From: Planctopirus ephydatiae
GTDB lineage: Bacteria > Planctomycetota > Planctomycetia > Planctomycetales > Planctomycetaceae
NCBI RefSeq assembly: GCF_007752345.1
Contig: NZ_CP036299.1
Span: 2,309,001-2,373,000, forward strand
Direction of reading: 5' to 3'
Length of the DNA: 64,000 nt
Shown here: positions 1 through 64,000 of the stretch, piece by piece
Layout of the letters: each line of letters begins with the position of its first letter
Numbering within the stretch: position 1 is the stretch's first letter
Position numbers and translations under genes: made by a program
The notes under the pieces: generated by a model
Database searches by the model: none
What the model saw: the letters and a program-made list of their open reading frames with translations, nothing else
Told to the model about the DNA's origin: nothing

Positions 1-570
1 GGGTTGGCAGCCCTCGAAGAATCCTTGCACGACGCAAAATTCTATGGCGGTGATACCGTCCTGCTTGTTCCAGCAGTCGTCAACAAAAAGATCTCGTACG
101 AAGACGCCTACAAACGATCACAGGCAGAGATTCGCAAGGCGTTGCCTTTAGCCAAAGAGCTGGGGATTAAGATCCTCTTTGAAAATGTATGGAATAACTT
201 CCTGCTCAGCCCGGTCGAATGTGCCCATTACATCGACGAGTTCGAATCGCCTCTAGTCGGCAGTTATTTTGATGTCGGGAATATTGTCCATTATGGCTGG
301 CCCGAACATTGGATTCGGACATTAGGCCCGCGGATTGGCAAAATCGATATCAAGGAATTCAGCCGGTCGAAAGCCAATAGCCAGGGGAAGGGGGCTGGTT
401 TTGGTGTCGAGATTGGGGAAGGTGACTGCGACTGGCCGGAAGTTCTTGCCGCATTGAAAGAAGTCGGCTTTTCGGGCTGGGCAACTGCCGAAGTGGGCGG
501 CGGTGGTGCAGAACGCCTGACAGAGATCTCGGGGCGTATGGATAAAATCTTCGCGACCTGGCAAAGCTGA
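1..570 (+). CDS. Sugar phosphate isomerase/epimerase, 5'-truncated
   Basis: The reading frame is open from the first base of the window, so the start lies upstream; 189 C-terminal codons are visible. The fold is that of the xylose-isomerase-like TIM barrel. Visible conserved pieces are FENVWNN (candidate metal-ligand Glu), SYFDVGN (candidate Asp), KIDIKEFS, GEGDCDWPEV and a terminal TAEVGGGG (candidate Glu). Members of this family act on hydroxypyruvate, ketoses or ketose phosphates, and the substrate cannot be told from sequence. A second family member lies at 43990-44814. The family is clear; the specific reaction is unknown. Confidence 0.8.
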   Translation, partial: GLAALEESLHDAKFYGGDTVLLVPAVVNKKISYEDAYKRSQAEIRKALPLAKELGIKILFENVWNNFLLSPVECAHYIDEFESPLVGSYFDVGNIVHYGWPEHWIRTLGPRIGKIDIKEFSRSKANSQGKGAGFGVEIGEGDCDWPEVLAALKEVGFSGWATAEVGGGGAERLTEISGRMDKIFATWQS

Positions 571-803
571 CCGTGTTGCCCGTGAACAGATAAAATCTGA
601 ATTCTGGGCAAGCTGAAGGCGACAGGCACCAAATGGATGGCAGAAACATGCGGTCACTCTTGCCGATCGGCAGGTTTGGCCGCTTTTTGTTTGAGCGTAT
701 GGTCGCTTGCTGGATTTCCCTCTGGACACGCTTTTCGAAAGGAGCGAAACCCACGCCCATTGCCCGATTGGGCCCCATAGTTATGTTTCGGGAAGCCAAG
801 ACC

Positions 804-1499
804 ATGTCAAAGATTATGTGCGGTTTGAAAACATCTAAACGCTGGAAGTTTTTCGCTCCACTCTTCGGATTCAGCCTTCTGGCTCCGTTATCGACCGGTT
901 GCAATCAGCAGCCGGCAGGTGGTGCTGTGGCAGTGGTGGATCTGGATCAAGTGGCTGAACTGACAGGCGTCACGGCAGAAATCAAAACTAAACTCGCTGC
1001 TAAAGAACAGACCCTCAATGGTGAACTGCTGACTGCTCAAGCAAAATTGCGGCAGGAACTGGCGAACCGGAAAACAGCTGCCGGTGAATTGCCATCTCGT
1101 GAAGAAGCCCAGAAACTGCAGCAGTTCGAGGCGAGCGCCAATCGTGCTCTGGCAAGTGCTCGTAACACCGCCAAAACACTGCTCGACCAGGAGCGACTGA
1201 AACTGGTGGCCCAGTTCCGAGAGCAGATCAAGCCGGTCATGGCTGAAATCGCCAAAGAGAAAGGCTACTCCGTCATCATTCCTAAAAATGACGGTTTGCT
1301 ATTGGCGATCTCACCCGGTGTCGAAATCACCGAAGCTGTTTCCGCCAAAATTGGCCGGGGAACCATTCATCTCGGTACAACGGATGTCGCAGTCAAGACA
1401 GAGGCCGCAGCCAGGTCGATGGCTCCCGCTTTGCCTGCCGAACATGAGGCTGCCACCCCAGCCAATACGACACCAGCACCTGAGCTTCCCAACGAATAA
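804..1499 (+). CDS. OmpH/Skp-like periplasmic lipoprotein
   Basis: A 231-residue protein. I chose ATG 804 because GGAAG at 791-795 sits eight bases upstream; the frame stays open further 5' but without a better ribosome site. The N-terminus has a basic stretch, a hydrophobic segment and a lipobox ending LSTGC, so it is probably lipid-anchored. The mature part starts with AVAVVDLDQV and continues as a long Ala/Glu/Lys/Gln-rich helix, as in OmpH/Skp chaperones, followed by GYSVIIPKND. The family escorts outer-membrane proteins through the periplasm, but the exact role here is inferred. The C-terminal tail is rich in Pro and Thr. A terminator follows directly. Confidence 0.75.
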   Translation: MSKIMCGLKTSKRWKFFAPLFGFSLLAPLSTGCNQQPAGGAVAVVDLDQVAELTGVTAEIKTKLAAKEQTLNGELLTAQAKLRQELANRKTAAGELPSREEAQKLQQFEASANRALASARNTAKTLLDQERLKLVAQFREQIKPVMAEIAKEKGYSVIIPKNDGLLLAISPGVEITEAVSAKIGRGTIHLGTTDVAVKTEAAARSMAPALPAEHEAATPANTTPAPELPNE

Positions 1500-1523
1500 G
1501 CCCCTTTCGCTTCAGCGATCATC

Positions 1524-1568
1524 AGCCAGAGGTTCACCGGAGATCGGGAACCTCTGGCTCTTTTTTTG
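1524..1568 (+). terminator. Intrinsic terminator after the OmpH-like gene
   Basis: A perfect 12-bp stem (AGCCAGAGGTTC at 1524-1535 with its complement at 1548-1559) and a 12-base loop are followed by a T-run at 1561-1567. Confidence 0.9.
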
Positions 1569-1905
1569 TCACAGATCAAAACGCTTGAATACTGATTCGA
1601 GGAATCAACATCGCTTACCGTGCCATGCTAGCGACTCTGAGCAAGCATGTTTAAAAGCCCCTCAACACGCGATTGATCGCTGGGGTGCAAACAATTAGAG
1701 AGTTGGAATTCGCTTTCCGATGTCCCATCATCTCCTTCAATTCCTCACAAACATCTGGAACCTTGAGAAAAATCGTTACAGTCACTCTATTCGAATCAAT
1801 CCGCAGTTCTTTTTACGCCGATACGAGATGATGTATGGATCCGGAGATAAGCCCCTCCGGAATGACGAGGCAAATTACGGCGAAAATCGCCGTTGACCGG
1901 CTCAT
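1569..1905. other. Intergenic stretch without a recognised gene
   Basis: About 340 bases lie between the terminator and the ribosome site of the DUF11 gene. I see no convincing coding frame, RNA or repeat. It presumably carries the promoter of the DUF11 gene, but no clear -35/-10 pair could be assigned. Confidence 0.5.
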
Positions 1906-1920
1906 GGAAGGAGCGTTTCG

Positions 1921-3774
1921 ATGCCTAGAAGAGTGTGGGTTCTCGCTATGTCTGCAGCGGCTGCACTCGCTCCCAGCCTGTGCCCGGCTGCTGAAACTTC
2001 AACTACCAAGCCAGCCGGACGGATTGCTGCGACACCATCGGCCGATGTGCCGACGAAGTACTCGCGAACTCAGCCTGCACAGGCCGGAGCTGGTACCAGC
2101 AGCACCAGTTCCACGAAATATAGTGAGCTGTTTGGCGAAGCTCCCAAGGCGACGCCTGTTAAAGATAGTAAAGTCACTGGAGCGTCAGCCAAAACCGCAG
2201 CACCTGATAAAACTGGTGCGATACGTGCCGGTGGAGAGCGAACCGCGGCCTGGAGCAGTGAAACTGATAACGATGCTCCATTAGGTACCGCAGCCTTCAA
2301 GAAGGCTGAGGGGAACAACAGCTTTATTCAGCCTGTGCGTCATACAGAAGAACGAGCTGCCAGCACTGCTCCTAAATCGACCAGTACTTCTCGCGTTGAT
2401 CTTGCTCCACAGATTCCTTCACTGAACGTGGAGTGGGTCCGCAGATCAGATATCAACGTTGGTCAAGAATGCACGGTGGATCTGATTGTTCGCAACACCG
2501 GGACAACGACAGCATCGAAAGTTTCAGTCGATGGCTTTTTCCCGACAACCGTTCGCTTGACCAGTGCTGTGCCAAAACCAGCGACCATCACCGATCATCT
2601 TACATGGAATATCGAAGCGATTCCTGCCGGTGGTGAGTACAAAGTTACCATCAAGATGATTCCCAGCCGTCGTGGCGAGTTGGCGACTAACGCCACTGTC
2701 CGGCTGACTGGTTCGGCTTCCGCCGCCTTCCGCGTGGAAGAGCCTTTGCTCAAAGTGGCACTCAAGGGGCCATCAGACATCATGGTCGGTGATCCTGCAT
2801 CACAAACCGTTGTGATTTCTAACCCTGGGAGCGGTATTGCTCACGATGTCAAGCTCGAAGTCACGTTGAGCGAAGGGCTCGAATGCAGCAAGGGTAGTCA
2901 ATTTGTCATGGATGTGGGTTCGATCAATGCGGGTGAATCGCAAACGATTCGACTCCCTGTGGCTGCTGTCAAAGGTGGCCGTCAAACAGTGACGGTCGTT
3001 GCCACCAGCACCTCGGATGCAGGTCATACCGCATCGTCTGTCATCAATGTTCTCGCACCTGCACTTCAGGTCGCCATCGACGGGCCTGGCTTGCGATACA
3101 AAGGTCGTAATGCCAAGTATGTCGTGACAGTCAAGAACGACGGAAGTGTTCCCACAACCAATGTGCGTGTCACTCAGAATGTGGCTGAAGGCTTTGAATT
3201 TGTGTCGGCTGATAAAGGTGGAAAGTTCGATTCCAGCCGCAATCAGGTTTCTTGGCTCGTGAGTCGGATTGAGCCAAATCAATCCGTCAATCTGATCTGC
3301 GAATTGACTGCCAATGCTCTGGGTTCGTTTGCCATGACCGCTCAGGCTGCCAACGACACCGCCTCCATGGTGGAAGCCTCAACAACAACAAACGTCGAAG
3401 GTTCTTCAGCACTCTCGATGAAGGTGATCGATCTGGATGATCCTGTCGAAGTGGGTGGCGAGACAGCCTACGAGATTCGAGTTTCGAACGAAGGGACCAA
3501 GGCCGCGACAGGTGTCACTGTCACTTGTGACCTGCCCGCCGGTCTGGAATTGATCAATGCCCGGGGTGCGACAGAAGGCATCAGCGATGGTCGCATCGTC
3601 GGCTTCAAACCACTGGCTAGTCTCGCTCCAGGAACTGAAGCGATCTTCCGAGTTCATGTTCGCAGCACACAGGAAGGGAATCTCCGCTTCCGAGCCCGTG
3701 TCACCAGCAACTCGATCGAAGAACCACTGCTGATTGAAGAACAAACCAAGTTCTACTCAGACGTTCGCCGCTAA
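1921..3774 (+). CDS. Secreted DUF11 repeat protein
   Basis: A 617-residue protein. ATG 1921 is supported by GGAAGGAG at 1906-1913, seven bases upstream. An N-terminal signal peptide ends near PAAET. Residues of roughly 25-160 are a low-complexity Ser/Thr/Ala/Lys linker. After it come four DUF11/CARDB-type beta-sandwich repeats at about 165-275, 276-380, 385-490 and 495-612, each with the pattern VGxxxxYxVxVxNxG and a later LxPG or IxxG turn. Such proteins are common in planctomycete envelopes and are thought to be structural surface or cell-wall components; that role is inferred. It is flanked by its own promoter region and a strong terminator, so it is probably monocistronic. Confidence 0.85.
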   Translation: MPRRVWVLAMSAAAALAPSLCPAAETSTTKPAGRIAATPSADVPTKYSRTQPAQAGAGTSSTSSTKYSELFGEAPKATPVKDSKVTGASAKTAAPDKTGAIRAGGERTAAWSSETDNDAPLGTAAFKKAEGNNSFIQPVRHTEERAASTAPKSTSTSRVDLAPQIPSLNVEWVRRSDINVGQECTVDLIVRNTGTTTASKVSVDGFFPTTVRLTSAVPKPATITDHLTWNIEAIPAGGEYKVTIKMIPSRRGELATNATVRLTGSASAAFRVEEPLLKVALKGPSDIMVGDPASQTVVISNPGSGIAHDVKLEVTLSEGLECSKGSQFVMDVGSINAGESQTIRLPVAAVKGGRQTVTVVATSTSDAGHTASSVINVLAPALQVAIDGPGLRYKGRNAKYVVTVKNDGSVPTTNVRVTQNVAEGFEFVSADKGGKFDSSRNQVSWLVSRIEPNQSVNLICELTANALGSFAMTAQAANDTASMVEASTTTNVEGSSALSMKVIDLDDPVEVGGETAYEIRVSNEGTKAATGVTVTCDLPAGLELINARGATEGISDGRIVGFKPLASLAPGTEAIFRVHVRSTQEGNLRFRARVTSNSIEEPLLIEEQTKFYSDVRR

Positions 3775-3844
3775 GAATGATTGGTTCATCGACGAGCCAT
3801 GCGTGCCATCGATCGCACCAATTGATGAATTCCTGAAGATTTAA

Positions 3845-3887
3845 AGCTGGCGGTTAGAGACCCTTCTCTAACCGCCAGCTTTTTTTA
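3845..3887 (+). terminator. Strong intrinsic terminator after the DUF11 gene
   Basis: A perfect 16-bp stem (3845-3860 with 3865-3880), a CCCT loop and a run of seven Ts. It is one of the strongest terminators in the window. The HNH gene converges on it from the other side. Confidence 0.95.
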
Positions 3888-3941
3888 TGCCCATGCAGCA
3901 TCATTCGTTTCCGCGTTGGTCGGCTGGTTGGTTGCAATGAG

Positions 3942-4538
3942 TTACGAACCATCCAGTTCGACTGTCCAGTAGGCTTCACTCAGGAATTTTCTCCAGCTTT
4001 GAATCTTCAGATTGTGCCGGGAATAGAGTGGCTGCCAAGTGGGCCGAATTGGCATTTTCCGCAGGGGCATATGGGCTTCCTGAGGTGTGCGGTTCGCCTT
4101 TTTGTTATTACAGGCAATGCACGCCAGAACACAATTCTCCCAGGTACTGGTTCCTCCACGCGAGCGCGGTTGAACATGGTCGATCGTCAGTTCTTCTGAA
4201 CCCGGTTTTGCGTCACAATACTGACAGGTATACTGATCCCGTTTGTAGAGATTCAGCCGACTGAATGTCACCACCTGGCGAGGGACTCGATCATAGCCGA
4301 CTAAGGTGATGACCTCAGGGACGCGCAGGCGGAAGGTAACAGATTGTACGAAGGGCTCATCCTGCTGAGGGATGAGTCTCGACCAGACTTTCCAGGTGTA
4401 GAGTTGATAATCCGCAGGATCAACAATGCGCGCTCTGCCACTGGCAACGAGAGATAATGAACGTGCCACAGAAGCGACACCGACCGGCTGCCAGTTTCGA
4501 TTGAGCACCAGGGTGGGTCTTGTCAGCATGGCAACCAC
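3942..4538 (-). CDS. Stand-alone HNH endonuclease
   Basis: A 198-residue protein. I chose GTG at 4538 because AAAAGGAG lies eight bases upstream on the minus strand; ATG 4529 (MLTRPT) would fall too far from it. Residues 1-95 are a family-specific N-terminal region (VLNRNWQPVG). The HNH domain follows: zinc ligands C105/C108, catalytic D120-H121 in TIDHVQPRSRGG, N135 and the second zinc pair C140/C143. These small HNH proteins are widespread in planctomycetes and cyanobacteria; the biological target is unknown. No methylase or intron partner is present. It lies just 3' of the tRNA array on the same strand. Confidence 0.88.
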   Translation of the reverse strand: MVAMLTRPTLVLNRNWQPVGVASVARSLSLVASGRARIVDPADYQLYTWKVWSRLIPQQDEPFVQSVTFRLRVPEVITLVGYDRVPRQVVTFSRLNLYKRDQYTCQYCDAKPGSEELTIDHVQPRSRGGTSTWENCVLACIACNNKKANRTPQEAHMPLRKMPIRPTWQPLYSRHNLKIQSWRKFLSEAYWTVELDGS

Positions 4539-4731
4539 AATGTCTGCTCCTTTTCTTGAAGAAGTCGTCGACTCGAGAGTTCTAAAAAACTTTCAATAGT
4601 AAATAGTGCGAAATGCTGAATGTCAGGCTTCGCCTGTGGTCAGATCTCGTCATCATCGCCAATAGGTAGGAACCATTTTCTTCAGCAGGTTGCGCTGGAG
4701 TCTTTCCAAGAGGCGAAGGAGTCAGCGCTAT

Positions 4732-4807
4732 TGATCAGAGTGGGATTTGAACCCACAAATTCACCACGTTCTCGACATGGCCGCTTTTCCAGTTTGCGTA
4801 TCTGATC
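4732..4807 (-). tRNA. tRNA-like gene, apparent anticodon GAG (last in the array)
   Basis: The cloverleaf has a perfect 7-bp acceptor stem (GATCAGA/TCTGATC), a D-arm with three pairs (CGC/GCG), an anticodon stem CCATG/CGTGG, a perfect T-stem GTGGG/CCCAC and T-loop TTCAAAT. The anticodon loop TCGAGAA places GAG at 34-36, which would read Leu codons, but position 33 is C rather than the near-universal U. There is no long variable arm as expected for tRNA-Leu. No 3' CCA is encoded. The decoding identity is uncertain. Confidence 0.55.
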
Positions 4808-4833
4808 GTGTCAGTGAATCGATTCTCGATGAT

Positions 4834-4918
4834 TGATCAAGGGGAGAGTCGAACTCCCAAGCCCGAATCGGGCACGATGTTTTGAGCGTCGCGTGTCTAC
4901 CAGTTGCACCACTTGATC
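4834..4918 (-). tRNA. tRNA-Leu(CAA)
   Basis: A class II tRNA of 85 bases. It has acceptor stem GATCAAG/CTTGATC, the Leu-like D-arm sequence CTGGTAGACACGC, anticodon loop CTCAAAA (CAA at 34-36, U33 present), a long variable arm with a GCCCG/CGGGC stem, T-stem GGGAG/CTCCC and loop TTCGACT. The anticodon stem has a C30-A40 mismatch. No CCA is encoded. Confidence 0.75.
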
Positions 4919-5033
4919 GAATGATTGGACTCATTGAAGATTGATCATCGAACTTTCTGATCAACCCGTTTCTGAAAATCCTCTGGAATGCGTGACGAGT
5001 GAATTCTGTTTGGTATTGAGCTGTTTCTATGAG

Positions 5034-5115
5034 TGCGTCGGGACGGATTCGAACCATCAATGCCCGCAGGCGGGTGGGTTACAGCCACTTGAGTACGCCC
5101 ATACTCAGCCGACGC
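5034..5115 (-). tRNA. tRNA-Tyr(GTA)
   Basis: A class II tRNA with acceptor stem GCGTCGG/CCGACGC, D-stem GAGT/ACTC, anticodon loop CTGTAAC (GTA at 34-36), a long variable arm (CCCGC/CGGG) as expected for bacterial tRNA-Tyr, and T-loop TTCGAAT. The first anticodon-stem pair is an A27-C43 mismatch and the T-stem holds one T-G wobble. CCA is not encoded. Confidence 0.78.
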
Positions 5116-5124
5116 TAAATGTAA

Positions 5125-5195
5125 TGCACTCAGCGGGATTTCAACCCGCTCTTCCATACAGGAAGGACGGTACGCTGACGTTATACCATGAGTGC
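5125..5195 (-). tRNA. Degenerate tRNA-like gene, anticodon ambiguous
   Basis: The acceptor stem GCACTCA/TGAGTGC and T-stem GCGGG/CCCGC are perfect, but the T-loop is TTGAAAT, replacing the near-invariant C56 by G. The D-arm (GTA/TAC) lacks a GG at 18-19. The strongest central hairpin (CTTC/GAAG) shows GTA in a 7-base loop but leaves almost no variable region. An alternative fold with loop CTTCCTG would give TCC (Gly) but conflicts with the D-stem. At 71 bases it is the shortest member. It may be a decaying or non-decoding tRNA. Confidence 0.5.
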
Positions 5196-5274
5196 ACAGT
5201 ATGGATATGTATTTATCTATTTGTCGTTGAATCAATGATATCTGTTCACAGGATTCAGACTCTCAAAGACAAGA

Positions 5275-5346
5275 TGGGATTGGAGGGATTCGAACCCCCA
5301 CGAAACGAGTTAAAAGCTCGATGTGCTACCATTACACCACAACCCC
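5275..5346 (-). tRNA. tRNA-Lys(TTT)
   Basis: The acceptor stem is GGGGTTG/CAATCCC with one wobble. The D-stem is GTGT/GCAC and the anticodon loop CTTTTAA has TTT at 34-36. The T-arm is GGGGG/CCCTC with loop TTCGAAT. The pair 27-43 is T-T. No CCA is encoded. Apart from that mismatch it looks functional. Confidence 0.85.
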
Positions 5347-5450
5347 AATAGGGAGGGGTGGGGCGTTTATCGGGATTGTCGATAGTCATCAGGGGATCTT
5401 TACAATTGAATCAAGACGAATCGGTTGTGGAACAACTCCGAATGAAAGAA

Positions 5451-5522
5451 TCGGGAAGGTCAGAATCGAACTGACTTCGTCGTGTGCCCAAGACACGCGG
5501 GCGGCCGGTGCCCTTCATCCCG
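5451..5522 (-). tRNA. tRNA-Pro(TGG)
   Basis: The D-stem GGGC/GCCC, anticodon stem CGTGT/ACACG and T-stem GTCAG/CTGAC are all perfect. The anticodon loop CTTGGGC has TGG at 34-36. The acceptor stem CGGGATG/CTTCCCG carries a T6-T67 mismatch. No CCA is encoded. Confidence 0.82.
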
Positions 5523-5533
5523 AATGATTTCAA

Positions 5534-5606
5534 TAGCTCGTGTGGGATTCGAACCCAACCTGCCCAGCGTGAAAGGCTGGTAACCTCACCAGAAGTCGAA
5601 CGAGCC
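5534..5606 (-). tRNA. tRNA-Glu(TTC)
   Basis: The anticodon stem CCAGC/GCTGG is perfect and the loop CTTTCAC gives TTC at 34-36. The acceptor stem GGCTCGT/ACGAGCT begins with a G-T wobble. The D-stem uses wobbles (GACT/GGTT). The outer T-stem pair T49-C65 is mismatched; the T-loop is the standard TTCGAAT. No CCA is encoded. Confidence 0.82.
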
Positions 5607-5654
5607 AGGATGTCTGCTGGTGAATTGTGATTCAGTTCTGAACTGGAAATGAAT

Positions 5655-5726
5655 TGGGCTGGAAGGCGCTCGAATCCTTGTCTTCTGGTCTTCAGCCAGA
5701 CGCTACACCATCTCAGCTACCAGCCC
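5655..5726 (-). tRNA. tRNA-Phe(GAA), first gene of the array
   Basis: The acceptor stem GGGCTGG/CCAGCCC and anticodon stem TCTGG/CCAGA are perfect. The loop CTGAAGA has GAA at 34-36, and the D-stem is GCTG/TAGC. The T-arm is odd: the nearly invariant G53-C61 pair is replaced by A53-G61 (AAGGA/GCCTT, loop TTCGAGC). No CCA is encoded. The gene may be a divergent second copy of tRNA-Phe. Confidence 0.75.
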
Positions 5727-5759
5727 TTAATGCGTTGCATAGAACTGGAATATCAACAG

Positions 5760-5805
5760 CAAGCCCGGCATCACACTGGCTGTTCAGCAGGTGATGCCGG
5801 GCTTG
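5760..5805. repeat. 15-bp perfect inverted repeat upstream of the tRNA array
   Basis: CAAGCCCGGCATCAC at 5760-5774 pairs perfectly with 5791-5805, and the 16-base loop contains a smaller GCTG/CAGC hairpin. No T-run follows on either strand, so it is not a typical terminator. It lies just upstream of the first tRNA gene and could be a leader hairpin of the array transcript or a processing signal. Confidence 0.7.
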
Positions 5806-5832
5806 ATTAGCCGGACGTACATCCCGCAGTTG

Positions 5833-6021
5833 TCACCTGAGTCGATAGAGCTCACTGGATAATTTGGATTGTGCATTAGCCGGATACTGTTCCCGTATCA
5901 AAACGATCAAGCCTGAAAAATGCGGCACTTGGCTGTCGACTTGATAAAAACACGCTTCGGGATCGTGTTTTCTCAGGGTGCCGACCAATGCTCTTGCTGG
6001 AGATCCGCTATGTGAGGACAT
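5833..6021 (-). CDS. Small hypothetical protein, doubtful
   Basis: An open frame of 62 codons whose translation has a plausible globular composition (for example ACFYQVDSQVPHFSGLIVLIREQYP). There is no good ribosome site before ATG 6021 and I recognise no family. It could be the tail of a decayed gene. It lies between the sulfatase and the tRNA array, all on the minus strand. Confidence 0.25.
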   Translation of the reverse strand: MSSHSGSPARALVGTLRKHDPEACFYQVDSQVPHFSGLIVLIREQYPANAQSKLSSELYRLR

Positions 6022-6187
6022 GATGAAAATCTGTTAGTCTCAATGCTCAGTGAATCAATTGGAGGAATCACGCGATGCCTATAATTGCCGCCAGGAATGA
6101 CAGAGGTTCACACACAGAAGTTCGCCCGAAAATGTAAAAAAGTCGTGGAAATAGTTCACACGGTTTTCTCGAACAGATCGTGGTCGG

Positions 6188-7651
6188 TTATTGACGTTCG
6201 CCACTCGTCGACTGTTGGCGTCTCTTTTCCGACCTCTCCAATTTCTGAGAAGCTTTTCTCGATTGGCTGGAGCGAGGCTCGCCATTGCCTGCGACTTTGT
6301 TACCACCACCCCAAAGAGGCGGAATGTTCTGTTGGTTCCAGCGATCCCATTTGGCTTGCATTTCAGCGACTTTTTCGGGCATGGAAGCCGCAAGGTCTTT
6401 GGTTTCTCCCAGATCTTCTTTGAGATGATAAAGCTTCGCAGCGGTCACGAGCTGGTTCCCTTTGCCTGTCAGCGTGTCAGCATTGGAATCGTAACGGACA
6501 AGTTTGTAATCGCCGGCACGGACAGCCATCTGTTCCCCAAATCGCCAGAAGAGTGCGGCATGTGGAACCCCGTTTTGCTTCCCTTGAAGATAAGGAAGCA
6601 GATTAACGCCATCCGATTTAACATCTTTTTCTGCACCTGCCACTGCGAACGCAGTCGCTGTGAGATCCAACTGAATAACCGGTGAATCGAAGACCGCCGG
6701 TGCAATTGTGCCGGGCCATGAGACGACGAATGGAACTCTGATCCCACCTTCCAGAGTAGTACGTTTGGAGCCTCTCAAAGGGGTGTTGATTGAACCATTA
6801 ATGGTGACGCCGGGCATTGTCGGGCCGCCGTTATCGCTGATGAACATGACCAGCGTTTTGTGCTTCTGCCCGGTTGTTTCGAGTTGAGCGAGGACTTTGC
6901 CAATCGCTTCATCCATTGCCAGCATCATGGCGGCGTAAGTGCGGCGCTCTCGATCAGTGATGCCGGCCAGCTTCGCCAGTCGATCCTCAGTCGCATGCAT
7001 GGGAGTGTGGACGGCATTGAACGAAAGGTACAAAAACCATGGCTTGTCGCGATGTTTTTCAATAAACGAACCAGCTTCGCGACCAAAGAAGTCTGTGGTG
7101 TAATCAATGGTCTTGACGGGCTCTTGACCACGCAAGATTCCCTGGGCGTCGAAGAAGCTGTGTGCCCCTCCAAGAAAGCCGATGAATTCGTCAAACCCAC
7201 GCTTCTGGGGGTGCATGGTGGGTTGCGAACCCAGATGCCACTTCCCCACCAGGCCCGTTGTATAACCGGCCTGTTTCAATCGGTCGGCAATTGTCATTTC
7301 CGTTAGTGGAAGACCTGTATTGGCACCTGACGGGTTGAACTCGTGGCCGAATCGCTGCTGATAACGCCCCGTGAGTAAACCGGCCCGGGTGGGTGAGCAG
7401 TAAGGGCCAGTGACATATCCGCTGGAAAATTGAACTCCCGATTTTGCCAAGGCATCGAGGCTGGGAGTCGGAATGTCTTTGCAGCCATGGAAGCCTACGT
7501 CCGCATATCCCATATCATCCCCGACGATCAGCAGGATATTGGGGCGATCTGCTGCAATCACTGGGGTGATCACCAGAGCCAGCATGCAGAAAGCGAATGC
7601 AGAGATCTGTGAACAACCTGCTTCCAATTGCCAGTACAACCATTGTCTCAT
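6188..7651 (-). CDS. Secreted sulfatase (formylglycine-dependent)
   Basis: A 487-residue protein with an N-terminal signal peptide ending at AADRPN. It has the type I sulfatase signature C85-S-P-T-R with AGLLTGR, whose Cys is converted to formylglycine. The metal-binding DD at 45-46 (VGDDMGYAD), KWHLG and FISDNGG are also present. These enzymes hydrolyse sulfate esters of polysaccharides in the periplasm or outside; planctomycetes carry many copies. The C-terminal 35 residues are a basic, Ser/Gln-rich tail. GGAG lies ten bases before ATG 7651. The specific substrate cannot be inferred. It appears monocistronic. Confidence 0.93.
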   Translation of the reverse strand: MRQWLYWQLEAGCSQISAFAFCMLALVITPVIAADRPNILLIVGDDMGYADVGFHGCKDIPTPSLDALAKSGVQFSSGYVTGPYCSPTRAGLLTGRYQQRFGHEFNPSGANTGLPLTEMTIADRLKQAGYTTGLVGKWHLGSQPTMHPQKRGFDEFIGFLGGAHSFFDAQGILRGQEPVKTIDYTTDFFGREAGSFIEKHRDKPWFLYLSFNAVHTPMHATEDRLAKLAGITDRERRTYAAMMLAMDEAIGKVLAQLETTGQKHKTLVMFISDNGGPTMPGVTINGSINTPLRGSKRTTLEGGIRVPFVVSWPGTIAPAVFDSPVIQLDLTATAFAVAGAEKDVKSDGVNLLPYLQGKQNGVPHAALFWRFGEQMAVRAGDYKLVRYDSNADTLTGKGNQLVTAAKLYHLKEDLGETKDLAASMPEKVAEMQAKWDRWNQQNIPPLWGGGNKVAGNGEPRSSQSRKASQKLERSEKRRQQSTSGERQ

Positions 7652-7820
7652 GACTCATCATCTCCGGTGCTCTGAGAAATTCGCTGCTCTGTATCGCATG
7701 CAAGTTAGCAACTAGAGCCTATCAAATTTCGACTCATGGTTGGTCATCATTCTGGAGTCACTCTTAATGGATGATATTTGGGACTCGCGAAGATATTGCA
7801 ACAGTTGAAAAGGTGTCAGA

Positions 7821-8053
7821 TCAGCGGGGGACACGTTCGGTGGTTCCGTGACTGAGTCGGTTGGCAGCTTCCCGCAGAACCTGTTCTTCACTCCAATCGG
7901 GATGTTGCTGACGTATTGTCCCCCGAATCATTTCCCGGGCGGTTTCCCACATACGGAAGCCTGAGTCAACCGCTCGGCAGGGGTCTTCTGACGAAGAATC
8001 TCCACCATTTCGGGTTCCAGAATTTCAATTACTGGTTGGCGAGGGGAAGTCAT
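7821..8053 (-). pseudogene. Small 77-codon gene broken by a single-base frameshift
   Basis: From ATG 8053 the frame reads MTSPRQPVIEILEPEMVEIL through LTQA. It then shifts at the GCTTCCG near 7973-7979 and continues in another frame as FRMWETAREMIRG, QQHPDWSEEQVLREAANRLS and a TGA at 7821-7823. The total of 233 bases is one short of 78 codons, and restoring one T (GCTTTCCG) gives a continuous protein. The joined sequence resembles a small family I associate with planctomycetes and cyanobacteria, with no known function. It is either a real pseudogene or a sequencing or assembly error at the T-run. Confidence 0.75.
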
Positions 8054-8353
8054 AGTTTTGAATTTGACGTGCTGACAAGTCCTGCATTGAGTTCAACACG
8101 GAACAAATTCAATCTCAAGCTCTGAAGCCTGTGACGCCAACCATGAAGCTGGGAACATCCAGCCAGGAACGCCTTCCTTCATCCAACGGCAACCTGCGGC
8201 AGAGGTGTTAACGGAAGGGAGCAAAACAGTGCGTCGGGCTGCGGATGTGTGGCGGAAAGCTGTTCACTCATCACGTGGCAAGGATGACCGTAACTCATTC
8301 TCAGAGAACGAATTATGCGAACCTGTGCGTGCCGCTGTTGTGAGAAACGAAAC
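8054..8353. other. Intergenic stretch without a recognised gene
   Basis: About 300 bases lie between the frameshifted gene and tRNA-Arg. The short open frames lack ribosome sites and family features. Nothing is supported. Confidence 0.5.
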
Positions 8354-8427
8354 TACGCCCATGTGGATTCGAACCACAGACCGTCGGATTAGAAATCCGA
8401 TGCTCTATCCAGCTGAGCTATGGGCGC
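8354..8427 (-). tRNA. tRNA-Arg(TCT)
   Basis: A canonical cloverleaf: acceptor GCGCCCA/TGGGCGT, D-stem GCTC/GAGC, anticodon stem TCGGA/TCCGA with loop TTTCTAA (TCT at 34-36), variable loop CGGTC, T-stem TGTGG/CCACA and loop TTCGAAT. No CCA is encoded. Every stem is intact apart from a terminal G-T pair, in contrast to the array at 4.7-5.7 kb. Confidence 0.95.
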
Positions 8428-8636
8428 GAGTCGTCTTGACGGAGGATCAAGATCTACCTGTATTGCAATGAGAATTCGTCGATTTGGCAAGGGAGCGAAG
8501 CGTTTATGAGATTGAGGTCTGCTGGCGGTCATGACTCCGCAGGTGATCGAGGCCAGTCGCTGGTCTGATTTCGGATAGAATTTTGAGGCAACTGCCTGGG
8601 CTTGGTGGTAAGTCGAACACTTCCGGAAGCGTCAGT

Positions 8637-8816
8637 ATGACTCATCATCGAAATCTGCCTACAAAAATCTGCGAGGTTTGTCGGCGGGAGTTTGCGTGGC
8701 GGAAGAAATGGGAGAACGTCTGGAACGACGTCAAATACTGCAGTGAGCGGTGCCGACGTTCAAAAGCTGCGCCAAAACAAGCATCAACATCATCGAAGCC
8801 GCCAGTCAGCCACTAG
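8637..8816 (+). CDS. DUF2256 small zinc-binding-like protein
   Basis: A 59-residue protein. ATG 8637 is chosen because GGAAG at 8625-8629 lies about seven bases upstream; the frame is open further 5' without support. It has the DUF2256 pattern: [28 protein letters not shown]. Two CxxC-like pairs (CEVC and CSERC) suggest one bound zinc. The family is widespread and of unknown function. The C-terminal tail is Ser/Lys/Pro-rich. Confidence 0.85.
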
Positions 8817-9126
8817 ATCAGTGCTCAAAAGTCACCGTTTTCAAGGGTCACCTTACAGAATCGTGGACTCAGCAACTGCGATCGTGATTCATTCATTACA
8901 ACGGCCAAGTCAAGCGAAACAGGCACGACTCCAGCGAGAGTGGCCCAGGAGAAAATTGGCATGACGGATTGGAGAACTTCTGGTAGTCTCACAAAATCCG
9001 GTCGCACGATTGATCGGGAATGACCTGTTCTGCACCTGATGTTGACTCGAGGGTGAGAACGAGAGGTCTCAGATAAAGTCGAGGAAATGAGGCTTTTGAG
9101 CTTCATCTGGAATGGAGTTGACACGG
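8817..9126. other. Intergenic stretch without a recognised gene
   Basis: About 310 bases before the thioredoxin-like gene. Nothing beyond the presumed promoter and the GGAG ribosome site at 9114-9117 can be supported. Confidence 0.5.
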
Positions 9127-11166
9127 ATGTCCGAACAATGGCTGTGGAGTTCACGGGTGCGCCCCGTTGTTTATGGCTCAGGTTCTCACTCGAAGAACGT
9201 GGTGGATCGCGCAAGTTTCTCCGGGCGGTTAACCTGTTCACTTTTCCGTAACTCCAGTATTCAACTCCGATTGAGCCTGGTGCTGGCGTTGATGATTACC
9301 CTGATGTGCCCGGGCCGCGAAGCTCAAGCACAGGTGACGGCCAAGCAGATTCTCCAGGCTTACTCGCCTCGACAAAAGGATGTCGATTACGAGGTGCCAA
9401 CTCCCGCTGATCTGGAAAAATGCCAGGTGACTGTCGAACGGCTGGGCAAAGTCTCGGGCTACGTGGTGCTGGGTGCTCAAGGCCAGTTACTTCGCCGCTT
9501 CATGGATACCAATGGCGATAACAAAGTTGACCAGTGGCGATATTACAATCACGGAATTGAGGTCTACCGCGACGTCGATTCCAACTTCAACGAGAAACCC
9601 GATCAGTTTCGTTATGTGAATCTGGGCGGAAGTCGCTGGGGAATCGATCAGAATGAAGATGGTAAAGTCGATTCATGGAAATCCATTTCTGCAGCGGAGG
9701 TTTCGCGAGAAGCCATCAAGGCGATGACAACAGGGGATTCTGGACTGCTGGAAACATTGCTGATCAATCCGGCTGACTTGCGAACTCTGGGAGTCAACGC
9801 AGCACTGCAAAAGAAAATGCTGGAAAATGTCAGCCAGCCGGAAGCCAAAGTGCGGCAGATTTTCTCCAAGTCCAAAGATTTCACGCCGAAGTCTGTCTGG
9901 GTGCGATTTGATGCGTTAATGCCCGGATCCATTCCTGCGGACGACGGAAAAGCAGAGACCGATCTCCAGGTTTACGAAAATGCCATGTGCATCGTTGATA
10001 ATGGAGGGGGCAAGACCGCTCTTATTCAGTTAGGGGAATTGGTGCGTGTGGGCGATGCCTGGAAGCTGACTCAAATCCCTGAGCCAATTGGAAGCGATTC
10101 AATTACCGTCGCGGGTGGCGTGTTGATGCAGCCACTTTTGGCCAGCGCTGAGAGTGCGGCTCCGTCAGTCTCTCCCGAAATGCAGGCTTTGCTGGATAAG
10201 CTGCAGAAACTGGATGCTTCTTCGGCTTCCCTGGCTGGCACACCGGAAGCCATGGCGAAGTTCAACAGCGCTCGCATTGAACTGCTCCTGCAGATCGTGA
10301 ATGCCACCACTTCGGAAGATGACAAAGAACAGTGGATGCAGCAATTGGCCGATGGTTATGCCGCTGCAATTCAGACTGGGCAGGGTGGAGACAGTCTGGA
10401 TCGGCTGAAGGATATGGAAACGAAGCTCAAAAAAGACTCAGCAGCTTCCCCGCTGGTGCCCTATGTCACTTATCGTCGCATGCTGGCCCAGTACAGTGTC
10501 GAGATGAATACCGCTAATGAAGCCAAGCGGGCCGATATTCAGAAGGCATGGCTGGAAAGCCTCGAAGGATTTATTTCGACGTATCCGAACTCAGAAGATG
10601 CCAGCGAAGCGATGCTTCAACTAGCGATTACTGAAGAGTTCAATGGCCGAATCAAGGAGGCAGTCGCCTGGTACAGCAAGCTGGCAGCGGCACAGCCTCA
10701 ATCTATTGCCGGGAAACGGGCCGCTGGTGCAGTGACTCGCATTCAACTCAATGGGCAGCCACTGAAGCTTTCGGGAACTTTGCTTGAGGGTGGTAGTTTC
10801 AATGTGTCGCAACTGAAAGGGAAGGCTGTTCTGGTGGTTTACTGGGCCACATGGTGCCAGCCATGTGCAGCCGATCTCCCTCAGATTCGAGCCCTTTACG
10901 AACAGTATCGCGCCCAGGGATTTGAAATTGTGGGCGTCTGCCTCGATGTGGATACGTCACCTCAGGACGTGAACAAATTCCGCGTGGAAAACAAGATGCG
11001 TTGGCCGCAGATCTACGAGCGAGGTGGTCTGGAAAGTCCGGCGGCTGTCCAACTGGGTGTCATCACATTGCCCACGATGATTCTGACAGATCGAGCCGGT
11101 CGTGTGGTGAACCGTGGAGCCACTGTGCAGGATTTGAAGACGACTTTACCCCAGATCCTGAAGTAG
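9127..11166 (+). CDS. TlpA-family thioredoxin with Asp-rich N-terminal repeats
   Basis: A 679-residue exported protein. ATG 9127 has GGAG nine bases upstream; ATG 9112 would overlap that site. A hydrophobic segment around residues 46-62 (LSLVLALMITLM) follows a long N-terminal region, so either the signal peptide is unusual or the true start is later. Residues about 115-180 hold three Asp-rich loops (DTNGDNKVDQW, DVDSNFNEKPDQF, DQNEDGKVDSW) that look like EF-hand or dockerin calcium loops. A long helical, TPR-like region follows. The C-terminal 140 residues are a TlpA/AhpC-TSA thioredoxin fold with WCQPC (C577, C580) and cis-Pro TLPT. It probably reduces or isomerises disulfides of envelope proteins. 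Confidence 0.85.
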   Translation: MSEQWLWSSRVRPVVYGSGSHSKNVVDRASFSGRLTCSLFRNSSIQLRLSLVLALMITLMCPGREAQAQVTAKQILQAYSPRQKDVDYEVPTPADLEKCQVTVERLGKVSGYVVLGAQGQLLRRFMDTNGDNKVDQWRYYNHGIEVYRDVDSNFNEKPDQFRYVNLGGSRWGIDQNEDGKVDSWKSISAAEVSREAIKAMTTGDSGLLETLLINPADLRTLGVNAALQKKMLENVSQPEAKVRQIFSKSKDFTPKSVWVRFDALMPGSIPADDGKAETDLQVYENAMCIVDNGGGKTALIQLGELVRVGDAWKLTQIPEPIGSDSITVAGGVLMQPLLASAESAAPSVSPEMQALLDKLQKLDASSASLAGTPEAMAKFNSARIELLLQIVNATTSEDDKEQWMQQLADGYAAAIQTGQGGDSLDRLKDMETKLKKDSAASPLVPYVTYRRMLAQYSVEMNTANEAKRADIQKAWLESLEGFISTYPNSEDASEAMLQLAITEEFNGRIKEAVAWYSKLAAAQPQSIAGKRAAGAVTRIQLNGQPLKLSGTLLEGGSFNVSQLKGKAVLVVYWATWCQPCAADLPQIRALYEQYRAQGFEIVGVCLDVDTSPQDVNKFRVENKMRWPQIYERGGLESPAAVQLGVITLPTMILTDRAGRVVNRGATVQDLKTTLPQILK

Positions 11167-11273
11167 GTATCGGCGCGAGACTTTGCTCCAAAACCGGTAA
11201 CGCCGATATCGAACGCTCCTCTTGTTGAGAATTTCCTGGGTTGTTTCCGCAGGCTTATAAAATTGGGTATGCC

Positions 11274-12530
11274 ATGGATTGGCTGAGAGCATGGATTCGA
11301 CCAATCAAGAAGCCGATTCAGCAGGCGATCATTCAGAGTCATCGGCGCTCTGGCCGGATCATGCTGAGTGACACCACGCTTCGTGATGGTGAGCAGATGC
11401 CTGGGGCGACCTTAGAGCCTGAAGAGAAAAGAGAAATTGCTCTGGCTCTCGAAGCTGCCGGGATTCACTCGCTCGATGCAGGTTTTCCAGCCAGTTCTCA
11501 ACAGGATTTTGATGCGATTCGACTGATGGCCCAGGTGATCAAGCGGCCGGTGATGACCGCCCTTTGCCGGACAGTCGAGGGAGATGTTGACGCCGCGGAT
11601 GAAGCTTTAGCCGGTCTGCCACCTCATAAAAGAGGGGTGAGTCTGTTTATTGGGACGAGTCCTCTCCATCGGGATTATAAGCTCAGAAAATCTCGCACCG
11701 AGGTTCTGTCGATCATTGATCGATCGGTACGGTACGCCTCGAAAAAGTTTGATATTGTGGCTTTCAGTCCCGAGGATGCGAGTCGAACCGAAGCCGACTT
11801 TCTCGTGGAATGCTACGAAACAGCCATCCAGGCTGGTGCGACGACCATCGGCTACCCAGATACCGTCGGTGTTCTGACACCAGAGCGAGCGTACGCTGCT
11901 ATTCGTCATGTGCTGGAACATGTTCCATCGGTGAAGAAAGTTCTGGTTGCAGTGCACATGCACAATGATCTGGGCTTGGCGGTGGCGAACAGCCTCGCGG
12001 GATTGACGGCCGGTGCTCACATTGTGCAATGCACAGTCAATGGGATCGGTGAGCGGGCCGGAAACGCGGCTTTGGAAGAAGTGGCCATGGCGCTCTATAT
12101 CAATCAGGAGCAATATGGCCGTCCAGTGAAGCTCAACTATGAATCACTCTTTCCGCTCTGCCAGCTGGTCGCGAAGAAGACGGGCGTGCCGATGGCTTTG
12201 AATAAACCGGTGGCCGGCCGCACGATTTTTGCGACAGAAGCCGGGATTCATCAGGATGGCCTGCTCAAGCATCCGGATACTTATTTGCCTTATCGGCCAG
12301 AAGTCGTGGGAGGTCCCGCGATTGAACTCGTCCTGGGAAGGCATAGTGGCAAAGGTGCCGTAGCCCATCACCTGCAGAATCTGGGATATCAGGCGACCGA
12401 TGCCAATGTGATGTTCATTCTGAATCAGATCAAAGGCATGCCTCGCGGCGGATTGATTGACAAGGTACAGATCCACCAGTGGATGAGCCAAAAGCCTCAT
12501 CATGCGGAAACAGGTATGAAGGTGGCCTGA
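11274..12530 (+). CDS. 2-isopropylmalate/homocitrate synthase family protein lacking the regulatory domain
   Basis: A 418-residue protein. ATG 11274 is the first ATG; a TTG 33 bases upstream is possible, and catalytic homology starts only at [36 protein letters not shown] and NGIGERAGN identify a metal-dependent Claisen condensing enzyme that uses acetyl-CoA (HMGL-like TIM barrel), followed by the GIHQDG and GRHSGKGAV segments of the LeuA subdomains. The leucine-binding C-terminal regulatory domain of LeuA is absent. It may therefore be a feedback-insensitive isopropylmalate synthase, a homocitrate synthase or a citramalate synthase-like enzyme. It follows the thioredoxin gene by about 110 bases. 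Confidence 0.85.
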
Positions 12531-12541
12531 GAACAGTTCCC

Positions 12542-12572
12542 CAAGGCCTTGAAAGGACCTTGATAAAGTTTT
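12542..12572. terminator. Weak hairpin between convergent genes
   Basis: CAAGGCCT and AGGACCTTG form a short stem with one bulged base, followed by AAAGTTTT. It sits between two convergent stop codons, but the stem is weak. Confidence 0.3.
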
Positions 12573-13059
12573 ACTTCCGTGAACCGGAAGTCTGCTTGCG
12601 GTTCGAAGTGAGCTGACCCGTGGCAAATTCTTCACGGCGGGTACGGCTGCCCACACCGATGGTGCGAAAAGGAAGTGCTGCCATCTCGCCGACGCGAGGC
12701 ATGGGCGTCCCGCGGTAATAAACCCGGCGGATCGTATTCCCGTAGAAGTGCAAGGGCCGGTAAGGCCTATGTTCGATCGGCGTCGCGTCGATCTGTGTTC
12801 TTAATGGGCCGGTCGCCACCACAACGGGAAGCCAGCCTGGCTCCTGGAGTGATGTTTCACTGGTCAGGCCGGTGGAGGCCGTCCCCACCAGAATCAGCAG
12901 CATGGCTGGTAATGTGCACAGGGACGAAATTTGAGAACCATTGCGTGAGCAGCCAGGGAACCCGAATTGTGATGCATGCGTGAACATAGGATCAGTTTGT
13001 GATGTGCTGCCAACTTGAAACACAGATGTTTCTCTTTCCGTCTGAATATGAAAACTCAT
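12571..13059 (-). CDS. Hypothetical membrane-anchored or secreted protein
   Basis: A 162-residue protein. ATG 13059 is supported by AAGG eight bases upstream on the minus strand. A hydrophobic stretch (SLCTLPAMLLILVGTAS, about residues 46-62) suggests export, although the N-terminal region is long for a signal peptide. The remainder contains HRPYRPLHFYGNTIRRVYYR and a basic tail. The RPxRPxHxYGN segment resembles short conserved planctomycete proteins of unknown role. It converges on the synthase gene and is divergent from recQ. Confidence 0.65.
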   Translation of the reverse strand: MSFHIQTERETSVFQVGSTSQTDPMFTHASQFGFPGCSRNGSQISSLCTLPAMLLILVGTASTGLTSETSLQEPGWLPVVVATGPLRTQIDATPIEHRPYRPLHFYGNTIRRVYYRGTPMPRVGEMAALPFRTIGVGSRTRREEFATGQLTSNRKQTSGSRK

Positions 13060-13383
13060 GCTCAAGACCTTCGCCAACTTCTAATCATTGATTCGAAATG
13101 AACATCGGATCTTCGATCAGCGAGTGAGAACCTTTGCTGGGCGATCAGTGGCAAAAACTGCCTGACGCCGGACGATGCCGAAAAAGAGCTTATGACCGTT
13201 AAATCTGTTCATGCTCCTCCCCGATTTTTTAAAGCTCGAATCAGTTGGAACTGTGGCTGGTGATTGAAAACCAGCCAGTGACTTGGGGATCGAGTGAATC
13301 ATTTGTAGGCTGTTTATGGGGTATAGGGCTTGTAATCCATGTACGGGTTATAGCCACTCAGTTCAGCATTCAGGGAGGAAAGC
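13060..13383. other. Divergent promoter region before recQ
   Basis: About 320 bases between two divergent genes. It must hold both promoters, but I could not assign convincing -35/-10 boxes. GGGAGG at 13373-13378 is the recQ ribosome site. Confidence 0.5.
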
Positions 13384-15678
13384 TTGGTCAGTATGGTGGA
13401 CGCTACTGATTTGGCGGATCGCGAAATCACCCGTGAAAGACTCGATCAAGCTTCGAGTTCTCAATTCGCCGCACAGGGTTCCTGCCTCAAGGAAGCTCGT
13501 TCGTTATTGCAACGACTTTGGGGATACGAGGATTTTCGGCCCCTGCAAGAACAGGTGATTCAAGCTCTGCTCGATGGGCGGGAAAGTGTCGTGGTGCTTC
13601 CCACGGGCGGCGGGAAATCGCTGTGCTACCAGGTTCCAGCACTATTAAAGTCAGGCTTGGCGATTGTCGTTTCGCCATTGATTTCGTTGATGTTTGATCA
13701 AGTGTCGTCACTTCAGGAAGTCGGTGTTGCGGCGGCGGCTATTCACAGCGGGTTGTCTAACCAGGAGCGACAGCTGATTGCCGGCCAGATCCGCTCGGGT
13801 GAACTTCGATTGCTTTACCTTTCTCCTGAGCGATTGATGACCGACCGGATGCTGGGCTTTCTGGAGCAAGTCCCGCTTTCCATGGTCGCCATTGATGAAG
13901 CTCACTGCATCAGTGACTGGGGACACGACTTTCGCCCGGAATATCGGATGCTTTCGGGCTTGAAAGATCGTTTTCCGCAACTCCCCATCCATGCATTTAC
14001 GGCAACCGCCACACAGGAAGTTCGTCAGGATATCGCCCGGCAACTCGGCCTGGCCAATCCTCAATTCCATGTCGGATCATTTGATCGACCGAATTTGATC
14101 TACCGGGTTCTTCCCAGAGAAGATCGAGATCAGCAGGTGATTTCGACCATCCGGCGGCATCCTGGAGAATCGGGAGTGGTCTACTGTCTCCGCCGAAAAG
14201 ATGTCGACGATGTGACGATGATGCTCAAACAGGCTGGCTTTCGAGCACTTCCATATCATGCCGGTCTGCCCGATGAAGAGCGGCATGCCAACCAGCATGC
14301 ATTTCTCAATGATCATGTCGAGATCATTGTCGCGACAGTCGCCTTTGGTATGGGGATTGATAAGTCGGATGTCCGGTTTGTCATCCATACTGGCGCTCCG
14401 AAATCTTTAGAAGCTTACCAGCAGGAGAGTGGTCGGGCAGGTCGCGATGGACTCGATGCCGAGTGCTGGCTCTTTTATGCCCAGGGCGATTCTGCGTTAT
14501 GGCGCAGCTTGCAGGCCAATCTTCCGGAGGAAGCTCAACAGACAGCACAGCAGGTTCTGGCGGGAATGGAAGGGTTCTGCCAATCGACAAAGTGTCGACA
14601 TCGAGCGATTGTAGAATACTTTGGACAGGCCGGAGAATCGGGCAAATGTGGTGCCTGCGATATCTGTCTGGGCGAGTTGACGGAAGTTGAAGATTCGTTG
14701 GTCGTCTCGCAAAAAATTCTCTCTTGCGTGGTAAGGGTCGAACAGAGTTTCGGGGCCGATCATGTTTGTAAAGTGCTGGTAGGATCGCGTGCCAAAAACA
14801 TCCTCAATCGTGGGCATGACAAGCTGAGCACATTTGGATTGTTGAAAGGCGTCGACTTGAAAGTTCTTCGCCATTGGATCGAACAACTCATCTCGCAAGG
14901 TTTTCTCGAGCGATATGGCGAATACAGCCTCCTGCGAGTCACGCCAGCAGGTCGGCTTGTTTTAAAGGGTGTCCAGAGCCCGCGATTACTCGTCGCGAAT
15001 TCGACCTCGTTCAGGCAGACAGGTATTGCTCAAGTGGCATGGGCCGGCGTCGATCGCGAACTCTTCGAAGAGTTGCGTGATTTGCGAAGACAATTGGCAG
15101 CAGAGCGTGGAGTGCCACCATTTATCATTTTCGGAGATGCCCCATTGCGGGAGATGGCGTCCGTCCGTCCGTTGAGCACAACCAGTTTTCGACAGATTCG
15201 TGGGATTGGAGATAAGAAGACCAGCCTGTACGGCGAGGTCTTTGTCGCTGTGATTTCGCGGTATTGCCACGAACGCAATCTGGCTGGCGATCAGTTTGCA
15301 CTGAGAGATCAAAGTCAAAACTCTCCACCGGCAACTGTCGATCAAAGCCCGCCGATCAAGCGAGAGCCCGGAGAGATCCAGAAGAGAGCGTATGAATTGT
15401 TCTCCAGCGGGCAGGAGCTTGAGGCTGTGGCAAAGGTTTTAGAGCGCAGCCGATCCACTGTCGCGCAATATCTGGAAGAATACATTCTGGATCGTGGCCT
15501 TCAGGATGGTCGCCCGTGGGTTGAGAAAAACGAGTTCTCTCAGATTGAGGTAGCTTTCGAGCCAGAGGATAACCGCCGACTGAAGCCAGCGTTTGACCGG
15601 CTGAATGGTCAGGTCAGCTACGAAAAATTGCGAGTCGTGCGCGCTTGCCTGCAGAATCGCGGACACTGGCCCATGTGA
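13384..15678 (+). CDS. recQ: ATP-dependent DNA helicase RecQ
   Basis: A 764-residue 3'-5' DNA helicase for recombination and fork repair. TTG 13384 is chosen because GGGAGG ends five bases upstream; ATG 13393 would be 14 bases away. Visible are the Q-motif FRPLQEQ, Walker A LPTGGGKS, Walker B DEAH with CISDWGHDFRPEY, motif III FTATAT and motif VI QESGRAGRDG. The zinc-binding RecQ-CT cysteines follow (CQSTKCRH ... CGACDIC), then the winged-helix RQC domain. An HRDC domain comes after that, and a C-terminal helix-turn-helix-like segment lies around EAVAKVLERSRSTVAQYLEEY. The length is above the usual 600 residues because of the C-terminal extension. Confidence 0.95.
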   Translation: MVSMVDATDLADREITRERLDQASSSQFAAQGSCLKEARSLLQRLWGYEDFRPLQEQVIQALLDGRESVVVLPTGGGKSLCYQVPALLKSGLAIVVSPLISLMFDQVSSLQEVGVAAAAIHSGLSNQERQLIAGQIRSGELRLLYLSPERLMTDRMLGFLEQVPLSMVAIDEAHCISDWGHDFRPEYRMLSGLKDRFPQLPIHAFTATATQEVRQDIARQLGLANPQFHVGSFDRPNLIYRVLPREDRDQQVISTIRRHPGESGVVYCLRRKDVDDVTMMLKQAGFRALPYHAGLPDEERHANQHAFLNDHVEIIVATVAFGMGIDKSDVRFVIHTGAPKSLEAYQQESGRAGRDGLDAECWLFYAQGDSALWRSLQANLPEEAQQTAQQVLAGMEGFCQSTKCRHRAIVEYFGQAGESGKCGACDICLGELTEVEDSLVVSQKILSCVVRVEQSFGADHVCKVLVGSRAKNILNRGHDKLSTFGLLKGVDLKVLRHWIEQLISQGFLERYGEYSLLRVTPAGRLVLKGVQSPRLLVANSTSFRQTGIAQVAWAGVDRELFEELRDLRRQLAAERGVPPFIIFGDAPLREMASVRPLSTTSFRQIRGIGDKKTSLYGEVFVAVISRYCHERNLAGDQFALRDQSQNSPPATVDQSPPIKREPGEIQKRAYELFSSGQELEAVAKVLERSRSTVAQYLEEYILDRGLQDGRPWVEKNEFSQIEVAFEPEDNRRLKPAFDRLNGQVSYEKLRVVRACLQNRGHWPM

Positions 15679-15959
15679 TCTGCATTCTTGGAAATCTGTT
15701 ATCAGAATGTACAGGTGGCACGCATTGCCAAACTGACATTTTGGCTGTCAAAATGGCGTGTTTGAAGCGTTCCGCCAAGATGGCTATTGTCGTAAGTGTC
15801 CATCAATTCTCAGTATACATTTCGAAGAATTTTTGGGAATGCCGTTTGCTTTTTTGCTGGAGCGTCTGAGTTCCGGGGGCACGGGCACCAACAATCAGAC
15901 ATGAAATCAAGAGTGGTTTTCTTTTCTAAGTTGCCCGTGGACAAGTCAAGGAGATCGTC
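15679..15959. promoter_or_regulatory. hsp20 upstream region with a palindrome
   Basis: CATTTTG at 15737-15743 and CAAAATG at 15749-15755 form a perfect 7-bp inverted repeat with a 5-base spacer. It is nested with TGACA/TGTCA (15734-15738, 15746-15750). It lies about 200 bases before the Hsp20 start and could be an operator for heat-shock control. It does not match the CIRCE element. The ribosome site AAGGAG is at 15948-15953. Confidence 0.4.
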
Positions 15960-16454
15960 ATGATTCCAGCAGTTCAAAACTCAAATGGACGGCATCTGGT
16001 GGCAGCTTTGCCAGGACATCGGCTGTCACCCGTCTTCGACCGATTGTTCGAAGATTTTCTGGCTCCTGCATCCCAGTCCTGGACTGGTTTCCCTTCCAGT
16101 CTCTGGGAAGATGAAGGAGCGATTCATTTTGAAATGGATCTCCCTGGGATCCACGAAGCCGATCTTGAGATCACAGTGCATGAAGACCATCTCGTGGTAA
16201 AGGGCGAACGCAAGGCACCTGCGGAAAGGCGTCAAAACGACCAGAGGGTGTATGGTCAGTTTGAACAGCGCGTTAAATTGATCGCAGCGGTCGATCTGGC
16301 GCAGATCGAAGCCTCTCTCCAGCAGGGAGTGCTGCATGTCAAACTCCCCAAGAGTCAGGCGGCCAAGCCATTCCGAGTCACGCTGCAATCGAACGGCAAT
16401 TGCCAATTCCAGGTGGAGATGGACAATCAGAATTCGATGTACAGCCAGACATAG
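15960..16454 (+). CDS. Small heat shock protein, Hsp20/alpha-crystallin family
   Basis: A 164-residue chaperone that binds unfolding proteins without ATP. AAGGAG lies six bases before ATG 15960. The alpha-crystallin domain runs from about residue 50 to 140, with the typical MDLPGIHEADLEITV, LVVKGERK and the LxxGVLxVxLPK motif (LQQGVLHVKLPK). Flanking arms are short, as usual. It is a single-gene unit with a terminator downstream. Its regulation is probably through the upstream palindrome. Confidence 0.94.
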   Translation: MIPAVQNSNGRHLVAALPGHRLSPVFDRLFEDFLAPASQSWTGFPSSLWEDEGAIHFEMDLPGIHEADLEITVHEDHLVVKGERKAPAERRQNDQRVYGQFEQRVKLIAAVDLAQIEASLQQGVLHVKLPKSQAAKPFRVTLQSNGNCQFQVEMDNQNSMYSQT

Positions 16455-16507
16455 CTCATTTTCTGAATGACGGATGCAATTTGAGTTTTGTAGTTAAGTC
16501 CTAATAG

Positions 16508-16540
16508 AGGCCCGCAGTTCTGTGGGCCTTCTTGTATTTT
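16508..16540 (+). terminator. Intrinsic terminator after hsp20
   Basis: A 9-bp stem AGGCCCGCA (16508-16516) with TGTGGGCCT (16521-16529), one G-T pair and a 4-base loop, followed by TCTTGTATTTT. Confidence 0.8.
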
Positions 16541-16867
16541 CAGGTCGTATTTTGATCAACTCGCTGGTGACTTCGAAGATGACGTGCACAATCCAGCGAA
16601 ACGGATTCATACAGGATCCATGGCGGCTGGAAGTGATTGTGAGAGTTTCAGCGGTTAACTGAAGATGGCCTGAAGTCTGATTTTCAATGAATTTCAGTCT
16701 GTAAGACGCAATAAACTGGTCGAGTACCCCCGGTCGACGTATGCTCTTAGGAGATTGTCTGCCGCGCTAACTTTTGGCAAATTCAGGCGGTCCTCGAAGA
16801 AACTCTGTCTGTCACCCTGCCCCGCATCCCCCAGTTTGAGTGCTCCTGCATTCAGGAGTGAGTTCTC
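16541..16867. other. Upstream region of the efflux operon
   Basis: About 325 bases without a recognisable gene. They presumably hold the operon promoter. AGGAG at 16854-16858 is the ribosome site of the adaptor gene. Confidence 0.5.
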
Positions 16868-18148
16868 ATGACGATCAACCAGGAATCTGCATCACACGTC
16901 GAGACGGTTACTCAAATCGAGCAGCCCGGCGGATCACACCCCACTGCACACTCATCGAAGAAGGGGTTCTTCGTTTTCACCGGCTTATTTGTCATGGCCT
17001 TTCTCGTCTGGTATCTCAGAGACGACTGGTGGCCACGCGTGGAGGCGTTTGTCGGTCTGAAATCGGAAGTTCAAAAGCCACCGGCCCGCATCATCCCAGT
17101 CGGGACAACAGAAGTTCGCGAACAGAACATCAAACTTTATCTCAATGGATTAGGAACGGTCACGCCGTTTAAGACGGTCACAGTCCGGGCGCGAGTCGAA
17201 GGTGAACTGATTCGAATTGCCTTTACGGAAGGACAAATGGTTCAGGAAGGCGAACTTCTGGCCGAACTCGATAAGCGCCCATTCGAATTGCAGCGCGACC
17301 AGGCCATCGGGCAACTGGCTCGCGATGAAGCGGCACTCGCCTCTGCCCGGCTGACACTTCATCGCTACGAGCAATTGCTGAAAGAAAAAATCATTCCTTT
17401 GCAACAGGTACAGGAGCAGCGAGCCATCGTCGATCAGACGATAGGAATCATTCAGTCGGATCAGGCAGCCATTGCCAATGCCGAGTTGCAGATTGCTTAT
17501 TGCAGTATTACGGCACCCGTCTCAGGACGCATTGGCTTGCGATTGGTCGATCTGGGAAATATCGTCCGCGCGAATGATCCCACGGGGATTGCGGTGATCA
17601 ATCAGGTGCGGCCCATCACGATTGTCTTTACCGTCTCACAAGATGAAATCCCACGCATTCAACAGAGGATTCGCGAACAGAAATTACTGGAAGTTCTCGC
17701 TTACGACCGAGACTTTTCCAATCTGCTGGCGAAAGGGCAATTGCTGGCGGCCGACAATCAGGTAGATTCTGCCACCGGGACATTGAAGCTCAAAGCCATT
17801 GTCGAAGACGATGCTGACCGGTTGTTTCCCAATCAGTTTGTGAATACGCGGCTCCTGATCGATGAGCGGGTCGGTGCCATCACTGTGGCTTCAGCGGCCA
17901 TTCAGCAAGGGCCGGAAGGCTCGTTTGTGTATGTGGTGAATGCCGATCAGAAGGTCGATTTCCGACCGATTCAGACCGGGCCATCTGAAGGGAACCAAAT
18001 GATTGTCGAGTCAGGTCTGAAAGTCGGTGAGGTCGTGGTGATCGAGGGTATCGATAAGCTCAAACCGGGAGCACAAATCACTCTTCGCGATCAACCGGCG
18101 AGCCGCAAGGAAGAGACCAGCGATGTCACGCCGCCTGCAGCCAGATAG
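16868..18148 (+). CDS. mdtA: RND efflux periplasmic adaptor (MdtA-like)
   Basis: A 426-residue membrane fusion protein linking the inner-membrane pump to an outer-membrane channel. AGGAG lies nine bases before ATG 16868. One N-terminal membrane anchor spans residues 33-50. The biotin-lipoyl half-motif VRARVEGELIRIAFTEGQMV and its partner ITAPVSGRIGLRLVDLGNIV flank an alpha-hairpin (about 130-200). Beta-barrel and membrane-proximal domains follow. It is the first gene of an mdtABC-type operon with two pump genes downstream. No TolC-like gene and no BaeSR-type regulator are present in the window, so the outer channel must be encoded elsewhere. Confidence 0.92.
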   Translation: MTINQESASHVETVTQIEQPGGSHPTAHSSKKGFFVFTGLFVMAFLVWYLRDDWWPRVEAFVGLKSEVQKPPARIIPVGTTEVREQNIKLYLNGLGTVTPFKTVTVRARVEGELIRIAFTEGQMVQEGELLAELDKRPFELQRDQAIGQLARDEAALASARLTLHRYEQLLKEKIIPLQQVQEQRAIVDQTIGIIQSDQAAIANAELQIAYCSITAPVSGRIGLRLVDLGNIVRANDPTGIAVINQVRPITIVFTVSQDEIPRIQQRIREQKLLEVLAYDRDFSNLLAKGQLLAADNQVDSATGTLKLKAIVEDDADRLFPNQFVNTRLLIDERVGAITVASAAIQQGPEGSFVYVVNADQKVDFRPIQTGPSEGNQMIVESGLKVGEVVVIEGIDKLKPGAQITLRDQPASRKEETSDVTPPAAR

Positions 18149-18294
18149 GTCTTTTCAACTGAGTGCCGGGCATTGATGAGTGAGTCATCAAGTGGCTTTG
18201 CCAAAGCAGACCTCTCAATGCCGCATGAAGACCCGATCAACGGAATCACTTGTATTTGTACATCGCTTGGGACTGGTGAGGATCGAAAATCGAA

Positions 18295-21200
18295 ATGGAT
18301 CTTTCAAGGATTTTCATTCTCCGACCGGTCGCCACAGTCCTGCTGATGGTTGCGATTCTCCTTTCGGGAATGATCGCTTATCGCTTATTGCCAGTCTCTG
18401 CATTGCCTCAGGTCGATTATCCCACGATTCAAGTGGTGACATTCTATCCGGGTGCCAGTGCCCATGTGATGGCGTCATCCGTGACCGCACCCTTGGAACG
18501 GCAGTTCGGGCAGGTGCCCGGCCTGCAGCAGATGACATCGACCAGTTCCGACGGCAGTTCTGTGATCACATTACAATTTGAACTGGAACTCGATATCGAT
18601 GTCGCTGCTCAGCAGATCCAGTCATCGATTAACGTTGCTTCGACATTTCTACCCCGAGATCTCCCGAATCCGCCAATCTACACCAAAACAAATCCCGCCG
18701 ATGCCCCGGTACTCACCTTAGCTCTGACCTCGCAGACATTACCTTTATCGAAAGTCCAGGATCTGGCAGATACCCGCCTGGCACAAAAAATTTCTCAACT
18801 GAGTGGCGTGGGGCTTGTCAGTCTCAGTGGTGGTCAAAAGCCCGCTGTGCGAATTCAGGCCAATCCCGCAGCTCTTTCTCATCTGGGCTTAAGCTTGGAT
18901 GACATTCGTAATGTCGTGGCGACTGCCAACGTCAACCAGGCCAAAGGAAGTTTTGATGGCCCGAAGCAGGCCTTTACCATTGGAGCGAACGATCAGATTT
19001 ACGCCGCCAGGCAATACGCAGATTTGATTGTGGCCTATCGCAATGGTGCGCCAGTATTACTCTCGGAAGTCGCAAGGGTGATCGATGGTGTGGAAAATGA
19101 ACGACTGGCCGCCTGGTTGAATACGACTCCCGCGGTGCTGGTGAATATCCAAAGACAGCCAGGTGCTAATACGATAGAAGTGGTGGACAGGATTCGTGAC
19201 CTGCTTCCACAATTGAAAGAATCACTCCCGTCAGCGATTGATATCCACATCCTGACAGACCGATCGCAGACAGTGCGTGAATCGGTTGAAGCTGTCCATT
19301 TTGAACTGCTCCTGACCATTGCCCTCGTGGTGCTGGTGATCTTCTTGTTCCTTAGAAATCTTCGCGCCACGTTCATTCCCAGTGTGGCCGTTCCCCTCTC
19401 TTTAGTGGGGACATTTGGCGTGATGTATCTGTTGGGCTTCAGCCTAAATAATCTCACGCTCATGGCGCTTACGATCTCGACGGGCTTTGTTGTCGATGAT
19501 GCAATTGTGATGATCGAAAACATCATCCGCTACCTTGAAGAAGGAGATTCCCCGTTAGAGGCATCTCTTAAGGGGGCCCGTCAAATCGGCTTTACGATTA
19601 TCTCCTTGAGCGTTTCTCTGATTGCAGTGCTGATTCCACTGCTGTTTATGGGAGATGTCGTGGGACGACTCTTCCGTGAGTTTGCTGTGACCCTCAGTGT
19701 GACGATCCTCGTCTCGGCAGTGGTCTCTTTAACACTCACTCCGATGATGTGTGCCCGCCTGCTCAAAGAAACTCATCAGGCACAGCAGGGTTCGCTATAT
19801 CGTCAGTCGGAAGCGTTTTTTGAGTGGGTTATTGCCCGCTACGGAGATTCTCTCAAGGTGGTTCTCAGGCATCAACTGGCCACAATGGTGGTGTTCGCGG
19901 CTACCGTCGTCGCCACGATCTACCTCTACATGATTGTACCGAAGGGCTTTTTCCCGGTGCAGGATACAGGAGTGCTCCTGGGGATTTCAGAAGCATCGCA
20001 GAGCATTTCGTTCGAGGCGATGTCCCAAAGACAACTCGAACTCAATCGCGCGATACTGGAAGATGAAGATGTTGCAAGTCTCTCCAGCTATATTGGTATT
20101 GATGGTACGAACACCACGGTCAACAGTGGCCGAATTCAGATCAATCTCAAACCATTGGAAGAGCGTCATGCCAGTGCCAGTGAGATTCTCAGTCGGATAC
20201 AGAAGCGCGTCGATAGCATTCCGGAAATTCAACTTTATTTACAGCCCGTTCAGGATTTAACAGTCGAGACGAAATTAAGCCGGACTCAATACCAGTACAG
20301 TTTGGAATGCCCCAATACCAAAGACCTTGAAGAATGGGCACCTCGATTTGTAGAGCGACTCCGAGAGTTGCCTGAGCTCCGGGATGTCGCCAGTGATCAG
20401 CTCAATCGGGGATTACAGTTGCGAGTCCGAATCGATCGTGATATCGCCTCGCGATTGGGAATTACTCCGTTCATGATTGACGAGGCTCTCTATAACGCCT
20501 ATGGCCAGAGGCAGATCTCGATCATGTTTACCGAACTGAACCAGTACCGAGTGATCCTGGAAGTTCTTCCCGAATTCCGCAATTCCCCGAAAGATCTCAG
20601 TGAGATCTATATCCAGCCTCCTGGCGGTAAGCCGATCCCATTGAATACCTTTGCCACTCTGGAGGATTCGAATACAGCCCTGACGGTGAACCATCAGGGA
20701 CAGTTTCCCGTCGTGACGGTTTCCTTCAATCTCGCTCCTCAAGTCTCTTTAGGAGCGGCGGTCGCAGTGATTGGCCGCGTCCACGAGGAACTGGATATGC
20801 CGGCAGGTATCGTCGGTGGATTCCAGGGAACAGCCGAGGCTTTTACGGCTTCACTGCGCAGTACTCCGTGGCTGATACTGGCAGCACTGGTTACGGTCTA
20901 CATTGTCCTGGGAGTCCTCTATGAAAGTTTTATCCATCCATTGACCATTCTTTCGACACTTCCTTCCGCTGGAGTGGGAGCACTGGCTGCCATGCTGCTC
21001 TGCCGGGTCGATCTCAGTGTGATTGGTCTGATTGGAATTATTCTGCTGATCGGTATCGTGAAAAAGAATGCGATCATGATGATCGATTTTGCGATTGATG
21101 CACAGCGGGTTGATCGTAAGTCGGCCGAAGACGCGATTTTTGAAGCATGCCTGTTGCGGTTCCGTCCCATCATGATGACGACGATGGCGGCACTCCTGGG

Positions 21201-21450
21201 CGCAGTTCCTTTAGCCATAGGTCATGGATCTGGCTCGGAACTTCGCAGCCCGCTGGGGATTACGATTATCGGTGGATTGATCGTCAGCCAGTTACTCACA
21301 CTTTACACAACACCTGTGATCTTCTTGTGGTTCGAACGCCTCAGTGAGCGAATGGGTTTTTCTGCATCTCGTGCAGAAATTTTCCAAAAAGAGCTTGATC
21401 GAGATGACTATGAAAGCGGTTATGTGGCTCTTTCCGGAGAGCGTGCATGA
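18295..21450 (+). CDS. mdtB: RND multidrug efflux pump subunit MdtB-like
   Basis: A 1051-residue HAE1-type proton/drug antiporter. Strong MdtB-like features start at the N-terminus: [40 protein letters not shown]. The proton-relay acidic pair is in TM4 ([10 protein letters not shown]) and the essential Lys is in TM10 ([14 protein letters not shown]). The large periplasmic loops between TM1/TM2 and TM7/TM8 are complete. Its stop overlaps the start of the next gene in ATGA, so the two are translationally coupled, as expected for a heteromeric MdtB2C-type pump. The 146-base gap after the adaptor gene contains no recognisable feature. Confidence 0.94.
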
Positions 21451-24400
21451 ATCTTTCGACACCATTTATCTTAAGACCCGTCGGTACCACGCTGCTCACG
21501 ATGGCCATTATGCTGGCGGGTGCGCTCAGCTATTCTTTGTCACCAGTCGCACCTTTACCCCAGATTGATTTTCCCACGATATCGGTCAGTGCCAATCTGC
21601 CCGGAGCCAGCCCGCAGACGATGGCATCGGCTGTGGCAACACCTCTCGAGCGACAGTTTGGGCGAATCGCGGGTGTCACCGAGATGACATCCAATAGTTC
21701 GCTGGGGAACACATCGATCACGTTGCAGTTCGATCTGGATCGCAATATCGATGCAGCATCCCGTGATGTTCAAGCGGCGATTAACGCCGCCAGAGGTCAG
21801 CTTCCCACGAATCTACCGAATAACCCATCGTATCGAAAAGTGAATCCTGCCGATGCCCCGATCATGGGAATCAGTATTGTTTCTAAGACTTACACGCAAG
21901 CACAAATGTACGATGCGGCTGCAACGATCCTGCAGCAGAAATTGTCGCAGGTGCGTGGAGTGGGACAGATTATCATTGGCGGTGGTTCGGCACCGGCAGT
22001 GCGTGTTGACGTGAATCCAGCACTGCTGAATCATCTCGGTCTGGGATTGCAAGATGTTCGCGAAGTGCTGGGTAATGCAAATGCCAACAGACCCAAGGGG
22101 TTGATCGATGATGGTCAGAAAGCCTGGTCGTTAGATGCCACAGATCAGCTCTATCAAGCGGATGAATATGCCTCTTTAATACTTTATCAAAAGGATGGGG
22201 CGATTGTTCGACTGCGGGATGTCGCACGAGTCACAGACTCTGTCGAAAACAGCAGGTCTTACGGGATCAGCAATGGAGTTCGTTCTGTCTCTCTGCTGAT
22301 ATTCCGCCAGCCAGGCGCGAATATTATCGAAATTGTCGACAAGATCCGCGCGATGGTGCCGCAGTTAGATGCTCAAATTCCGGCTGAGATGGAATTACGG
22401 GTGACGATGGATCGAACCGCCACGATTCGGGCATCGCTGGAAGATGTGCAGTTTACTTTGGTCCTGTCGGTGGGGCTGGTGATTCTCGTCGTGTTTTTCT
22501 TTCTCAGAGATCTCCGGGCGACGATTATCCCTTCCGTAGCAGTGCCTGTCTCGCTGGTGGCAACTTTTGGGGCCATGTATTTACTCAATTACAGTCTTGA
22601 TAATCTCTCGCTGATGGCGCTGACCATTGCAACGGGATTTGTGGTCGATGATGCGATTGTGGTGATCGAAAATATTTCTCGCCATCTGGAAGAGGGGATG
22701 TCGCCTTTGGCGGCTTCGATTCGAGGTGCCCGCGAAATTGGTTTTACCGTATTGTCGATCAGTATCTCTCTAGTTGCCGTATTTATACCGATCCTGCTCA
22801 TGAACGGACTCGTGGGACGGTTGTTCCGAGAGTTTGCAGTGGTACTCTCCGTGGCGATTGGCGTCTCAATGGTGGTCTCCTTAACGACGACCCCCATGAT
22901 GTGTGCCTGGATGCTCAAGGATCGTACAGTCAAAGATCGCGGCTGGCTTTTTCGCTGGACAGAAGCGATTTTTGATTTATGGATTCGCATGTATGCCTCG
23001 AGCTTGCGTGTCGTCTTGCGGCATCAGTGGATGACGTTGATTGTGACCATGGGAACAATTGCCCTGACAGGTTACCTGTATGCAGTAATTCCGAAAGGGT
23101 TTTTCCCTCAGCAGGATACTGGGCGTCTTTCTGCCAATCTTGTGGCAGATCAGGCCACCTCCTTTCGAGCCATGACAGCACTGCTCGATCAATTCGCAGC
23201 AGTTATTGAAGACGATCCGGCTGTAGCGACCGTTCAGGCTTCGATTGGAGGAGGCTTTGGTGGAGCCACAAATTCAGCGAGAATCTTTGTGATGCTTAAA
23301 CCATTGAGTGAACGAAGGGCGACCCCCGAACAGATCATGGGACGGATTCGTGCGAAAGCCTCGAAGATTCCCGGAGCTGCACTTCTGATGCAGTCAGTAC
23401 AGGATCTTCGAATCGGTGGACGCGGGAGTAGTGCTCAATATCAATACAGCCTTAAGGCAGACAGTATTGAAGAGCTGAATGAATGGACGCCGAAACTTCT
23501 CGACCAGATGCGGCATATACCGGGCATCGTCGATTTGAATTCTGACCAGCAGAATGGCGGCCTGCAGACCCGGTTAGAGATTGATCGAACAACAGCTGCC
23601 CGGTTAGGAGTTTCACTCGCACAGATTGATAATACGCTGTACGACGCCTTTGGTCAGAGGCAGGTTTCAACAATGTACAAATCGCAGAACCAGTACCGCG
23701 TTGTGATGGAGGTCGATCAGGAGTTTGCTGAGAATCCGGATGCGTTGAACGGGCTTTATGTGCAGGGGCCGGAAGGGGCGCAAATTCCACTTCAGGCATT
23801 ATGTACTATCACGAAAACGAATTCGTCGCTATCTGCCAATCATTCGGGGCAGTTCCCCTCAGCGACGATTTCATTCAATCTGGCCCAGGGAGTCTCGTTG
23901 AGTCAGATTGTCCCTCAGATCGAGCAGATGTCGGTCAATCTGGGCTTGCCGGAAAACATCCAGGGCAAATTTGCGGGTGCAGCCGAGGCCTTTCAATCGT
24001 CGTTAAATTCTCAACCGCTCCTGATTCTGGCGGCACTGGTTTCAGTCTATATTGTGCTGGGGATTCTCTATGAAAGTTACATCCATCCGTTGACTATTCT
24101 TTCAACTTTGCCATCAGCGGGAGTCGGGGCCTTACTTGCCTTACTGTTATGTGGTTATGAGTTGAATGTCATGTCGTTGATCGGGATTCTGCTTTTGATC
24201 GGGATTGTGAAGAAGAACGCCATCATGATGATCGACTTTGCCATTGAAGCCGAACGCACCGAAGGAAAATCACCGGAAGAAGCGATCTTTGAAGCCTGTC
24301 TCATGCGGTTTCGTCCCATCACCATGACGACAATGGCCGCACTCTTTGCGGGCTTGCCATTAGCTGTCGGTTCTGGCAATGGAGCCGAGATCCGCCAGCC

Positions 24401-24578
24401 ACTGGGGATTGCCATTGTGGGCGGCTTGATCTTCAGCCAGGTCTTAACCTTGTATACAACACCTGTGGTGTACCTGTTTCTTGACCGACTTCGCCTTCGA
24501 TTCGGAACTAAAGCCGATTCTCGATTGGCAATTTCCCATCAGGAATCATCGAGGGAGGGGCTGGCAACTTCCGTTTGA
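21447..24578 (+). CDS. mdtC: RND multidrug efflux pump subunit MdtC-like
   Basis: A 1043-residue paralogue of the preceding pump. It resembles MdtC rather than MdtB: LPVAPLPQ-type segment ([16 protein letters not shown]), [23 protein letters not shown]-like [16 protein letters not shown]4 [17 protein letters not shown] and TM10 [14 protein letters not shown] carry the proton-relay residues. The start codon overlaps the mdtB stop (ATGA at 21447-21450). No terminator is evident in the 190 bases before the kinase gene, so read-through into the kinase is possible. Confidence 0.94.
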
Positions 24579-24771
24579 CGAGGCTTTTGTGGTGCCAATC
24601 TGTGGTGCGTTGTTTCTTCTGGTGGTCGACTGGTTGAACAGGTCATGATGGCCAGTAGTCCGGGGCGTGTTTCCCGGTTATACTGAGATTGTTGCAGACT
24701 TCTTTGGGCCCATCGAGAGAGTGTCTTTCTGAACCCTTTCTGTATCGCTTTGTGGAAGAGTCGTTCTCGTG

Positions 24772-25665
24772 ATGGACTTTCTAAAAAAACTGTTCCAAAG
24801 CAAACCCCGTGTTCAGAAGGTCGATATCGGCCGTCGTTTTGAACTCTACGGGCGTGTCGGTCAGGGGAGTATGTCGAAAGTCTGGAAAGCGCGGGATTCC
24901 AAACTCGGCAAGATTGTGGCCCTGAAAGTCCTCGACATCGACAAAACCAACCGTCTGGAGGCTCGATTTAAGGGGCTCAAAAAACCAACCGAAGGTGAGA
25001 TTGCCATCACCCTCAAACATCCCCATATCGTGAAAACGTTTGAGCATGGGGTGACAACCAAAAACGAGGCTTATCTCGTGATGGAGTTTGTCGAAGGGGT
25101 CGCTCTGAGTTTTCTGATCAGTGCTCAGAACGATGTCATGAAAAAGCACTGCCTGCGAATGACAATCGAATTAGGAGAAGCGATCAATTACTTCCATCGG
25201 CAGAACTGGATCCATCGCGATATCTGTCCGCGAAATATTCTGCTCGATGAAAACCACCGCATCAAATTGATCGACTTTGGACTGGTGGTTCCCAATACAC
25301 CGCATTTTCAGGCTCCTGGTAATCGCACAGGCACTGCGAACTACATGGCACCTGAACTGATTCGCCGGCAACGGACAGATCAGCGGATTGACATTTTCTC
25401 ATACGCCGTCACCTGCTTTGAAATGTTTGCCGGTCAGTTACCGTGGGAATCTGGTCAGACACTGGAGTCGATTCTTTCCCATTTAAATTCGCCACCCGCC
25501 GATCTCAAAACATATTGCCCCGATCTTGATGATCGAATTGTTCAGGCTGTCATGAAGGGATTGGCCCTTCAGACGAATGATCGCTGGCAGAGAATCAGCG
25601 AAATGATTGAGGTTCTAAGAAGTGTGCATCAGGAGCAGAGTGCCAAAGATCCAGCGAACTCATGA
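24772..25665 (+). CDS. Hanks-type protein kinase with unusual catalytic loop
   Basis: A soluble kinase of 297 residues; a GTG immediately upstream (24769) fits the GGAAGAG at 24754-24760 slightly better. The Gly-loop is degenerate (GRVGQGSMSKVWKA). The ATP-anchoring Lys is K52 in ALKVLD, the catalytic loop is HRDICPRN (148-155) and the metal motif is DFG (168-170), followed by GTANYMAPE. The usual HRDLKPxN lysine is replaced by Cys, while Arg occupies D+4, as in the HRDLAARN loop of tyrosine kinases. No transmembrane or sensor domain follows, unlike most planctomycete kinases. The substrate is unknown. Confidence 0.88.
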   Translation: MDFLKKLFQSKPRVQKVDIGRRFELYGRVGQGSMSKVWKARDSKLGKIVALKVLDIDKTNRLEARFKGLKKPTEGEIAITLKHPHIVKTFEHGVTTKNEAYLVMEFVEGVALSFLISAQNDVMKKHCLRMTIELGEAINYFHRQNWIHRDICPRNILLDENHRIKLIDFGLVVPNTPHFQAPGNRTGTANYMAPELIRRQRTDQRIDIFSYAVTCFEMFAGQLPWESGQTLESILSHLNSPPADLKTYCPDLDDRIVQAVMKGLALQTNDRWQRISEMIEVLRSVHQEQSAKDPANS

Positions 25666-25795
25666 ACGGAATCGACCAGCTTTCAATCCAATGGGCCGTC
25701 AGATTATGCTGACTTTAAACCTCGGCGTCTGACGAGGTCGCCTTGAGTGTGCCAAGTCAGTTTCTCATCAAGTCTTCGATGGATTCCTGGGACTT

Positions 25796-27838
25796 ATGCT
25801 GGATATCTCGCATCTGAATCGCCCACAGCAGGAGGCCGTGCGGACACATCGCGGGCCACTTCTGGTTCTGGCAGGCGCTGGAACTGGCAAGACACGAGTC
25901 ATTACCTATCGCATGGCCGATCTGATCGCTGCTGGTGTTGATCCTGAGCGAATTCTTTCGGTGACGTTCACCAATAAAGCTGCCAGGGAAATGCTGGATC
26001 GAACGTCTTTACTCTTAGGTCGCACCATGAAAAAGCGGCCCACAATCTCGACGTTTCACAGTTGGTGTGTGGGCATTCTGAGGCAGGAAATTGATTCACT
26101 GGGATATCCCAAACAGTTTGTGATTTATGATCGAGGAGATCAGGAGTCAGCGGCACGAAAAGCACTTCAAGTTCTCAAGATGACCGATACGGCTTTGAAA
26201 CCCGGAGATCTTCTCGCTCAGATCAGTCGCTGGAAGATGCAGGGAGTCACGCCCGATCTCGCGCAGGAGATTGCCGATTCGGATCATGAGCAACTGGCCG
26301 GCATGGCTTACCGCAGGTACCAACTGGCGCTCAAGGCGGCTGGCGGAGTCGATTTTGATGACCTGCTGTTTCTGACGTGGCAATTGTTCAAACATCATCC
26401 GGATACTCTTGAAAGACAGCAGAATCGATTCGACTTTGTGCAGATTGATGAATACCAGGATACAAATGAACTGCAGTTTCGATTGATCGAAGCCATCGTG
26501 AGACGGCACCAGAATCTCTGTGTGGTGGGTGATGATGACCAGTCCATCTACGGCTGGCGCGGTGCCGAGGTGAAGCATATTCTTGGTTTTAAGCAGTCAT
26601 TTCCTGCAGCAAAAGTGGTGCGGCTGGAAGACAATTATCGCTGCACCGAATCGATTATTCAGTTGGCCAATCAACTCGTCGCCCATAATCGTGGTCGTCA
26701 TGAGAAACGATTGATTGCTCATCGGGGTGGAACATCGGTGGTGTTCCGGGAATATCCCGATGAACAGGCAGAAGCGGAAGGCGTTGTGCGGGATATTGCT
26801 TATCTGATTCATCAGCTCAATGTCAGGCCCTGCGAAATCGCGATCCTCTTTCGCACCAATGAGCAGCCTCGAATTTTCGAGCATGAACTTCGCCGCAAGC
26901 AGATTCATTATCGAATTGTGGGTGGGCAATCCTTCTTTGATCGCAAGGAAATCAAAGACCTGCAGGCTTATTTGAAAGTGCTGGTCAATCCACGGGATGA
27001 TCTTTCGTTACTGCGGATTATCAACGTGCCGCCGCGCGGGATTGGTGATGCGACCTGTGAGCGTTTACTGGCCAGAGCTGTGAAAGAAAAACGTCGATTC
27101 TGGGATGTGATTCCGGATGCGGCTGCCGCTGGGGAAATCACATCGAAGGCACTCAATAACTTGCGACAGTTTGAACAGCAGATGTCGGGTTTGAGAGAAG
27201 CCTTTAAACAACCCGGCGTCAAGTTAAGCGAAACATTCCTGCGGATGGTCGAGACCACTGGTTACGCCCGTGAGATCGAGCGAACCTATAAATCAGCCGA
27301 GCAGCAGGAAATGAGAAATCTGATTCTGGGTGAGTTTGCGAATGCGGTTTCGCAATATGAGTCCCAGTCGAGGTCCCCTTCACTGGAGGGATATCTCGAT
27401 GAAATTTCTTTGGGAGGATCTGATTTTGCTGCCCCCGAACGACCCGATGAAAATGCGATTACTCTGATGACTTTGCATAGTGCCAAAGGTCTGGAGTTTG
27501 AGCGGGTTTATCTTGTGGGGTTGGAAGAGGGCATATTGCCACACAAACGCAGTGTCGATGAAGAGTTTGAAAATCCATCCTCTGTCGAAGAAGAACGTCG
27601 GCTCTGTTATGTGGGAATTACGCGGGCGAAAGATTTTCTGACAATTACCCGTTCGCAGAGCCGGGTGAAATGGGGCAAGAAACGCGAGACCAAGCCATCA
27701 CGATTTTTGAAAGAAATGCGAACTGCAATCGAAACCACCGCCGCTCCGGAGGGAGCGGGCATTGATCCCGCGGCTCGATCCCGGACAACAGGTGGCGGAC
27801 GAACCAGCCATCCTGCCCCACATGGAGAAATGTTGTGA
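25796..27838 (+). CDS. UvrD/PcrA/Rep-type DNA helicase
   Basis: A 680-residue superfamily 1 3'-5' helicase. Walker A is LAGAGTGKT, motif Ia TFTNKAAREM, Walker B FVQIDEYQDTN, motif III GDDDQSIYGWRGA. Motif IV is NYRC and the later motifs are MTLHSAKGLEFERVYLVG and EERRLCYVGITRAK. The length and motif spacing fit PcrA/UvrD/Rep, which act in repair, replication restart and removal of RecA. The C-terminus is shorter than in UvrD and ends in a Gly/Pro/Thr-rich tail. Its stop overlaps the GTG start of tsaB, so the genes are coupled. Confidence 0.94.
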   Translation: MLDISHLNRPQQEAVRTHRGPLLVLAGAGTGKTRVITYRMADLIAAGVDPERILSVTFTNKAAREMLDRTSLLLGRTMKKRPTISTFHSWCVGILRQEIDSLGYPKQFVIYDRGDQESAARKALQVLKMTDTALKPGDLLAQISRWKMQGVTPDLAQEIADSDHEQLAGMAYRRYQLALKAAGGVDFDDLLFLTWQLFKHHPDTLERQQNRFDFVQIDEYQDTNELQFRLIEAIVRRHQNLCVVGDDDQSIYGWRGAEVKHILGFKQSFPAAKVVRLEDNYRCTESIIQLANQLVAHNRGRHEKRLIAHRGGTSVVFREYPDEQAEAEGVVRDIAYLIHQLNVRPCEIAILFRTNEQPRIFEHELRRKQIHYRIVGGQSFFDRKEIKDLQAYLKVLVNPRDDLSLLRIINVPPRGIGDATCERLLARAVKEKRRFWDVIPDAAAAGEITSKALNNLRQFEQQMSGLREAFKQPGVKLSETFLRMVETTGYAREIERTYKSAEQQEMRNLILGEFANAVSQYESQSRSPSLEGYLDEISLGGSDFAAPERPDENAITLMTLHSAKGLEFERVYLVGLEEGILPHKRSVDEEFENPSSVEEERRLCYVGITRAKDFLTITRSQSRVKWGKKRETKPSRFLKEMRTAIETTAAPEGAGIDPAARSRTTGGGRTSHPAPHGEML

Positions 27839-28524
27839 GCTGTCAACTGCCTCTGATTCTGGGGATCGAGACCTCAGGCCGTGAAGGTTCGCTGGCACTT
27901 GTCCGAGGGGAGGATATTGTCGCTGACCGTCAACTCGAAACGAAGGGGCGCAGGCATGCGCAAACACTCGTGGCTGAGCTGGCACAGATGTGCCGTGAGG
28001 CTCAAGTGCAACCTCACGAGATCACGGCTGTTAGCGTGAGTATTGGCCCCGGAAGTTTTACCGGGCTGAGAGTGGGTTGTACTGTGGCCAAGACATTTTG
28101 CTATACGACGGGAGCGAAACTGTTGGCGGTCGATAGTCTGCTGGCAAGCGCGACGGCCTCGGGTGGCGAACATCGTCAAGTCTGGGCGATTGAAGATGCC
28201 CAGCGTGGTGAATTGTTCGTGGGGCATTACCAGCGAAGTTCAATTGGTTTTTTGCGGAGTGATGCCATTCAGATCGTTAAGTCGCGGGAATGGCTCGCGG
28301 GCCTGACGACCACAGATGTGCTGATCGGCCCGGGATTGTCTCGAATTGTGGAGTTATCGACGGCAGCTCAGCGCATCGAAGCCAGTATAGCAGCCCCCCC
28401 CGCAACCACAATTGCCCGCCTGGCACAGAAACTCTATGACCAGGCACAGTTTTCAGATCCATGGACGCTCGAACCCTTCTACGCCAGGCTCAGTGCTGCG
28501 GAAGAAAAGGCGGCGAAAGGGTAA
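27835..28524 (+). CDS. tsaB: tRNA threonylcarbamoyladenosine biosynthesis protein TsaB
   Basis: A 229-residue protein of the TsaBDE complex that makes t6A37 on ANN-decoding tRNAs. It starts at GTG 27835, overlapping the helicase stop (GTGA). The ASKHA fold signature is ILGIETSGREGSLALV, followed by the TsaB marker VSIGPGSFTGLRVG and KLLAVDSLLA. The active-site metal residues of TsaD are absent, as is normal for the scaffolding TsaB. Translational coupling to a UvrD-like helicase is the notable context. No terminator is evident. Confidence 0.93.
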   Translation: MSCQLPLILGIETSGREGSLALVRGEDIVADRQLETKGRRHAQTLVAELAQMCREAQVQPHEITAVSVSIGPGSFTGLRVGCTVAKTFCYTTGAKLLAVDSLLASATASGGEHRQVWAIEDAQRGELFVGHYQRSSIGFLRSDAIQIVKSREWLAGLTTTDVLIGPGLSRIVELSTAAQRIEASIAAPPATTIARLAQKLYDQAQFSDPWTLEPFYARLSAAEEKAAKG

Positions 28525-28783
28525 GTCGCCAAATGAGTGCATAGCATCCAAGAATATTGTCACTAATCGCGCCAGTTCCATGATCTCAAGAAGAGGAGAA
28601 CTACTTTCATAACCAGTGGGATGCAGACCCCTGCAATTCCCTCGACTCGTGAAATGGGAAGCTGCAAAAGATTTCCTGATACCTCTATGCATTTCGTCGC
28701 ATCCAATCGAATAGGACGCATTATAAAATCGTATTTGAGAACGTCCGTAGCGATGGGAAACAGCACTCGACAAGGATGCGAAA

Positions 28784-29251
28784 ATGATTCGAAAGATCAC
28801 ACCTGAGGATACTCCCCAACTTCTAACGATTTGTGAAAGTACAGGGCTATTCACTACCGAGGATCTTCCGACGCTTCAACTCCTGTTCGACGATTACCAC
28901 GTTGCGAAATCACGATTAGGGCATCATGCGCTGGTTTGTGAACACGAAAATAAACTCATCGCAGTGGCCTACTACTTACCCAGGGAATTGACTGATCGTA
29001 CCTGGGAACTCCTGATGATTATGGTGAGTGCATCACATCAAACCAAGGGGATTGGCTCGCTTATGATCGATGGCTGCCAAGAGCACATCAGATCGATGGG
29101 CGGAAGGTTGCTTCTCATCGAAACCAGTTCTACCAACGACTTCGAACCAGTCTGGCAGTTTTATCGAAAGCACGGCTTTAGTGACGTAGCGACTGTTCCT
29201 GATTACTACGCTGACAGCATCGGAAAAGTCACATTTTTGAAACGATTATAA
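28784..29251 (+). CDS. GNAT family N-acetyltransferase
   Basis: A 155-residue acetyl-CoA-dependent acyltransferase. AAGGA lies upstream of ATG 28784. The GNAT core is visible: beta-4 LLMIMVSASHQTKGIGSLMI with the acetyl-CoA-binding Q/RxxGxG-like TKGIG, and a later WQFYRKHGF. It has its own 260-base leader in which nothing else is recognisable. Base composition is slightly more AT-rich than its neighbours, a weak hint of separate origin. The substrate is unknown. Confidence 0.88.
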   Translation: MIRKITPEDTPQLLTICESTGLFTTEDLPTLQLLFDDYHVAKSRLGHHALVCEHENKLIAVAYYLPRELTDRTWELLMIMVSASHQTKGIGSLMIDGCQEHIRSMGGRLLLIETSSTNDFEPVWQFYRKHGFSDVATVPDYYADSIGKVTFLKRL

Positions 29252-29268
29252 TTCTCGATAGTGCTTAC

Positions 29269-29302
29269 AAAAAAGACTTCCACGGCAAATGCCATGGAAG
29301 TC
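29269..29302 (-). terminator. Intrinsic terminator of typA
   Basis: On the minus strand GACTTCCATGGC and GCCGTGGAAGTC form a 12-bp stem with one wobble and a 4-base loop, followed by a run of six Ts (29269-29274). It may also serve the convergent GNAT gene. Confidence 0.92.
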
Positions 29303-29332
29303 TCAAAGTGCACATCAATCAGAAAATGGCAG

Positions 29333-31168
29333 CTATTCCGTCACACCGCCTCGCGAGTGCTGCTTGCGTTCGGTTTCTGTGAGGCGGATTTTGCGGAGAC
29401 GAATGATAGAGGGAGTCACTTCGACGTACTCGTCATCTTCGATGTACTCGAGCGCGGCTTCGAGAGAGAGGCGGCGTGGTGGTTTGAGGATGATGTTTTC
29501 ATCGGAACCCGAGGCGCGCATGTTCGTGAGTTTCTTTTCACGAATCGGGTTGACCACCATGTCGGTATCTCGTGAGTTTTCCCCCACGATCATCCCTTCA
29601 TAGACTTCATCGCCCGGGGCCACGAAGAGTTCCGATCGCTCCTGGAGTTTACCCAGGGCGAAGGCGACCACTTTCCCACGCTCTTGAGAAACCAGAACAC
29701 CGTTCGCCCGGCGAGGCACATCGCCTTCGATCGGCTTATAGCAGTCGAACTGGTGGTGAATAATGGCTTCACCACGCGTCGCATTAAGCATGCGGGTTCG
29801 AATCCCAATCAGGCCACGGGCCGGGATTGAGAACTCCAGGTGGGACATACCGGTGCTGTTGGTGGTCATATTGGTGACTTCGCCGCGGCGATTCCCCACG
29901 ATTTCCATCACGGGGCCGACTTCGTTTTGAGGGACATCGACGACAAGAATTTCGAATGGTTCGTAAATCTTGCCGTCAATTCTTTTGCGAATGACCTGTG
30001 GCTTGCCCACGGAGAGCTCGTAGCCTTCGCGTCGCATCTGCTCAATCAGTACGGAGAGGTGGAGCACACCACGACCGGAGACGTTAAAGGCTTCTTTATC
30101 AGAGGCTTCTGTCACTCGCAGGGCCACGTTCGATTCAAGTTCACGATCCAGTCGATCCCGTAAGTGGCGAGTGGTCAAATACTTCCCGCCACCTTCTTTA
30201 GCACCAGCAAAGGGTGAACTGTTAATCGTGAACACCATCGAAATGGTCGGTTCATCGACACTGATTCGAGGCAAGGCTTTGGGAAAGGCCGGGTCGGCGA
30301 CGGTATCGCCAATTTCAGGCTTGGATAGCCCGGTAATCGCGACAATATCGCCAGCGGTCGCTTCTTGAACCGGAGTGCGTCCCAGTTTGTCGAAAACTTC
30401 CAGGGCGACGACTTTTTCATTCTTGATCGAACCGTCAGCCTTCATGAGCGAAATCGTCTGTCCAGTCTTGATCTTGCCACACGAAATACGACCCGTCGCA
30501 ATCCGGCCCACGAATTCCGAGTAAGTCAGCGAAGTGACCATGTACTGCAGAGGAGCCTCTTCATCAACTTCCGGCCCGGGAATTCGCTCAATGATCAGAT
30601 CAAGAAGTGGACGGATATCGCCGCTGCGTGTGGCTGGATCGTGAGAGGCATAACCTGAGCGGCCACTGGCAAACACATAAGGGAAGTCGAGAGTGGCGTC
30701 GTCGGCACCCAATTCGACGAAGAGATCAAAAGTTTCGTTTAAAACGTCGAGAGGACGGGCATCGGGACGGTCAATTTTGTTGACGACCACGAGTGGCTGA
30801 AGACCGACTTCCAGCGCTTTTTGCAGCACGAAGCGAGTTTGCGGGCGTGGGCCTTCAAACGAATCGACGAGTACCAGGGCGCCATCGGCCATCCGCAGGA
30901 CGCGTTCGACTTCACCACCGAAGTCGGCGTGGCCGGGAGTATCGATGATATTGATTTTGGTATCGCCATAGGTGAGGGCGATGTTTTTTGCGAGGATGGT
31001 AATGCCACGTTCGCGTTCCTGGTCATTAGAATCCAGAATACATTCCTGCTGGAGTTGTGACTCGCGGAACTGGCCACTGAACTTGATCAAACTGTCCACC
31101 AGAGTGGTTTTGCCATGGTCAACGTGAGCAATAATGGCCACGTTGCGGATGTCGTTTCGTCGCTTCAT
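29333..31168 (-). CDS. typA: Ribosome-associated GTPase TypA/BipA
   Basis: A 611-residue translational GTPase that binds the ribosome under stress and helps 50S assembly. G1 is AHVDHGKTT, followed by the RGITI switch [13 protein letters not shown] (G3) and [10 protein letters not shown] (G4). EF-G-like domains II, III and V and the BipA-specific C-terminal domain follow; [21 protein letters not shown] and [21 protein letters not shown] are diagnostic. The length is typical. It is a single-gene unit with its own terminator. Confidence 0.97.
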
Positions 31169-31540
31169 GTTCTCAAATCAAAAAGTTGGGCGGGTCGAAC
31201 AGTAAGTTCACCGCAAGGAAACACGGGGCTGACAACCTTGTCAGCGTTTAGTTTGGCAACTCGGTCTTTGAGTGATCGCATAGTCCACCAGTACGGTCGA
31301 CTCGCAAAACTCAGCCAGACCGGACGCGGAAACTGGTTTCAAACAGTTCCGATGTTCTATAAGCCTGAGACTGAATAACCTGAGGCGGTTTTGCCAAGGC
31401 ATTAGTCTATCTTTATAGTTCCCGACTCGAAAGCCTGTCACGGCCCGGGACTTGTGATAATCTCGCGAAGAATATGGATTTTCGATTGATCGTACCCATT
31501 TCATCGGCTGATTCTGGATCAATTAGATTGGAGCTTGTTG
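31169..31540. other. Divergent intergenic region typA/mfnB
   Basis: About 370 bases with presumed promoters for two divergent genes. I see no RNA gene or convincing small frame. GGAG at 31530-31533 is the ribosome site of the mfnB-like gene. Confidence 0.5.
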
Positions 31541-32386
31541 ATGTGTTCGGGGGTGGCCTCTTCCTGGAATCAGCTCCTTCTGAGGAGAAACCAGCTTCTG
31601 GTGAGTGTCCGGAATGCCGAAGAGGCCAGGCTGGTCGTCAATACCGGTGTCACTGTTCTGGATGTTAAAGACCCTGCCCGGGGCGCCCTGGGCAGGGCCG
31701 ATGAATCTGTCTGGAGAGAAATTCTGGCTGTGGCCGGAAAGCAACGGGTTGAGCCTGTGGTCTCAGAAAAGTCCTCAGGTAGTGTGATTCGTGTCGATTC
31801 TGGTCTGGTGGTGTCACTCGCACTCGGTGAACTTTTAGAAGTTGAACCATGTGCGATTCCTGAAGGAGTTGATGTCTTAAAAGTGGGGTTAGCTCAGTGT
31901 GGACGCCAACAGTGTTCAGGCCAACAGGGAAGCGACGAGGCCTGGATTCGAAAATGGCTCCAGTTCCGAGAGCAAACGGAAGCTTTGTCAAAACGCAGTT
32001 TCCGATGGATGGCAGTCGCCTATTTTGACTCTTCGGCACAGGCCCCCGATCTGGAAGAAGTCAAGAGATTTGCCATCCAGCAGCAGTTGGCCGGTGTGCT
32101 GATTGACAGTTATCAAAAAGCGGGTCAAACGATGACCGACGTTTACAGTTGGGAAAGATTGAGTTCTTGTCGGGATGAACTGGTCGCTGTTGGGATGCTG
32201 CTCGCCATTGCTGGCCAGATTCGAGTAGAAATGCTTCCCATTCTAAAACGACTTGAGCCGCATTTGATGGCTGTGCGATCAGCAGTTTGTGAATTGGGGG
32301 ATCGAAATCGGAGCGTAAGTCCCGAGGCTCTGGAACAGTTTTGTGCGGAGTTGTCGCAGCCGCTGGATGTTATGACGCAGGAATAG
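31541..32386 (+). CDS. mfnB: (5-formylfuran-3-yl)methyl phosphate synthase, MfnB-like
   Basis: A 281-residue protein. ATG 31541 has GGAG seven bases upstream. The diagnostic start QLLVSVRNAEEA and VLDVKDPARGALG (K43 corresponding to the Schiff-base region of archaeal MfnB) are clear. Later segments are VDVLKVGLA and AGVLIDSYQKAGQT. MfnB condenses two glyceraldehyde-3-phosphates into the furan precursor of methanofuran. Planctomycetes have a methanofuran/tetrahydromethanopterin C1 pathway, which gives the gene a purpose here, but no other C1 gene is adjacent. An insertion around residues 120-140 (CGRQQCSGQQGSDEA) is longer than in archaeal forms. Confidence 0.85.
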   Translation: MCSGVASSWNQLLLRRNQLLVSVRNAEEARLVVNTGVTVLDVKDPARGALGRADESVWREILAVAGKQRVEPVVSEKSSGSVIRVDSGLVVSLALGELLEVEPCAIPEGVDVLKVGLAQCGRQQCSGQQGSDEAWIRKWLQFREQTEALSKRSFRWMAVAYFDSSAQAPDLEEVKRFAIQQQLAGVLIDSYQKAGQTMTDVYSWERLSSCRDELVAVGMLLAIAGQIRVEMLPILKRLEPHLMAVRSAVCELGDRNRSVSPEALEQFCAELSQPLDVMTQE

Positions 32387-32575
32387 CGAACCAGAGATCA
32401 CCCGCGAAACGTGCCCGTGATTCAAGAACGTCTCTGTGATTCAACACAGAATCACGATTTCCTTTGGAGGATGGGTTTATGCATGGCTATTCTGCAACAG
32501 TGTTGGGAAGCAGCCATGATTTGAGTGTATTCGAGTCGTGCGCAATTCAGAGATCATGACTCAAAGCGAGTAACG

Positions 32576-33577
32576 ATGACACAATCCAGGCACATCTTTT
32601 TCATGGCACTGGCGGTGGTGGGGATGACGACAAATTTGCTGGCAGAGGAACCATTACCCTCCTGGAATGACAGTGCAGCACGCCGAGCGATTCTGGAATA
32701 TGTGAAATCGGTAACGACCGAGGGCTCTCCCGGATTTGTGCCTGTCTCTGAGCGAATTGTCACTTTTGATAACGATGGAACGCTCTGGTGTGAGCAGCCC
32801 ATGTATGTGCAGTTGGCCTTTGTGCTGGATCGAGTGCAATTGCTGGCAGACAAACATCCCGAGTGGCGGACAGAAGAGCCATTTCGCGCGGTAATCGAGA
32901 AAGATCTGCCCGCACTTGCAAAGCTGGGTGCCAAAGGTCTGACAGAACTGACCATGGCCACCCATGCCGGTATGACAGACGACGAGTTCGAAAACATTGT
33001 GACCGATTGGATTCGCAAGGCCCGGCACCCGAAGTTTCATCGACCCTACACCGAATGTGTCTATCAGCCGATGCTGGAGCTATTGGCCTTTCTGCGCCAG
33101 CACGAGTTCAAGACCTTCATCGTTTCGGGCGGAGGCATCGAATTCATGAGGCCCTGGGCAAAAGAAGTCTATGGGATTCCTCCCGAACAGGTCATTGGCA
33201 GCAGTGTGAAACTGAAGTACGAATTGCGCGATGGAAAACCTGTGCTCGTACGTCTCGCAGAACTGAATTTCATTGATGATCAGGCGGGAAAACCGGTGGG
33301 AATCCGGCAGGTGATTGGTCGGCGACCAATCATGGCCGTCGGGAATTCCGATGGCGACTACGAAATGCTGGAGTATGTAACATCGGGCCCGGCTAATGGT
33401 TCGGGTCTGATTGTGCACCATACAGATGCTGTTCGGGAATTTGCCTACGATCGTCAGTCTCAGTTTGGTCGGTTGGATCGAGCACTGACCGAGGCCACTT
33501 CCAAAGGGTGGATCGTGATTGATATGCAGCGCGACTGGAAAGTGATCTTTCCAGCAAGCCCTCCATCACCGAAGTAA
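32576..33577 (+). CDS. Secreted HAD-family phosphatase
   Basis: A 333-residue protein. ATG 32576 gives a good signal peptide (MTQSRHIFFMALAVVG to LLAEE); the frame is open upstream without a ribosome site. HAD motif I is FDNDGTLW (nucleophile D65, D67), motif II is IVSGGG, and motif IV is GNSDGDYEM. It resembles phosphoserine phosphatase-like subclass proteins that are exported. The substrate is unknown; the family releases phosphate from small molecules. A weak hairpin follows. Confidence 0.85.
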   Translation: MTQSRHIFFMALAVVGMTTNLLAEEPLPSWNDSAARRAILEYVKSVTTEGSPGFVPVSERIVTFDNDGTLWCEQPMYVQLAFVLDRVQLLADKHPEWRTEEPFRAVIEKDLPALAKLGAKGLTELTMATHAGMTDDEFENIVTDWIRKARHPKFHRPYTECVYQPMLELLAFLRQHEFKTFIVSGGGIEFMRPWAKEVYGIPPEQVIGSSVKLKYELRDGKPVLVRLAELNFIDDQAGKPVGIRQVIGRRPIMAVGNSDGDYEMLEYVTSGPANGSGLIVHHTDAVREFAYDRQSQFGRLDRALTEATSKGWIVIDMQRDWKVIFPASPPSPK

Positions 33578-33580
33578 GCT

Positions 33581-33606
33581 GCTCCCAGACGAGGAGCGTG
33601 ATTTTT
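33581..33606 (+). terminator. Weak hairpin with T-run after the HAD gene
   Basis: GCTCC (33581-33585) and GGAGC (33593-33597) form a short stem with a 7-base loop, and ATTTTTC follows. The stem is short for an efficient terminator. Confidence 0.4.
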
Positions 33607-33624
33607 CACTCGCCAGAGAAACGA

Positions 33625-33936
33625 TCAATCTTCAAGTGTTTCCAGAAAAGCTGTCATTTCACCTGCGGCATGAGCATCTCCCACACGCTTAGCAGCCACA
33701 ATTCCTGCCCGGCAGGCTTCGCGGGCTAAAATTTTTTGCTCGTCTTCGGCCAGAACCTGTGATTTTTGAAAGTAAGCTGCGACGTAATCAGGATCATCAG
33801 CGATGAGGCTGTCCAGCGCTTCCAGCCCAGATGTCGTTTCTCCCGCCTTGACGAGCTCGAGAGCCAGCGCGTACCGCAGGAATGAATCTTGAGGAGTTTC
33901 CTGCAACATCTGCTTCAATTTCTCTAAACGCGACAT
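33625..33936 (-). CDS. Small TPR-like protein
   Basis: A 103-residue protein with GGGAG before ATG 33936. Residues about 17-75 form two helical-hairpin repeats with TPR spacing (DSFLRYALALELVKAGET, DPDYVAAYFQKSQVLAE), and the rest is helical. No signal peptide is present, so it is cytoplasmic. Such tiny TPR proteins probably bind a protein partner; which one is unknown. It is convergent with the HAD phosphatase gene. Confidence 0.8.
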   Translation of the reverse strand: MSRLEKLKQMLQETPQDSFLRYALALELVKAGETTSGLEALDSLIADDPDYVAAYFQKSQVLAEDEQKILAREACRAGIVAAKRVGDAHAAGEMTAFLETLED

Positions 33937-34314
33937 GACTGCTCCCCGGCTGTGTTCTATCAGTTAAGGTGAATTTTTTCGTTGTGATCCCGGCGGTTCG
34001 GCAATCTCTGCCGATTCGTACTGCAACTGCTGGTCGTTGATGAGAATTCATAGTCGCTCTTGAACAAAAGTCTCTAAGTCCTCTGGTTTTGGACGAACTC
34101 TGCGGCGGCGTAACCGAAGAGTTTACCCCATTTCACGAGTAACGACTTGGCAATCTGTACGCCATGACGCAAGTGCATTTCAACCCTGCCGGGTAACTGG
34201 TCGATGCCATCCCGGCGGAGCCATGGAGGATTGCTCCAATACAACACGATGGATCGTGGCAGCCTGAGCCGTTTGACCACAACGCAACCCTGCGGACCAC
34301 GAGTGATCTTCCCC
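33937..34314. other. Intergenic region upstream of the HtrA-like gene
   Basis: About 380 bases between divergent genes. The only candidate gene is the minus-strand frame listed separately. No RNA gene or clear promoter boxes were recognised. Confidence 0.4.
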
Positions 34315-34316
34315 AT
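34074..34316 (-). CDS. Hypothetical small protein, doubtful
   Basis: An 80-codon frame from ATG 34316 with plausible amino-acid composition and an amphipathic C-terminal half (HGVQIAKSLLVKWGKLFGYAAAEF). It lacks a clear ribosome site. Its start codon shares the CATG at 34314-34317 with the presumed HtrA start on the other strand, so one of the two starts may be wrong. No family was recognised. Confidence 0.3.
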   Translation of the reverse strand: MGKITRGPQGCVVVKRLRLPRSIVLYWSNPPWLRRDGIDQLPGRVEMHLRHGVQIAKSLLVKWGKLFGYAAAEFVQNQRT

Positions 34317-35676
34317 GATAAAGTGGCTTATCACGCCAGCGATTTACGGAGTTCTCTGCCTGACAGCAGTGCTGTCCAGTGCCTCGGAGCTTCGTGAAAC
34401 CCCAGCCGTCCGGGCCTACAAAAGGGCATCGGCTTCCGTTGTGAACATTCACACTGAGAAGTCAGCTCAGGAACGGGATTCTGTCTTTGCTTCCAGCCGA
34501 GGTCGCAAGATCAACGGCATGGGCACCGGCATCGTCATTGACGAACGCGGGTACATCGTAACCAATCACCACGTTGTGGCTGATGTCGAGCTGATTCGTG
34601 CAACATTCGAAGATGGCAGCGATTACGATGCCCGCGTCATCGGCGTCGATAAGGAACAAGATCTGGCTGTCATCAAGGTGGATGGCACCAAGACGTTCAA
34701 AGTCGCTCCTTTCGGCACATCAAGCGATATCTACCTCGCTGAACGCGTACTGGCGATTGGTAACGCTTATGGTTATCGACACACTGTTACAGAAGGGATT
34801 GTCAGTGCTCTTGGCCGCGATGTGGAAGTCAATGAGACGCAATCATACCGCAATCTGATCCAGACAGACGCCAGTATCAATCCAGGCAACAGCGGTGGCC
34901 CGCTCATCAATATGGATGGTGACGTGATCGGTGTGAATGTCGCCATCCGGGCAGGGGCACAGCGAATTGGATTTGCAATTCCCATCGATGACGCTCGCAA
35001 GGTGGTGGCTCGCCTGATCTCTGTTGAGCAGATGGGTTTGGGTTATCACGGCGCGATTCTCAGAGATCTGAAAACGGCAACACAAAAGCTGTTGATTATT
35101 GAAAATGTGCTCTCTGATAGTCCTGCACAACGCGCCGGTTTGAAAGCTGGTGATGTGGTGCTCAAAGCCGGTTCACTGGAAGTGAGTGATTCTGTCGATT
35201 TCGAACGTTCGCTCCTGGGCCGCAAGCCTGGCGATAACCTGGATCTGGTGGTTCGTCGTAATGATCGAGATGAAAAACTGAATTTTGCTCTCGGGCAGTC
35301 CAATATCTCTCTCGTGCAGAGTCAGGCATTTCGGCCTGCATCCGCCGGAATCAATGAGACAGAAGCTCAGCGGTTCTGGCAGATTCTGGGTTTGAAACTG
35401 GCACCGATTGCTGCCGACCAGAAACTGCTGACCGGTACTCGTTACCGTGGTGGATTACGAGTGGTGGATGTCCGCCCAGACAGCCCTGCTGCTTCTAACG
35501 GGATCACCAAGGGCGATATCCTCGTGGGTCTGCACGATTGGGAAACACTCTCTGTCGAGAACGTGACCTGGATCGTCAATAAGTCGAATGAAATCAAGTT
35601 GAACCCGATCAAGTTCTACATTGTACGTGGACAGGAAACCTTGTTCGGCCACCTGCAGACAGCCAGCCGCCAGTAG
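34315..35676 (+). CDS. HtrA/Deg-like serine protease with two PDZ domains
   Basis: A 453-residue periplasmic protease. ATG 34315 opens a signal peptide (MIKWLITPAIYGVLCLTAVLSSAS); the frame runs 37 codons upstream. The catalytic triad is H86 (TNHHVV), D116 (EQDLAVIKV) and S193 (GNSGGP). Two PDZ domains follow, at about 225-320 (SPAQRAGLKAGDVVLKAG) and 350-445 (SPAASNGITKGDILVG). HtrA proteins degrade or refold damaged envelope proteins. The domain order matches DegP/DegQ. A terminator lies downstream, so it is monocistronic. Confidence 0.93.
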   Translation: MIKWLITPAIYGVLCLTAVLSSASELRETPAVRAYKRASASVVNIHTEKSAQERDSVFASSRGRKINGMGTGIVIDERGYIVTNHHVVADVELIRATFEDGSDYDARVIGVDKEQDLAVIKVDGTKTFKVAPFGTSSDIYLAERVLAIGNAYGYRHTVTEGIVSALGRDVEVNETQSYRNLIQTDASINPGNSGGPLINMDGDVIGVNVAIRAGAQRIGFAIPIDDARKVVARLISVEQMGLGYHGAILRDLKTATQKLLIIENVLSDSPAQRAGLKAGDVVLKAGSLEVSDSVDFERSLLGRKPGDNLDLVVRRNDRDEKLNFALGQSNISLVQSQAFRPASAGINETEAQRFWQILGLKLAPIAADQKLLTGTRYRGGLRVVDVRPDSPAASNGITKGDILVGLHDWETLSVENVTWIVNKSNEIKLNPIKFYIVRGQETLFGHLQTASRQ

Positions 35677-35732
35677 ACACTTGTCACTGTCGACTGAATG
35701 CGTTTTAACATTCACCAATGCGTGAAGACGAT

Positions 35733-35783
35733 GCCGCAAGCTTTCACCGGATGGCCGGAAAGAGCTTGCGGCTCAATCTTTTT
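35733..35783 (+). terminator. Intrinsic terminator after the HtrA-like gene
   Basis: GCCGCAAGCT (35733-35742) pairs with AGCTTGCGGC (35763-35772), extended by TTC/GAA around a small bulge. TCAATCTTTTT follows. Confidence 0.85.
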
Positions 35784-35870
35784 CGAGACGGCTTGGTTGT
35801 CGAAGGAGCAGGTTGCTAATCTTCAATCGAGAACCATTTTGAACAGTGTATGCAGGCGATAGGCGGCAAA

Positions 35871-36812
35871 ATGACTCTTCGACCAGAGTTTGCACTGATT
35901 GAGCGAATCCAGAAGGCCGCCGGGGGTTCATCTCGTGTGCCTCTGGGAATTGGTGATGATGCCGCGGGTTTGGCCTGTCGAGACGACCGAGAGACACTCG
36001 TCGCCACGGATATGCTCCTGGATGGTGTACACTTTGTCGTCGAGGAGTGCGGCCCGTATTGGGCAGGTCGGAAGGCTCTCGCTGTCAACTTGAGCGATCT
36101 TGCAGCTATGGGGGGGAGGTGCATGGCCTCGTTTGTTTCGATCGCCATCCCGCGAAATTGGAACGCCCGCGAAGCGGATGAATTAATGCGGGGCGTTCTG
36201 GAATTGGCCGCAAAATGGGATTGTCCTGTTGCTGGAGGAGATACGAACAGTTGGGATGGTCGCCTGGTGATCAATGTGGCGGTGGTGGGCGAATCGATTG
36301 AGGCGACATCGATTCGTCGAGCCGGTGCGCAGGTGGGTGACGTAATTGTCGTAAGCGGTGCTCTGGGAGGTTCGATCTATGGCAGGCATTTGATGTTCGA
36401 ACCCCGATTGGATGTGGCTCTTCAACTGTTGAAGTTGGCCAGACCGAACTCAATGATCGATTTGAGTGATGGACTGTCTTCCGACTTGTGGCACATTCTT
36501 AAGGCCAGTCATGTGGGCGCTGTACTCGAACAGAAGCTGATTCCTGTCCATGAGGATGTCCGCCATCATGCAGACGTCGTGAACTTGAGTTCTCAACCGG
36601 CGTTCGCACATGCTCTTCATGATGGTGAAGATTTTGAACTCCTCTTCACGCTCTCCGCAGCTCAGTGGGAGACATTGCGGCAGAACTGGAAACTCCCCAT
36701 CGCCCTCACAAAAATTGGTATGATTGTTTCCGAAGAGGCTTGCAGGATCGTCAGCGAGACGGGAGAGTCAAAAGAACTGGTTCCCGGTGGCTATGTCCAT
36801 CGCTTTGGTTGA
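35871..36812 (+). CDS. thiL: Thiamine-monophosphate kinase
   Basis: A 313-residue enzyme that phosphorylates thiamine phosphate to the active diphosphate. ATG 35871 (MTLRPEFALIERI) gives the usual ThiL N-terminus; an ATG 21 bases upstream is an alternative. ThiL signatures are VPLGIGDDAAG, TDMLLDGVHF, LAVNLSDLAAMGG (metal-binding Asp residues), PVAGGDT and MIDLSDGLSSDLWHI. The length is typical. It begins a run with a helicase (35-base gap) and 5-formyl-THF cyclo-ligase, probably one operon. Confidence 0.96.
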   Translation: MTLRPEFALIERIQKAAGGSSRVPLGIGDDAAGLACRDDRETLVATDMLLDGVHFVVEECGPYWAGRKALAVNLSDLAAMGGRCMASFVSIAIPRNWNAREADELMRGVLELAAKWDCPVAGGDTNSWDGRLVINVAVVGESIEATSIRRAGAQVGDVIVVSGALGGSIYGRHLMFEPRLDVALQLLKLARPNSMIDLSDGLSSDLWHILKASHVGAVLEQKLIPVHEDVRHHADVVNLSSQPAFAHALHDGEDFELLFTLSAAQWETLRQNWKLPIALTKIGMIVSEEACRIVSETGESKELVPGGYVHRFG

Positions 36813-36847
36813 AACTGTTTCGCGATTTGAATGGCTGCAAGCTGAGG

Positions 36848-39394
36848 ATGATGTCGTTGTCTGATCAGGAATTACTCCGAAGAGACCAGGTTCTCGAACA
36901 GTATTACGACACGCTTGGTTACACGCCTTATCCGGTTCAAGAGGAAGCGCTGTTCGCCTGGTTTACTTCTGAAACTGGTGTGCTGATTTCGGCTCCGACG
37001 GGGACCGGGAAAACGCTCATTGCTGAAGGGGCGATCTTTGAAGCCCTCAAGAACCAGAAAACGATCTATTACACGACACCTTTAATTGCGCTCACCGACC
37101 AGAAGTTTTCCGAGATTCAAGATGCCGCTGAACGCTGGGGTTTCTCGCGCGATGACGTGGGGCTGGTGACAGGCAACCGCAAGGTCAATCCTGATGCCCG
37201 TGTACTGGTGGTGGTGGCGGAGATTCTCCTCAATCGATTGCTGCACCCGGATGCTTTCGACTTTGCGAATGTCTTCGCCGTCGTGATGGATGAGTTTCAC
37301 AGCTTTTCTGATCCTGAGCGAGGCATTGTCTGGGAGTTCTCGCTCTCCTTGCTGCCGCCGCATGTCCGGCTGATGCTCCTTTCTGCGACCATCGGGAATG
37401 CCAATCCATTTGTGACGTGGCTGCATCGCTGCCATGGGCGAAGACTGGAACTTGTGGTGGGGACGGAGCGAAAGGTTCCACTGACGTTTCACTGGATTGG
37501 TGATCAGTTCGTTGCCGAACATCTGGAGTTTATGGCTCAGGGGGAAGGGGAAGCTCGCAGGACACCGGCGCTGGTCTTCTGTTTTGATCGGGAATTGTGC
37601 TGGAGCACCGCCGAAGAGTTGAAGGGGCGATCTGTCCTTCAGGGTGATCAGCAGAAGCAACTCGCCGCTCGATTGAAAGATGTCGATTTCAAACATGGCG
37701 TGGGGCCGAAGCTGAAGCAGCTTTTGCATCGCGGAGTGGGCGTCCACCACGCAGGATTATTGCCTAAGCATCGGCGGCTGGTCGAGGAACTGTTTCAGGA
37801 GAAGCTGCTGTCGATCTGTGTTTGCACCGAAACACTTTCCGCAGGCATCAACCTGCCCGCAAAATCGGTCGTCATGACCTGCCTCTTGAAAGGGCCACCC
37901 GGCAAAAAGAAACTGATCGACGCGAGCCTGGCGCATCAGATTTTTGGGCGCGCGGGGCGGCCTCAATTTGATAAAGAGGGATTTGTTTACGCCTTACCCC
38001 ACGAGGATGATGTGCGGATTGCCCGCTGGAAGGAGAAGTACGACCAGATACCAGAAGATACGAAAGATCCTCTGCTGATTAAGGCGAAAAAAGCACTCAA
38101 AAAGAAGATGCCCACGCGGAATCCTGCCAAACAGTATTGGACCGATGCACAATTCGAGAAATTGAAAACGGCTCCACCCAGAGATCTGGTGAGTCAGGGT
38201 GAGTTTCCCATTCGGCTGGTGGCGTATCTGCTCAAACTCTCGCCTGATGTGGATCGAATTCGCGTCCTCGTGCGGAAGCGATTGATGGATCCTGGTCGGC
38301 TCAATGCCTGCGAACGAGACTTTGAGCAGATGCTGGTGGCTCTGCATCATGCTGGGTTTGTGGAACTTGATCCTCCACCACCGGTCGCCAGCGACCCCTC
38401 ACCGCCAGAAACGACTGAGACGACAACTGAAGAGATTCCTGAGAAGTTGAGCTGGCTGTCGCAGCATCTGCAGAAATCGATTGATGAGAAGCGTGCCCAG
38501 CAGGGGAAGAAATCGGCGACAGAACTGAAACGGCAGGATGAAACCGAAAAGAGCGTCTATCGACCACTTCTTGCAAAACCGACGGCGGCTATGGATCGCA
38601 TGTTTGCCTTTCGCAGCATTCATCCGCTCTATGGAGTGTTTCTCGCGGATCAGTTCGAAAAGGCTGATCGCATCGAATGGATGCTGGCGCTGGAAAGTGT
38701 TCTGGAGTTCCCCAAATCGTTGGTGAGATCTGTCCGCATTCCGCCACCCCGATTTTTACCGCCGGGACGATTGGCTGTGGAGGTTCTTGATCCGGAGATT
38801 GTCGCCCGAGGGATTTTGCCTGCCGGAGACTTGTATCCCGAGTTTGATCCCTCATTACCACCGGAAGAGCGAAAGTATGCACCTACGTTGCCTGAGAAAC
38901 TGCTGATGCTGTTTCAATCCGATTATCCCGGCATCAGCATCCCGATGACACCAGTCTATGTGGTGGCCGATCTCGAAGAATTTGGTTTCAACTTCTACAA
39001 GCTGATTGGCGGTCGCGATCTGGCCAAACAGGAAGGGCTCGTTTTTAAGCATCTGTTGCGAATGGTGCTGCTTTTGGAAGAATTTGCAGATTGCCCTCCT
39101 CCCCATCGAGATCCACAAGCGTGGAGAGATGAGCTTCTCGAACTGGCAACAAGGATTTCGTGGAGCTGCGAGGCGGTGGATCCCCAAAGTACGGAGCAGG
39201 CTCTGGCGACCAATGCTGCACGGGATGTACTGCAGGGGGAGACGAGCGATGTTCCCGTGGTGCATGAAATTGAATTGCCACCTCGTCCACCCGGTTTTGG
39301 TGAAGCCAATGGTGAAGAGTTGCCTCTGGTCGAAACGACGACTGTGGACAGTTTTGGAGATGGACTAGAGATCGATGGCGAGGAATCGGCATGA
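36848..39394 (+). CDS. Ski2/Mtr4-like DExH helicase with C-terminal extension
   Basis: A superfamily 2 helicase of 848 residues; the start is one of two adjacent ATGs (36848, 36851), neither with a strong ribosome site. Motifs seen: Q-like YPVQEEAL, Walker A SAPTGTGKT, Walker B VVMDEFHSF, motif III LLSATIGN, GVGVHHAGLLPKHR, TETLSAGINLPAKSVV and HQIFGRAGRPQFD. DEFH and the last motifs are typical of Ski2-like RNA helicases. After residue 520 comes a Pro/Thr-rich linker, a charged helix and a roughly 250-residue domain I do not recognise. It may act in RNA turnover or ribosome-related processing; this is inference. Confidence 0.88.
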   Translation: MMSLSDQELLRRDQVLEQYYDTLGYTPYPVQEEALFAWFTSETGVLISAPTGTGKTLIAEGAIFEALKNQKTIYYTTPLIALTDQKFSEIQDAAERWGFSRDDVGLVTGNRKVNPDARVLVVVAEILLNRLLHPDAFDFANVFAVVMDEFHSFSDPERGIVWEFSLSLLPPHVRLMLLSATIGNANPFVTWLHRCHGRRLELVVGTERKVPLTFHWIGDQFVAEHLEFMAQGEGEARRTPALVFCFDRELCWSTAEELKGRSVLQGDQQKQLAARLKDVDFKHGVGPKLKQLLHRGVGVHHAGLLPKHRRLVEELFQEKLLSICVCTETLSAGINLPAKSVVMTCLLKGPPGKKKLIDASLAHQIFGRAGRPQFDKEGFVYALPHEDDVRIARWKEKYDQIPEDTKDPLLIKAKKALKKKMPTRNPAKQYWTDAQFEKLKTAPPRDLVSQGEFPIRLVAYLLKLSPDVDRIRVLVRKRLMDPGRLNACERDFEQMLVALHHAGFVELDPPPPVASDPSPPETTETTTEEIPEKLSWLSQHLQKSIDEKRAQQGKKSATELKRQDETEKSVYRPLLAKPTAAMDRMFAFRSIHPLYGVFLADQFEKADRIEWMLALESVLEFPKSLVRSVRIPPPRFLPPGRLAVEVLDPEIVARGILPAGDLYPEFDPSLPPEERKYAPTLPEKLLMLFQSDYPGISIPMTPVYVVADLEEFGFNFYKLIGGRDLAKQEGLVFKHLLRMVLLLEEFADCPPPHRDPQAWRDELLELATRISWSCEAVDPQSTEQALATNAARDVLQGETSDVPVVHEIELPPRPPGFGEANGEELPLVETTTVDSFGDGLEIDGEESA

Positions 39395-39412
39395 TCCAGG
39401 CAGGGCGAAGTC

Positions 39413-40051
39413 ATGTCCTCTGAGAATTTCCATAAGAGCATTATCACTCAAAAAGAAGAGCTTCGCCAAAGTGTACGGTCGGCCCGTGTGGCTTTGACAG
39501 ATCGCGCTGAGCGAAGCCAACGGATTCTCGATCAACTGCAAAGTTCAGAACCATGGCGGAAGTGCCGGGCACCTCTGGTTTACCTCTCCGGTGGCAGCGA
39601 AGTTATCACGTGGCCGCTTGTCGAAAAAGTGCTGAAGGAGCATGAACAGACCGCTGGATGCAAAAGGAAGTTGATCGTCCCGTGGTGTGACGGCGAAGAA
39701 TTGCGGCTGTTCTGGCTGCAGAGTCTCGATGAGTTATCAGCGGGCTCTTTTGGGATTCGCGAGCCACGCGCTGAAATGAGATCTCAGCCGGATCGCTGTG
39801 GAAATCCGGCCGAGATCGATCTGGTGGTCTTGCCGGGATTGGCTTTCGATGAGCAGGGGCGAAGACTGGGTCAGGGACGCGGCTATTTTGATCGATTGCT
39901 GATGGAGATGAATCCCCAGACGATTAAAGTGGGCCTGGCTTTTGAGGTTCAAATGGTCGAGGAAGTTCCTGTCGAAAAACATGATCTGCCAGTCGATCTG
40001 GTGATTACTGAAAGCCGAATGATCTGGAGAGATGTCACGTCGGGAAGTTGA
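39413..40051 (+). CDS. 5-formyltetrahydrofolate cyclo-ligase
   Basis: A 212-residue enzyme that converts 5-formyl-THF to 5,10-methenyl-THF using ATP. N-terminal KEELRQSVRSARVAL, central VYLSGGSEVITW, and the conserved LPGLAFDEQGRRLGQGRGYFDRLL (read at 39832-39900) with the ATP-binding GQGRGYFD are clear. VPVEKHDLPVDLVITE closes the fold. It lies 18 bases after the helicase stop, so co-transcription is likely. The terminator that follows mainly serves the gene on the other strand. Confidence 0.94.
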   Translation: MSSENFHKSIITQKEELRQSVRSARVALTDRAERSQRILDQLQSSEPWRKCRAPLVYLSGGSEVITWPLVEKVLKEHEQTAGCKRKLIVPWCDGEELRLFWLQSLDELSAGSFGIREPRAEMRSQPDRCGNPAEIDLVVLPGLAFDEQGRRLGQGRGYFDRLLMEMNPQTIKVGLAFEVQMVEEVPVEKHDLPVDLVITESRMIWRDVTSGS

Positions 40052-40062
40052 GGCTTTTCAAG

Positions 40063-40105
40063 AAAAAAGACAGCCAGAAACAGGCGATAAGACCTGTCTC
40101 TGGCT
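40063..40105 (-). terminator. Terminator of the peroxiredoxin gene, between convergent genes
   Basis: AGCCAGAAACAGG (40072-40084) and CCTGTCTCTGGCT (40093-40105) form a 13-bp stem with one mismatch and an 8-base loop. On the minus strand it is followed by a T-run (A-run at 40063-40068). Confidence 0.88.
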
Positions 40106-40136
40106 CATGAGTGATTTATAGCTCGATCGGCAAGAG

Positions 40137-40739
40137 TTACTTCTTCTTGATGGTGGCGACGGCTTCGGCGACAGCTTTGCTGTCATCGGCGGCGGCGACT
40201 TTCGTGTTCTTGTAGGCGACCTTGCCATCCTTGTCGATAATGAATGTCCAGCGCTGAATGGTCACGTTGCGAAGCAACGTTTCTTCCTTGCCATCGACTT
40301 CCGCCTTCACCGACTTTTCCCCTGTGGTATAGGGTACGCCAAACGCTTCCGCCACTTTGGCCTCGGTATCGGCCAGAAGTGTGAATGAGAGGTTGTGCTT
40401 TTTGGCAAACAACTGGTGGTTACGGACAGAATCTCCGCTGACACCGACGACCTCAACCTCCTGGCCCGCCAGCTTGGCCAGATCGTCGCGGAAGGCACAG
40501 GCCTGCTTGGTGCAGCCACCCGTCATATCGGCAGGATAGAAGTAAACGACAATCAGCTTCTTACCCACATGTTCGGCCGACTTCCACGCTTTGCCCTGAG
40601 TATCCAGTGCTTCAAACTCGGGGGCTTTGTCTCCCACCTTAAGTTCAGCGGCAGAAGCGGAGACACTCAACAAACTCCCGAACAAGCTCATCGTGCAGAA
40701 GGTGAGGCACAAGGCCACAGTACGGTTAAAGGCGATCAT
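40137..40739 (-). CDS. Secreted peroxiredoxin, BCP/AhpC-TSA type
   Basis: A 200-residue protein. ATG 40739 is chosen because GGAG lies upstream and it opens a signal peptide (MIAFNRTVAL to SASAAEL). The thioredoxin-like core has YFYPADMTGGCTKQACAFRDD: peroxidatic C76 with a second Cys five residues on (C81), the spacing of atypical 2-Cys BCP/PrxQ enzymes. The usual TPGCT is changed to TGGCT. It reduces peroxides in the periplasm, where a thiol donor such as a TlpA-type thioredoxin would be needed. Monocistronic. Confidence 0.9.
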   Translation of the reverse strand: MIAFNRTVALCLTFCTMSLFGSLLSVSASAAELKVGDKAPEFEALDTQGKAWKSAEHVGKKLIVVYFYPADMTGGCTKQACAFRDDLAKLAGQEVEVVGVSGDSVRNHQLFAKKHNLSFTLLADTEAKVAEAFGVPYTTGEKSVKAEVDGKEETLLRNVTIQRWTFIIDKDGKVAYKNTKVAAADDSKAVAEAVATIKKK

Positions 40740-40836
40740 GAGGCGTTTCTCCAGTCGAATTGAAACAAACTTCCAGCTAATGAACCTAACAGGTTGGAAG
40801 TGAGTCATTCAAGTGGCTGAAGAAAGAGCGGAGTAA

Positions 40837-42378
40837 TTACTTACGTTTGCTTTGAGGAGCAATGAGCGCGTCATCACCCTGAATAAATCGCGATTCGCGA
40901 TACAAGACTGCATAGGGGATAAAGCAGACCGCTGTCACGAACATGAGAATCGAAAAGAACCAGTAATAGCTGGCCCCGGGAAGCATAGACGTTCCATCAG
41001 GTCTGGAAATCATCCAGTTGACGCCGGAGGTTAGCAGGTTGCCACCAAATACCGAGAGCAGGTAGAGCGACATGATGATCGATTTGAGTCGGTTGGGAGC
41101 CTGGGTGTAGGAGAATTCGAGGCAGGTTGTCGATACGAGAACTTCGGCAACAGTGATGATGGCATAAGGAAAGACGAGCCAAAGTACCCAGGGGGTAAAG
41201 TTCTGATCGATCTCCATCTGGATAAAACCACTGACAGCAAAGGCCATCGAGGCGAGAAACAAACCGACCGAGACTCGGCGTAATGCCGACAGTTGAACCA
41301 CTTTTGCCAGGGCTGGGAAAACCACAAAATCAAGCAGTGGAATGAACATCAGCACGAAAAGAGGATTCAACGTCTGGGTTTCATCAGGCAGAACTTTCCA
41401 TTCCCAATCGCGCCAGCGGAGAACAGTCAAATTCATGTGCGTCGCCTGTTCGACCCACGTCGACATCGTCTGATCAAACAGCGCCCAGAACACGACAATA
41501 AATGCAAAGAGGGGCAGCAGCTTCAAGATCGCTCGACGGTTCTCGGGATTCATGAAAATGGCGACGAACATAATGGGCGGAAAATATTTCAGAAATGGTG
41601 CTCGCTCGAGGATCGGATCCAGTTCTTTCATAAACTCATTGGTTGAAGGGGGGATGTGGACGAATTTTTTGCGACCCATCCAGAAGACAATGGTGGCCAG
41701 AAGCATTAAGACTCCCGGAATCCCAAAGGCCACATGGTGGGCCATGGTCGGGCTGAAGTGAGGGAGAATCGCGTTCAGCCAGTCGGCAGGAACGATGTAC
41801 TTCAGATAAGCCTGGCCATTCTCCGGGGAGAGGAAGATGTCTCGTGTGCGGGGTATGCAGAACATCGCTGCCAATGCGCCAACATTGATCACGAAATAAA
41901 ACCAGCGGAAGATACGGCTGATGAGATGCTGGTTACCCTGACCAAATTGATCACCGACATGGGACGAAACACAGGGTTTGATACCACCCGCACCAATGGC
42001 AATGAGTGCCAGTCCCAGCCAGAGGCCATTTCGCCCATCAATGGCAGCGAGTGAGAGATGACCGAGGCAATAGGCCCAGGAGAGCCACAGGATGACTCGG
42101 TATTTGCCGAGATAAAAATCGGCCAGGGGGCCGCCCACAATCGGGAACAGATAAGCCGCAGCGACGAACAGATGCAACAAGGCCGTCGCGTCTTCTTTGT
42201 CGTAGACCGCCGATACTCCCGCTGCATCGACGATGTATTTGGTGAGATACAGATACAGGATGGCCTTCATGCCATAGAAGCTGAACCGTTCGGCGGCCTC
42301 GTTTCCGATGATATACGGAATGCCCGGAGGCATGGTGGTTAAGGTTTGATCTGGTGCTGTGCGATAAGCCGCCGTCAT
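40837..42378 (-). CDS. POT/PTR family proton-coupled oligopeptide transporter
   Basis: A 513-residue polytopic membrane protein with 12-14 transmembrane segments. ATG 42378 has a GGGA six bases upstream. The POT signature E-x-x-E-R-F-x-Y-Y-G appears as EAAERFSFYG near the N-terminus. Conserved GGxLAD-like GGPLADFYLG and GAGGIKPCVSSHVGDQF follow, as in the family. It imports di- and tripeptides with protons. The long cytoplasmic loop between TM6 and TM7 carries GRKKFVHIPP. It is separated from its neighbours by 100 to 400 bases, so probably monocistronic. Confidence 0.93.
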   Translation of the reverse strand: MTAAYRTAPDQTLTTMPPGIPYIIGNEAAERFSFYGMKAILYLYLTKYIVDAAGVSAVYDKEDATALLHLFVAAAYLFPIVGGPLADFYLGKYRVILWLSWAYCLGHLSLAAIDGRNGLWLGLALIAIGAGGIKPCVSSHVGDQFGQGNQHLISRIFRWFYFVINVGALAAMFCIPRTRDIFLSPENGQAYLKYIVPADWLNAILPHFSPTMAHHVAFGIPGVLMLLATIVFWMGRKKFVHIPPSTNEFMKELDPILERAPFLKYFPPIMFVAIFMNPENRRAILKLLPLFAFIVVFWALFDQTMSTWVEQATHMNLTVLRWRDWEWKVLPDETQTLNPLFVLMFIPLLDFVVFPALAKVVQLSALRRVSVGLFLASMAFAVSGFIQMEIDQNFTPWVLWLVFPYAIITVAEVLVSTTCLEFSYTQAPNRLKSIIMSLYLLSVFGGNLLTSGVNWMISRPDGTSMLPGASYYWFFSILMFVTAVCFIPYAVLYRESRFIQGDDALIAPQSKRK

Positions 42379-42793
42379 GAACAATCCCGCAAGTCAAAAT
42401 GGCAGTGACGAATGGCCGGTCGTGAACCGGTTCGAATACAGAGAATCGCAGACTGGATAGGCGAAGTGAATGGGGTGTATGAACTTTCCAATCGGTTTTC
42501 CACATCCCGAAGAGCTTATCGACCCGAGAGCAGGTCAGAACTTGGCTCGAATCCTCCACGGGGAACTGCCGGGGCAGGTGGAAACTTCACACAGCTTGTT
42601 GCGATCATTTCAATCGTCAGGGGCTACTTGGCTTCTCCAGAAACGCTCATGCAGGCTAGTCAAGTTGTGACCAGCAATCAATCGATTAGACGAATCCCGC
42701 ATACGATTCTGTCGATGAACAACGTCATATCGGGAGTTGTTCATGCTTGAGCGATCGTCAATCGTCACTTACGGTTGTTGAGACTCCAGTAAC
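42379..42793. other. Intergenic stretch without a recognised gene
   Basis: About 415 bases between two minus-strand genes. The short plus-strand frames lack ribosome sites and recognisable domains. It probably holds the POT promoter and the 3' end of the SRPBCC transcript. Confidence 0.5.
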
Positions 42794-43465
42794 TTATGGA
42801 GCAGGTCGAGTTGTCGCGCTATCACCGGGGGCTGAATTTTCGACTGGTTTGTTGTCTTCAGCAGCCTTTGCTGGTGCGGCATCAGCGTCTGGTTGGGTCT
42901 TTGACTGCGGTTCCTCAGTGAGTGCGGGTGGAGTTTCAACGAGGGCCTTCATACTGGCGAGACCCTTTTCGAAGTCACCACCCACCATTTTGTCACAGTC
43001 AACAAACAGGTTAAAGGCTTTGGCGACGAAGTTGTTCTTGCCTGACATGGCCCAGGTGACTTTGGTCTCGTCGCCCTGAGGTTCCAACTGAAATTCGACC
43101 AGACTGGTGGCGACCATGGGGCGAATGAAGTCGAGCTGAATCTTCACATATTCGCCGGGACGAGTGTCGAGGATCGTCATCTGACCTTCGCCCACTTCAT
43201 CATTTCCCGACCACTTCATGATAGCGCCCGGGCCACGCTCCGGACCTTCGAATTCTTCTTTGGCATTCGGGTCGAGTTTAGCCCAGGGAGACCAGTCTCC
43301 CCACGCTTTGAAGTTATCGATTCGGTCACTCACTTTGTCAGGTGTCGCCCTGATCATGGCTGAGCGAGTGATCGAAAAGTCTTCAGGTTGAATGGCCGCA
43401 ATGCCAGCAAAGAACGCGGTGAGACACAGTAAAACCGCTAGCACAATCAGCAGTCTTTGTTTCAT
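42794..43465 (-). CDS. SRPBCC-fold (polyketide cyclase-like) membrane-anchored protein
   Basis: A 223-residue protein. ATG 43465 fits AGGA about nine bases upstream better than ATG 43471. An N-terminal hydrophobic segment (LLIVLAVLLCLTAFFAGIAAI) anchors or exports it. The body is the SRPBCC/START-like fold: SITRSAMIRATPDKVSDRI, FKAWGDWSPWAKLDP, TKVTWAMSGKNN. These bind small hydrophobic ligands; the ligand is unknown. The C-terminal 45 residues are an Ala/Pro/Asp-rich tail. The next gene upstream on the same strand may be in the same transcript. Confidence 0.85.
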   Translation of the reverse strand: MKQRLLIVLAVLLCLTAFFAGIAAIQPEDFSITRSAMIRATPDKVSDRIDNFKAWGDWSPWAKLDPNAKEEFEGPERGPGAIMKWSGNDEVGEGQMTILDTRPGEYVKIQLDFIRPMVATSLVEFQLEPQGDETKVTWAMSGKNNFVAKAFNLFVDCDKMVGGDFEKGLASMKALVETPPALTEEPQSKTQPDADAAPAKAAEDNKPVENSAPGDSATTRPAP

Positions 43466-43523
43466 GGCCATGGATCCTCTTGAGAGAAGTTGCAAACGCT
43501 GACTTCGGCATTATGAGACTCGT

Positions 43524-43877
43524 TTAGAGACTGGTAGCAGACCGCTTGAGCACGCGATTCTGCCAGAAAAGTCGGTCTTGTGTGGCAATTCCCACTCTTA
43601 AAGCACAGCGGAGGCAGTATTTTTCGGTTTCCCCAACCAGGTAGATTTCGCCATTGAGGATGAGATGAAAGAAGTCTTCTCCGGGAAGTTTGGCGTAGCA
43701 GTAGATTTTCTCTGTGTCGGCTTTGATGCGAGCCTGCCAGTTTTCGTGATGAGGGATATACAGCCGGGTATCGGGTTGTGGAGCTGGTCGAAAGCTGGCG
43801 GCTGTCTCTTGAGGCACGATAAGAGATTCGGCCAAAAGAGAGTCTGCTGGCGGTTCGATGGGGAATTCCTCAGTCAT
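43524..43877 (-). CDS. Hypothetical protein
   Basis: A 117-residue soluble protein. It has a Pro/Glu-rich N-terminal third and then a compact region: LYIPHHENWQARIKA, EDFFHLILNGEIYLVGETEKYCLRCALRVG. A CLRC pair could bind metal. I recognise no family. It lies just upstream of the SRPBCC gene (60 bases), on the same strand, possibly co-transcribed. Confidence 0.65.
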   Translation of the reverse strand: MTEEFPIEPPADSLLAESLIVPQETAASFRPAPQPDTRLYIPHHENWQARIKADTEKIYCYAKLPGEDFFHLILNGEIYLVGETEKYCLRCALRVGIATQDRLFWQNRVLKRSATSL

Positions 43878-43989
43878 GGGGAGTCCTCGAGAGATGGCTC
43901 ACAAGTGGTCACACCGTTTCTTCCTACTGAAAAGGATAGCCAGCAGAGTCATGAATCGCGAATTTTCGTGGAGCAATCTGGGAGAGTGG

Positions 43990-44814
43990 CTACTTGCCAA
44001 GATGCTGGCGGATACTGTCGATGGTCGATTGGGCGGCTGTCCGTGCATCCGGGAGACTGCGAGCCTCTGCCGAAAGATAACCCTCGTAGTTAATCTGTTT
44101 TAATGTCTCCATTACCTGGGCAAAGTCAATGTGGCCCATCCCAGCCGCACTGCGATTGGAATCGACATAATGAATATGGCCGATCCATGAGCCTCCTTCG
44201 AGAAGTCCTTGCGGGATGCTGATTTCTTCGATGTTCATATGGAACAGATCGGCCAGAAGTTTGCAGTCCGGGGCGCCGTAGGTCTGCAGGAGATGAGCAC
44301 CATCAGCCTGAGTATTGCAGAGATTGGTTTCGTAACGATTGAGTGGTTCGTAAATGAGTGGCAGGCCGAATCGGCTATGGCTGTGATGACAAAGTTCTGC
44401 CAAAGCTTCACCCAGCAACATCCGGCACTCGGCAACAGAAGCAGACGAAGCGGCCTTTCCCTGCATGGAGCCGATGATCGCAGGGGCACCCAGCTGGCCA
44501 CCATACTCAATCATGCTGGTGATGAATTTCTTGGCGGCCTGACGGATTTCCGCATTTGGGCTGGTCAGTGAAAGCTGCTTTCTCAGCCAGCCGGCTCCTG
44601 TTCCGACAGCTGCCAGCTTGAGATTGTATCGCGAGAGGACTTCTTTAAGGGTTTTGACAGGGACAAAGCCTGGTTCGGGAGCAAAGAGCTCGACGGCATC
44701 AAAGCCCAGTTCACTCGCGACGCGGCAACTGGCCTCGACATCTTCCCAGAACACGAAGGGGCCGCCGCGTGCTTCTTCGACCAGGCTGATCGTGACGGCT
44801 GAGAGAATTGGCAT
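43990..44814 (-). CDS. Sugar phosphate isomerase/epimerase family protein
   Basis: A 274-residue TIM-barrel protein. ATG 44814 (MPILSAVTISLVEEARGGPF) starts the homologous part; the longer frame to 44916 reads through unconserved sequence. Family pieces are ELGFDAVELFAP, LIYEPLNRYETN (metal Glu), CKLLADLFHMNIEE (metal Asp and His) and IGHIHYVDSNR (His), with a terminal GYLSAEA. The pattern is close to hydroxypyruvate isomerase and tagatose-3-epimerase relatives. The substrate is not determined. It lies downstream of pgk on the same strand, with a palindromic element between. Confidence 0.85.
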   Translation of the reverse strand: MPILSAVTISLVEEARGGPFVFWEDVEASCRVASELGFDAVELFAPEPGFVPVKTLKEVLSRYNLKLAAVGTGAGWLRKQLSLTSPNAEIRQAAKKFITSMIEYGGQLGAPAIIGSMQGKAASSASVAECRMLLGEALAELCHHSHSRFGLPLIYEPLNRYETNLCNTQADGAHLLQTYGAPDCKLLADLFHMNIEEISIPQGLLEGGSWIGHIHYVDSNRSAAGMGHIDFAQVMETLKQINYEGYLSAEARSLPDARTAAQSTIDSIRQHLGK

Positions 44815-44940
44815 GACGGCGGCTCTCTGGAAACGATGGATTGAGCAGTGCGAGGACTGCGAAAGAGCATCGGTTGCTCGTTTCTGCGGAAACAAGTTGT
44901 TGCGTACGTATCCCATTCGGCAGGTTCGCCCTCATCCCGG

Positions 44941-44966
44941 CCTTCTCCCATCGGCATGGGAGAAGG
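44941..44966. repeat. REP-like palindromic element
   Basis: CCTTCTCCCAT (44941-44951) and ATGGGAGAAGG (44956-44966) form a perfect 11-bp stem with a CGGC loop, preceded by CCCTCATCCCGG. This sequence type occurs as interspersed palindromes in many planctomycete and proteobacterial genomes. No T-run follows, so it is probably a REP-like element rather than the pgk terminator. Confidence 0.7.
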
Positions 44967-45027
44967 GGGAAGAGTCGTCGCATTTGATGCGTGACATGAC
45001 AGCAAGCAAAATGCAACTTGGCAAAGT

Positions 45028-46230
45028 CTACTTGTCGTCGAGAAGTTCGACAGCAGCGAACTTTTTGCCTTCAAGCATTTCGAGGCTGGCACCACCGCCG
45101 GTGCTGACATGCGTGACCTGATCGGCGAGACCGAACTGCTGGATGGCAGAAGCGCTGTCGCCACCCCCGATGATGCTGGTGGCATCGCTGGCGACAATCG
45201 CCTCGGCGACCGCTCGAGTCCCAGCATCAAAAGGAGGCATTTCAAAGACACCCATCGGGCCGTTCCAGACAATCGTCTTGGCCGCTTTCACGATCTCGGC
45301 ATATTTCTGCTGAGTTTCCGGGCCAATGTCGAAACCTTCGAAGTTCTCGGGAATCTGGCCGGCTTTGGCGATCATCTTGTTGCAGTCACCCTTGAAGGCA
45401 TCGCCGCAATGGGTATCGACGGGAAGTTGCAGTTTTTCGCCACCGATTGTCAGCAGTTCCTTAGCGAGAGCGAGGCTGGCTTCGGGCGGATTTGGCAGAT
45501 AGCTCTTGCCAATCTGGCCCCCTTGAGCCTTTGAAAAAGCAAAGGCCATCGCCCCGCCAATCAGCACCGTATCGCAGATCGAGAGCAGGTTTTTGATGAC
45601 GTTGATTTTGTCGTCGACCTTTTTCCCACCGACAATCGCCACAAAAGGACGGGCGGGATTCGAAATGGCATCGGAGAGGAACTTGATTTCTTTTTCGACG
45701 AGGAAGCCGCAGACCTTGGGTTTGTTCCCCATGGCATGGGGGACACCGACCATCGAACCTTCGGAACGGTGGCAGGTGCCAAAAGCGTCGTTGCAGTAGA
45801 TGTCGCCAAAGGTGGCGAGAATGTTGACGTAACTGCTTTCGCCTTTCTTCTCGCCTTTGTTGAAACGTACGTTTTCGAGGAGCAGAACTTCATTGTTCTG
45901 GAGAGCCTTCACTTTGGCTTCCGCGTCGGCACCCACGGTATCGCTGGCAAAATGAACGGGAACTCCCAGCAGTTCCTTCAGTCGGGCTGCCACTGGTTTG
46001 AGGCTGTACTTCGCATCGGCCGCAGGATCGACACCTTCCGGGCGTCCCAGGTGGCTCATGAGAATCACACGACCACCTCGTTTGAGGACGGATTCAATCG
46101 ATGGGAGAGCCTCCGTAATACGGCGATCATCGGTGATGACAAGATTGTCATCGAGCGGGACGTTGAAATCGCACCGCATGAGAACGGCTTTTCCCTGAAC
46201 GTCGACATCGGCAATGGTCTTTTTGGCCAT
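45028..46230 (-). CDS. pgk: Phosphoglycerate kinase
   Basis: A 400-residue glycolytic enzyme that transfers phosphate from 1,3-bisphosphoglycerate to [63 protein letters not shown] and the C-terminal [14 protein letters not shown] are all canonical. The length is standard. It is transcribed divergently from the gamma carbonic anhydrase gene. gapA and tpiA are not in the window. Confidence 0.97.
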
Positions 46231-46399
46231 GAAAATTTACCCTGATCCAGGAACAATGCGGTGCGTCAGTCTGGCCGACTGTCGCCCTGTGAAATGTGGT
46301 TTCAACACCGTTTTCGATAATGACGGAATCAGCCGATAGAGTAGAGGAGTTGCGTGCGACTTCCAAGTTTCCGAAGCCTTCGTCTTGAAGAGGTTTTGA

Positions 46400-46972
46400 A
46401 TGTTCCAGCCCCCTGAAGTCCCTTTTCCACAAATTCACTGGGATTTTTCGGCAATTACCGAGAATCCAAAGATTGACCCCACCGTGTGGATTGCCCCGGG
46501 GGCAACACTTTATGGCCGGGTTTCTGTGGGGGCACGCAGTTCCATCTGGTTTGGAGCCGTCGTGCGCGGCGACCACGAACGCATCGACATTGGGGAAGAC
46601 AGCAATCTGCAGGATGGAGCCATTTTGCATGTGGATCCACATTCTCCCTGTAAAATCGGAAACCGGGTTTCACTGGGGCATCGCGCTTTGGTGCATGGGG
46701 CCACTGTGGAAGACGATGTCCTCATTGGTATCAGTGCGAACGTGTTGAGTCGGGCTGTCATCGGACGGGGGGCCTTCATTGCGGCTGGCGCCCTGGTGCT
46801 TGAAGAAACGATTGTGCCCCCTGGGACTCTCTGGGCCGGAGTTCCCGCACGGCAGATCCGTGAAGTGTCTCCGGAACTTGCCTGGAGGATTGAACGAACA
46901 TGGAAGCACTATGCCAATAATTCTGTTGCTCACCGGGCAGCCCAGAAGCAAGGGGTTCGCTTCGCTCAATAA
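46400..46972 (+). CDS. Gamma-class carbonic anhydrase family protein
   Basis: A 190-residue left-handed beta-helix protein built of hexapeptide repeats (IAPGATLYGRVSVGARSSIW, VVRGDHERIDIG). The three zinc or iron ligands of the gamma class are conserved: H77 (AILHVD), H94 and H99 (LGHRALVHG). Members hydrate CO2 or have diverged to other roles (YrdA/PaaY type); activity cannot be assured. The N-terminal 25 residues are an extra extension. Confidence 0.9.
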   Translation: MFQPPEVPFPQIHWDFSAITENPKIDPTVWIAPGATLYGRVSVGARSSIWFGAVVRGDHERIDIGEDSNLQDGAILHVDPHSPCKIGNRVSLGHRALVHGATVEDDVLIGISANVLSRAVIGRGAFIAAGALVLEETIVPPGTLWAGVPARQIREVSPELAWRIERTWKHYANNSVAHRAAQKQGVRFAQ

Positions 46973-47097
46973 GCAAATTCTGCCGAAAGAAGTTTGCTCG
47001 TCAGCATTCCTTCAATCTGCGAAAAGAACAGTTTCAGAAGCAGATTGGTCAAATGGCGAAGCCTGAACTCTTCGCCTGATATCGGGAAGTGGCTGAC

Positions 47098-48807
47098 ATG
47101 TCCCTCTTGTTTTCAGTCCTCTTTGCCTACAAGTGCAAGAACACGCACCATAAACTGGCTCTTGATGCGCTGAAGTATCTTGAAATTCCAAACGCAGAGA
47201 AATGGAGTGATCTGTTTTTGACGCGGATCGATCAGTATCTCGATGGATCGAAAGCTCCCGACGACAAATTTAAAGACTTTCAGAATCATGTGCTGCATGT
47301 GCGGGATCACGAGTGGGGCGGTGCGATCAAGACGGCACAAATCTGGTACGAAAAGTCAGTGACAGCCTTTCGCCAGAAGGATTGGTCACAAGGTGTCTAT
47401 AGTGCGGGTGTCCTCAGTCATTACGTAACCGATCCGTTTCAACCATTCCATACGGGGCAGTCTGAGGCTGAGACGATTGTTCACCGGGCCGCCGAGTGGA
47501 CCATTGCCTGCTCTTACGATCAATTGCGGCTCTTGCTCGACCAGGAACTGGGGGGTGTACCAGCGAAGAGTATCCCTCAGGGGGGCGAGTGGCTGCCTGA
47601 GATCATTCGTCAGGGTGCACAATTCGCTAATCAGTCGTATGAATTAGCCATCTCGCATTACTCGCTGGCGATTGGTTCCAAGAAACCGGTTGAAGGTTAT
47701 GACGAAACCGGCAAGCGAGCTATCGCCCGCATCCTTGGAGAAACGATTCGCGGGTACGCACTGGTGCTGGGGGAATGCCTCAAGGAATCGGGAGTGACAC
47801 CACCTGCGAGTCCCGTCACAATCTATGGCGTGCTGGCTGCCATGACAGTTCCGATTTTTGCTGTGACTAAGAAAATGGCCAATGCCAGTGAGCGAGCTGC
47901 TGTGCTGGCCATTGCGAAGGAAGTCGAAAAAACTGGCCGCTGTGAGAAAACGCTTTCGGCTGATGAGAAGGTCGTTCGCGAAGCCTACGCGGCAGAAGTT
48001 TGCAAAATTCCTGTTGAGACATTTGGGCAGGAATCGGTGGCGCTAGCCGGATCGAAGCATGCTGGATCGAAGCATGCTGGATCGAAACATGCTGGATCGA
48101 AACATGCAGAGGCCCTGAAAGTCGTGGCAGAACAAACCAAGCCACAAGAAAAGACGAAATCTCAGGAAGTTGCTGAAAAGCCACCTGCGAAACCTCTATC
48201 ACAACCTGTCATCCATGCCGATCCACCCATTCTGGTTCCACCACCACCACCTGCGGCGAATCGTGTTCAACCTCAGGCTCAAGTTTCGCCAACATCAGGA
48301 AAAGTTCAGGCAGTTTCAGAATCAGCTGCCGGGCGAATGGTTCAAGATCATGAGTCACCATTCTATCTGTCCATGAGTCTGCCGCTGGAAAAGGCACCTT
48401 CGATTGGGCCAAAAACAGCGGAAAAATTCACGAGTGCAGGGATTCGGACGGTGGGTGAGTTTCTAAATGCCGAACCTCATGAACTTGCGAAAAAGCTGAG
48501 TCAGAAATCTCTCGATGCTGTCACTCTTTACGAATGGCAGTGTCAGGCCCGGCTCTGCTGCGAGATCCCGAAATTCCGGGGCTATATGGCTCAGATTCTG
48601 ACCGCCATTGGAATTCAGACGAAAGAAGAATTTGTCGAAGCAGAGATCGAAACACTCTGGGATCTTGTAGAAAACTTTTTGACCACCCCTGAAGCCGAGA
48701 GGCTCCTACGCGGTTCGCAGCCGCCGGAAATTGAGGATCTGCGACAGTGGCAAGCTCGTGCGAAGGCTCCCGTCAGAGAGAACTCGAACCAATCTCAGGC
48801 GGCCTGA
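47098..48807 (+). CDS. Zinc-dependent phospholipase C-like domain fused to DUF4332
   Basis: A 569-residue protein. ATG 47098 is chosen because GGGAAG at 47084-47089 lies eight bases upstream. Residues about 1-230 resemble the zinc-dependent phospholipase C/S1-P1 nuclease fold, with HHKLALDA, HVRDHEWGG, LSHYVTDPFQPFHTG supplying His and Asp metal ligands. A low-complexity linker holds four GSKHA repeats and a Pro-rich run. The C-terminal 150 residues contain two DUF4332 units, a helix-hairpin-helix-like fold (APSIGPKTAEKFTSAGIRTVGEFLNA). No signal peptide is seen. The function of the fusion is unknown. Confidence 0.8.
   Translation: MSLLFSVLFAYKCKNTHHKLALDALKYLEIPNAEKWSDLFLTRIDQYLDGSKAPDDKFKDFQNHVLHVRDHEWGGAIKTAQIWYEKSVTAFRQKDWSQGVYSAGVLSHYVTDPFQPFHTGQSEAETIVHRAAEWTIACSYDQLRLLLDQELGGVPAKSIPQGGEWLPEIIRQGAQFANQSYELAISHYSLAIGSKKPVEGYDETGKRAIARILGETIRGYALVLGECLKESGVTPPASPVTIYGVLAAMTVPIFAVTKKMANASERAAVLAIAKEVEKTGRCEKTLSADEKVVREAYAAEVCKIPVETFGQESVALAGSKHAGSKHAGSKHAGSKHAEALKVVAEQTKPQEKTKSQEVAEKPPAKPLSQPVIHADPPILVPPPPPAANRVQPQAQVSPTSGKVQAVSESAAGRMVQDHESPFYLSMSLPLEKAPSIGPKTAEKFTSAGIRTVGEFLNAEPHELAKKLSQKSLDAVTLYEWQCQARLCCEIPKFRGYMAQILTAIGIQTKEEFVEAEIETLWDLVENFLTTPEAERLLRGSQPPEIEDLRQWQARAKAPVRENSNQSQAA
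48049..48108 (+). repeat. Four 15-bp tandem repeats in coding sequence
   Basis: Four copies of GGATCGAAGCATGCT, the third and fourth with A for G at one position and the last ending in A, encode (GSKHA)x4. It is an in-frame minisatellite in the linker of the Zn-PLC/DUF4332 protein. Confidence 0.97.
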
Positions 48808-49247
48808 ATATCAATTCCGATGACAAAAATCAGCTGGGCTCGTCGGACTTGCAACGCGTGTTTTTGGAGGAAAACAGGAACTGCAAGCCATCTGAGCAGA
48901 GTAAGATGCGCGATGAATTGGCGTGAAAAATGACTCATGGGCATTTGTGTCTGTAACCTTTCTTTGTGGCACTCCCACAAGAGGGGAAGAATTCGACGCG
49001 GATATTGAGATTTGTGGGTGCATGTGAACCGGGGTCCTCCTGAGAAAGCGAGCCCCAAGCTGCCAGGATTTCGAAATCGCGCAAATTGTGAGCCAGGGAA
49101 ACAAGCATGCCTTCGTGTGCAACAAGTGGTTTTGCCGCATCGTGGAGTGGTCGATTTCTTGACTGGAATCTTCTTGCTCATTGTCGCGGTGCTGTTGCTG
49201 TTGATCGGCTTCCGAAGCTCACTCGGGACGTCTGGAACTGGGCTTGG
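48808..49247. other. Region upstream of the ECF sigma gene, no gene recognised
   Basis: About 440 bases. The sigma frame stays open back to 49107, so part of this could be an N-terminal extension, but the translated sequence looks non-coding. Another frame gives a hydrophobic run (FLTGIFLLIVAVLLLLIGF) without a ribosome site. Confidence 0.4.
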
Positions 49248-49835
49248 ATGCCAGTTGCAGAAGCTACTGCTGAAAATGAGCAGGTCTCGGCGGATTGGGC
49301 TCTGGATTGGGTGGATGTGAGACGGGTGCAGCAGGGAGATTCAGCCGCCTATCGGCCTGTTGTCGAGAGACATCAATTGGCTGTGACGCGATTAATGAGC
49401 CGCTTTACTCGCGACCCGGCAGTGGTTGAAGAACTCGTTCAGACAGTGTTTGTCGAAGCGTGGCGACAGATTCATAACTTTCGTGGCGAAGCTCCTTTTG
49501 TTCATTGGCTGACTGTGATTGGCACCCGGACTGGGTACCGTTTCTGGAAGCAGCAGTCCAAACAGAGGCAACGCCATGCCCGCCTGGAGGCTTTACCAGA
49601 GCCCGTCGCCCGGGAAGACAACTCAGAGGCTGCCCACGATGCCGCAACCAAAGTCCACATGGTGCTATCCACCTTGCCACCACGTGATCGGCTGGTGCTG
49701 ACTCTATTGCATCTGGAAGAGCGTTCGCTGAAGGAAATCTCTGTGCTGACAGGATGGTCTCTGGCCATGGTCAAGGTGCAGGCATTCCGAGCACGCCAAA
49801 AACTGGCCAGGGTGCTGGAGAGGGCCACGTCATGA
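49248..49835 (+). CDS. ECF-type RNA polymerase sigma factor
   Basis: A 195-residue sigma factor; ATG 49248 (MPVAEATAENEQVS) is the best start, but no ideal ribosome site is seen. Region 2 runs over YRPVVERHQLAVTRLMSRFT, ELVQTVFVEAWRQIHNFRGEAPFVHWLTVI; region 4 is LPPRDRLVLTLLHLEERSLKEISVLTGWSLAMVKVQAFRARQKL with its helix-turn-helix. No C-terminal extension is present. The stop overlaps the next start (ATGA at 49832-49835). It heads a three-gene module with a membrane protein and a Spy-like periplasmic protein. Confidence 0.92.
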   Translation: MPVAEATAENEQVSADWALDWVDVRRVQQGDSAAYRPVVERHQLAVTRLMSRFTRDPAVVEELVQTVFVEAWRQIHNFRGEAPFVHWLTVIGTRTGYRFWKQQSKQRQRHARLEALPEPVAREDNSEAAHDAATKVHMVLSTLPPRDRLVLTLLHLEERSLKEISVLTGWSLAMVKVQAFRARQKLARVLERATS

Positions 49836-50206
49836 AACCTGATCGATCAGACTCCTCCCGGAGTGAATCCTCGTTCGCACAATTCGAAGGCCTGTTGCAG
49901 CTGGCAAGAGCCGAAAAGGTTTCTGAAGTTGAGGTGGTGAACAAAGTGATGGCGCAGATCCATCAGGAAGAGTTGGCCAGTCGTCGCTCTTCGAAAGATG
50001 TTTCAGCCGTATTACGCAGCCCGACTGACGACTTTTGGGGACGGGTCGACACGGGTCTGCGTAGTGGGATCTGGGCTGCAGCAGCCTCGGCCGCTTTGAT
50101 GTTGTTCAGCATCTGGTGGGGCTATTCCTCGTTGCAATTGCTCTCAGATCCCACGGGAATGTGGATTCGTTCACCCAGCCTCGCGTGGCGGGCGATTGAT
50201 ATTTGA
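49832..50206 (+). CDS. Candidate membrane-bound anti-sigma factor
   Basis: A 124-residue protein whose start overlaps the sigma stop. The N-terminal 85 residues are cytoplasmic and helical. One transmembrane helix follows (IWAAAASAALMLFSIWWGY, about 90-108), with a short outside tail. No zinc-type HxxxCxxC motif is present. Position, size and topology suggest that it holds the sigma factor at the membrane, as CnrY does; this is inference from arrangement only. Confidence 0.7.
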   Translation: MKPDRSDSSRSESSFAQFEGLLQLARAEKVSEVEVVNKVMAQIHQEELASRRSSKDVSAVLRSPTDDFWGRVDTGLRSGIWAAAASAALMLFSIWWGYSSLQLLSDPTGMWIRSPSLAWRAIDI

Positions 50207-50319
50207 AACTCTGATGGGTGGAGTTCCTTTTCCATCCAGAGGTAAGTCTTCCCGATCGAGCGAAATGCTGAATTTTTTTGCCCAGTGAACGTGACAAAAT
50301 CCAGAGTGAATAAGACCAA

Positions 50320-50814
50320 ATGACGACCCCAGTATCTGCAGACCCTGCAATCCCGGCAGATGTCTCTGCTCGTTCTGAAGATCGAGCAGACTCGCTGATG
50401 ATGAGTGGCACACGGCTGTCATCGGGCCAGCGATCCGGCTGGCGGTTGCTGTTGATGAGCGTGATCTGGCTCGGGATTTTTTTGGCTGGTGGCGTTACGG
50501 GCGCCGTCATTCACGCTTACTGGCTCCGGGCGACGCTGCTTGATATGAAGCAGAATCCAGACGATATGCCGAGGCGAATTGCAGAAATGATGGCGTATGA
50601 CTATGGGCTCTCTCCGGCGCAGGAAACCAGTGTGCTCGAGATCATTTCGGAGCATCATCGTCGGGTACAGAAGCTGCGCGGTGAACATGCACCGACCATG
50701 GAGAGTTGGAATGCCGAACTGGAACTGAAGATGTCGAAGATTTTGAAGCCGTTGGATTTTGAACACTTCCAAAAGAGATTCCGCGAAGTGAACCTGATCT
50801 GGGGCGGGCTCTAA
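50320..50814 (+). CDS. Spy/CnrX-like periplasmic sensor protein
   Basis: A 164-residue protein with one N-terminal membrane anchor (about residues 46-67: LLMSVIWLGIFLAGGVTGAVI) and a periplasmic all-helical region of about 95 residues. It contains GLSPAQETSVLEIISEHHRRVQKL and a second long helix, as in the heavy-metal resistance (CnrX/Spy/CpxP) fold. The EHH cluster could bind metal. It follows the sigma and candidate anti-sigma genes, matching the order of a cnrHYX-like stress-sensing module. The ribosome site is weak. Confidence 0.75.
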   Translation: MTTPVSADPAIPADVSARSEDRADSLMMSGTRLSSGQRSGWRLLLMSVIWLGIFLAGGVTGAVIHAYWLRATLLDMKQNPDDMPRRIAEMMAYDYGLSPAQETSVLEIISEHHRRVQKLRGEHAPTMESWNAELELKMSKILKPLDFEHFQKRFREVNLIWGGL

Positions 50815-51056
50815 GAGTTGCTTCGTGCATCTCTCCAGTTTCATGATCGAAAGAGCTTCTGCCTGTTTGTGGAATAAGGACTTTGTTCAACGGTGCAGGT
50901 CGATCCGAACTTAAAGATTGTCTAGAAAATTGGACAACTGATCATTGAGGGCGAATAGCGACTTACAGGTATAACATGTTGCTCCCAAAGGTTTAGTACT
51001 CGCAGAGAGTTGGCCGTTGGGGAGTCAAACTTTGAGATCTGTCCTCAGGGGGAACC

Positions 51057-51695
51057 ATGTTGACGCGAATTGACGATGCCCGGCCTTCAAGATGGAACCG
51101 AGTGGTTTGGACGGTTTTGCCCGTGGTCGGATTCCTGCTCTCGGGTTGTGGTGAAAACGCTCCGCCCATGGTGGCAACACCCCCAGATGCAACGGCTACA
51201 AGCGATGCCACGTCAGCCAGTGATCAGGCCGAAATCATTGAGCCCTACGAAAAAGACCTGGGGCTGCTCAAAATCACAGTCCCCACAGGCTGGTTCGAAA
51301 TTCCTCCGCGAAACGATGTCCTCATGGCCGAATTCCAGCTTCCAGGAACGGAAGGGGTCGGGCGATTAACCTGTTCCGGTGCCGGTGGCGATGTCGAAAT
51401 GAATCTGGATCGCTGGCGAGGACAATTCCAGACCGCTGGTAGCGATGTACGCCCCAAGCGTACGGAAATTGAGATTGCCGGCAAGCAGGCCATTGTGCTC
51501 GATCTGGCGGGAACGTTTACTGACGGTTTCGCGAAAGAGAACGCTGTGATCCCCAACGCAGCGATGGTTGGCATCGTCTTACCGCTGGAGAACACAAACT
51601 TCTTCATTAAAGCCACCGGGCCCCAGGCCACGATTCAACAGCATCGTGAAGCGATTCTGGAATTTGCGAAGTCGATCCGACTGAAGTCGAATTGA
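51057..51695 (+). CDS. Lipoprotein of unknown function
   Basis: A 212-residue lipoprotein. The signal sequence ends in the lipobox LLSGC at about residues 27-31, so Cys is lipidated. A Thr/Ala/Ser-rich linker follows. The body contains GLLKITVPTGWFEIPPRNDVLMAEFQLPG and LDRWRGQFQ, a pattern seen in planctomycete lipoproteins without assigned function. AGGGGG lies close before ATG 51057. A shared terminator separates it from the convergent helicase gene. Confidence 0.75.
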   Translation: MLTRIDDARPSRWNRVVWTVLPVVGFLLSGCGENAPPMVATPPDATATSDATSASDQAEIIEPYEKDLGLLKITVPTGWFEIPPRNDVLMAEFQLPGTEGVGRLTCSGAGGDVEMNLDRWRGQFQTAGSDVRPKRTEIEIAGKQAIVLDLAGTFTDGFAKENAVIPNAAMVGIVLPLENTNFFIKATGPQATIQQHREAILEFAKSIRLKSN

Positions 51696-51739
51696 ATGAT
51701 CGCCAATGCGTTGATTCATCGCCCAAAGACCAATTGAAA

Positions 51740-51772
51740 AAGACCGGCTGAGCTGAGTGCCAAGCCGGTCTT
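51740..51772. terminator. Bidirectional terminator between convergent genes
   Basis: AAGACCGGCT (51740-51749) and AGCCGGTCTT (51763-51772) form a perfect 10-bp stem with a 13-base loop. On the minus strand it is followed by a run of five Ts; the T-run on the plus strand is weaker (TTCTT). Confidence 0.85.
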
Positions 51773-51822
51773 CTTGATGGTGAGCAGGATCACATCATCG
51801 TCATCGATTGCAAAACGATGTT

Positions 51823-53649
51823 CTACGATCGCTGCTGATTAGGCTTCAGATTTCGCTTGGAGTCAAAGCGTCCTTTGGATTTCCGAGCGGAAAATTCTTC
51901 ATTGGCAGGGTGCTCTGTGGCCCGGGAAATGTTGAGCTGCTGGCCCAGCACTTCGACGGCTTTGAGAGAGTGGAACACGTCGTCTGGCATACCTGCCAGC
52001 AGATCGACAGTGCTGTAGTTATCGTAAATCTCGATCCGTCCAATGCATGAACTGTCGAGACCCGTTTCGTTGGCAATGGCACCCACGATGTTCGCAGGCT
52101 TGACCTGATGGATCTGCCCGACCTGAATGCGGAAGGTTTCCATCGGGCGGAAGGAGCGACCTTCGGAACGGGGAGCACGTTCTTCGCGTCCCGCTTCACG
52201 CCCACGAGGTCGCATGCTGCGCTCGGCATCCTGAGCACGTGCCAAGCGCGGATTGCCACGCCCGGGTGCTGGTTCACGATTTCGAGTTTCAATCGAGTTG
52301 AAATCCCGGATGTCGTCCTTCACCAGCAACGGTGCATCGCCCGCTGCCAGCACAGCCAGGGCAGCGGCAATCTGCTCAATCGGCGTGTCGGATTCTTTCT
52401 GCAGACTTTCAATGATACCAGAGAACGCTTCCAGATCTCGGTGATCGAGTGCTGTCTTGATTTTGGATTTGAAACGTTCAATGCGTCGCTCATTGACCTG
52501 GGCAGCAGCAGGCACCTGCATCGGTTCAATGGGCTGGCGAGTCACTTGTTCGATGCGGCGGAGTTGGAAACGTTCGCGGGGATGCAGGAACAGAATGGTA
52601 TCGCCCTGACGACCCGCACGACCTGTTCGGCCAATGCGGTGCACATAGCTTTCGCTATCCGAAGGGAGATCGAAGTTAATGACGTGCGTGATGCGCTGGA
52701 CGTCGAGTCCGCGGGCAGCCACATCTGTGGCAATGACGATATCCAGCCGGCCGGACTTGAGATGCTCCACAATGCGCTCGCGTTGAGCTTGAGGAACATC
52801 GCTCGAAAGGGCAGCTGTTCGATAGCCCTGGCTGCCGAGAAACTCAGCCAATGGAACCGTCGTGCTCTTGGTTTTGACGAAGATAATGACCGCGTCGATG
52901 GGTTCGGTTTCGAGAATGCGGGCGAGAACTGCTTCCTTCTGGAACGGTGGCACGGTGATATACCGCTGGCGAATCGTTTCGGCAGTCGCCGTACGACGCT
53001 TGATCGTGATCTCGGCGGGATTCTTCAGGTGTTTCTGGGCAATGCGACGGATCGAATCGGGCATGGTAGCACTGAAGAGTGCAATCTGACGCTGAGAAGG
53101 AGTCTGTTCGAGAATCCACTCGACATCTTCCGCAAAGCCCATGCGCAGCATTTCGTCGGCTTCATCAAGTACGAGACCTTTGAGTGAATCGAGCTTGAGG
53201 GAGCCGCGACGAATATGATCCATGACTCGGCCAGGTGTGCCCACAATGACATGCGCACCACGGTTCAACTGGCGAAACTGAAGTTGGTAATCCTGACCAC
53301 CATAGATGGCGGCGACACGCAGACCTTTGAGATTGGCAGCATATTTTTCAAAGGCTTCAGCCACCTGCATCGCCAACTCTCGGGTGGGTGCAAGGATGAG
53401 CACTTGCGTGGCCGATGACGAGAGATCAATGGCCTGGAGCATCGGGATGGCAAAGGCTGCCGTTTTGCCAGTCCCGGTTTGAGCCATACCAAGGACATCT
53501 CGGCCCTCGATCAACAGCGGAATCGTCCGAGCCTGAATGGGAGTCGGATTCACATATCCGGAGGCAGTGACAGCCGAGAGAATCGGCGGGCTGATGTTCA
53601 AATCAGCAAAAGTCGTGGTGGTTTCGATGTCAGCGGGCAATTCAGTCAT
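51823..53649 (-). CDS. DEAD-box RNA helicase (DeaD/CsdA type)
   Basis: A 608-residue ATP-dependent RNA helicase for cold adaptation and ribosome assembly. Q-motif PTPIQARTIP, Walker A AQTGTGKT, APTRELAMQV, TPGRVMDHI, VLDEADEM, SATMP and HRIGRTGRAG are canonical. After the two RecA domains come a helical segment (about 385-450), an Arg/Gly/Glu-rich linker and a DbpA-type RNA-binding domain (FRIQVGQIHQVKPANIVGAIANE). The C-terminal tail is basic. It is monocistronic. Confidence 0.95.
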   Translation of the reverse strand: MTELPADIETTTTFADLNISPPILSAVTASGYVNPTPIQARTIPLLIEGRDVLGMAQTGTGKTAAFAIPMLQAIDLSSSATQVLILAPTRELAMQVAEAFEKYAANLKGLRVAAIYGGQDYQLQFRQLNRGAHVIVGTPGRVMDHIRRGSLKLDSLKGLVLDEADEMLRMGFAEDVEWILEQTPSQRQIALFSATMPDSIRRIAQKHLKNPAEITIKRRTATAETIRQRYITVPPFQKEAVLARILETEPIDAVIIFVKTKSTTVPLAEFLGSQGYRTAALSSDVPQAQRERIVEHLKSGRLDIVIATDVAARGLDVQRITHVINFDLPSDSESYVHRIGRTGRAGRQGDTILFLHPRERFQLRRIEQVTRQPIEPMQVPAAAQVNERRIERFKSKIKTALDHRDLEAFSGIIESLQKESDTPIEQIAAALAVLAAGDAPLLVKDDIRDFNSIETRNREPAPGRGNPRLARAQDAERSMRPRGREAGREERAPRSEGRSFRPMETFRIQVGQIHQVKPANIVGAIANETGLDSSCIGRIEIYDNYSTVDLLAGMPDDVFHSLKAVEVLGQQLNISRATEHPANEEFSARKSKGRFDSKRNLKPNQQRS

Positions 53650-54536
53650 GGGTCTCGATTTCGAAAGTTAAGTTCTGGCAAAAAGCTTGGACGATTCACA
53701 AAAATTCAGGCCCCTGGCGATCCACAATTGCTACCGCAAATGTGAGAACACATAACGACCCACTCGATGTTGCCCACAGAAAATGCCAAAACCACACTAC
53801 GATCGACCGATGGCAACATCATGTGTTGCATCGGGTGCGGGAGCATTCGTCTGGACCATCATTCGAACCGATACCGCTGTCAGCCGCTACAACATCTGAG
53901 ATTCGAAAATGAAGGAAAACTTCACTCAGGAATCAGATGATGACCAGCTAAAACGGCAGGGGACGATCGAACGCGGCAGGAACTGCTCAGGACTACACCT
54001 CGCCATCAGTTTTGGTGCTCTAAATAGAAAACACGTCAAAATGATGTGCGAAACTGGAGGCCGCCTTCCAAATTTTTGGGAATCTCTCATCAAATGAGAG
54101 CAAATCACCAAACCCAAGACAGCCAAACCACGAGACATTGTTACCAATCAAGGTAACTCACCTCTTATGAGGTCAGACTGAGACTTGCCCAGCATGCATT
54201 CTTTCGACAGAGATCATAGCAGAGACATTTCGTTCAGGGAAGTCACAAAGATCCCGTTTTGCCAAGTTTCATACTCTTTACATTGACGTTTCCATTCTCC
54301 AGTACGTTTTCCCGTTTCAAAACGAGATTCAGTCGGTTCACCCCGGCGGAAATCCATGACATCCCACGGATATTCTTAAATATCGAGTGCTCAGGCATTC
54401 TTTTGGCATCAACAGAAATTGATGTGCTCCTCGTGAGTTTTCATTATTCTGAAAACCGATCCGAATTTTGACTTGGAGCAAACGCCATAATTGGCTGTAT
54501 TGATCATGAGCGGAATCGATCCATCAGGAGTCTCTA
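53650..54536. other. Long intergenic region with small inverted repeats
   Basis: About 890 bases without a supportable gene, although two short frames (near 53909 and 54259) are open. Small perfect inverted repeats are seen: CTCTCAT/ATGAGAG (54084-54100) and GTTACC/GGTAAC (54140-54157). The segment is AT-richer than its surroundings. It contains the 5' leader of the DEAD-box gene and the promoter of the DUF1501 gene. Confidence 0.5.
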
Positions 54537-55943
54537 ATGCTTTCCTTAACGGACGATCAATACGCCCGGACCGCAATGGGATTAACCCGCCGCGACTTTC
54601 TCCAGGTGGGATCTCTCGGGGCTGGAGGTTTTACCCTCGCTGATCTGATCTCAATGGAAGCCATATCCACCAGCGACCGAGTTGCTTCTGGAATTGAACC
54701 TCGTCAAGGAAGTGATCGCCGATCCGTGATCATGATTTGCAACCTCGGTGCTCCCAGTCAGTTGGATACCTTCGATCCAAAACCAGGGGCACCACGCGAA
54801 ATTCGCGGCCCATTTTCCATAATCCAGACTGCTTCTCCCGAGATCTTTCTGACAGAGATTCTGCCCCAGCATGCCGCGATTGCAGAGAAGTTTTCGATCA
54901 TCCGCAGTTGTTATCACACCGCACCTGCCTTGCACGATGTCGGTTGGCAATATCTCCAAACCGGACGATATTCAACAGGTAGTTGGCAGTCGCCACATGT
55001 CGGGAGTGTGGCAAGCTACCTGAAGGAAAAGCGGGCTGGTGTGCCACCATTTGTCGTACTTCCCGCAAGAAGGGATGCTGGTCGAGATCCTCGTGCTGAT
55101 CAACAAACTCGTGGCTTTTTAGGCAAAGCTTATGATCCATTGGTCTTGAATGATGACCCTTCACTTCCCCATTTCAGCGGAGCAGAGAGGAACACTTCAC
55201 CTTCACTGGTAACTGCGAAGCTGGATCGTCGCCAGAAGCTGCGTTCCGTGGTGGAAAGTTCGCTTTCCCAGTTTGAAAAGAGTGAATCGGCCACTCAGTT
55301 GGGCAGTCATGGTGAAGTGGCTTCTCGATTGATCAGCAGTCCGGAAGCTCGATCCGCATTTGATCTGGCCAGTGAGCCAGACGCGGTGCGAGACCAATAT
55401 GGCCGAAGTCGATTCGGTCAGTCGTGCCTGCTCGCCCGTCGCTTGATTGAAGCGGGAGTACGCTTCGTCACCATCAATACATTTTTGAATATCGACACCG
55501 AAATCACGTGGGATGTACACGGCACACACCCGTTTGCCTCAGTCGAGGGGATGAAGAATCTGATCGCTCCCATGTATGATCAAGGCTATGCGGCTCTGAT
55601 TCGAGATCTCGAAGAACGGGGCATGCTCAGTGACACTCTGGTTTGCAATCTGGCTGAGTTTGGCCGAACGCCTCTCATCAATGCTGCTGGCGGGCGAGAT
55701 CATTGGACGAAGTGCTGGAGCGTGGGCTTTGCCGGTGGTGGAGTGCAGGGTGGAAGGGTTGTTGGAAAAAGCGATGCATTGGGCGGGTCTCCCATCGAAA
55801 GGCCCGTCTCACCGCCAGAAATTCTCGCGACGATTTACCATAGTCTGGGAATTGATATTGAGCATCCACTTCCAGGGCCAGATGGATCCTCGTCTCCTCT
55901 GGTCGATGCCCAGGCCCAACCTGTGATGGAACTTTTCACTTGA
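54537..55943 (+). CDS. DUF1501 family protein, probable Tat substrate
   Basis: A 468-residue protein of a family greatly expanded in planctomycetes. The N-terminal GLTRRDFLQVGSLGAGGFTLADL is a twin-arginine signal (R18, R19). Conserved family blocks follow: VIMICNLGAPSQLDTFDPKPGAP, LVCNLAEFGRTP and GGRDHWTKCWSVGFAGGG. The fold is alkaline-phosphatase/sulfatase-like and the activity is not established. DUF1501 genes usually sit beside DUF1549/DUF1553 or WD40 genes; here the only neighbour is a decayed WD40 fragment just downstream on the other strand. Confidence 0.92.
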   Translation: MLSLTDDQYARTAMGLTRRDFLQVGSLGAGGFTLADLISMEAISTSDRVASGIEPRQGSDRRSVIMICNLGAPSQLDTFDPKPGAPREIRGPFSIIQTASPEIFLTEILPQHAAIAEKFSIIRSCYHTAPALHDVGWQYLQTGRYSTGSWQSPHVGSVASYLKEKRAGVPPFVVLPARRDAGRDPRADQQTRGFLGKAYDPLVLNDDPSLPHFSGAERNTSPSLVTAKLDRRQKLRSVVESSLSQFEKSESATQLGSHGEVASRLISSPEARSAFDLASEPDAVRDQYGRSRFGQSCLLARRLIEAGVRFVTINTFLNIDTEITWDVHGTHPFASVEGMKNLIAPMYDQGYAALIRDLEERGMLSDTLVCNLAEFGRTPLINAAGGRDHWTKCWSVGFAGGGVQGGRVVGKSDALGGSPIERPVSPPEILATIYHSLGIDIEHPLPGPDGSSSPLVDAQAQPVMELFT

Positions 55944-56018
55944 AAGGATGGTCGGCTCACAACGATGGCCCCCATTGTTTGCAAAAGAATCTTCAAAAGA
56001 CTGGCCGGTGAATATTCA

Positions 56019-56164
56019 CAGTGCAATACCTCACCAGTGGCGACTTCTCGGAGAAGCACCTTGCCAGCTTTGAGGAATCAAGTCTCGTTGCCAGCAGATG
56101 TCGCCAACCATTCACCAGAGGGCGAGCAGGTCACTCTAGTCACCGGGAAAGGGTGATCGATCAG
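56019..56164 (-). pseudogene. Decayed fragment of a WD40 protein gene
   Basis: Read on the minus strand, about 49 codons in one frame give LIDHPFPVTRVTCSPSGEW, LATSAGNET, a TGA stop, then FLKAGKVLLREVATGEVLH. This aligns without gaps to the intact WD40 protein encoded at 58131-59270 (LIDHGFPVTSVAWSPSGEW, LATSAGDETRAFKAGEVFLREATTGEVLH). The homology stops abruptly at both ends. It is a truncated, stop-containing relic or partial duplication. Confidence 0.88.
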
Positions 56165-56992
56165 TATCATTGGCGTTCATTAGAACCGTCCGGCTGCTGA
56201 CGTGTGAATGTCAGCGAACTGACGAGCCGACGATAACGCAAGTGCTCCACCCAATGAACAGGGAGACTCACTCGAAAAAACTGGAGAATCCTGCCACTGT
56301 CGTGAATCAGCCGTTTATGACGTAGGTGGCTCAGGGAGATTTGACCGCACCCGCTTTGGCATTAAATGTCAACAATCAGGAGAATTACATGTTAGATTTC
56401 GCTCATATTGATAATTGCATGTTCTGGCGGCTTTGAGTAGGTAACCGACAGGTGAGGGTTGAGGCACCTGAACGAGGAGTTGGAATCTACACCCGAATCA
56501 GACTTGCAACCCACTATGCAAGGTCTTTTGTTCAGCCTGCTCGCCAGTCAGGAGTTTCTGTTCCAGCACTGAAGCTGGATTGTCAATTGGCCAGCAGGTA
56601 AAAACTCTCATTATGTGAGAAGCACACATTTCCGTAAAGAGCACTGCCAGTGCCTTGTGATGGTGGAGTTTTCAGTATTCTGTCCTGGAAAACTCCTCTA
56701 GGAAAAAGGGTTCTAATATCATTGTTGTATACGAACACAAGAGATTCAGGGAGTTTCTAAAGTGCTCCGTCGATCGGCAGCATTACCCGTAGTATTGGCG
56801 AACTACATAAGGTATATTTCGTAAAGTGTCTCGTCGTATGGGGTGCAAACAACTCCACCACGAACAAGCCTGACCGACGATTACTTGTAGTAGCCCATAA
56901 AGTAAAACGTTTCACTGCCCTGCAAGAGATTTCGAGTGGATAGAAATGAAGTTATATCTAATTTTTAGTATGCCCGATGGAAAGAATCGGTA
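56165..56992. other. AT-rich intergenic region with a tiny open frame and an inverted repeat
   Basis: About 830 bases without a full gene. A 15-codon frame at 56389-56436 (MLDFAHIDNCMFWRL) has an AGGAG at good spacing and may be the start of a deleted gene. GGAGTTTTC (56665-56673) and GAAAACTCC (56688-56696) form a 9-bp inverted repeat. With the WD40 relic, the segment looks like a zone of gene decay. Confidence 0.45.
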
Positions 56993-57949
56993 CTAAAAGC
57001 ACCAATGAGGAAATGAGTTTGGCATAACAGCAATAATTACCGTGCCAACGAGTCTTGCGGTATTCAAACCTATTGAGTCATTGAAGCTTCTCCAGCGAAA
57101 CTTTCTCGACTCGCGACGGTAACAGTAAGTCAGCCACCTGATCAGATTGATGAGACCAACTCCGAGCGATGCGGGAAAAATCGCAAGGATTAACCCAATC
57201 AGCATGATGAACCAGAACTTGTAACTCCGGTAGCGAAATTCTTCTGATGCATCTGGAGGCCTATGACCGGCAGCAACTTCATCGACTGGATTGAGTTCAA
57301 AGTTCTTCTCTGGCAATGCCTGGCTTTGGACATTCAACTCTTTGGCCTGAAGAGACCATCGCACATCAGTTATAGCAAAGATTCCATAGATCAATAGGAG
57401 GATCGAGCAGGCCATAGTTGTTAACCAGCCAAAGAACTCGTCTCCCAAGCTCTTATCACTTGTGCCCGTGATCTCGGTGAGGACGACTCGAAGATACTCA
57501 TCGAGTTCGAACGTTCGACTTCTTGTCTCTGGGGATGATTGATCGCAAGTTGATCGTTGGGAACCGCTAGCGGTCTTTTTCCAATCTTTTGAGTACCGAT
57601 TGGAAGAACGATGTGTGTAGTCTTCGGAGGGTTCATCTGTCTCATTGCGTTCGTAACTATCAGTCTCCCATGTTGGCCATTTCGCGAAAGTTTCAGCGAA
57701 ATCTATAGGGTTGGCCAGGTGTGGATGAAACCTGGCGCGATAGTAGGCTCTTTCATTAGGATCATTCAGAGCCTCGAAGGCTGCAATGACCTCGATGAGT
57801 TGATCAGCAGCTTTTGGATCGGGATTTCTGTCGGGATGGAAAAACTTCGCACGCTGACGGAAGGCGAGCTTGAGATCATTTTCGGCGACCTCGACAGAGA
57901 CGTTGAGTATCTCAAAAGGACTCCGGTGAAATGGATAACGATTTCGCAT
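56993..57949 (-). CDS. Membrane protein with N-terminal J domain
   Basis: A 318-residue protein. The J domain covers about residues 6-75, with the HPD motif at 38-40 (FFHPDRNPDP) that activates DnaK ATPase. No Gly/Phe-rich or zinc region follows, so it is a type III J protein. A charged linker (about 95-160) leads to two transmembrane segments (about 175-196, WLTTMACSILLLIYGIFAI; and 246-270, FWFIMLIGLILAIFP), so it is membrane-anchored. It probably recruits DnaK to a membrane site. The gene is more AT-rich than most neighbours and its right flank is a decay zone. Confidence 0.85.
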   Translation of the reverse strand: MRNRYPFHRSPFEILNVSVEVAENDLKLAFRQRAKFFHPDRNPDPKAADQLIEVIAAFEALNDPNERAYYRARFHPHLANPIDFAETFAKWPTWETDSYERNETDEPSEDYTHRSSNRYSKDWKKTASGSQRSTCDQSSPETRSRTFELDEYLRVVLTEITGTSDKSLGDEFFGWLTTMACSILLLIYGIFAITDVRWSLQAKELNVQSQALPEKNFELNPVDEVAAGHRPPDASEEFRYRSYKFWFIMLIGLILAIFPASLGVGLINLIRWLTYCYRRESRKFRWRSFNDSIGLNTARLVGTVIIAVMPNSFPHWCF

Positions 57950-58130
57950 GGCTGCTTGTACCTCGCTTCATCAGTGGAATGCTGGTAAAGCAGTGCAAAG
58001 GTCAACGATTCTTCCGACTTTGCTCAGTTCGGTTATCAGCTCTTTATCCTATGAATAGCCAAGGTGACATGAACTTGTTTTCTTGGCTTGCTGTGTCTTT
58101 CAAGACGAGTCATTTGCAGACGCCGGGGCA

Positions 58131-59270
58131 TCAAGGACACGGAATTGCAGGTGGAGGTGGCCATTTCGCTTCGGGTGACTGGTTTGGCTTGGGAACAGTT
58201 AACGTGGAAACCGAGAGTCCGGGCTGTGCCTGAAGCCCTTGCACATCAGAGATTTGTGCTGTTTGATCTCGACCAACAGTGATCATTCGATTGGCGGATG
58301 GACTCAGTGCCACTCCCGTAATCTGGGAAGTGTGGGATTCATCAAGGGCCAGTTGATCGCCGGAATCGACAGTCCAGATGTGGGTTTCGTTCTTACCAGC
58401 AAATCGCCCCCCTGAACCTGTAATGGCAATAGGGAGCCGGGGAGTTTGACTGGTCGCGGTGACAATTCTTCGAACTGGTCGGGCATGGCCACCATAAAAG
58501 CCTAATGGCTGTCCGTCTTTGGTCTGAAAGACAAAACACTTCTCATCGAGACCACCGCAAATCAGGAAATCACTTTGAGGTGTGAATTGAATCGCCAGAA
58601 CAGGGCGTTCAAATCCCGTCAGCTTGTGAAGTACCTCACCAGTGGTCGCTTCTCGAAGAAACACTTCGCCAGCTTTGAAGGCTCGAGTCTCATCGCCTGC
58701 CGATGTCGCCAACCATTCACCAGAGGGAGACCAGGCCACGCTGGTGACCGGGAAACCGTGATCAATCAGCATGAACTGGCGCTGGGCCGTTTCCACCAGA
58801 AAGACTCGGGCCGCTTCATCGTCACAGGCCGTCGCCAGTCGTTTTCCATCCGGACTCCATGCCAGATCCAGCACATAACCACGGTGGCCGGGAAGTGTTT
58901 TCAGCGGTTCCAGAGTAGGGTTTCCATCTGTCCCTGCGTTAACTTTCAATAGCTGTACGGATTGGTAACTTCCAGCCGCCAGCGTCGATCCATCGGGTGA
59001 AAACGAGATTCCACGCACTTGACCTGCGGGCCAGTTCCAAGTGTGAAGTTTGGAACCGTCCAGATGGGTCAGCAGGATCGATTTATCGAGTCCCACTGCA
59101 ATCCACGGCTGGTGTGGATGTGCTGCGACAGAATAGGCTGGCCCATCAAGTTTTACCGTTTTGACCGACTTCAGCTTGATCGTGGGGAGATCCTGAGCCT
59201 GCGTTTCGAGGGCGCAGAGCATCACACCGAATCCGGCAATGAGCCAAAGCAGCCAGCGTTGATGGGTCAT
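58131..59270 (-). CDS. Secreted WD40 repeat protein
   Basis: A 379-residue protein; ATG 59270 opens a signal peptide (MTHQRWLLWLIAGFGVMLCALETQAQ). About six to seven WD40 blades follow, with typical pieces GHRGYVLDLAWSPDGKRLATACDDEAARVF and VTSVAWSPSGEWLATSAGDE. The last blade includes the TGSGGRFAGKNETHIWTVD segment. WD40 propellers are protein-binding platforms; planctomycetes often encode them next to DUF1501 and cytochrome-type genes. The partner is unknown. The C-terminus is a Pro-rich tail. A decayed copy of part of the gene lies at 56019-56164. Confidence 0.9.
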   Translation of the reverse strand: MTHQRWLLWLIAGFGVMLCALETQAQDLPTIKLKSVKTVKLDGPAYSVAAHPHQPWIAVGLDKSILLTHLDGSKLHTWNWPAGQVRGISFSPDGSTLAAGSYQSVQLLKVNAGTDGNPTLEPLKTLPGHRGYVLDLAWSPDGKRLATACDDEAARVFLVETAQRQFMLIDHGFPVTSVAWSPSGEWLATSAGDETRAFKAGEVFLREATTGEVLHKLTGFERPVLAIQFTPQSDFLICGGLDEKCFVFQTKDGQPLGFYGGHARPVRRIVTATSQTPRLPIAITGSGGRFAGKNETHIWTVDSGDQLALDESHTSQITGVALSPSANRMITVGRDQTAQISDVQGLQAQPGLSVSTLTVPKPNQSPEAKWPPPPAIPCP

Positions 59271-60064
59271 CACAAAGGGAATCCTTTTTCGTGTGGCAAT
59301 CGTCGGCTGATTCGAAGTGATCACGAGTTGATATCCGGCGTCTTCCCGCAATCAGTTTTCCAAATTGCCGTTGGGCGGATAGTCAATCAATGAATGACAG
59401 ACCATCTGTACTTCAAACCGACATGGTCGAAGTTGCAAGTTGAATTTCGTGAGATCAAGTTTCAATGGATCAAGTTTTACCGTGCCGAAAATTTTGAAAG
59501 TCAAGGCATGCCCAGGCTGAGTTCGCATTCTCACTCACGCAAGGTGCTGTCAGGAATGTCAAACAATTCTGCCAATATCGATAACCACGCATGTGATGCT
59601 GAAACGCATTGACCATGCGAGTCTGCAGTTTACTCTCAGAAGAACTGAAAGGGATCGTCTGCATGGCCAGAAGTTCATTTCCGAGAAAAACCATGGCTGA
59701 AGCGATTGCAGGTTTCCTGTAAGATCGAAATGATGAAGGCTGTATGAAGCTTGGATCATGCTCAAAGACAGAAGTTGTTTGGTTCATATCCTTGATGAGT
59801 TAAACTGTGCAGCTGCTGAGCCTGTGTTATGGATTGATGCAGTGTGGATACAGCCGGGAAACTTGAAGCTGCAATGTTCTCAATGGCAATTCGATTGTGA
59901 TTTGAAAGAAATTGCTCGAGTGCTTCGAGATTCGACTGTGATAATGTTTTGTCGGTACAAGGTTTGTGAGTAATAGGTTTGTCGGCTCAATCTTTGTTCG
60001 ATTGAGTGTGGATAATCCTGATGATTCGAAATGTCTGGTTGACTTCTAACGGGAATCCAGCGAC
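59271..60064. other. Intergenic region before purF
   Basis: About 790 bases without a recognised gene; several open frames of 60-100 codons overlap one another on both strands and lack family features. A perfect inverted repeat CTCAATC/GATTGAG lies at 59986-60006, about 60 bases before purF. Confidence 0.45.
59986..60006. promoter_or_regulatory. Inverted repeat upstream of purF, candidate operator
   Basis: CTCAATC (59986-59992) and GATTGAG (60000-60006) are perfectly complementary with a 7-base spacer. Its position upstream of a purine gene suggests an operator, but it does not match a site I know. Confidence 0.35.
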
Positions 60065-61672
60065 ATGGCGGAATTGCATCACGAGTGCGGTGTAGCGGCG
60101 ATCTACCACTTGCCTGGATTGGTGGAGAGCCCGCTGGCACCGCGACAGGGAGCAAGTCATACCTCGTGGCATATGCCGCGACTTTTGCTGGAGATTCAAA
60201 ACCGAGGGCAACTGGCCGCCGGGATGACGTCGTACGATCCCGAAAGTGCCCAGATTCTGGAAACCCACAAAGATGTGGGGACGGTCTCTGAGGTTTTTGA
60301 CATTCAGCATCAGGATCGATATCTCCCCTTGATGCAAAGGCTCAAGGGGCCAGCAGCCATCGGGCATGTTCGTTATGCGACTTGTGGCAAAGAAGACCGC
60401 TGCTATGCCCATCCTTTTGAACGGACGCATATCGAGAAGAACAAGTGGTTTTCGTTTGCCTTCAATGGGCAGATTGCCAACTACACGCAGTTGATGGAAG
60501 AGATTCAGGCCAAGCGGGAGTTTCATCTCGCCCGACAGACCGATACTGAAATTCTGATGCACCTGATTTCACAGCAGCTTTCCGGTGACCGCCGCCCCTC
60601 GCTGGTCGAGCTGTTGACTGAACTCTCCAAAAAGCTGGATGGGGCTTACAATATCGTCTTTCTGAATGCACTGGGTGAAATGTTTGTCGCCCGTGATCCA
60701 CTGGGGCTGCGGCCACTCTGCTACGCCATTGAAGGGCCCATGTTCGCCGCCGCCAGTGAAAGTGTGGCCTTGTCGAATCTTGGCTTTCGCAATGAGAACA
60801 TTCACACGCTGGCCCCTGGGCATGCTGTCATTATTCAGAACAATCAGATCGAAGTGAAAAAATTTGCCGAATCACCCAAGACGGCGCATTGCTTCTTCGA
60901 GTGGATCTATTTTGCCAACGTGGCCAGTACGCTCGATGAGCGTAGCGTTTATCTTTCGCGAAAAGCTCTCGGCGAAGAACTTGCTGCCCTCGAAGATATT
61001 GAGCGTGGCGATGACCTGATCGTGGTTCCTGTTCCCGATACTTCGAAAGCTGCTGCCGACGCAATGGCCTACAAACTGGGTGTGCCCAGTCTCGAAGGGC
61101 TGATTCGTAATCGATATATCGGTCGGACGTTTATTGAAGGCAAAGACCGCGCCGATAAAGCCCGGCTCAAGTACACGCCTCTTCGTGAAGTTCTCGAGGG
61201 AAAGCGGGTGCTCTTGGTCGAAGATACCATTGTTCGCTCCACGACAATGCAGGTGCTGATCTCGCAGTTACGCGAGCGTGGTGGTGCCAGGGAAGTTCAT
61301 GTCCGCGTCGCCTGCCCGCCGATTGTGGCGCCTTGTTTCTACGGGATCGATATGTCATCGATCAGTGAGCTGTTTGCACCTCGATTCATTCAGTCGAATG
61401 CCGAACTGACGACAGAAGTTCAGGCAGAGATGGCTCGCGTGCTGGGTGCAGACTCTTTGCGATATCTGCCGTTGCCTGCCATTGCTCGCAGCCTCGGGAT
61501 GTCCGAAAGCAAACTGTGCAGGGGCTGTTTGACAGGCGAGTATCCCACGCCGATGGGTGAGCAGCTCTATCAACTGGCTGTGGATGATGCCGCCAAGAAG
61601 CGACAGGGAATCCACGTCGCCCCTCGCAGAACTTACGAGCAGGCCCAGGTTGTCGCTTGTTCGACCAATTAG
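60065..61672 (+). CDS. purF: Amidophosphoribosyltransferase
   Basis: A 535-residue enzyme that catalyses the first committed step of purine synthesis from PRPP and glutamine. The N-terminal nucleophile is C8 (HHECGVA), implying removal of a 7-residue propeptide. Further glutaminase pieces are [17 protein letters not shown], and FNGQIANY. The PRPP loop is [14 protein letters not shown]. The Cys residues at [20 protein letters not shown] and LCRGC suggest the oxygen-sensitive 4Fe-4S type, as in Bacillus. The stretch between Cys8 and QNRGQ is about ten residues longer than usual. A long leader with an inverted repeat precedes it. Confidence 0.96.
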
Positions 61673-61903
61673 AACATGCTTTGTTGCTCGACATCGCCAC
61701 ATGTCAATGGGAGCAGATTTCTCCCTGACGATGGAGACGGTAAACCGTGCGGCCGAACTCCGCCAGTCCGGGACTATTGTCTCTTGCCGTCTGCGAGTGA
61801 TCTTTCTTTCGATGAGGATGTTTCAAGGTTTTGAAACTTTGTATTCTCATCGTGTAAACGGCAGGCTGGGGCCTGTCCTTCGAATTGGAAAGTGTCCCGA
61901 ATC
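61673..61903. other. Intergenic region between purF and dnaE
   Basis: About 230 bases. No RNA gene, terminator or convincing small frame is seen. It presumably holds the dnaE promoter. Confidence 0.45.
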
Positions 61904-64000
61904 ATGACTTCATCTCGCCCCTTCGCACATCTGCATTGTCACTCACAGTTCAGCCTGCTGGATGGTGCGACGAGACTCGATGGTCTGATCAACAAAGTTA
62001 AAGCTTCGGGGATGAACTCCGTCGCGATTACCGATCATGGGAATCTGTATGGCGCGCTCGACTTCTATCTGATGGCCAAAGGGGCCGGCGTTAACCCTAT
62101 CCTGGGGATGGAGGCCTACATCGCTCCTGGCTCAAGGCTGGAAAAATCGGGTGCTTCCAGAATGAAAGAGGCAAGTTATCACCTGACATTACTCGCCATG
62201 AACCGAGTCGGTTTTCAGAATCTCGTCAAGCTGTCCTCGAAAGCGTTTATTGAGGGCTTTTACTACAAGCCCCGCATCGATAAAGAAATTCTGGAAGCTC
62301 ACAGCGAAGGATTGATCTGTCTTTCCGGTTGTGCTGCTGGGGAACTTTCACAGTTGTTGCTGGGCGAACGATTCGAAGATGCGGAGAAGCTTTGCCACTG
62401 GTATTCGAAGACGTTTGGCGACCGGTTCTTTATGGAGATTCAGAACGCGGGGTATCAGATCCAGCGGGATTGTCTCGAACGGACGGTCGATCTGGCGAAG
62501 AAAATGGGCTTACCACTCGTCGCCACCAATGACGCCCACTATCTGAATACTGAAGATGCTGCTGTTCAGGATGTCCTGCTGTGCGTGAATACGAAGTCGG
62601 AACGCAGCGACCCGAAGCGTATGAAGATGGAAGGGAACCAACTCTTCGTTCGCACACCCGAAGAAATGTACGCCGCTTTTGAAGGATTCGAAGATGCCGT
62701 AGCCATGTCACAGCAGATTGCCGACAGGGTGGATATTGATCTCGACCTCAAAACAAGACATTTTCCTGTTTTTACAACTCCCGACGATAAGCGGGATATC
62801 GACTACCTGCGCGAGCTGTGCGAAGAAGGCCTCAAGTGGCGGTATGGCGAAGAAAACATTCGCCAGGAGCATCGCGATCGACTCGCTTTCGAGCTGAGTG
62901 TGATCGAAAAGATGGGCTATCCCAGCTACTTCCTGATTGTGTGGGACTTTGTTCGATTTGCTATCGAGAAAGGGATTCCCGCCAGTGCGAGAGGTTCGGC
63001 CTGTGGTGCTCTCGTCGCTTATGTGTTAGGGCTGAGCCATGTCTGCCCCATCAAATACGATCTGCTCTTCGAACGCTTTCTTGATCCCAGTCGTACTGAG
63101 CCGCCTGATATCGATATCGACTTCTGCCGTGATCGAAGGCAGGACGTGATCGATTACACCAAGGCCAAATACGGCGAAGCCAACGTTTCGCAGATTGGCA
63201 CCTTTGGAACATTGAAGGCCAAGGCCGCGATTCGCGATGTCGGCCGGGTGTTGGCAGTCCCCCTGAAGCGTGTGGATGAAATTGCCAAACTCGTCCCCGA
63301 AGAATTGGGCATTGAGTTAAAAGAGGCGCTAGAGAAAAGCAGTGATCTGAAAGCGGCCTACGATACAGACCCGCAGATCCGCGAGTTGTTTGATTACGCT
63401 ATTCAACTCGAAGGTCTGGCCCGCAGTGCGGGCACTCATGCTGCGGGAGTGGTGGTTTCTGATCGCCCCATTTCTGACTACGTGCCACTGCAGACAATCA
63501 GTGGCAAGACAGACCTTGTCACGCAATGGGAAGGGCCCACAGTCGAGAAGGCCGGTCTTCTCAAAATGGACTTTCTCGGCCTGCGAAATCTCACGATTCT
63601 TGATAAGGCCGTCAAGAACGTTGCTCTTCATCGGGGAGTCACCATCGACCCCGTGAAGTTGCCACTCGATGACAAGGAGACTTATGCGCTTCTGCAGCGT
63701 GGCGAAACGAAGGGGATCTTTCAGCTCGAATCGGGCGGCATGCGCGACCTGCTGACCAAGATGAAGCCCGATAGCTTTAATGACATCATTGCGACATCGG
63801 CACTTTATCGCCCCGGGCCACTGGAAGGTGGCATGGTGATGACCTATGTCGAGGTGAAGCATAGACGGGCACCGCTGCCGCGAGTTCATCCCATCATGGA
63901 TGCGATCCTGGATGAAACGTACGGCGTCATGGTCTACCAGGAACAGGTGATGCGAATTCTGAATCGGCTGGGCGGCATCGATCTGCCTCAGTCGTATCAG
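61904..64000 (+). CDS. dnaE: DNA polymerase III alpha subunit, 3'-truncated by the window end
   Basis: From ATG 61904 the frame is open to the last base, giving 699 codons of an expected roughly 1150-1200. The PHP domain begins at once (HLHCHSQFSLLDGA, AITDHGNLYG). The catalytic Asp residues are D402 and D404 in PPDIDIDF, matching E. coli D401 and D403. The polymerase palm and thumb motifs GSACGALVAY and SAGTHAAGVVVSDRP are present. It is DnaE1-like, the replicative polymerase. No strong ribosome site precedes the start. The beta-binding and C-terminal tau-binding regions lie beyond the window. Confidence 0.96.
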   Translation, partial: MTSSRPFAHLHCHSQFSLLDGATRLDGLINKVKASGMNSVAITDHGNLYGALDFYLMAKGAGVNPILGMEAYIAPGSRLEKSGASRMKEASYHLTLLAMNRVGFQNLVKLSSKAFIEGFYYKPRIDKEILEAHSEGLICLSGCAAGELSQLLLGERFEDAEKLCHWYSKTFGDRFFMEIQNAGYQIQRDCLERTVDLAKKMGLPLVATNDAHYLNTEDAAVQDVLLCVNTKSERSDPKRMKMEGNQLFVRTPEEMYAAFEGFEDAVAMSQQIADRVDIDLDLKTRHFPVFTTPDDKRDIDYLRELCEEGLKWRYGEENIRQEHRDRLAFELSVIEKMGYPSYFLIVWDFVRFAIEKGIPASARGSACGALVAYVLGLSHVCPIKYDLLFERFLDPSRTEPPDIDIDFCRDRRQDVIDYTKAKYGEANVSQIGTFGTLKAKAAIRDVGRVLAVPLKRVDEIAKLVPEELGIELKEALEKSSDLKAAYDTDPQIRELFDYAIQLEGLARSAGTHAAGVVVSDRPISDYVPLQTISGKTDLVTQWEGPTVEKAGLLKMDFLGLRNLTILDKAVKNVALHRGVTIDPVKLPLDDKETYALLQRGETKGIFQLESGGMRDLLTKMKPDSFNDIIATSALYRPGPLEGGMVMTYVEVKHRRAPLPRVHPIMDAILDETYGVMVYQEQVMRILNRLGGIDLPQSYQ

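Follow-up and report, generated by a model that had tools for sequence, protein, structure and literature searches.

Do the tRNA-like genes that are packed into a single kilobase of the Planctopirus ephydatiae chromosome decode, serve a non-ribosomal role, or decay? The question was left open by the original prediction, which had placed eight minus-strand tRNA-like genes within 1 kb of the 64,000-nucleotide stretch analysed here (positions 2,309,001 to 2,373,000 of contig NZ_CP036299.1; hereafter, the window). Indeed, ARAGORN and Rfam RF00005 bear out the count, with eight tRNA-like genes on the minus strand within 995 bases (4732-5726), which are listed here in the order of transcription together with two neighboring features.

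5655..5726, minus strand: array tRNA-Phe(GAA) (ARAGORN, Rfam); 53-61 is A-G and unpaired; 0/72 changes in two congeners
5533..5607, minus strand: array tRNA-Glu(UUC) (ARAGORN; Rfam limits 5534-5606); 49-65 unpaired
5450..5523, minus strand: array tRNA-Pro(UGG) (ARAGORN); U6-U67; C1-G72 and A73 present (by eye)
5273..5347, minus strand: array tRNA-Lys(UUU) (ARAGORN, Rfam)
5125..5195, minus strand: fifth gene, a former array tRNA-Gly(GCC), probably a pseudogene (Rfam)
5034..5115, minus strand: array tRNA-Tyr(GUA) (Rfam); A27-C43 unpaired
4834..4918, minus strand: array tRNA-Leu(CAA) (ARAGORN, Rfam); C30-A40
4732..4807, minus strand: array tRNA-Leu(GAG) (ARAGORN, Rfam); C33, without a long variable arm
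3942..4538, minus strand: HNH endonuclease gene, 198 aa (Pfam HNH, 1.5e-15), downstream of the tRNAs
5760..5805, no strand assigned: hairpin lying upstream of tRNA-Phe, with perfect arms of 15 bp

In the window, ARAGORN calls six genes (Leu(GAG), Leu(CAA), Lys, Pro, Glu, and Phe), and seven array genes exceed the RF00005 cut-off in the genome scan, namely Lys (64.5 bits), Phe (57.3), Leu(GAG) (47.3), Leu(CAA) (41.4), Glu (41.3), Tyr (31.5), and the fifth gene (29.3); Pro is found by ARAGORN only and missed by Rfam, and Tyr and the fifth gene by Rfam only. When 150 of the 235 candidates in the genome were scored with Rfam, the median was 50.95 bits for the 24 array genes of this genome versus 66.1 for the other 42 tRNA genes; the low scores of the array genes are therefore not due to chance (Mann–Whitney, 2e-7). 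High isotype scores for all eight genes, or a lack of other copies of their anticodons, had been named as the marks of ordinary essential tRNAs. Most of the Rfam scores are, however, low, and canonical copies of all seven intact array anticodons were found elsewhere in the genome, the array bodies sharing 50.7-62.5% identity with the housekeeping isoacceptor (seven pairs); the array tRNAs are thus neither ordinary nor obviously essential. Canonical genes for tRNA-Ala(UGC) and tRNA-Leu(UAA) were not found in the genome scans (150/235 Rfam candidates scored), and a group I intron behind their absence was rejected, as no intron was found. Also, a promoter scan gave two promoter-like sites, with no excess over the mean of 2.9 in shuffled sequence. 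The hairpin at 5760-5805 is identical in the source genome and two congeners and has no exact match in a third congener; being present in one copy, it was rejected as a repeated element.

The irregularities named in the original prediction are all present in the sequence (partly by eye): A53-G61 in Phe, U6-U67 in Pro, C30-A40 in Leu(CAA), A27-C43 in Tyr, C33 in Leu(GAG), and G56 with no D-loop GG in the fifth gene. It is also true that none of the genes encodes CCA, but this is uninformative; a loose string test finds a 3'-terminal CCA in only 7 of the genome's 42 other tRNA genes, and its absence was hence rejected as an indication of decay. As had been stated, tRNA-Arg at 8354 is canonical, with 69.4 bits and a sequence identical to the congener copy (0/74).

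Comparison of substitutions answers part of the opening question. When the seven tRNAs were compared with those of two congeners, 8/539 and 9/539 bases differed, as opposed to 91/575 and 90/575 in the spacers, and the two congeners differed from each other at 3/539 bases in the tRNAs and 23/581 in the spacers (Fisher, 3e-19, 3e-18, and 1e-4 for the three genome pairs). In this test, which comprises three genomes, two of them mutually close, the rate of change in the seven array tRNAs is about a tenth of that in the surrounding spacers, and their anticodons are unchanged in the two congeners. Sister array A of the same genome behaves likewise (tRNAs, 43/1261; alignable spacers, 186/1032; Fisher, 4e-32). 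The array tRNAs nonetheless outpace housekeeping tRNAs in change (8/539 vs 6/3066). A degenerate cluster is one in which tRNA genes change like spacers, and this holds for only one of the eight genes; the other seven are under selection and not decaying. The exception is the fifth gene, where 19/71 bases differ from the congeners, a rate at least that of the spacers. This genome's copy folds well (z of -5.1). The fifth gene is dead or repurposed, and it is probably a pseudogene of a former tRNA-Gly(GCC). Among the fates that had been left open, therefore, decay is refuted for all genes but the fifth, for which it is supported.

The setting of the array is chromosomal, and a congener (locus L041) shares with it a colinear stretch of 8.1 kb at 94%. 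Loci of relatives were compared through the HNH gene; the counts cover the 59 best loci (L041-L099), and 21 weaker ones (L100-L120, 37-49% identity), one with tRNA, were dropped. Many of these loci end at contig ends, some MAGs contribute two loci each (L045 and L049; L072 and L074), and some contigs, judging from their lengths, appear twice (L041 is G002:C375 and L046 is G003:C18), with other G genomes also recurring among the named loci. The relatives' loci range from 39 tRNA genes down to one or none, and those with 21 to 39 are L042, L043, L045, L046, L054, L068, and L072. In the order of L042, all eight window slots (8/8) are matched if Leu(CAA) is taken as the Leu(CAG) slot, and seven with the literal anticodon. 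Indeed, Leu(CAA) occupies the Leu(CAG) slot of the larger arrays (by eye, fitting the order test), and this anticodon switch explains why Tyr precedes Leu(CAA), so that an altered gene order in the window was rejected. In gene order, the array agrees with larger HNH-bearing tRNA arrays (up to 39 genes) of related planctomycetes, of which it is a shortened remnant.

That such arrays are sometimes mobile had also been suggested, which finds no support at this locus, given its chromosomal position and the approximately 8 kb of colinearity in L041. Furthermore, the order in the larger relatives is no closer to that of eight phage and plasmid HNH arrays than a shuffled one; against L042, between 54 and all of 300 shuffles perform equally well (Mx1 having only four genes), and descent from the examined phage or plasmid arrays was rejected. 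Sixteen plasmid/phage loci had been chosen from 490 matching records, with at least four tRNAs in the retrieved stretch in nine, one in two, and none in five; of these nine, all but Euzebya (5 tRNAs), namely four plasmid and four phage loci, were used for the comparisons of order and of base 33.

Several of the irregular positions recur in relatives. The Phe alignment took 11/14 ARAGORN array Phe genes of planctomycetes; those of L041, L097, and L098, which were left out, are identical in sequence to included rows. Position 53-61 is purine-purine in 10/10 distinct copies and paired in none, while the other 20/21 pairs are formed in all 10 distinct sequences, 10 pairs having changed on both sides. 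Also, 27-43 is unpaired in 6/7 distinct array Tyr genes of relatives and 49-65 in 10/13 distinct array Glu(UUC) genes, and C33 of Leu(GAG) recurs in most relatives. In the Leu(GAG) alignment, 100% of cells are paired and 8 pairs show double changes; further pair types (15, against a shuffle mean of 15.9) are not in excess. Other genera share the irregular Phe 53-61, Tyr 27-43, and C33 of Leu(GAG), and these "broken rules" are, as the alignments indicate, old and kept. Other irregularities are more narrowly distributed: U6-U67 of Pro is common to this genome and two congeners and absent from the array Pro of L042, and C30-A40 of Leu(CAA) is private to this genome, with C-G in both congeners.

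All of the 42 other tRNA genes of the genome keep U33 and G53-C61. C33 was found in 1/6 ARAGORN genes of the window array and 0/23 of arrays A and B, the two further tRNA arrays of the source genome; in this genome, therefore, C33 is confined to Leu(GAG) and is not a general mark of array tRNAs. In planctomycete arrays at large, C33 appears in Thr, Leu, Glu, Gly, and Val slots, and in plasmid arrays it is not significant (6/107 non-U33; Fisher, 0.18). For both C33 and C38, a single genome (42 genes) served as the baseline, and non-C bases at position 33 are possibly under-counted because ARAGORN favours standard loops. The flanks of the Lys anticodon loop are the housekeeping ones, unchanged. 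Taken slot by slot, many members of the arrays seem to have a recurring departure of their own (Phe 53-61, Tyr 27-43, Glu 49-65, and the C33 slots).

The HNH gene lies on the same strand, 193 bases downstream of the tRNAs, and is under strong purifying selection (dN about 0.01 and dS about 0.25 against the congeners). The original prediction had noted neither this gene, nor arrays A and B, nor the order shared with larger arrays elsewhere. It can persist without an array, since 24/59 HNH loci have no ARAGORN tRNA in the retrieved DNA. Related HNH genes occur on plasmids, one of M. intracellulare, where the gene resides within an array of 28 tRNA genes, and one of Nostoc, where it borders an array of 21; near arrays A and B, a broken fragment is the sole HNH match.

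RNA-repair genes are frequent neighbors of the larger arrays. A Band-7 or Ro60/TROVE gene is located within about 1.6 kb at 8/11 loci with at least 10 tRNAs versus 1/48 with fewer (Fisher, 6e-7); Band-7 is near 6/11 of the large loci, where the stretch counted in L047 contains a stop codon, and TROVE/Ro60 near 2/11, the smaller locus being L058 with TROVE. Also, an RNA ligase lies inside the L072 array, two RlaP genes lie further down in L094, and array B adjoins Band-7 and endonuclease V-like genes with TROVE further on. An island in congener G001 has a DRB0094-family RNA ligase and an Rsr-like protein with no Band-7 match, and around the window array no match to Band-7, TROVE, RlaP, RNA ligase, or RtcB was found within the window. 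Ro60/Rsr and Band-7 RNA-repair islands were reportedly described by Burroughs and Aravind in 2016. The loci here resemble those islands in that TROVE, Band-7, RlaP, or RNA ligase genes flank large arrays and array B, but they have a set of several tRNA genes in place of one tRNA-like RNA, and the window array is without such repair genes.

A tRNA array unit has about 20 or more tRNA genes. By comparison, the window array is dense, has redundant anticodons, and adjoins an HNH gene, but it numbers eight genes (seven intact), and a mobile element, common though not obligatory in such units, is not its carrier. Units with HNH on chromosomes, plasmids, and phages of Mycobacterium are described in passages of PMC5966550 and PMC12803027, the latter portraying dense, redundant tRNA genes unlike housekeeping isoacceptors with HNH inside; density, redundancy, divergence, and the HNH gene are shared, whereas the array here is chromosomal, colinear with its surroundings, different in gene order, limited to eight genes, and measured for selection. 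The trn operon of Anabaena PCC 7120 is also an extra tRNA set and, according to the relevant part of PMC10272220, is induced by translation inhibitors, its repressor additionally governing HNH genes, rtcB, and a slipin (Band-7) gene; unlike the present array, it is plasmid-borne, has 26 genes, and has a known induction. In Salmonella, broken tRNAs activate the rsr-yrlBA-rtcBA operon, as summarized in PMC7790460. Planctomycete tRNA clusters themselves are called degenerate, partially degraded, and maybe dispensable in the passages of PMC4807772 devoted to them, which propose a codon-usage service for one Ile(UAU) gene. Those clusters are of the same phylum and probably of the same kind of locus, tRNA-Ile(UAU) being present in array A too; in contrast to that account, most genes here are under selection and their irregular features recur.

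We give an even chance to the reading that the array supplies specialised, redundant tRNAs as part of a response to RNA damage, a function that we infer from sequence. Seven selected, unusual, and redundant tRNAs, a tRNA-Gly pseudogene, and the HNH gene would then make up a shortened but still functional chromosomal array. The array tRNAs would be made as an alternative set whenever the normal ones suffer damage from anticodon nucleases, be they those of toxins, rivals, or phage-defence systems; their changed arms and loops may turn them into poor nuclease substrates, the anticodons and charging signals presumably being kept, and translation could continue, with the RNA-ligase, Band-7, and Ro60 proteins of the associated island taking care of the broken molecules. 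Resistance to anticodon nucleases is likewise predicted for phage tRNAs that have a changed anticodon loop (PMC10264068, in its part on these tRNAs). The HNH protein might have a role in copying or keeping the array. We counted against such a spare set that C33 should weaken decoding by Leu(GAG), and the housekeeping-like flanks of the Lys anticodon loop are not predicted by nuclease escape. The faster change relative to housekeeping tRNAs, the probably dead fifth gene, the HNH loci that lack tRNAs, the pair types of Leu(GAG) that do not exceed the shuffles, the stop codon in the L047 stretch, and the missing matches to repair genes in the window and to Band-7 in the G001 island also weigh against it.

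Alternatively, the array RNAs might be decoys that bind tRNA nucleases or Ro60/Band-7 proteins, a role that tRNA-like Y RNAs may have. TROVE and Band-7 genes beside large arrays and C33 in several slots would fit, but large arrays keep many different anticodons, Pro in the window keeps C1-G72 and A73 (by eye), and a CAG-slot body bears the anticodon CAA in one Leu gene, with the other CAA slot missing; these three features suggest that codon reading matters, and we consider decoys unlikely. It is quite unlikely that the array supplies ordinary extra tRNAs, for greater supply or for codons of acquired genes: the anticodons are standard, and the Ile(UAU) passage of PMC4807772 points that way, but all seven anticodons are already served canonically, and dosage needs neither 37-49% divergence nor recurring mismatches.

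A selfish HNH element that keeps the tRNAs as target sites or recombination handles would account for the strong purifying selection on HNH and for related HNH genes within or at the edge of plasmid/phage arrays; the double stem changes, nonetheless, show that selection acts on folded RNA and not on DNA sites, and array A keeps its tRNAs though only a broken HNH fragment is near arrays A and B, which leaves this idea very improbable. Scarcely credible, too, is a decaying relic, i.e., a former mobile cluster of dispensable tRNA genes now rotting, even though the number of tRNA genes at relatives' loci falls from 39 to one or none, the fifth gene drifts, scores are low, and the cited passages of PMC4807772 speak of degradation. 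Unless the low rate of the seven genes has a mutational cause, the tenfold difference from the spacers opposes it, as do stems kept by changes on both sides and the same irregular positions in other loci. Non-ribosomal aminoacyl donors for cell wall, lipid, or peptide modification are the most doubtful of all; the Phe and Glu T-arms could weaken EF-Tu binding and the set stands outside the canonical tRNAs, but no aminoacyl transferase was matched among the flank proteins searched (HNH, sulfatase, and a 62-aa frame) or those searched beside other arrays, and, to our knowledge, such pathways do not use many different amino acids at once.

In conclusion, the set tied to an RNA-damage response, to which we return as the preferred reading, may belong to something larger. 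Somewhat tentatively, planctomycetes could have inherited a near-complete second tRNA set, deliberately non-canonical and coupled to Ro60, Band-7, and RNA ligase, as a damage-proof backup for decoding kept by the cell and not by a phage or plasmid. The selection on the array tRNAs runs counter to the sole literature account that we found of planctomycete tRNA clusters, in which passages of PMC4807772 present them as degraded and perhaps dispensable. With a free-living bacterium keeping a redundant tRNA array under chromosomal selection, the purpose of such arrays becomes testable, and the link of the large arrays with Ro60, Band-7, and RNA ligase would make tRNA damage the condition of interest.

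All eight tRNA-like genes of the window array were recovered in the union of ARAGORN (six) and Rfam (seven), and the irregular bases named in the original prediction are indeed seen in the window sequence. The array and its surroundings are as follows:

3942-4538, same strand as the tRNAs: HNH endonuclease gene, 193 bases downstream of the array
4732-5726, minus strand: eight tRNA-like genes, in the order Phe, Glu, Pro, Lys, broken gene, Tyr, Leu(CAA) and Leu(GAG)
5125-5195, within the array: the broken fifth gene
5760-5805, upstream of tRNA-Phe: perfect 15-bp inverted repeat

The inverted repeat is identical in this genome (G000) and its two congeners (G001 and G002), is present as a single copy in each, and is possibly a control or processing element. 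In NCBIfam, the HNH protein best matches the HNH portions of models for IscB and Cas9, always below the cut-off; a second HNH gene, 40% identical, lies outside the window about 15 kb from the first (G000:C1:2297857-2298435), and many of the 59 genomes searched have matches at 39-48% identity.

In the genome (5,214,061 bases, one contig), 42 tRNA genes were identified outside the arrays, most standing alone and five close together in one locus (L003). Phe(GAA), Glu(UUC), Pro(UGG), Lys(UUU), Tyr(GUA), Leu(CAA), and Leu(GAG) are all present among these 42, to which the seven window tRNAs are only 50.7-62.5% identical when compared with the same isoacceptor. Two further arrays, A near 1.556 Mb and B near 1.306 Mb, hold 17 and 6 ARAGORN genes, respectively; canonical tRNA-Ala(UGC) and tRNA-Leu(UAA) were not found outside array A among the candidates, 150 of 235 of which were scored by Rfam. 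Array genes score lower in Rfam (median 50.95 for the 24 scored) than the 42 other genes (66.1), all of which keep U33, the D-loop GG, and G53-C61. Also, the anticodon and T stems together carry, per gene, a mean of 0.12 mismatches in the 42 other genes, as against 0.67 for six genes of the window, 0.48 for the 23 in arrays A and B, and 0.30 for the 361 array genes examined in relatives.

Rates of change were compared between this genome, G001 (complete), and G002 (a metagenome-assembled genome). In the seven window tRNAs, 8/539 bases differ from G001, 9/539 from G002, and 3/539 between the two congeners, while the spacers differ at 91/575, 90/575, and 23/581 bases (Fisher 3e-19, 3e-18, and 1e-4, respectively); the anticodons of all seven are unchanged in both congeners. 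As a yardstick, 40 of the 42 other tRNA genes could be paired, two having no partner in the sequences compared, and differ at 6/3066 bases, with 652/4676 in their 60-base flanks. The rates in tRNAs, spacers, and yardstick genes indicate that the window array tRNAs are held by selection, albeit more loosely than the other tRNAs. Array A gives the same picture, its tRNAs changing more slowly than its spacers: at alignable positions, tRNAs and spacers differ at 43/1261 and 186/1032 bases from G002, and at 39/975 and 114/535 from G001. The HNH gene differs from its G001 and G002 counterparts at 36/597 and 33/597 bases, and the protein at 4 and 3 residues, respectively (dN 0.011 and 0.009; dS 0.26 and 0.24).

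The fifth gene differs at 19/71 bases in both pairs, which is if anything above the spacer rate (Fisher 0.03). It is a former tRNA-Gly, since the anticodon arm of the G001 copy still shows GCC. The copy in this genome has an unusually good predicted RNA fold (z -5.1), with a five-base loop where the anticodon loop would stand; the gene could have been repurposed instead of being dead.

With the HNH protein as the query, one genome per species was searched in 84,980 species, and the 80 best loci were retained. Among the best 59 loci, ARAGORN found at least 10 tRNA genes in 11, 1-9 in 24, and none in 24. The 11 large arrays follow one common order, beginning roughly Phe-Glu-Pro-Ile-Lys-Lys-Thr-Gly-...-Leu-Tyr-Glu-Leu(CAG)-Met-Met-Leu(GAG)-... 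and ending roughly ...-Arg-His-[HNH]-Trp-Thr-Arg-Arg-Arg-Cys. Over their 55 pairs, an average of 91% of the shared genes fall within the longest common order (40% when shuffled), and 52 pairs beat all 100 shuffles. Since the window Leu(CAA) has the body found in the Leu(CAG) slot of larger arrays, it was counted as that slot; the window genes in order among those shared are then 8/8 in L042, 7/7 in L045 and in L046 (a 35-gene array of the same genus, genome G003), 6/6 in L068, 3/3 in L054 and L092, 2/2 in L061, 1/1 in L094, 6/7 in L043, and 3/4 in L072, with none shared by L047, whose locus starts late in the array. When the Leu(CAA) anticodon is taken literally, the fit drops by one in seven of the 11, is unchanged in L043, L072, and L092, and becomes one slot in L047. 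Matches to arrays A and B fall in one locus in G001 and G002 (L188, L189), and the two arrays (L001, L002) sit 250 kb apart in this genome; the shared locus suggests that a rearrangement split one array here, as by an inversion with its ends inside the array.

Irregular features recur in the arrays. Ten distinct Phe genes from arrays all form 20 of the 21 cloverleaf pairs, 10 of which have changed on both sides, and none of the ten forms pair 53-61 (A-G, G-A, or A-A). Likewise, pair 27-43 of Tyr has A-C or C-A in 6/7 distinct sequences of relatives, Glu(UUC) 49-65 is unpaired in 10/13, pair 31-39 of Trp has C-A or A-C in 6/11, and Ser(GCU) 27-43 is irregular in 9/18. U33 is lost in 49/361 array genes of relatives, with C in 47 of them and often in the same slots, namely Thr(CGU) (8/10), Leu(GAG) (6/8), Glu(CUC) (5/7), Gly(GCC) (4/7), and Val(GAC) (4/7). 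Against 0/42 other genes here, this replacement is significant for relatives' arrays (Fisher 0.005, distinct sequences) and phage arrays (7/41, 0.005) but not for plasmid arrays (6/107, 0.18). In this genome, C33 occurs only in Leu(GAG) of the window array (0/23 in arrays A and B). Ten array Leu(GAG) sequences keep all 21 pairs with 8 double changes, although the count of pair types is not above that of shuffles. The long variable arm is missing in 29/40 array Leu genes of relatives, compared with 0/4 other Leu genes here; it is also missing in 9/9 from phage arrays (four loci) and 4/11 from plasmid arrays (four loci), including L123, L124, L126, L131, and L132. Pro U6-U67 is shared by this genome and both congeners; Leu C30-A40 is confined to this genome.

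Genes of families tied to RNA repair lie near some arrays. A Band-7 (SPFH) gene is found within about 1.6 kb downstream of six of the 11 large arrays (L042, L047, in which the matching stretch contains a stop codon, L054, L061, L072, and L094), and a TROVE/Ro60 gene in the same range in two further ones (L045 and L046); in the 48 loci holding fewer tRNAs, TROVE occurs in L058 only and Band-7 in none. L072 has an RNA ligase gene within the array, and L094 has two RlaP genes farther downstream. Downstream of array B are Band-7, a gene resembling endonuclease V, a broken piece of HNH accompanied by Trp, a gene that weakly matches AAA, and TROVE/Ro60. In the G001 island, a DRB0094-family RNA ligase scores above its cut-off and an Rsr-like protein far below its own, and no match to Band-7 was obtained; Band-7, TROVE, and a ligase-like frame similar to that of G001 are present in G002. 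None of Band-7, TROVE, RlaP, RNA ligase, and RtcB was found within the 64-kb window, and RtcB of this genome sits away from it. Genes of the 23S rRNA intervening-sequence protein family were also noticed inside or beside arrays (L001:5863-6237 and L189:2839-3183).

Related HNH genes lie within or at the margin of groups of tRNA genes on plasmids (one each of Mycobacterium, Nostoc, Variovorax, and Acidiphilium) and in phages (Tunturi_5, Rctr197k, S-CRM01, and Mx1), with 4 to 31 tRNAs per stretch; the gene order of these arrays resembles that of L042 no more than expected by chance. Of 16 such HNH loci examined, nine have at least four tRNAs, two have one, and five have none. The Mx1 stretch is annotated with TROVE and peptidyl-tRNA hydrolase genes, and that of Tunturi_5 has RtcB.

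Passages of earlier reports already describe tRNA arrays, HNH within them, and planctomycete tRNA clusters (PMC5966550, PMC12803027, and PMC4807772); in our searches of open-licence full texts, we found nothing on selection, slot-specific irregularities, or a Ro60/Band-7 link in these clusters. The anticodon-loop flanks (32, 33, 37, and 38) are unlike those of the other isoacceptor in six of the seven window tRNAs (Tyr judged by eye), Lys having the same ones, and these changes resemble the pattern in phage tRNAs that PMC10264068 interprets as a way of escaping anticodon nucleases. PMC10272220 shows an extra tRNA operon that can stay silent until translation inhibitors induce it and whose repressor controls rtcB too, and in PMC7790460 an Rsr-RtcB operon is shown to be induced by broken tRNAs. 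The array RNAs might possibly act as a plain tRNA supply or, alternatively, as decoys. Judged from sequence comparisons, the window array fits a redundant tRNA set, which would come into use once the ordinary tRNAs are broken, and the repair proteins encoded near some arrays would work alongside such a spare set.
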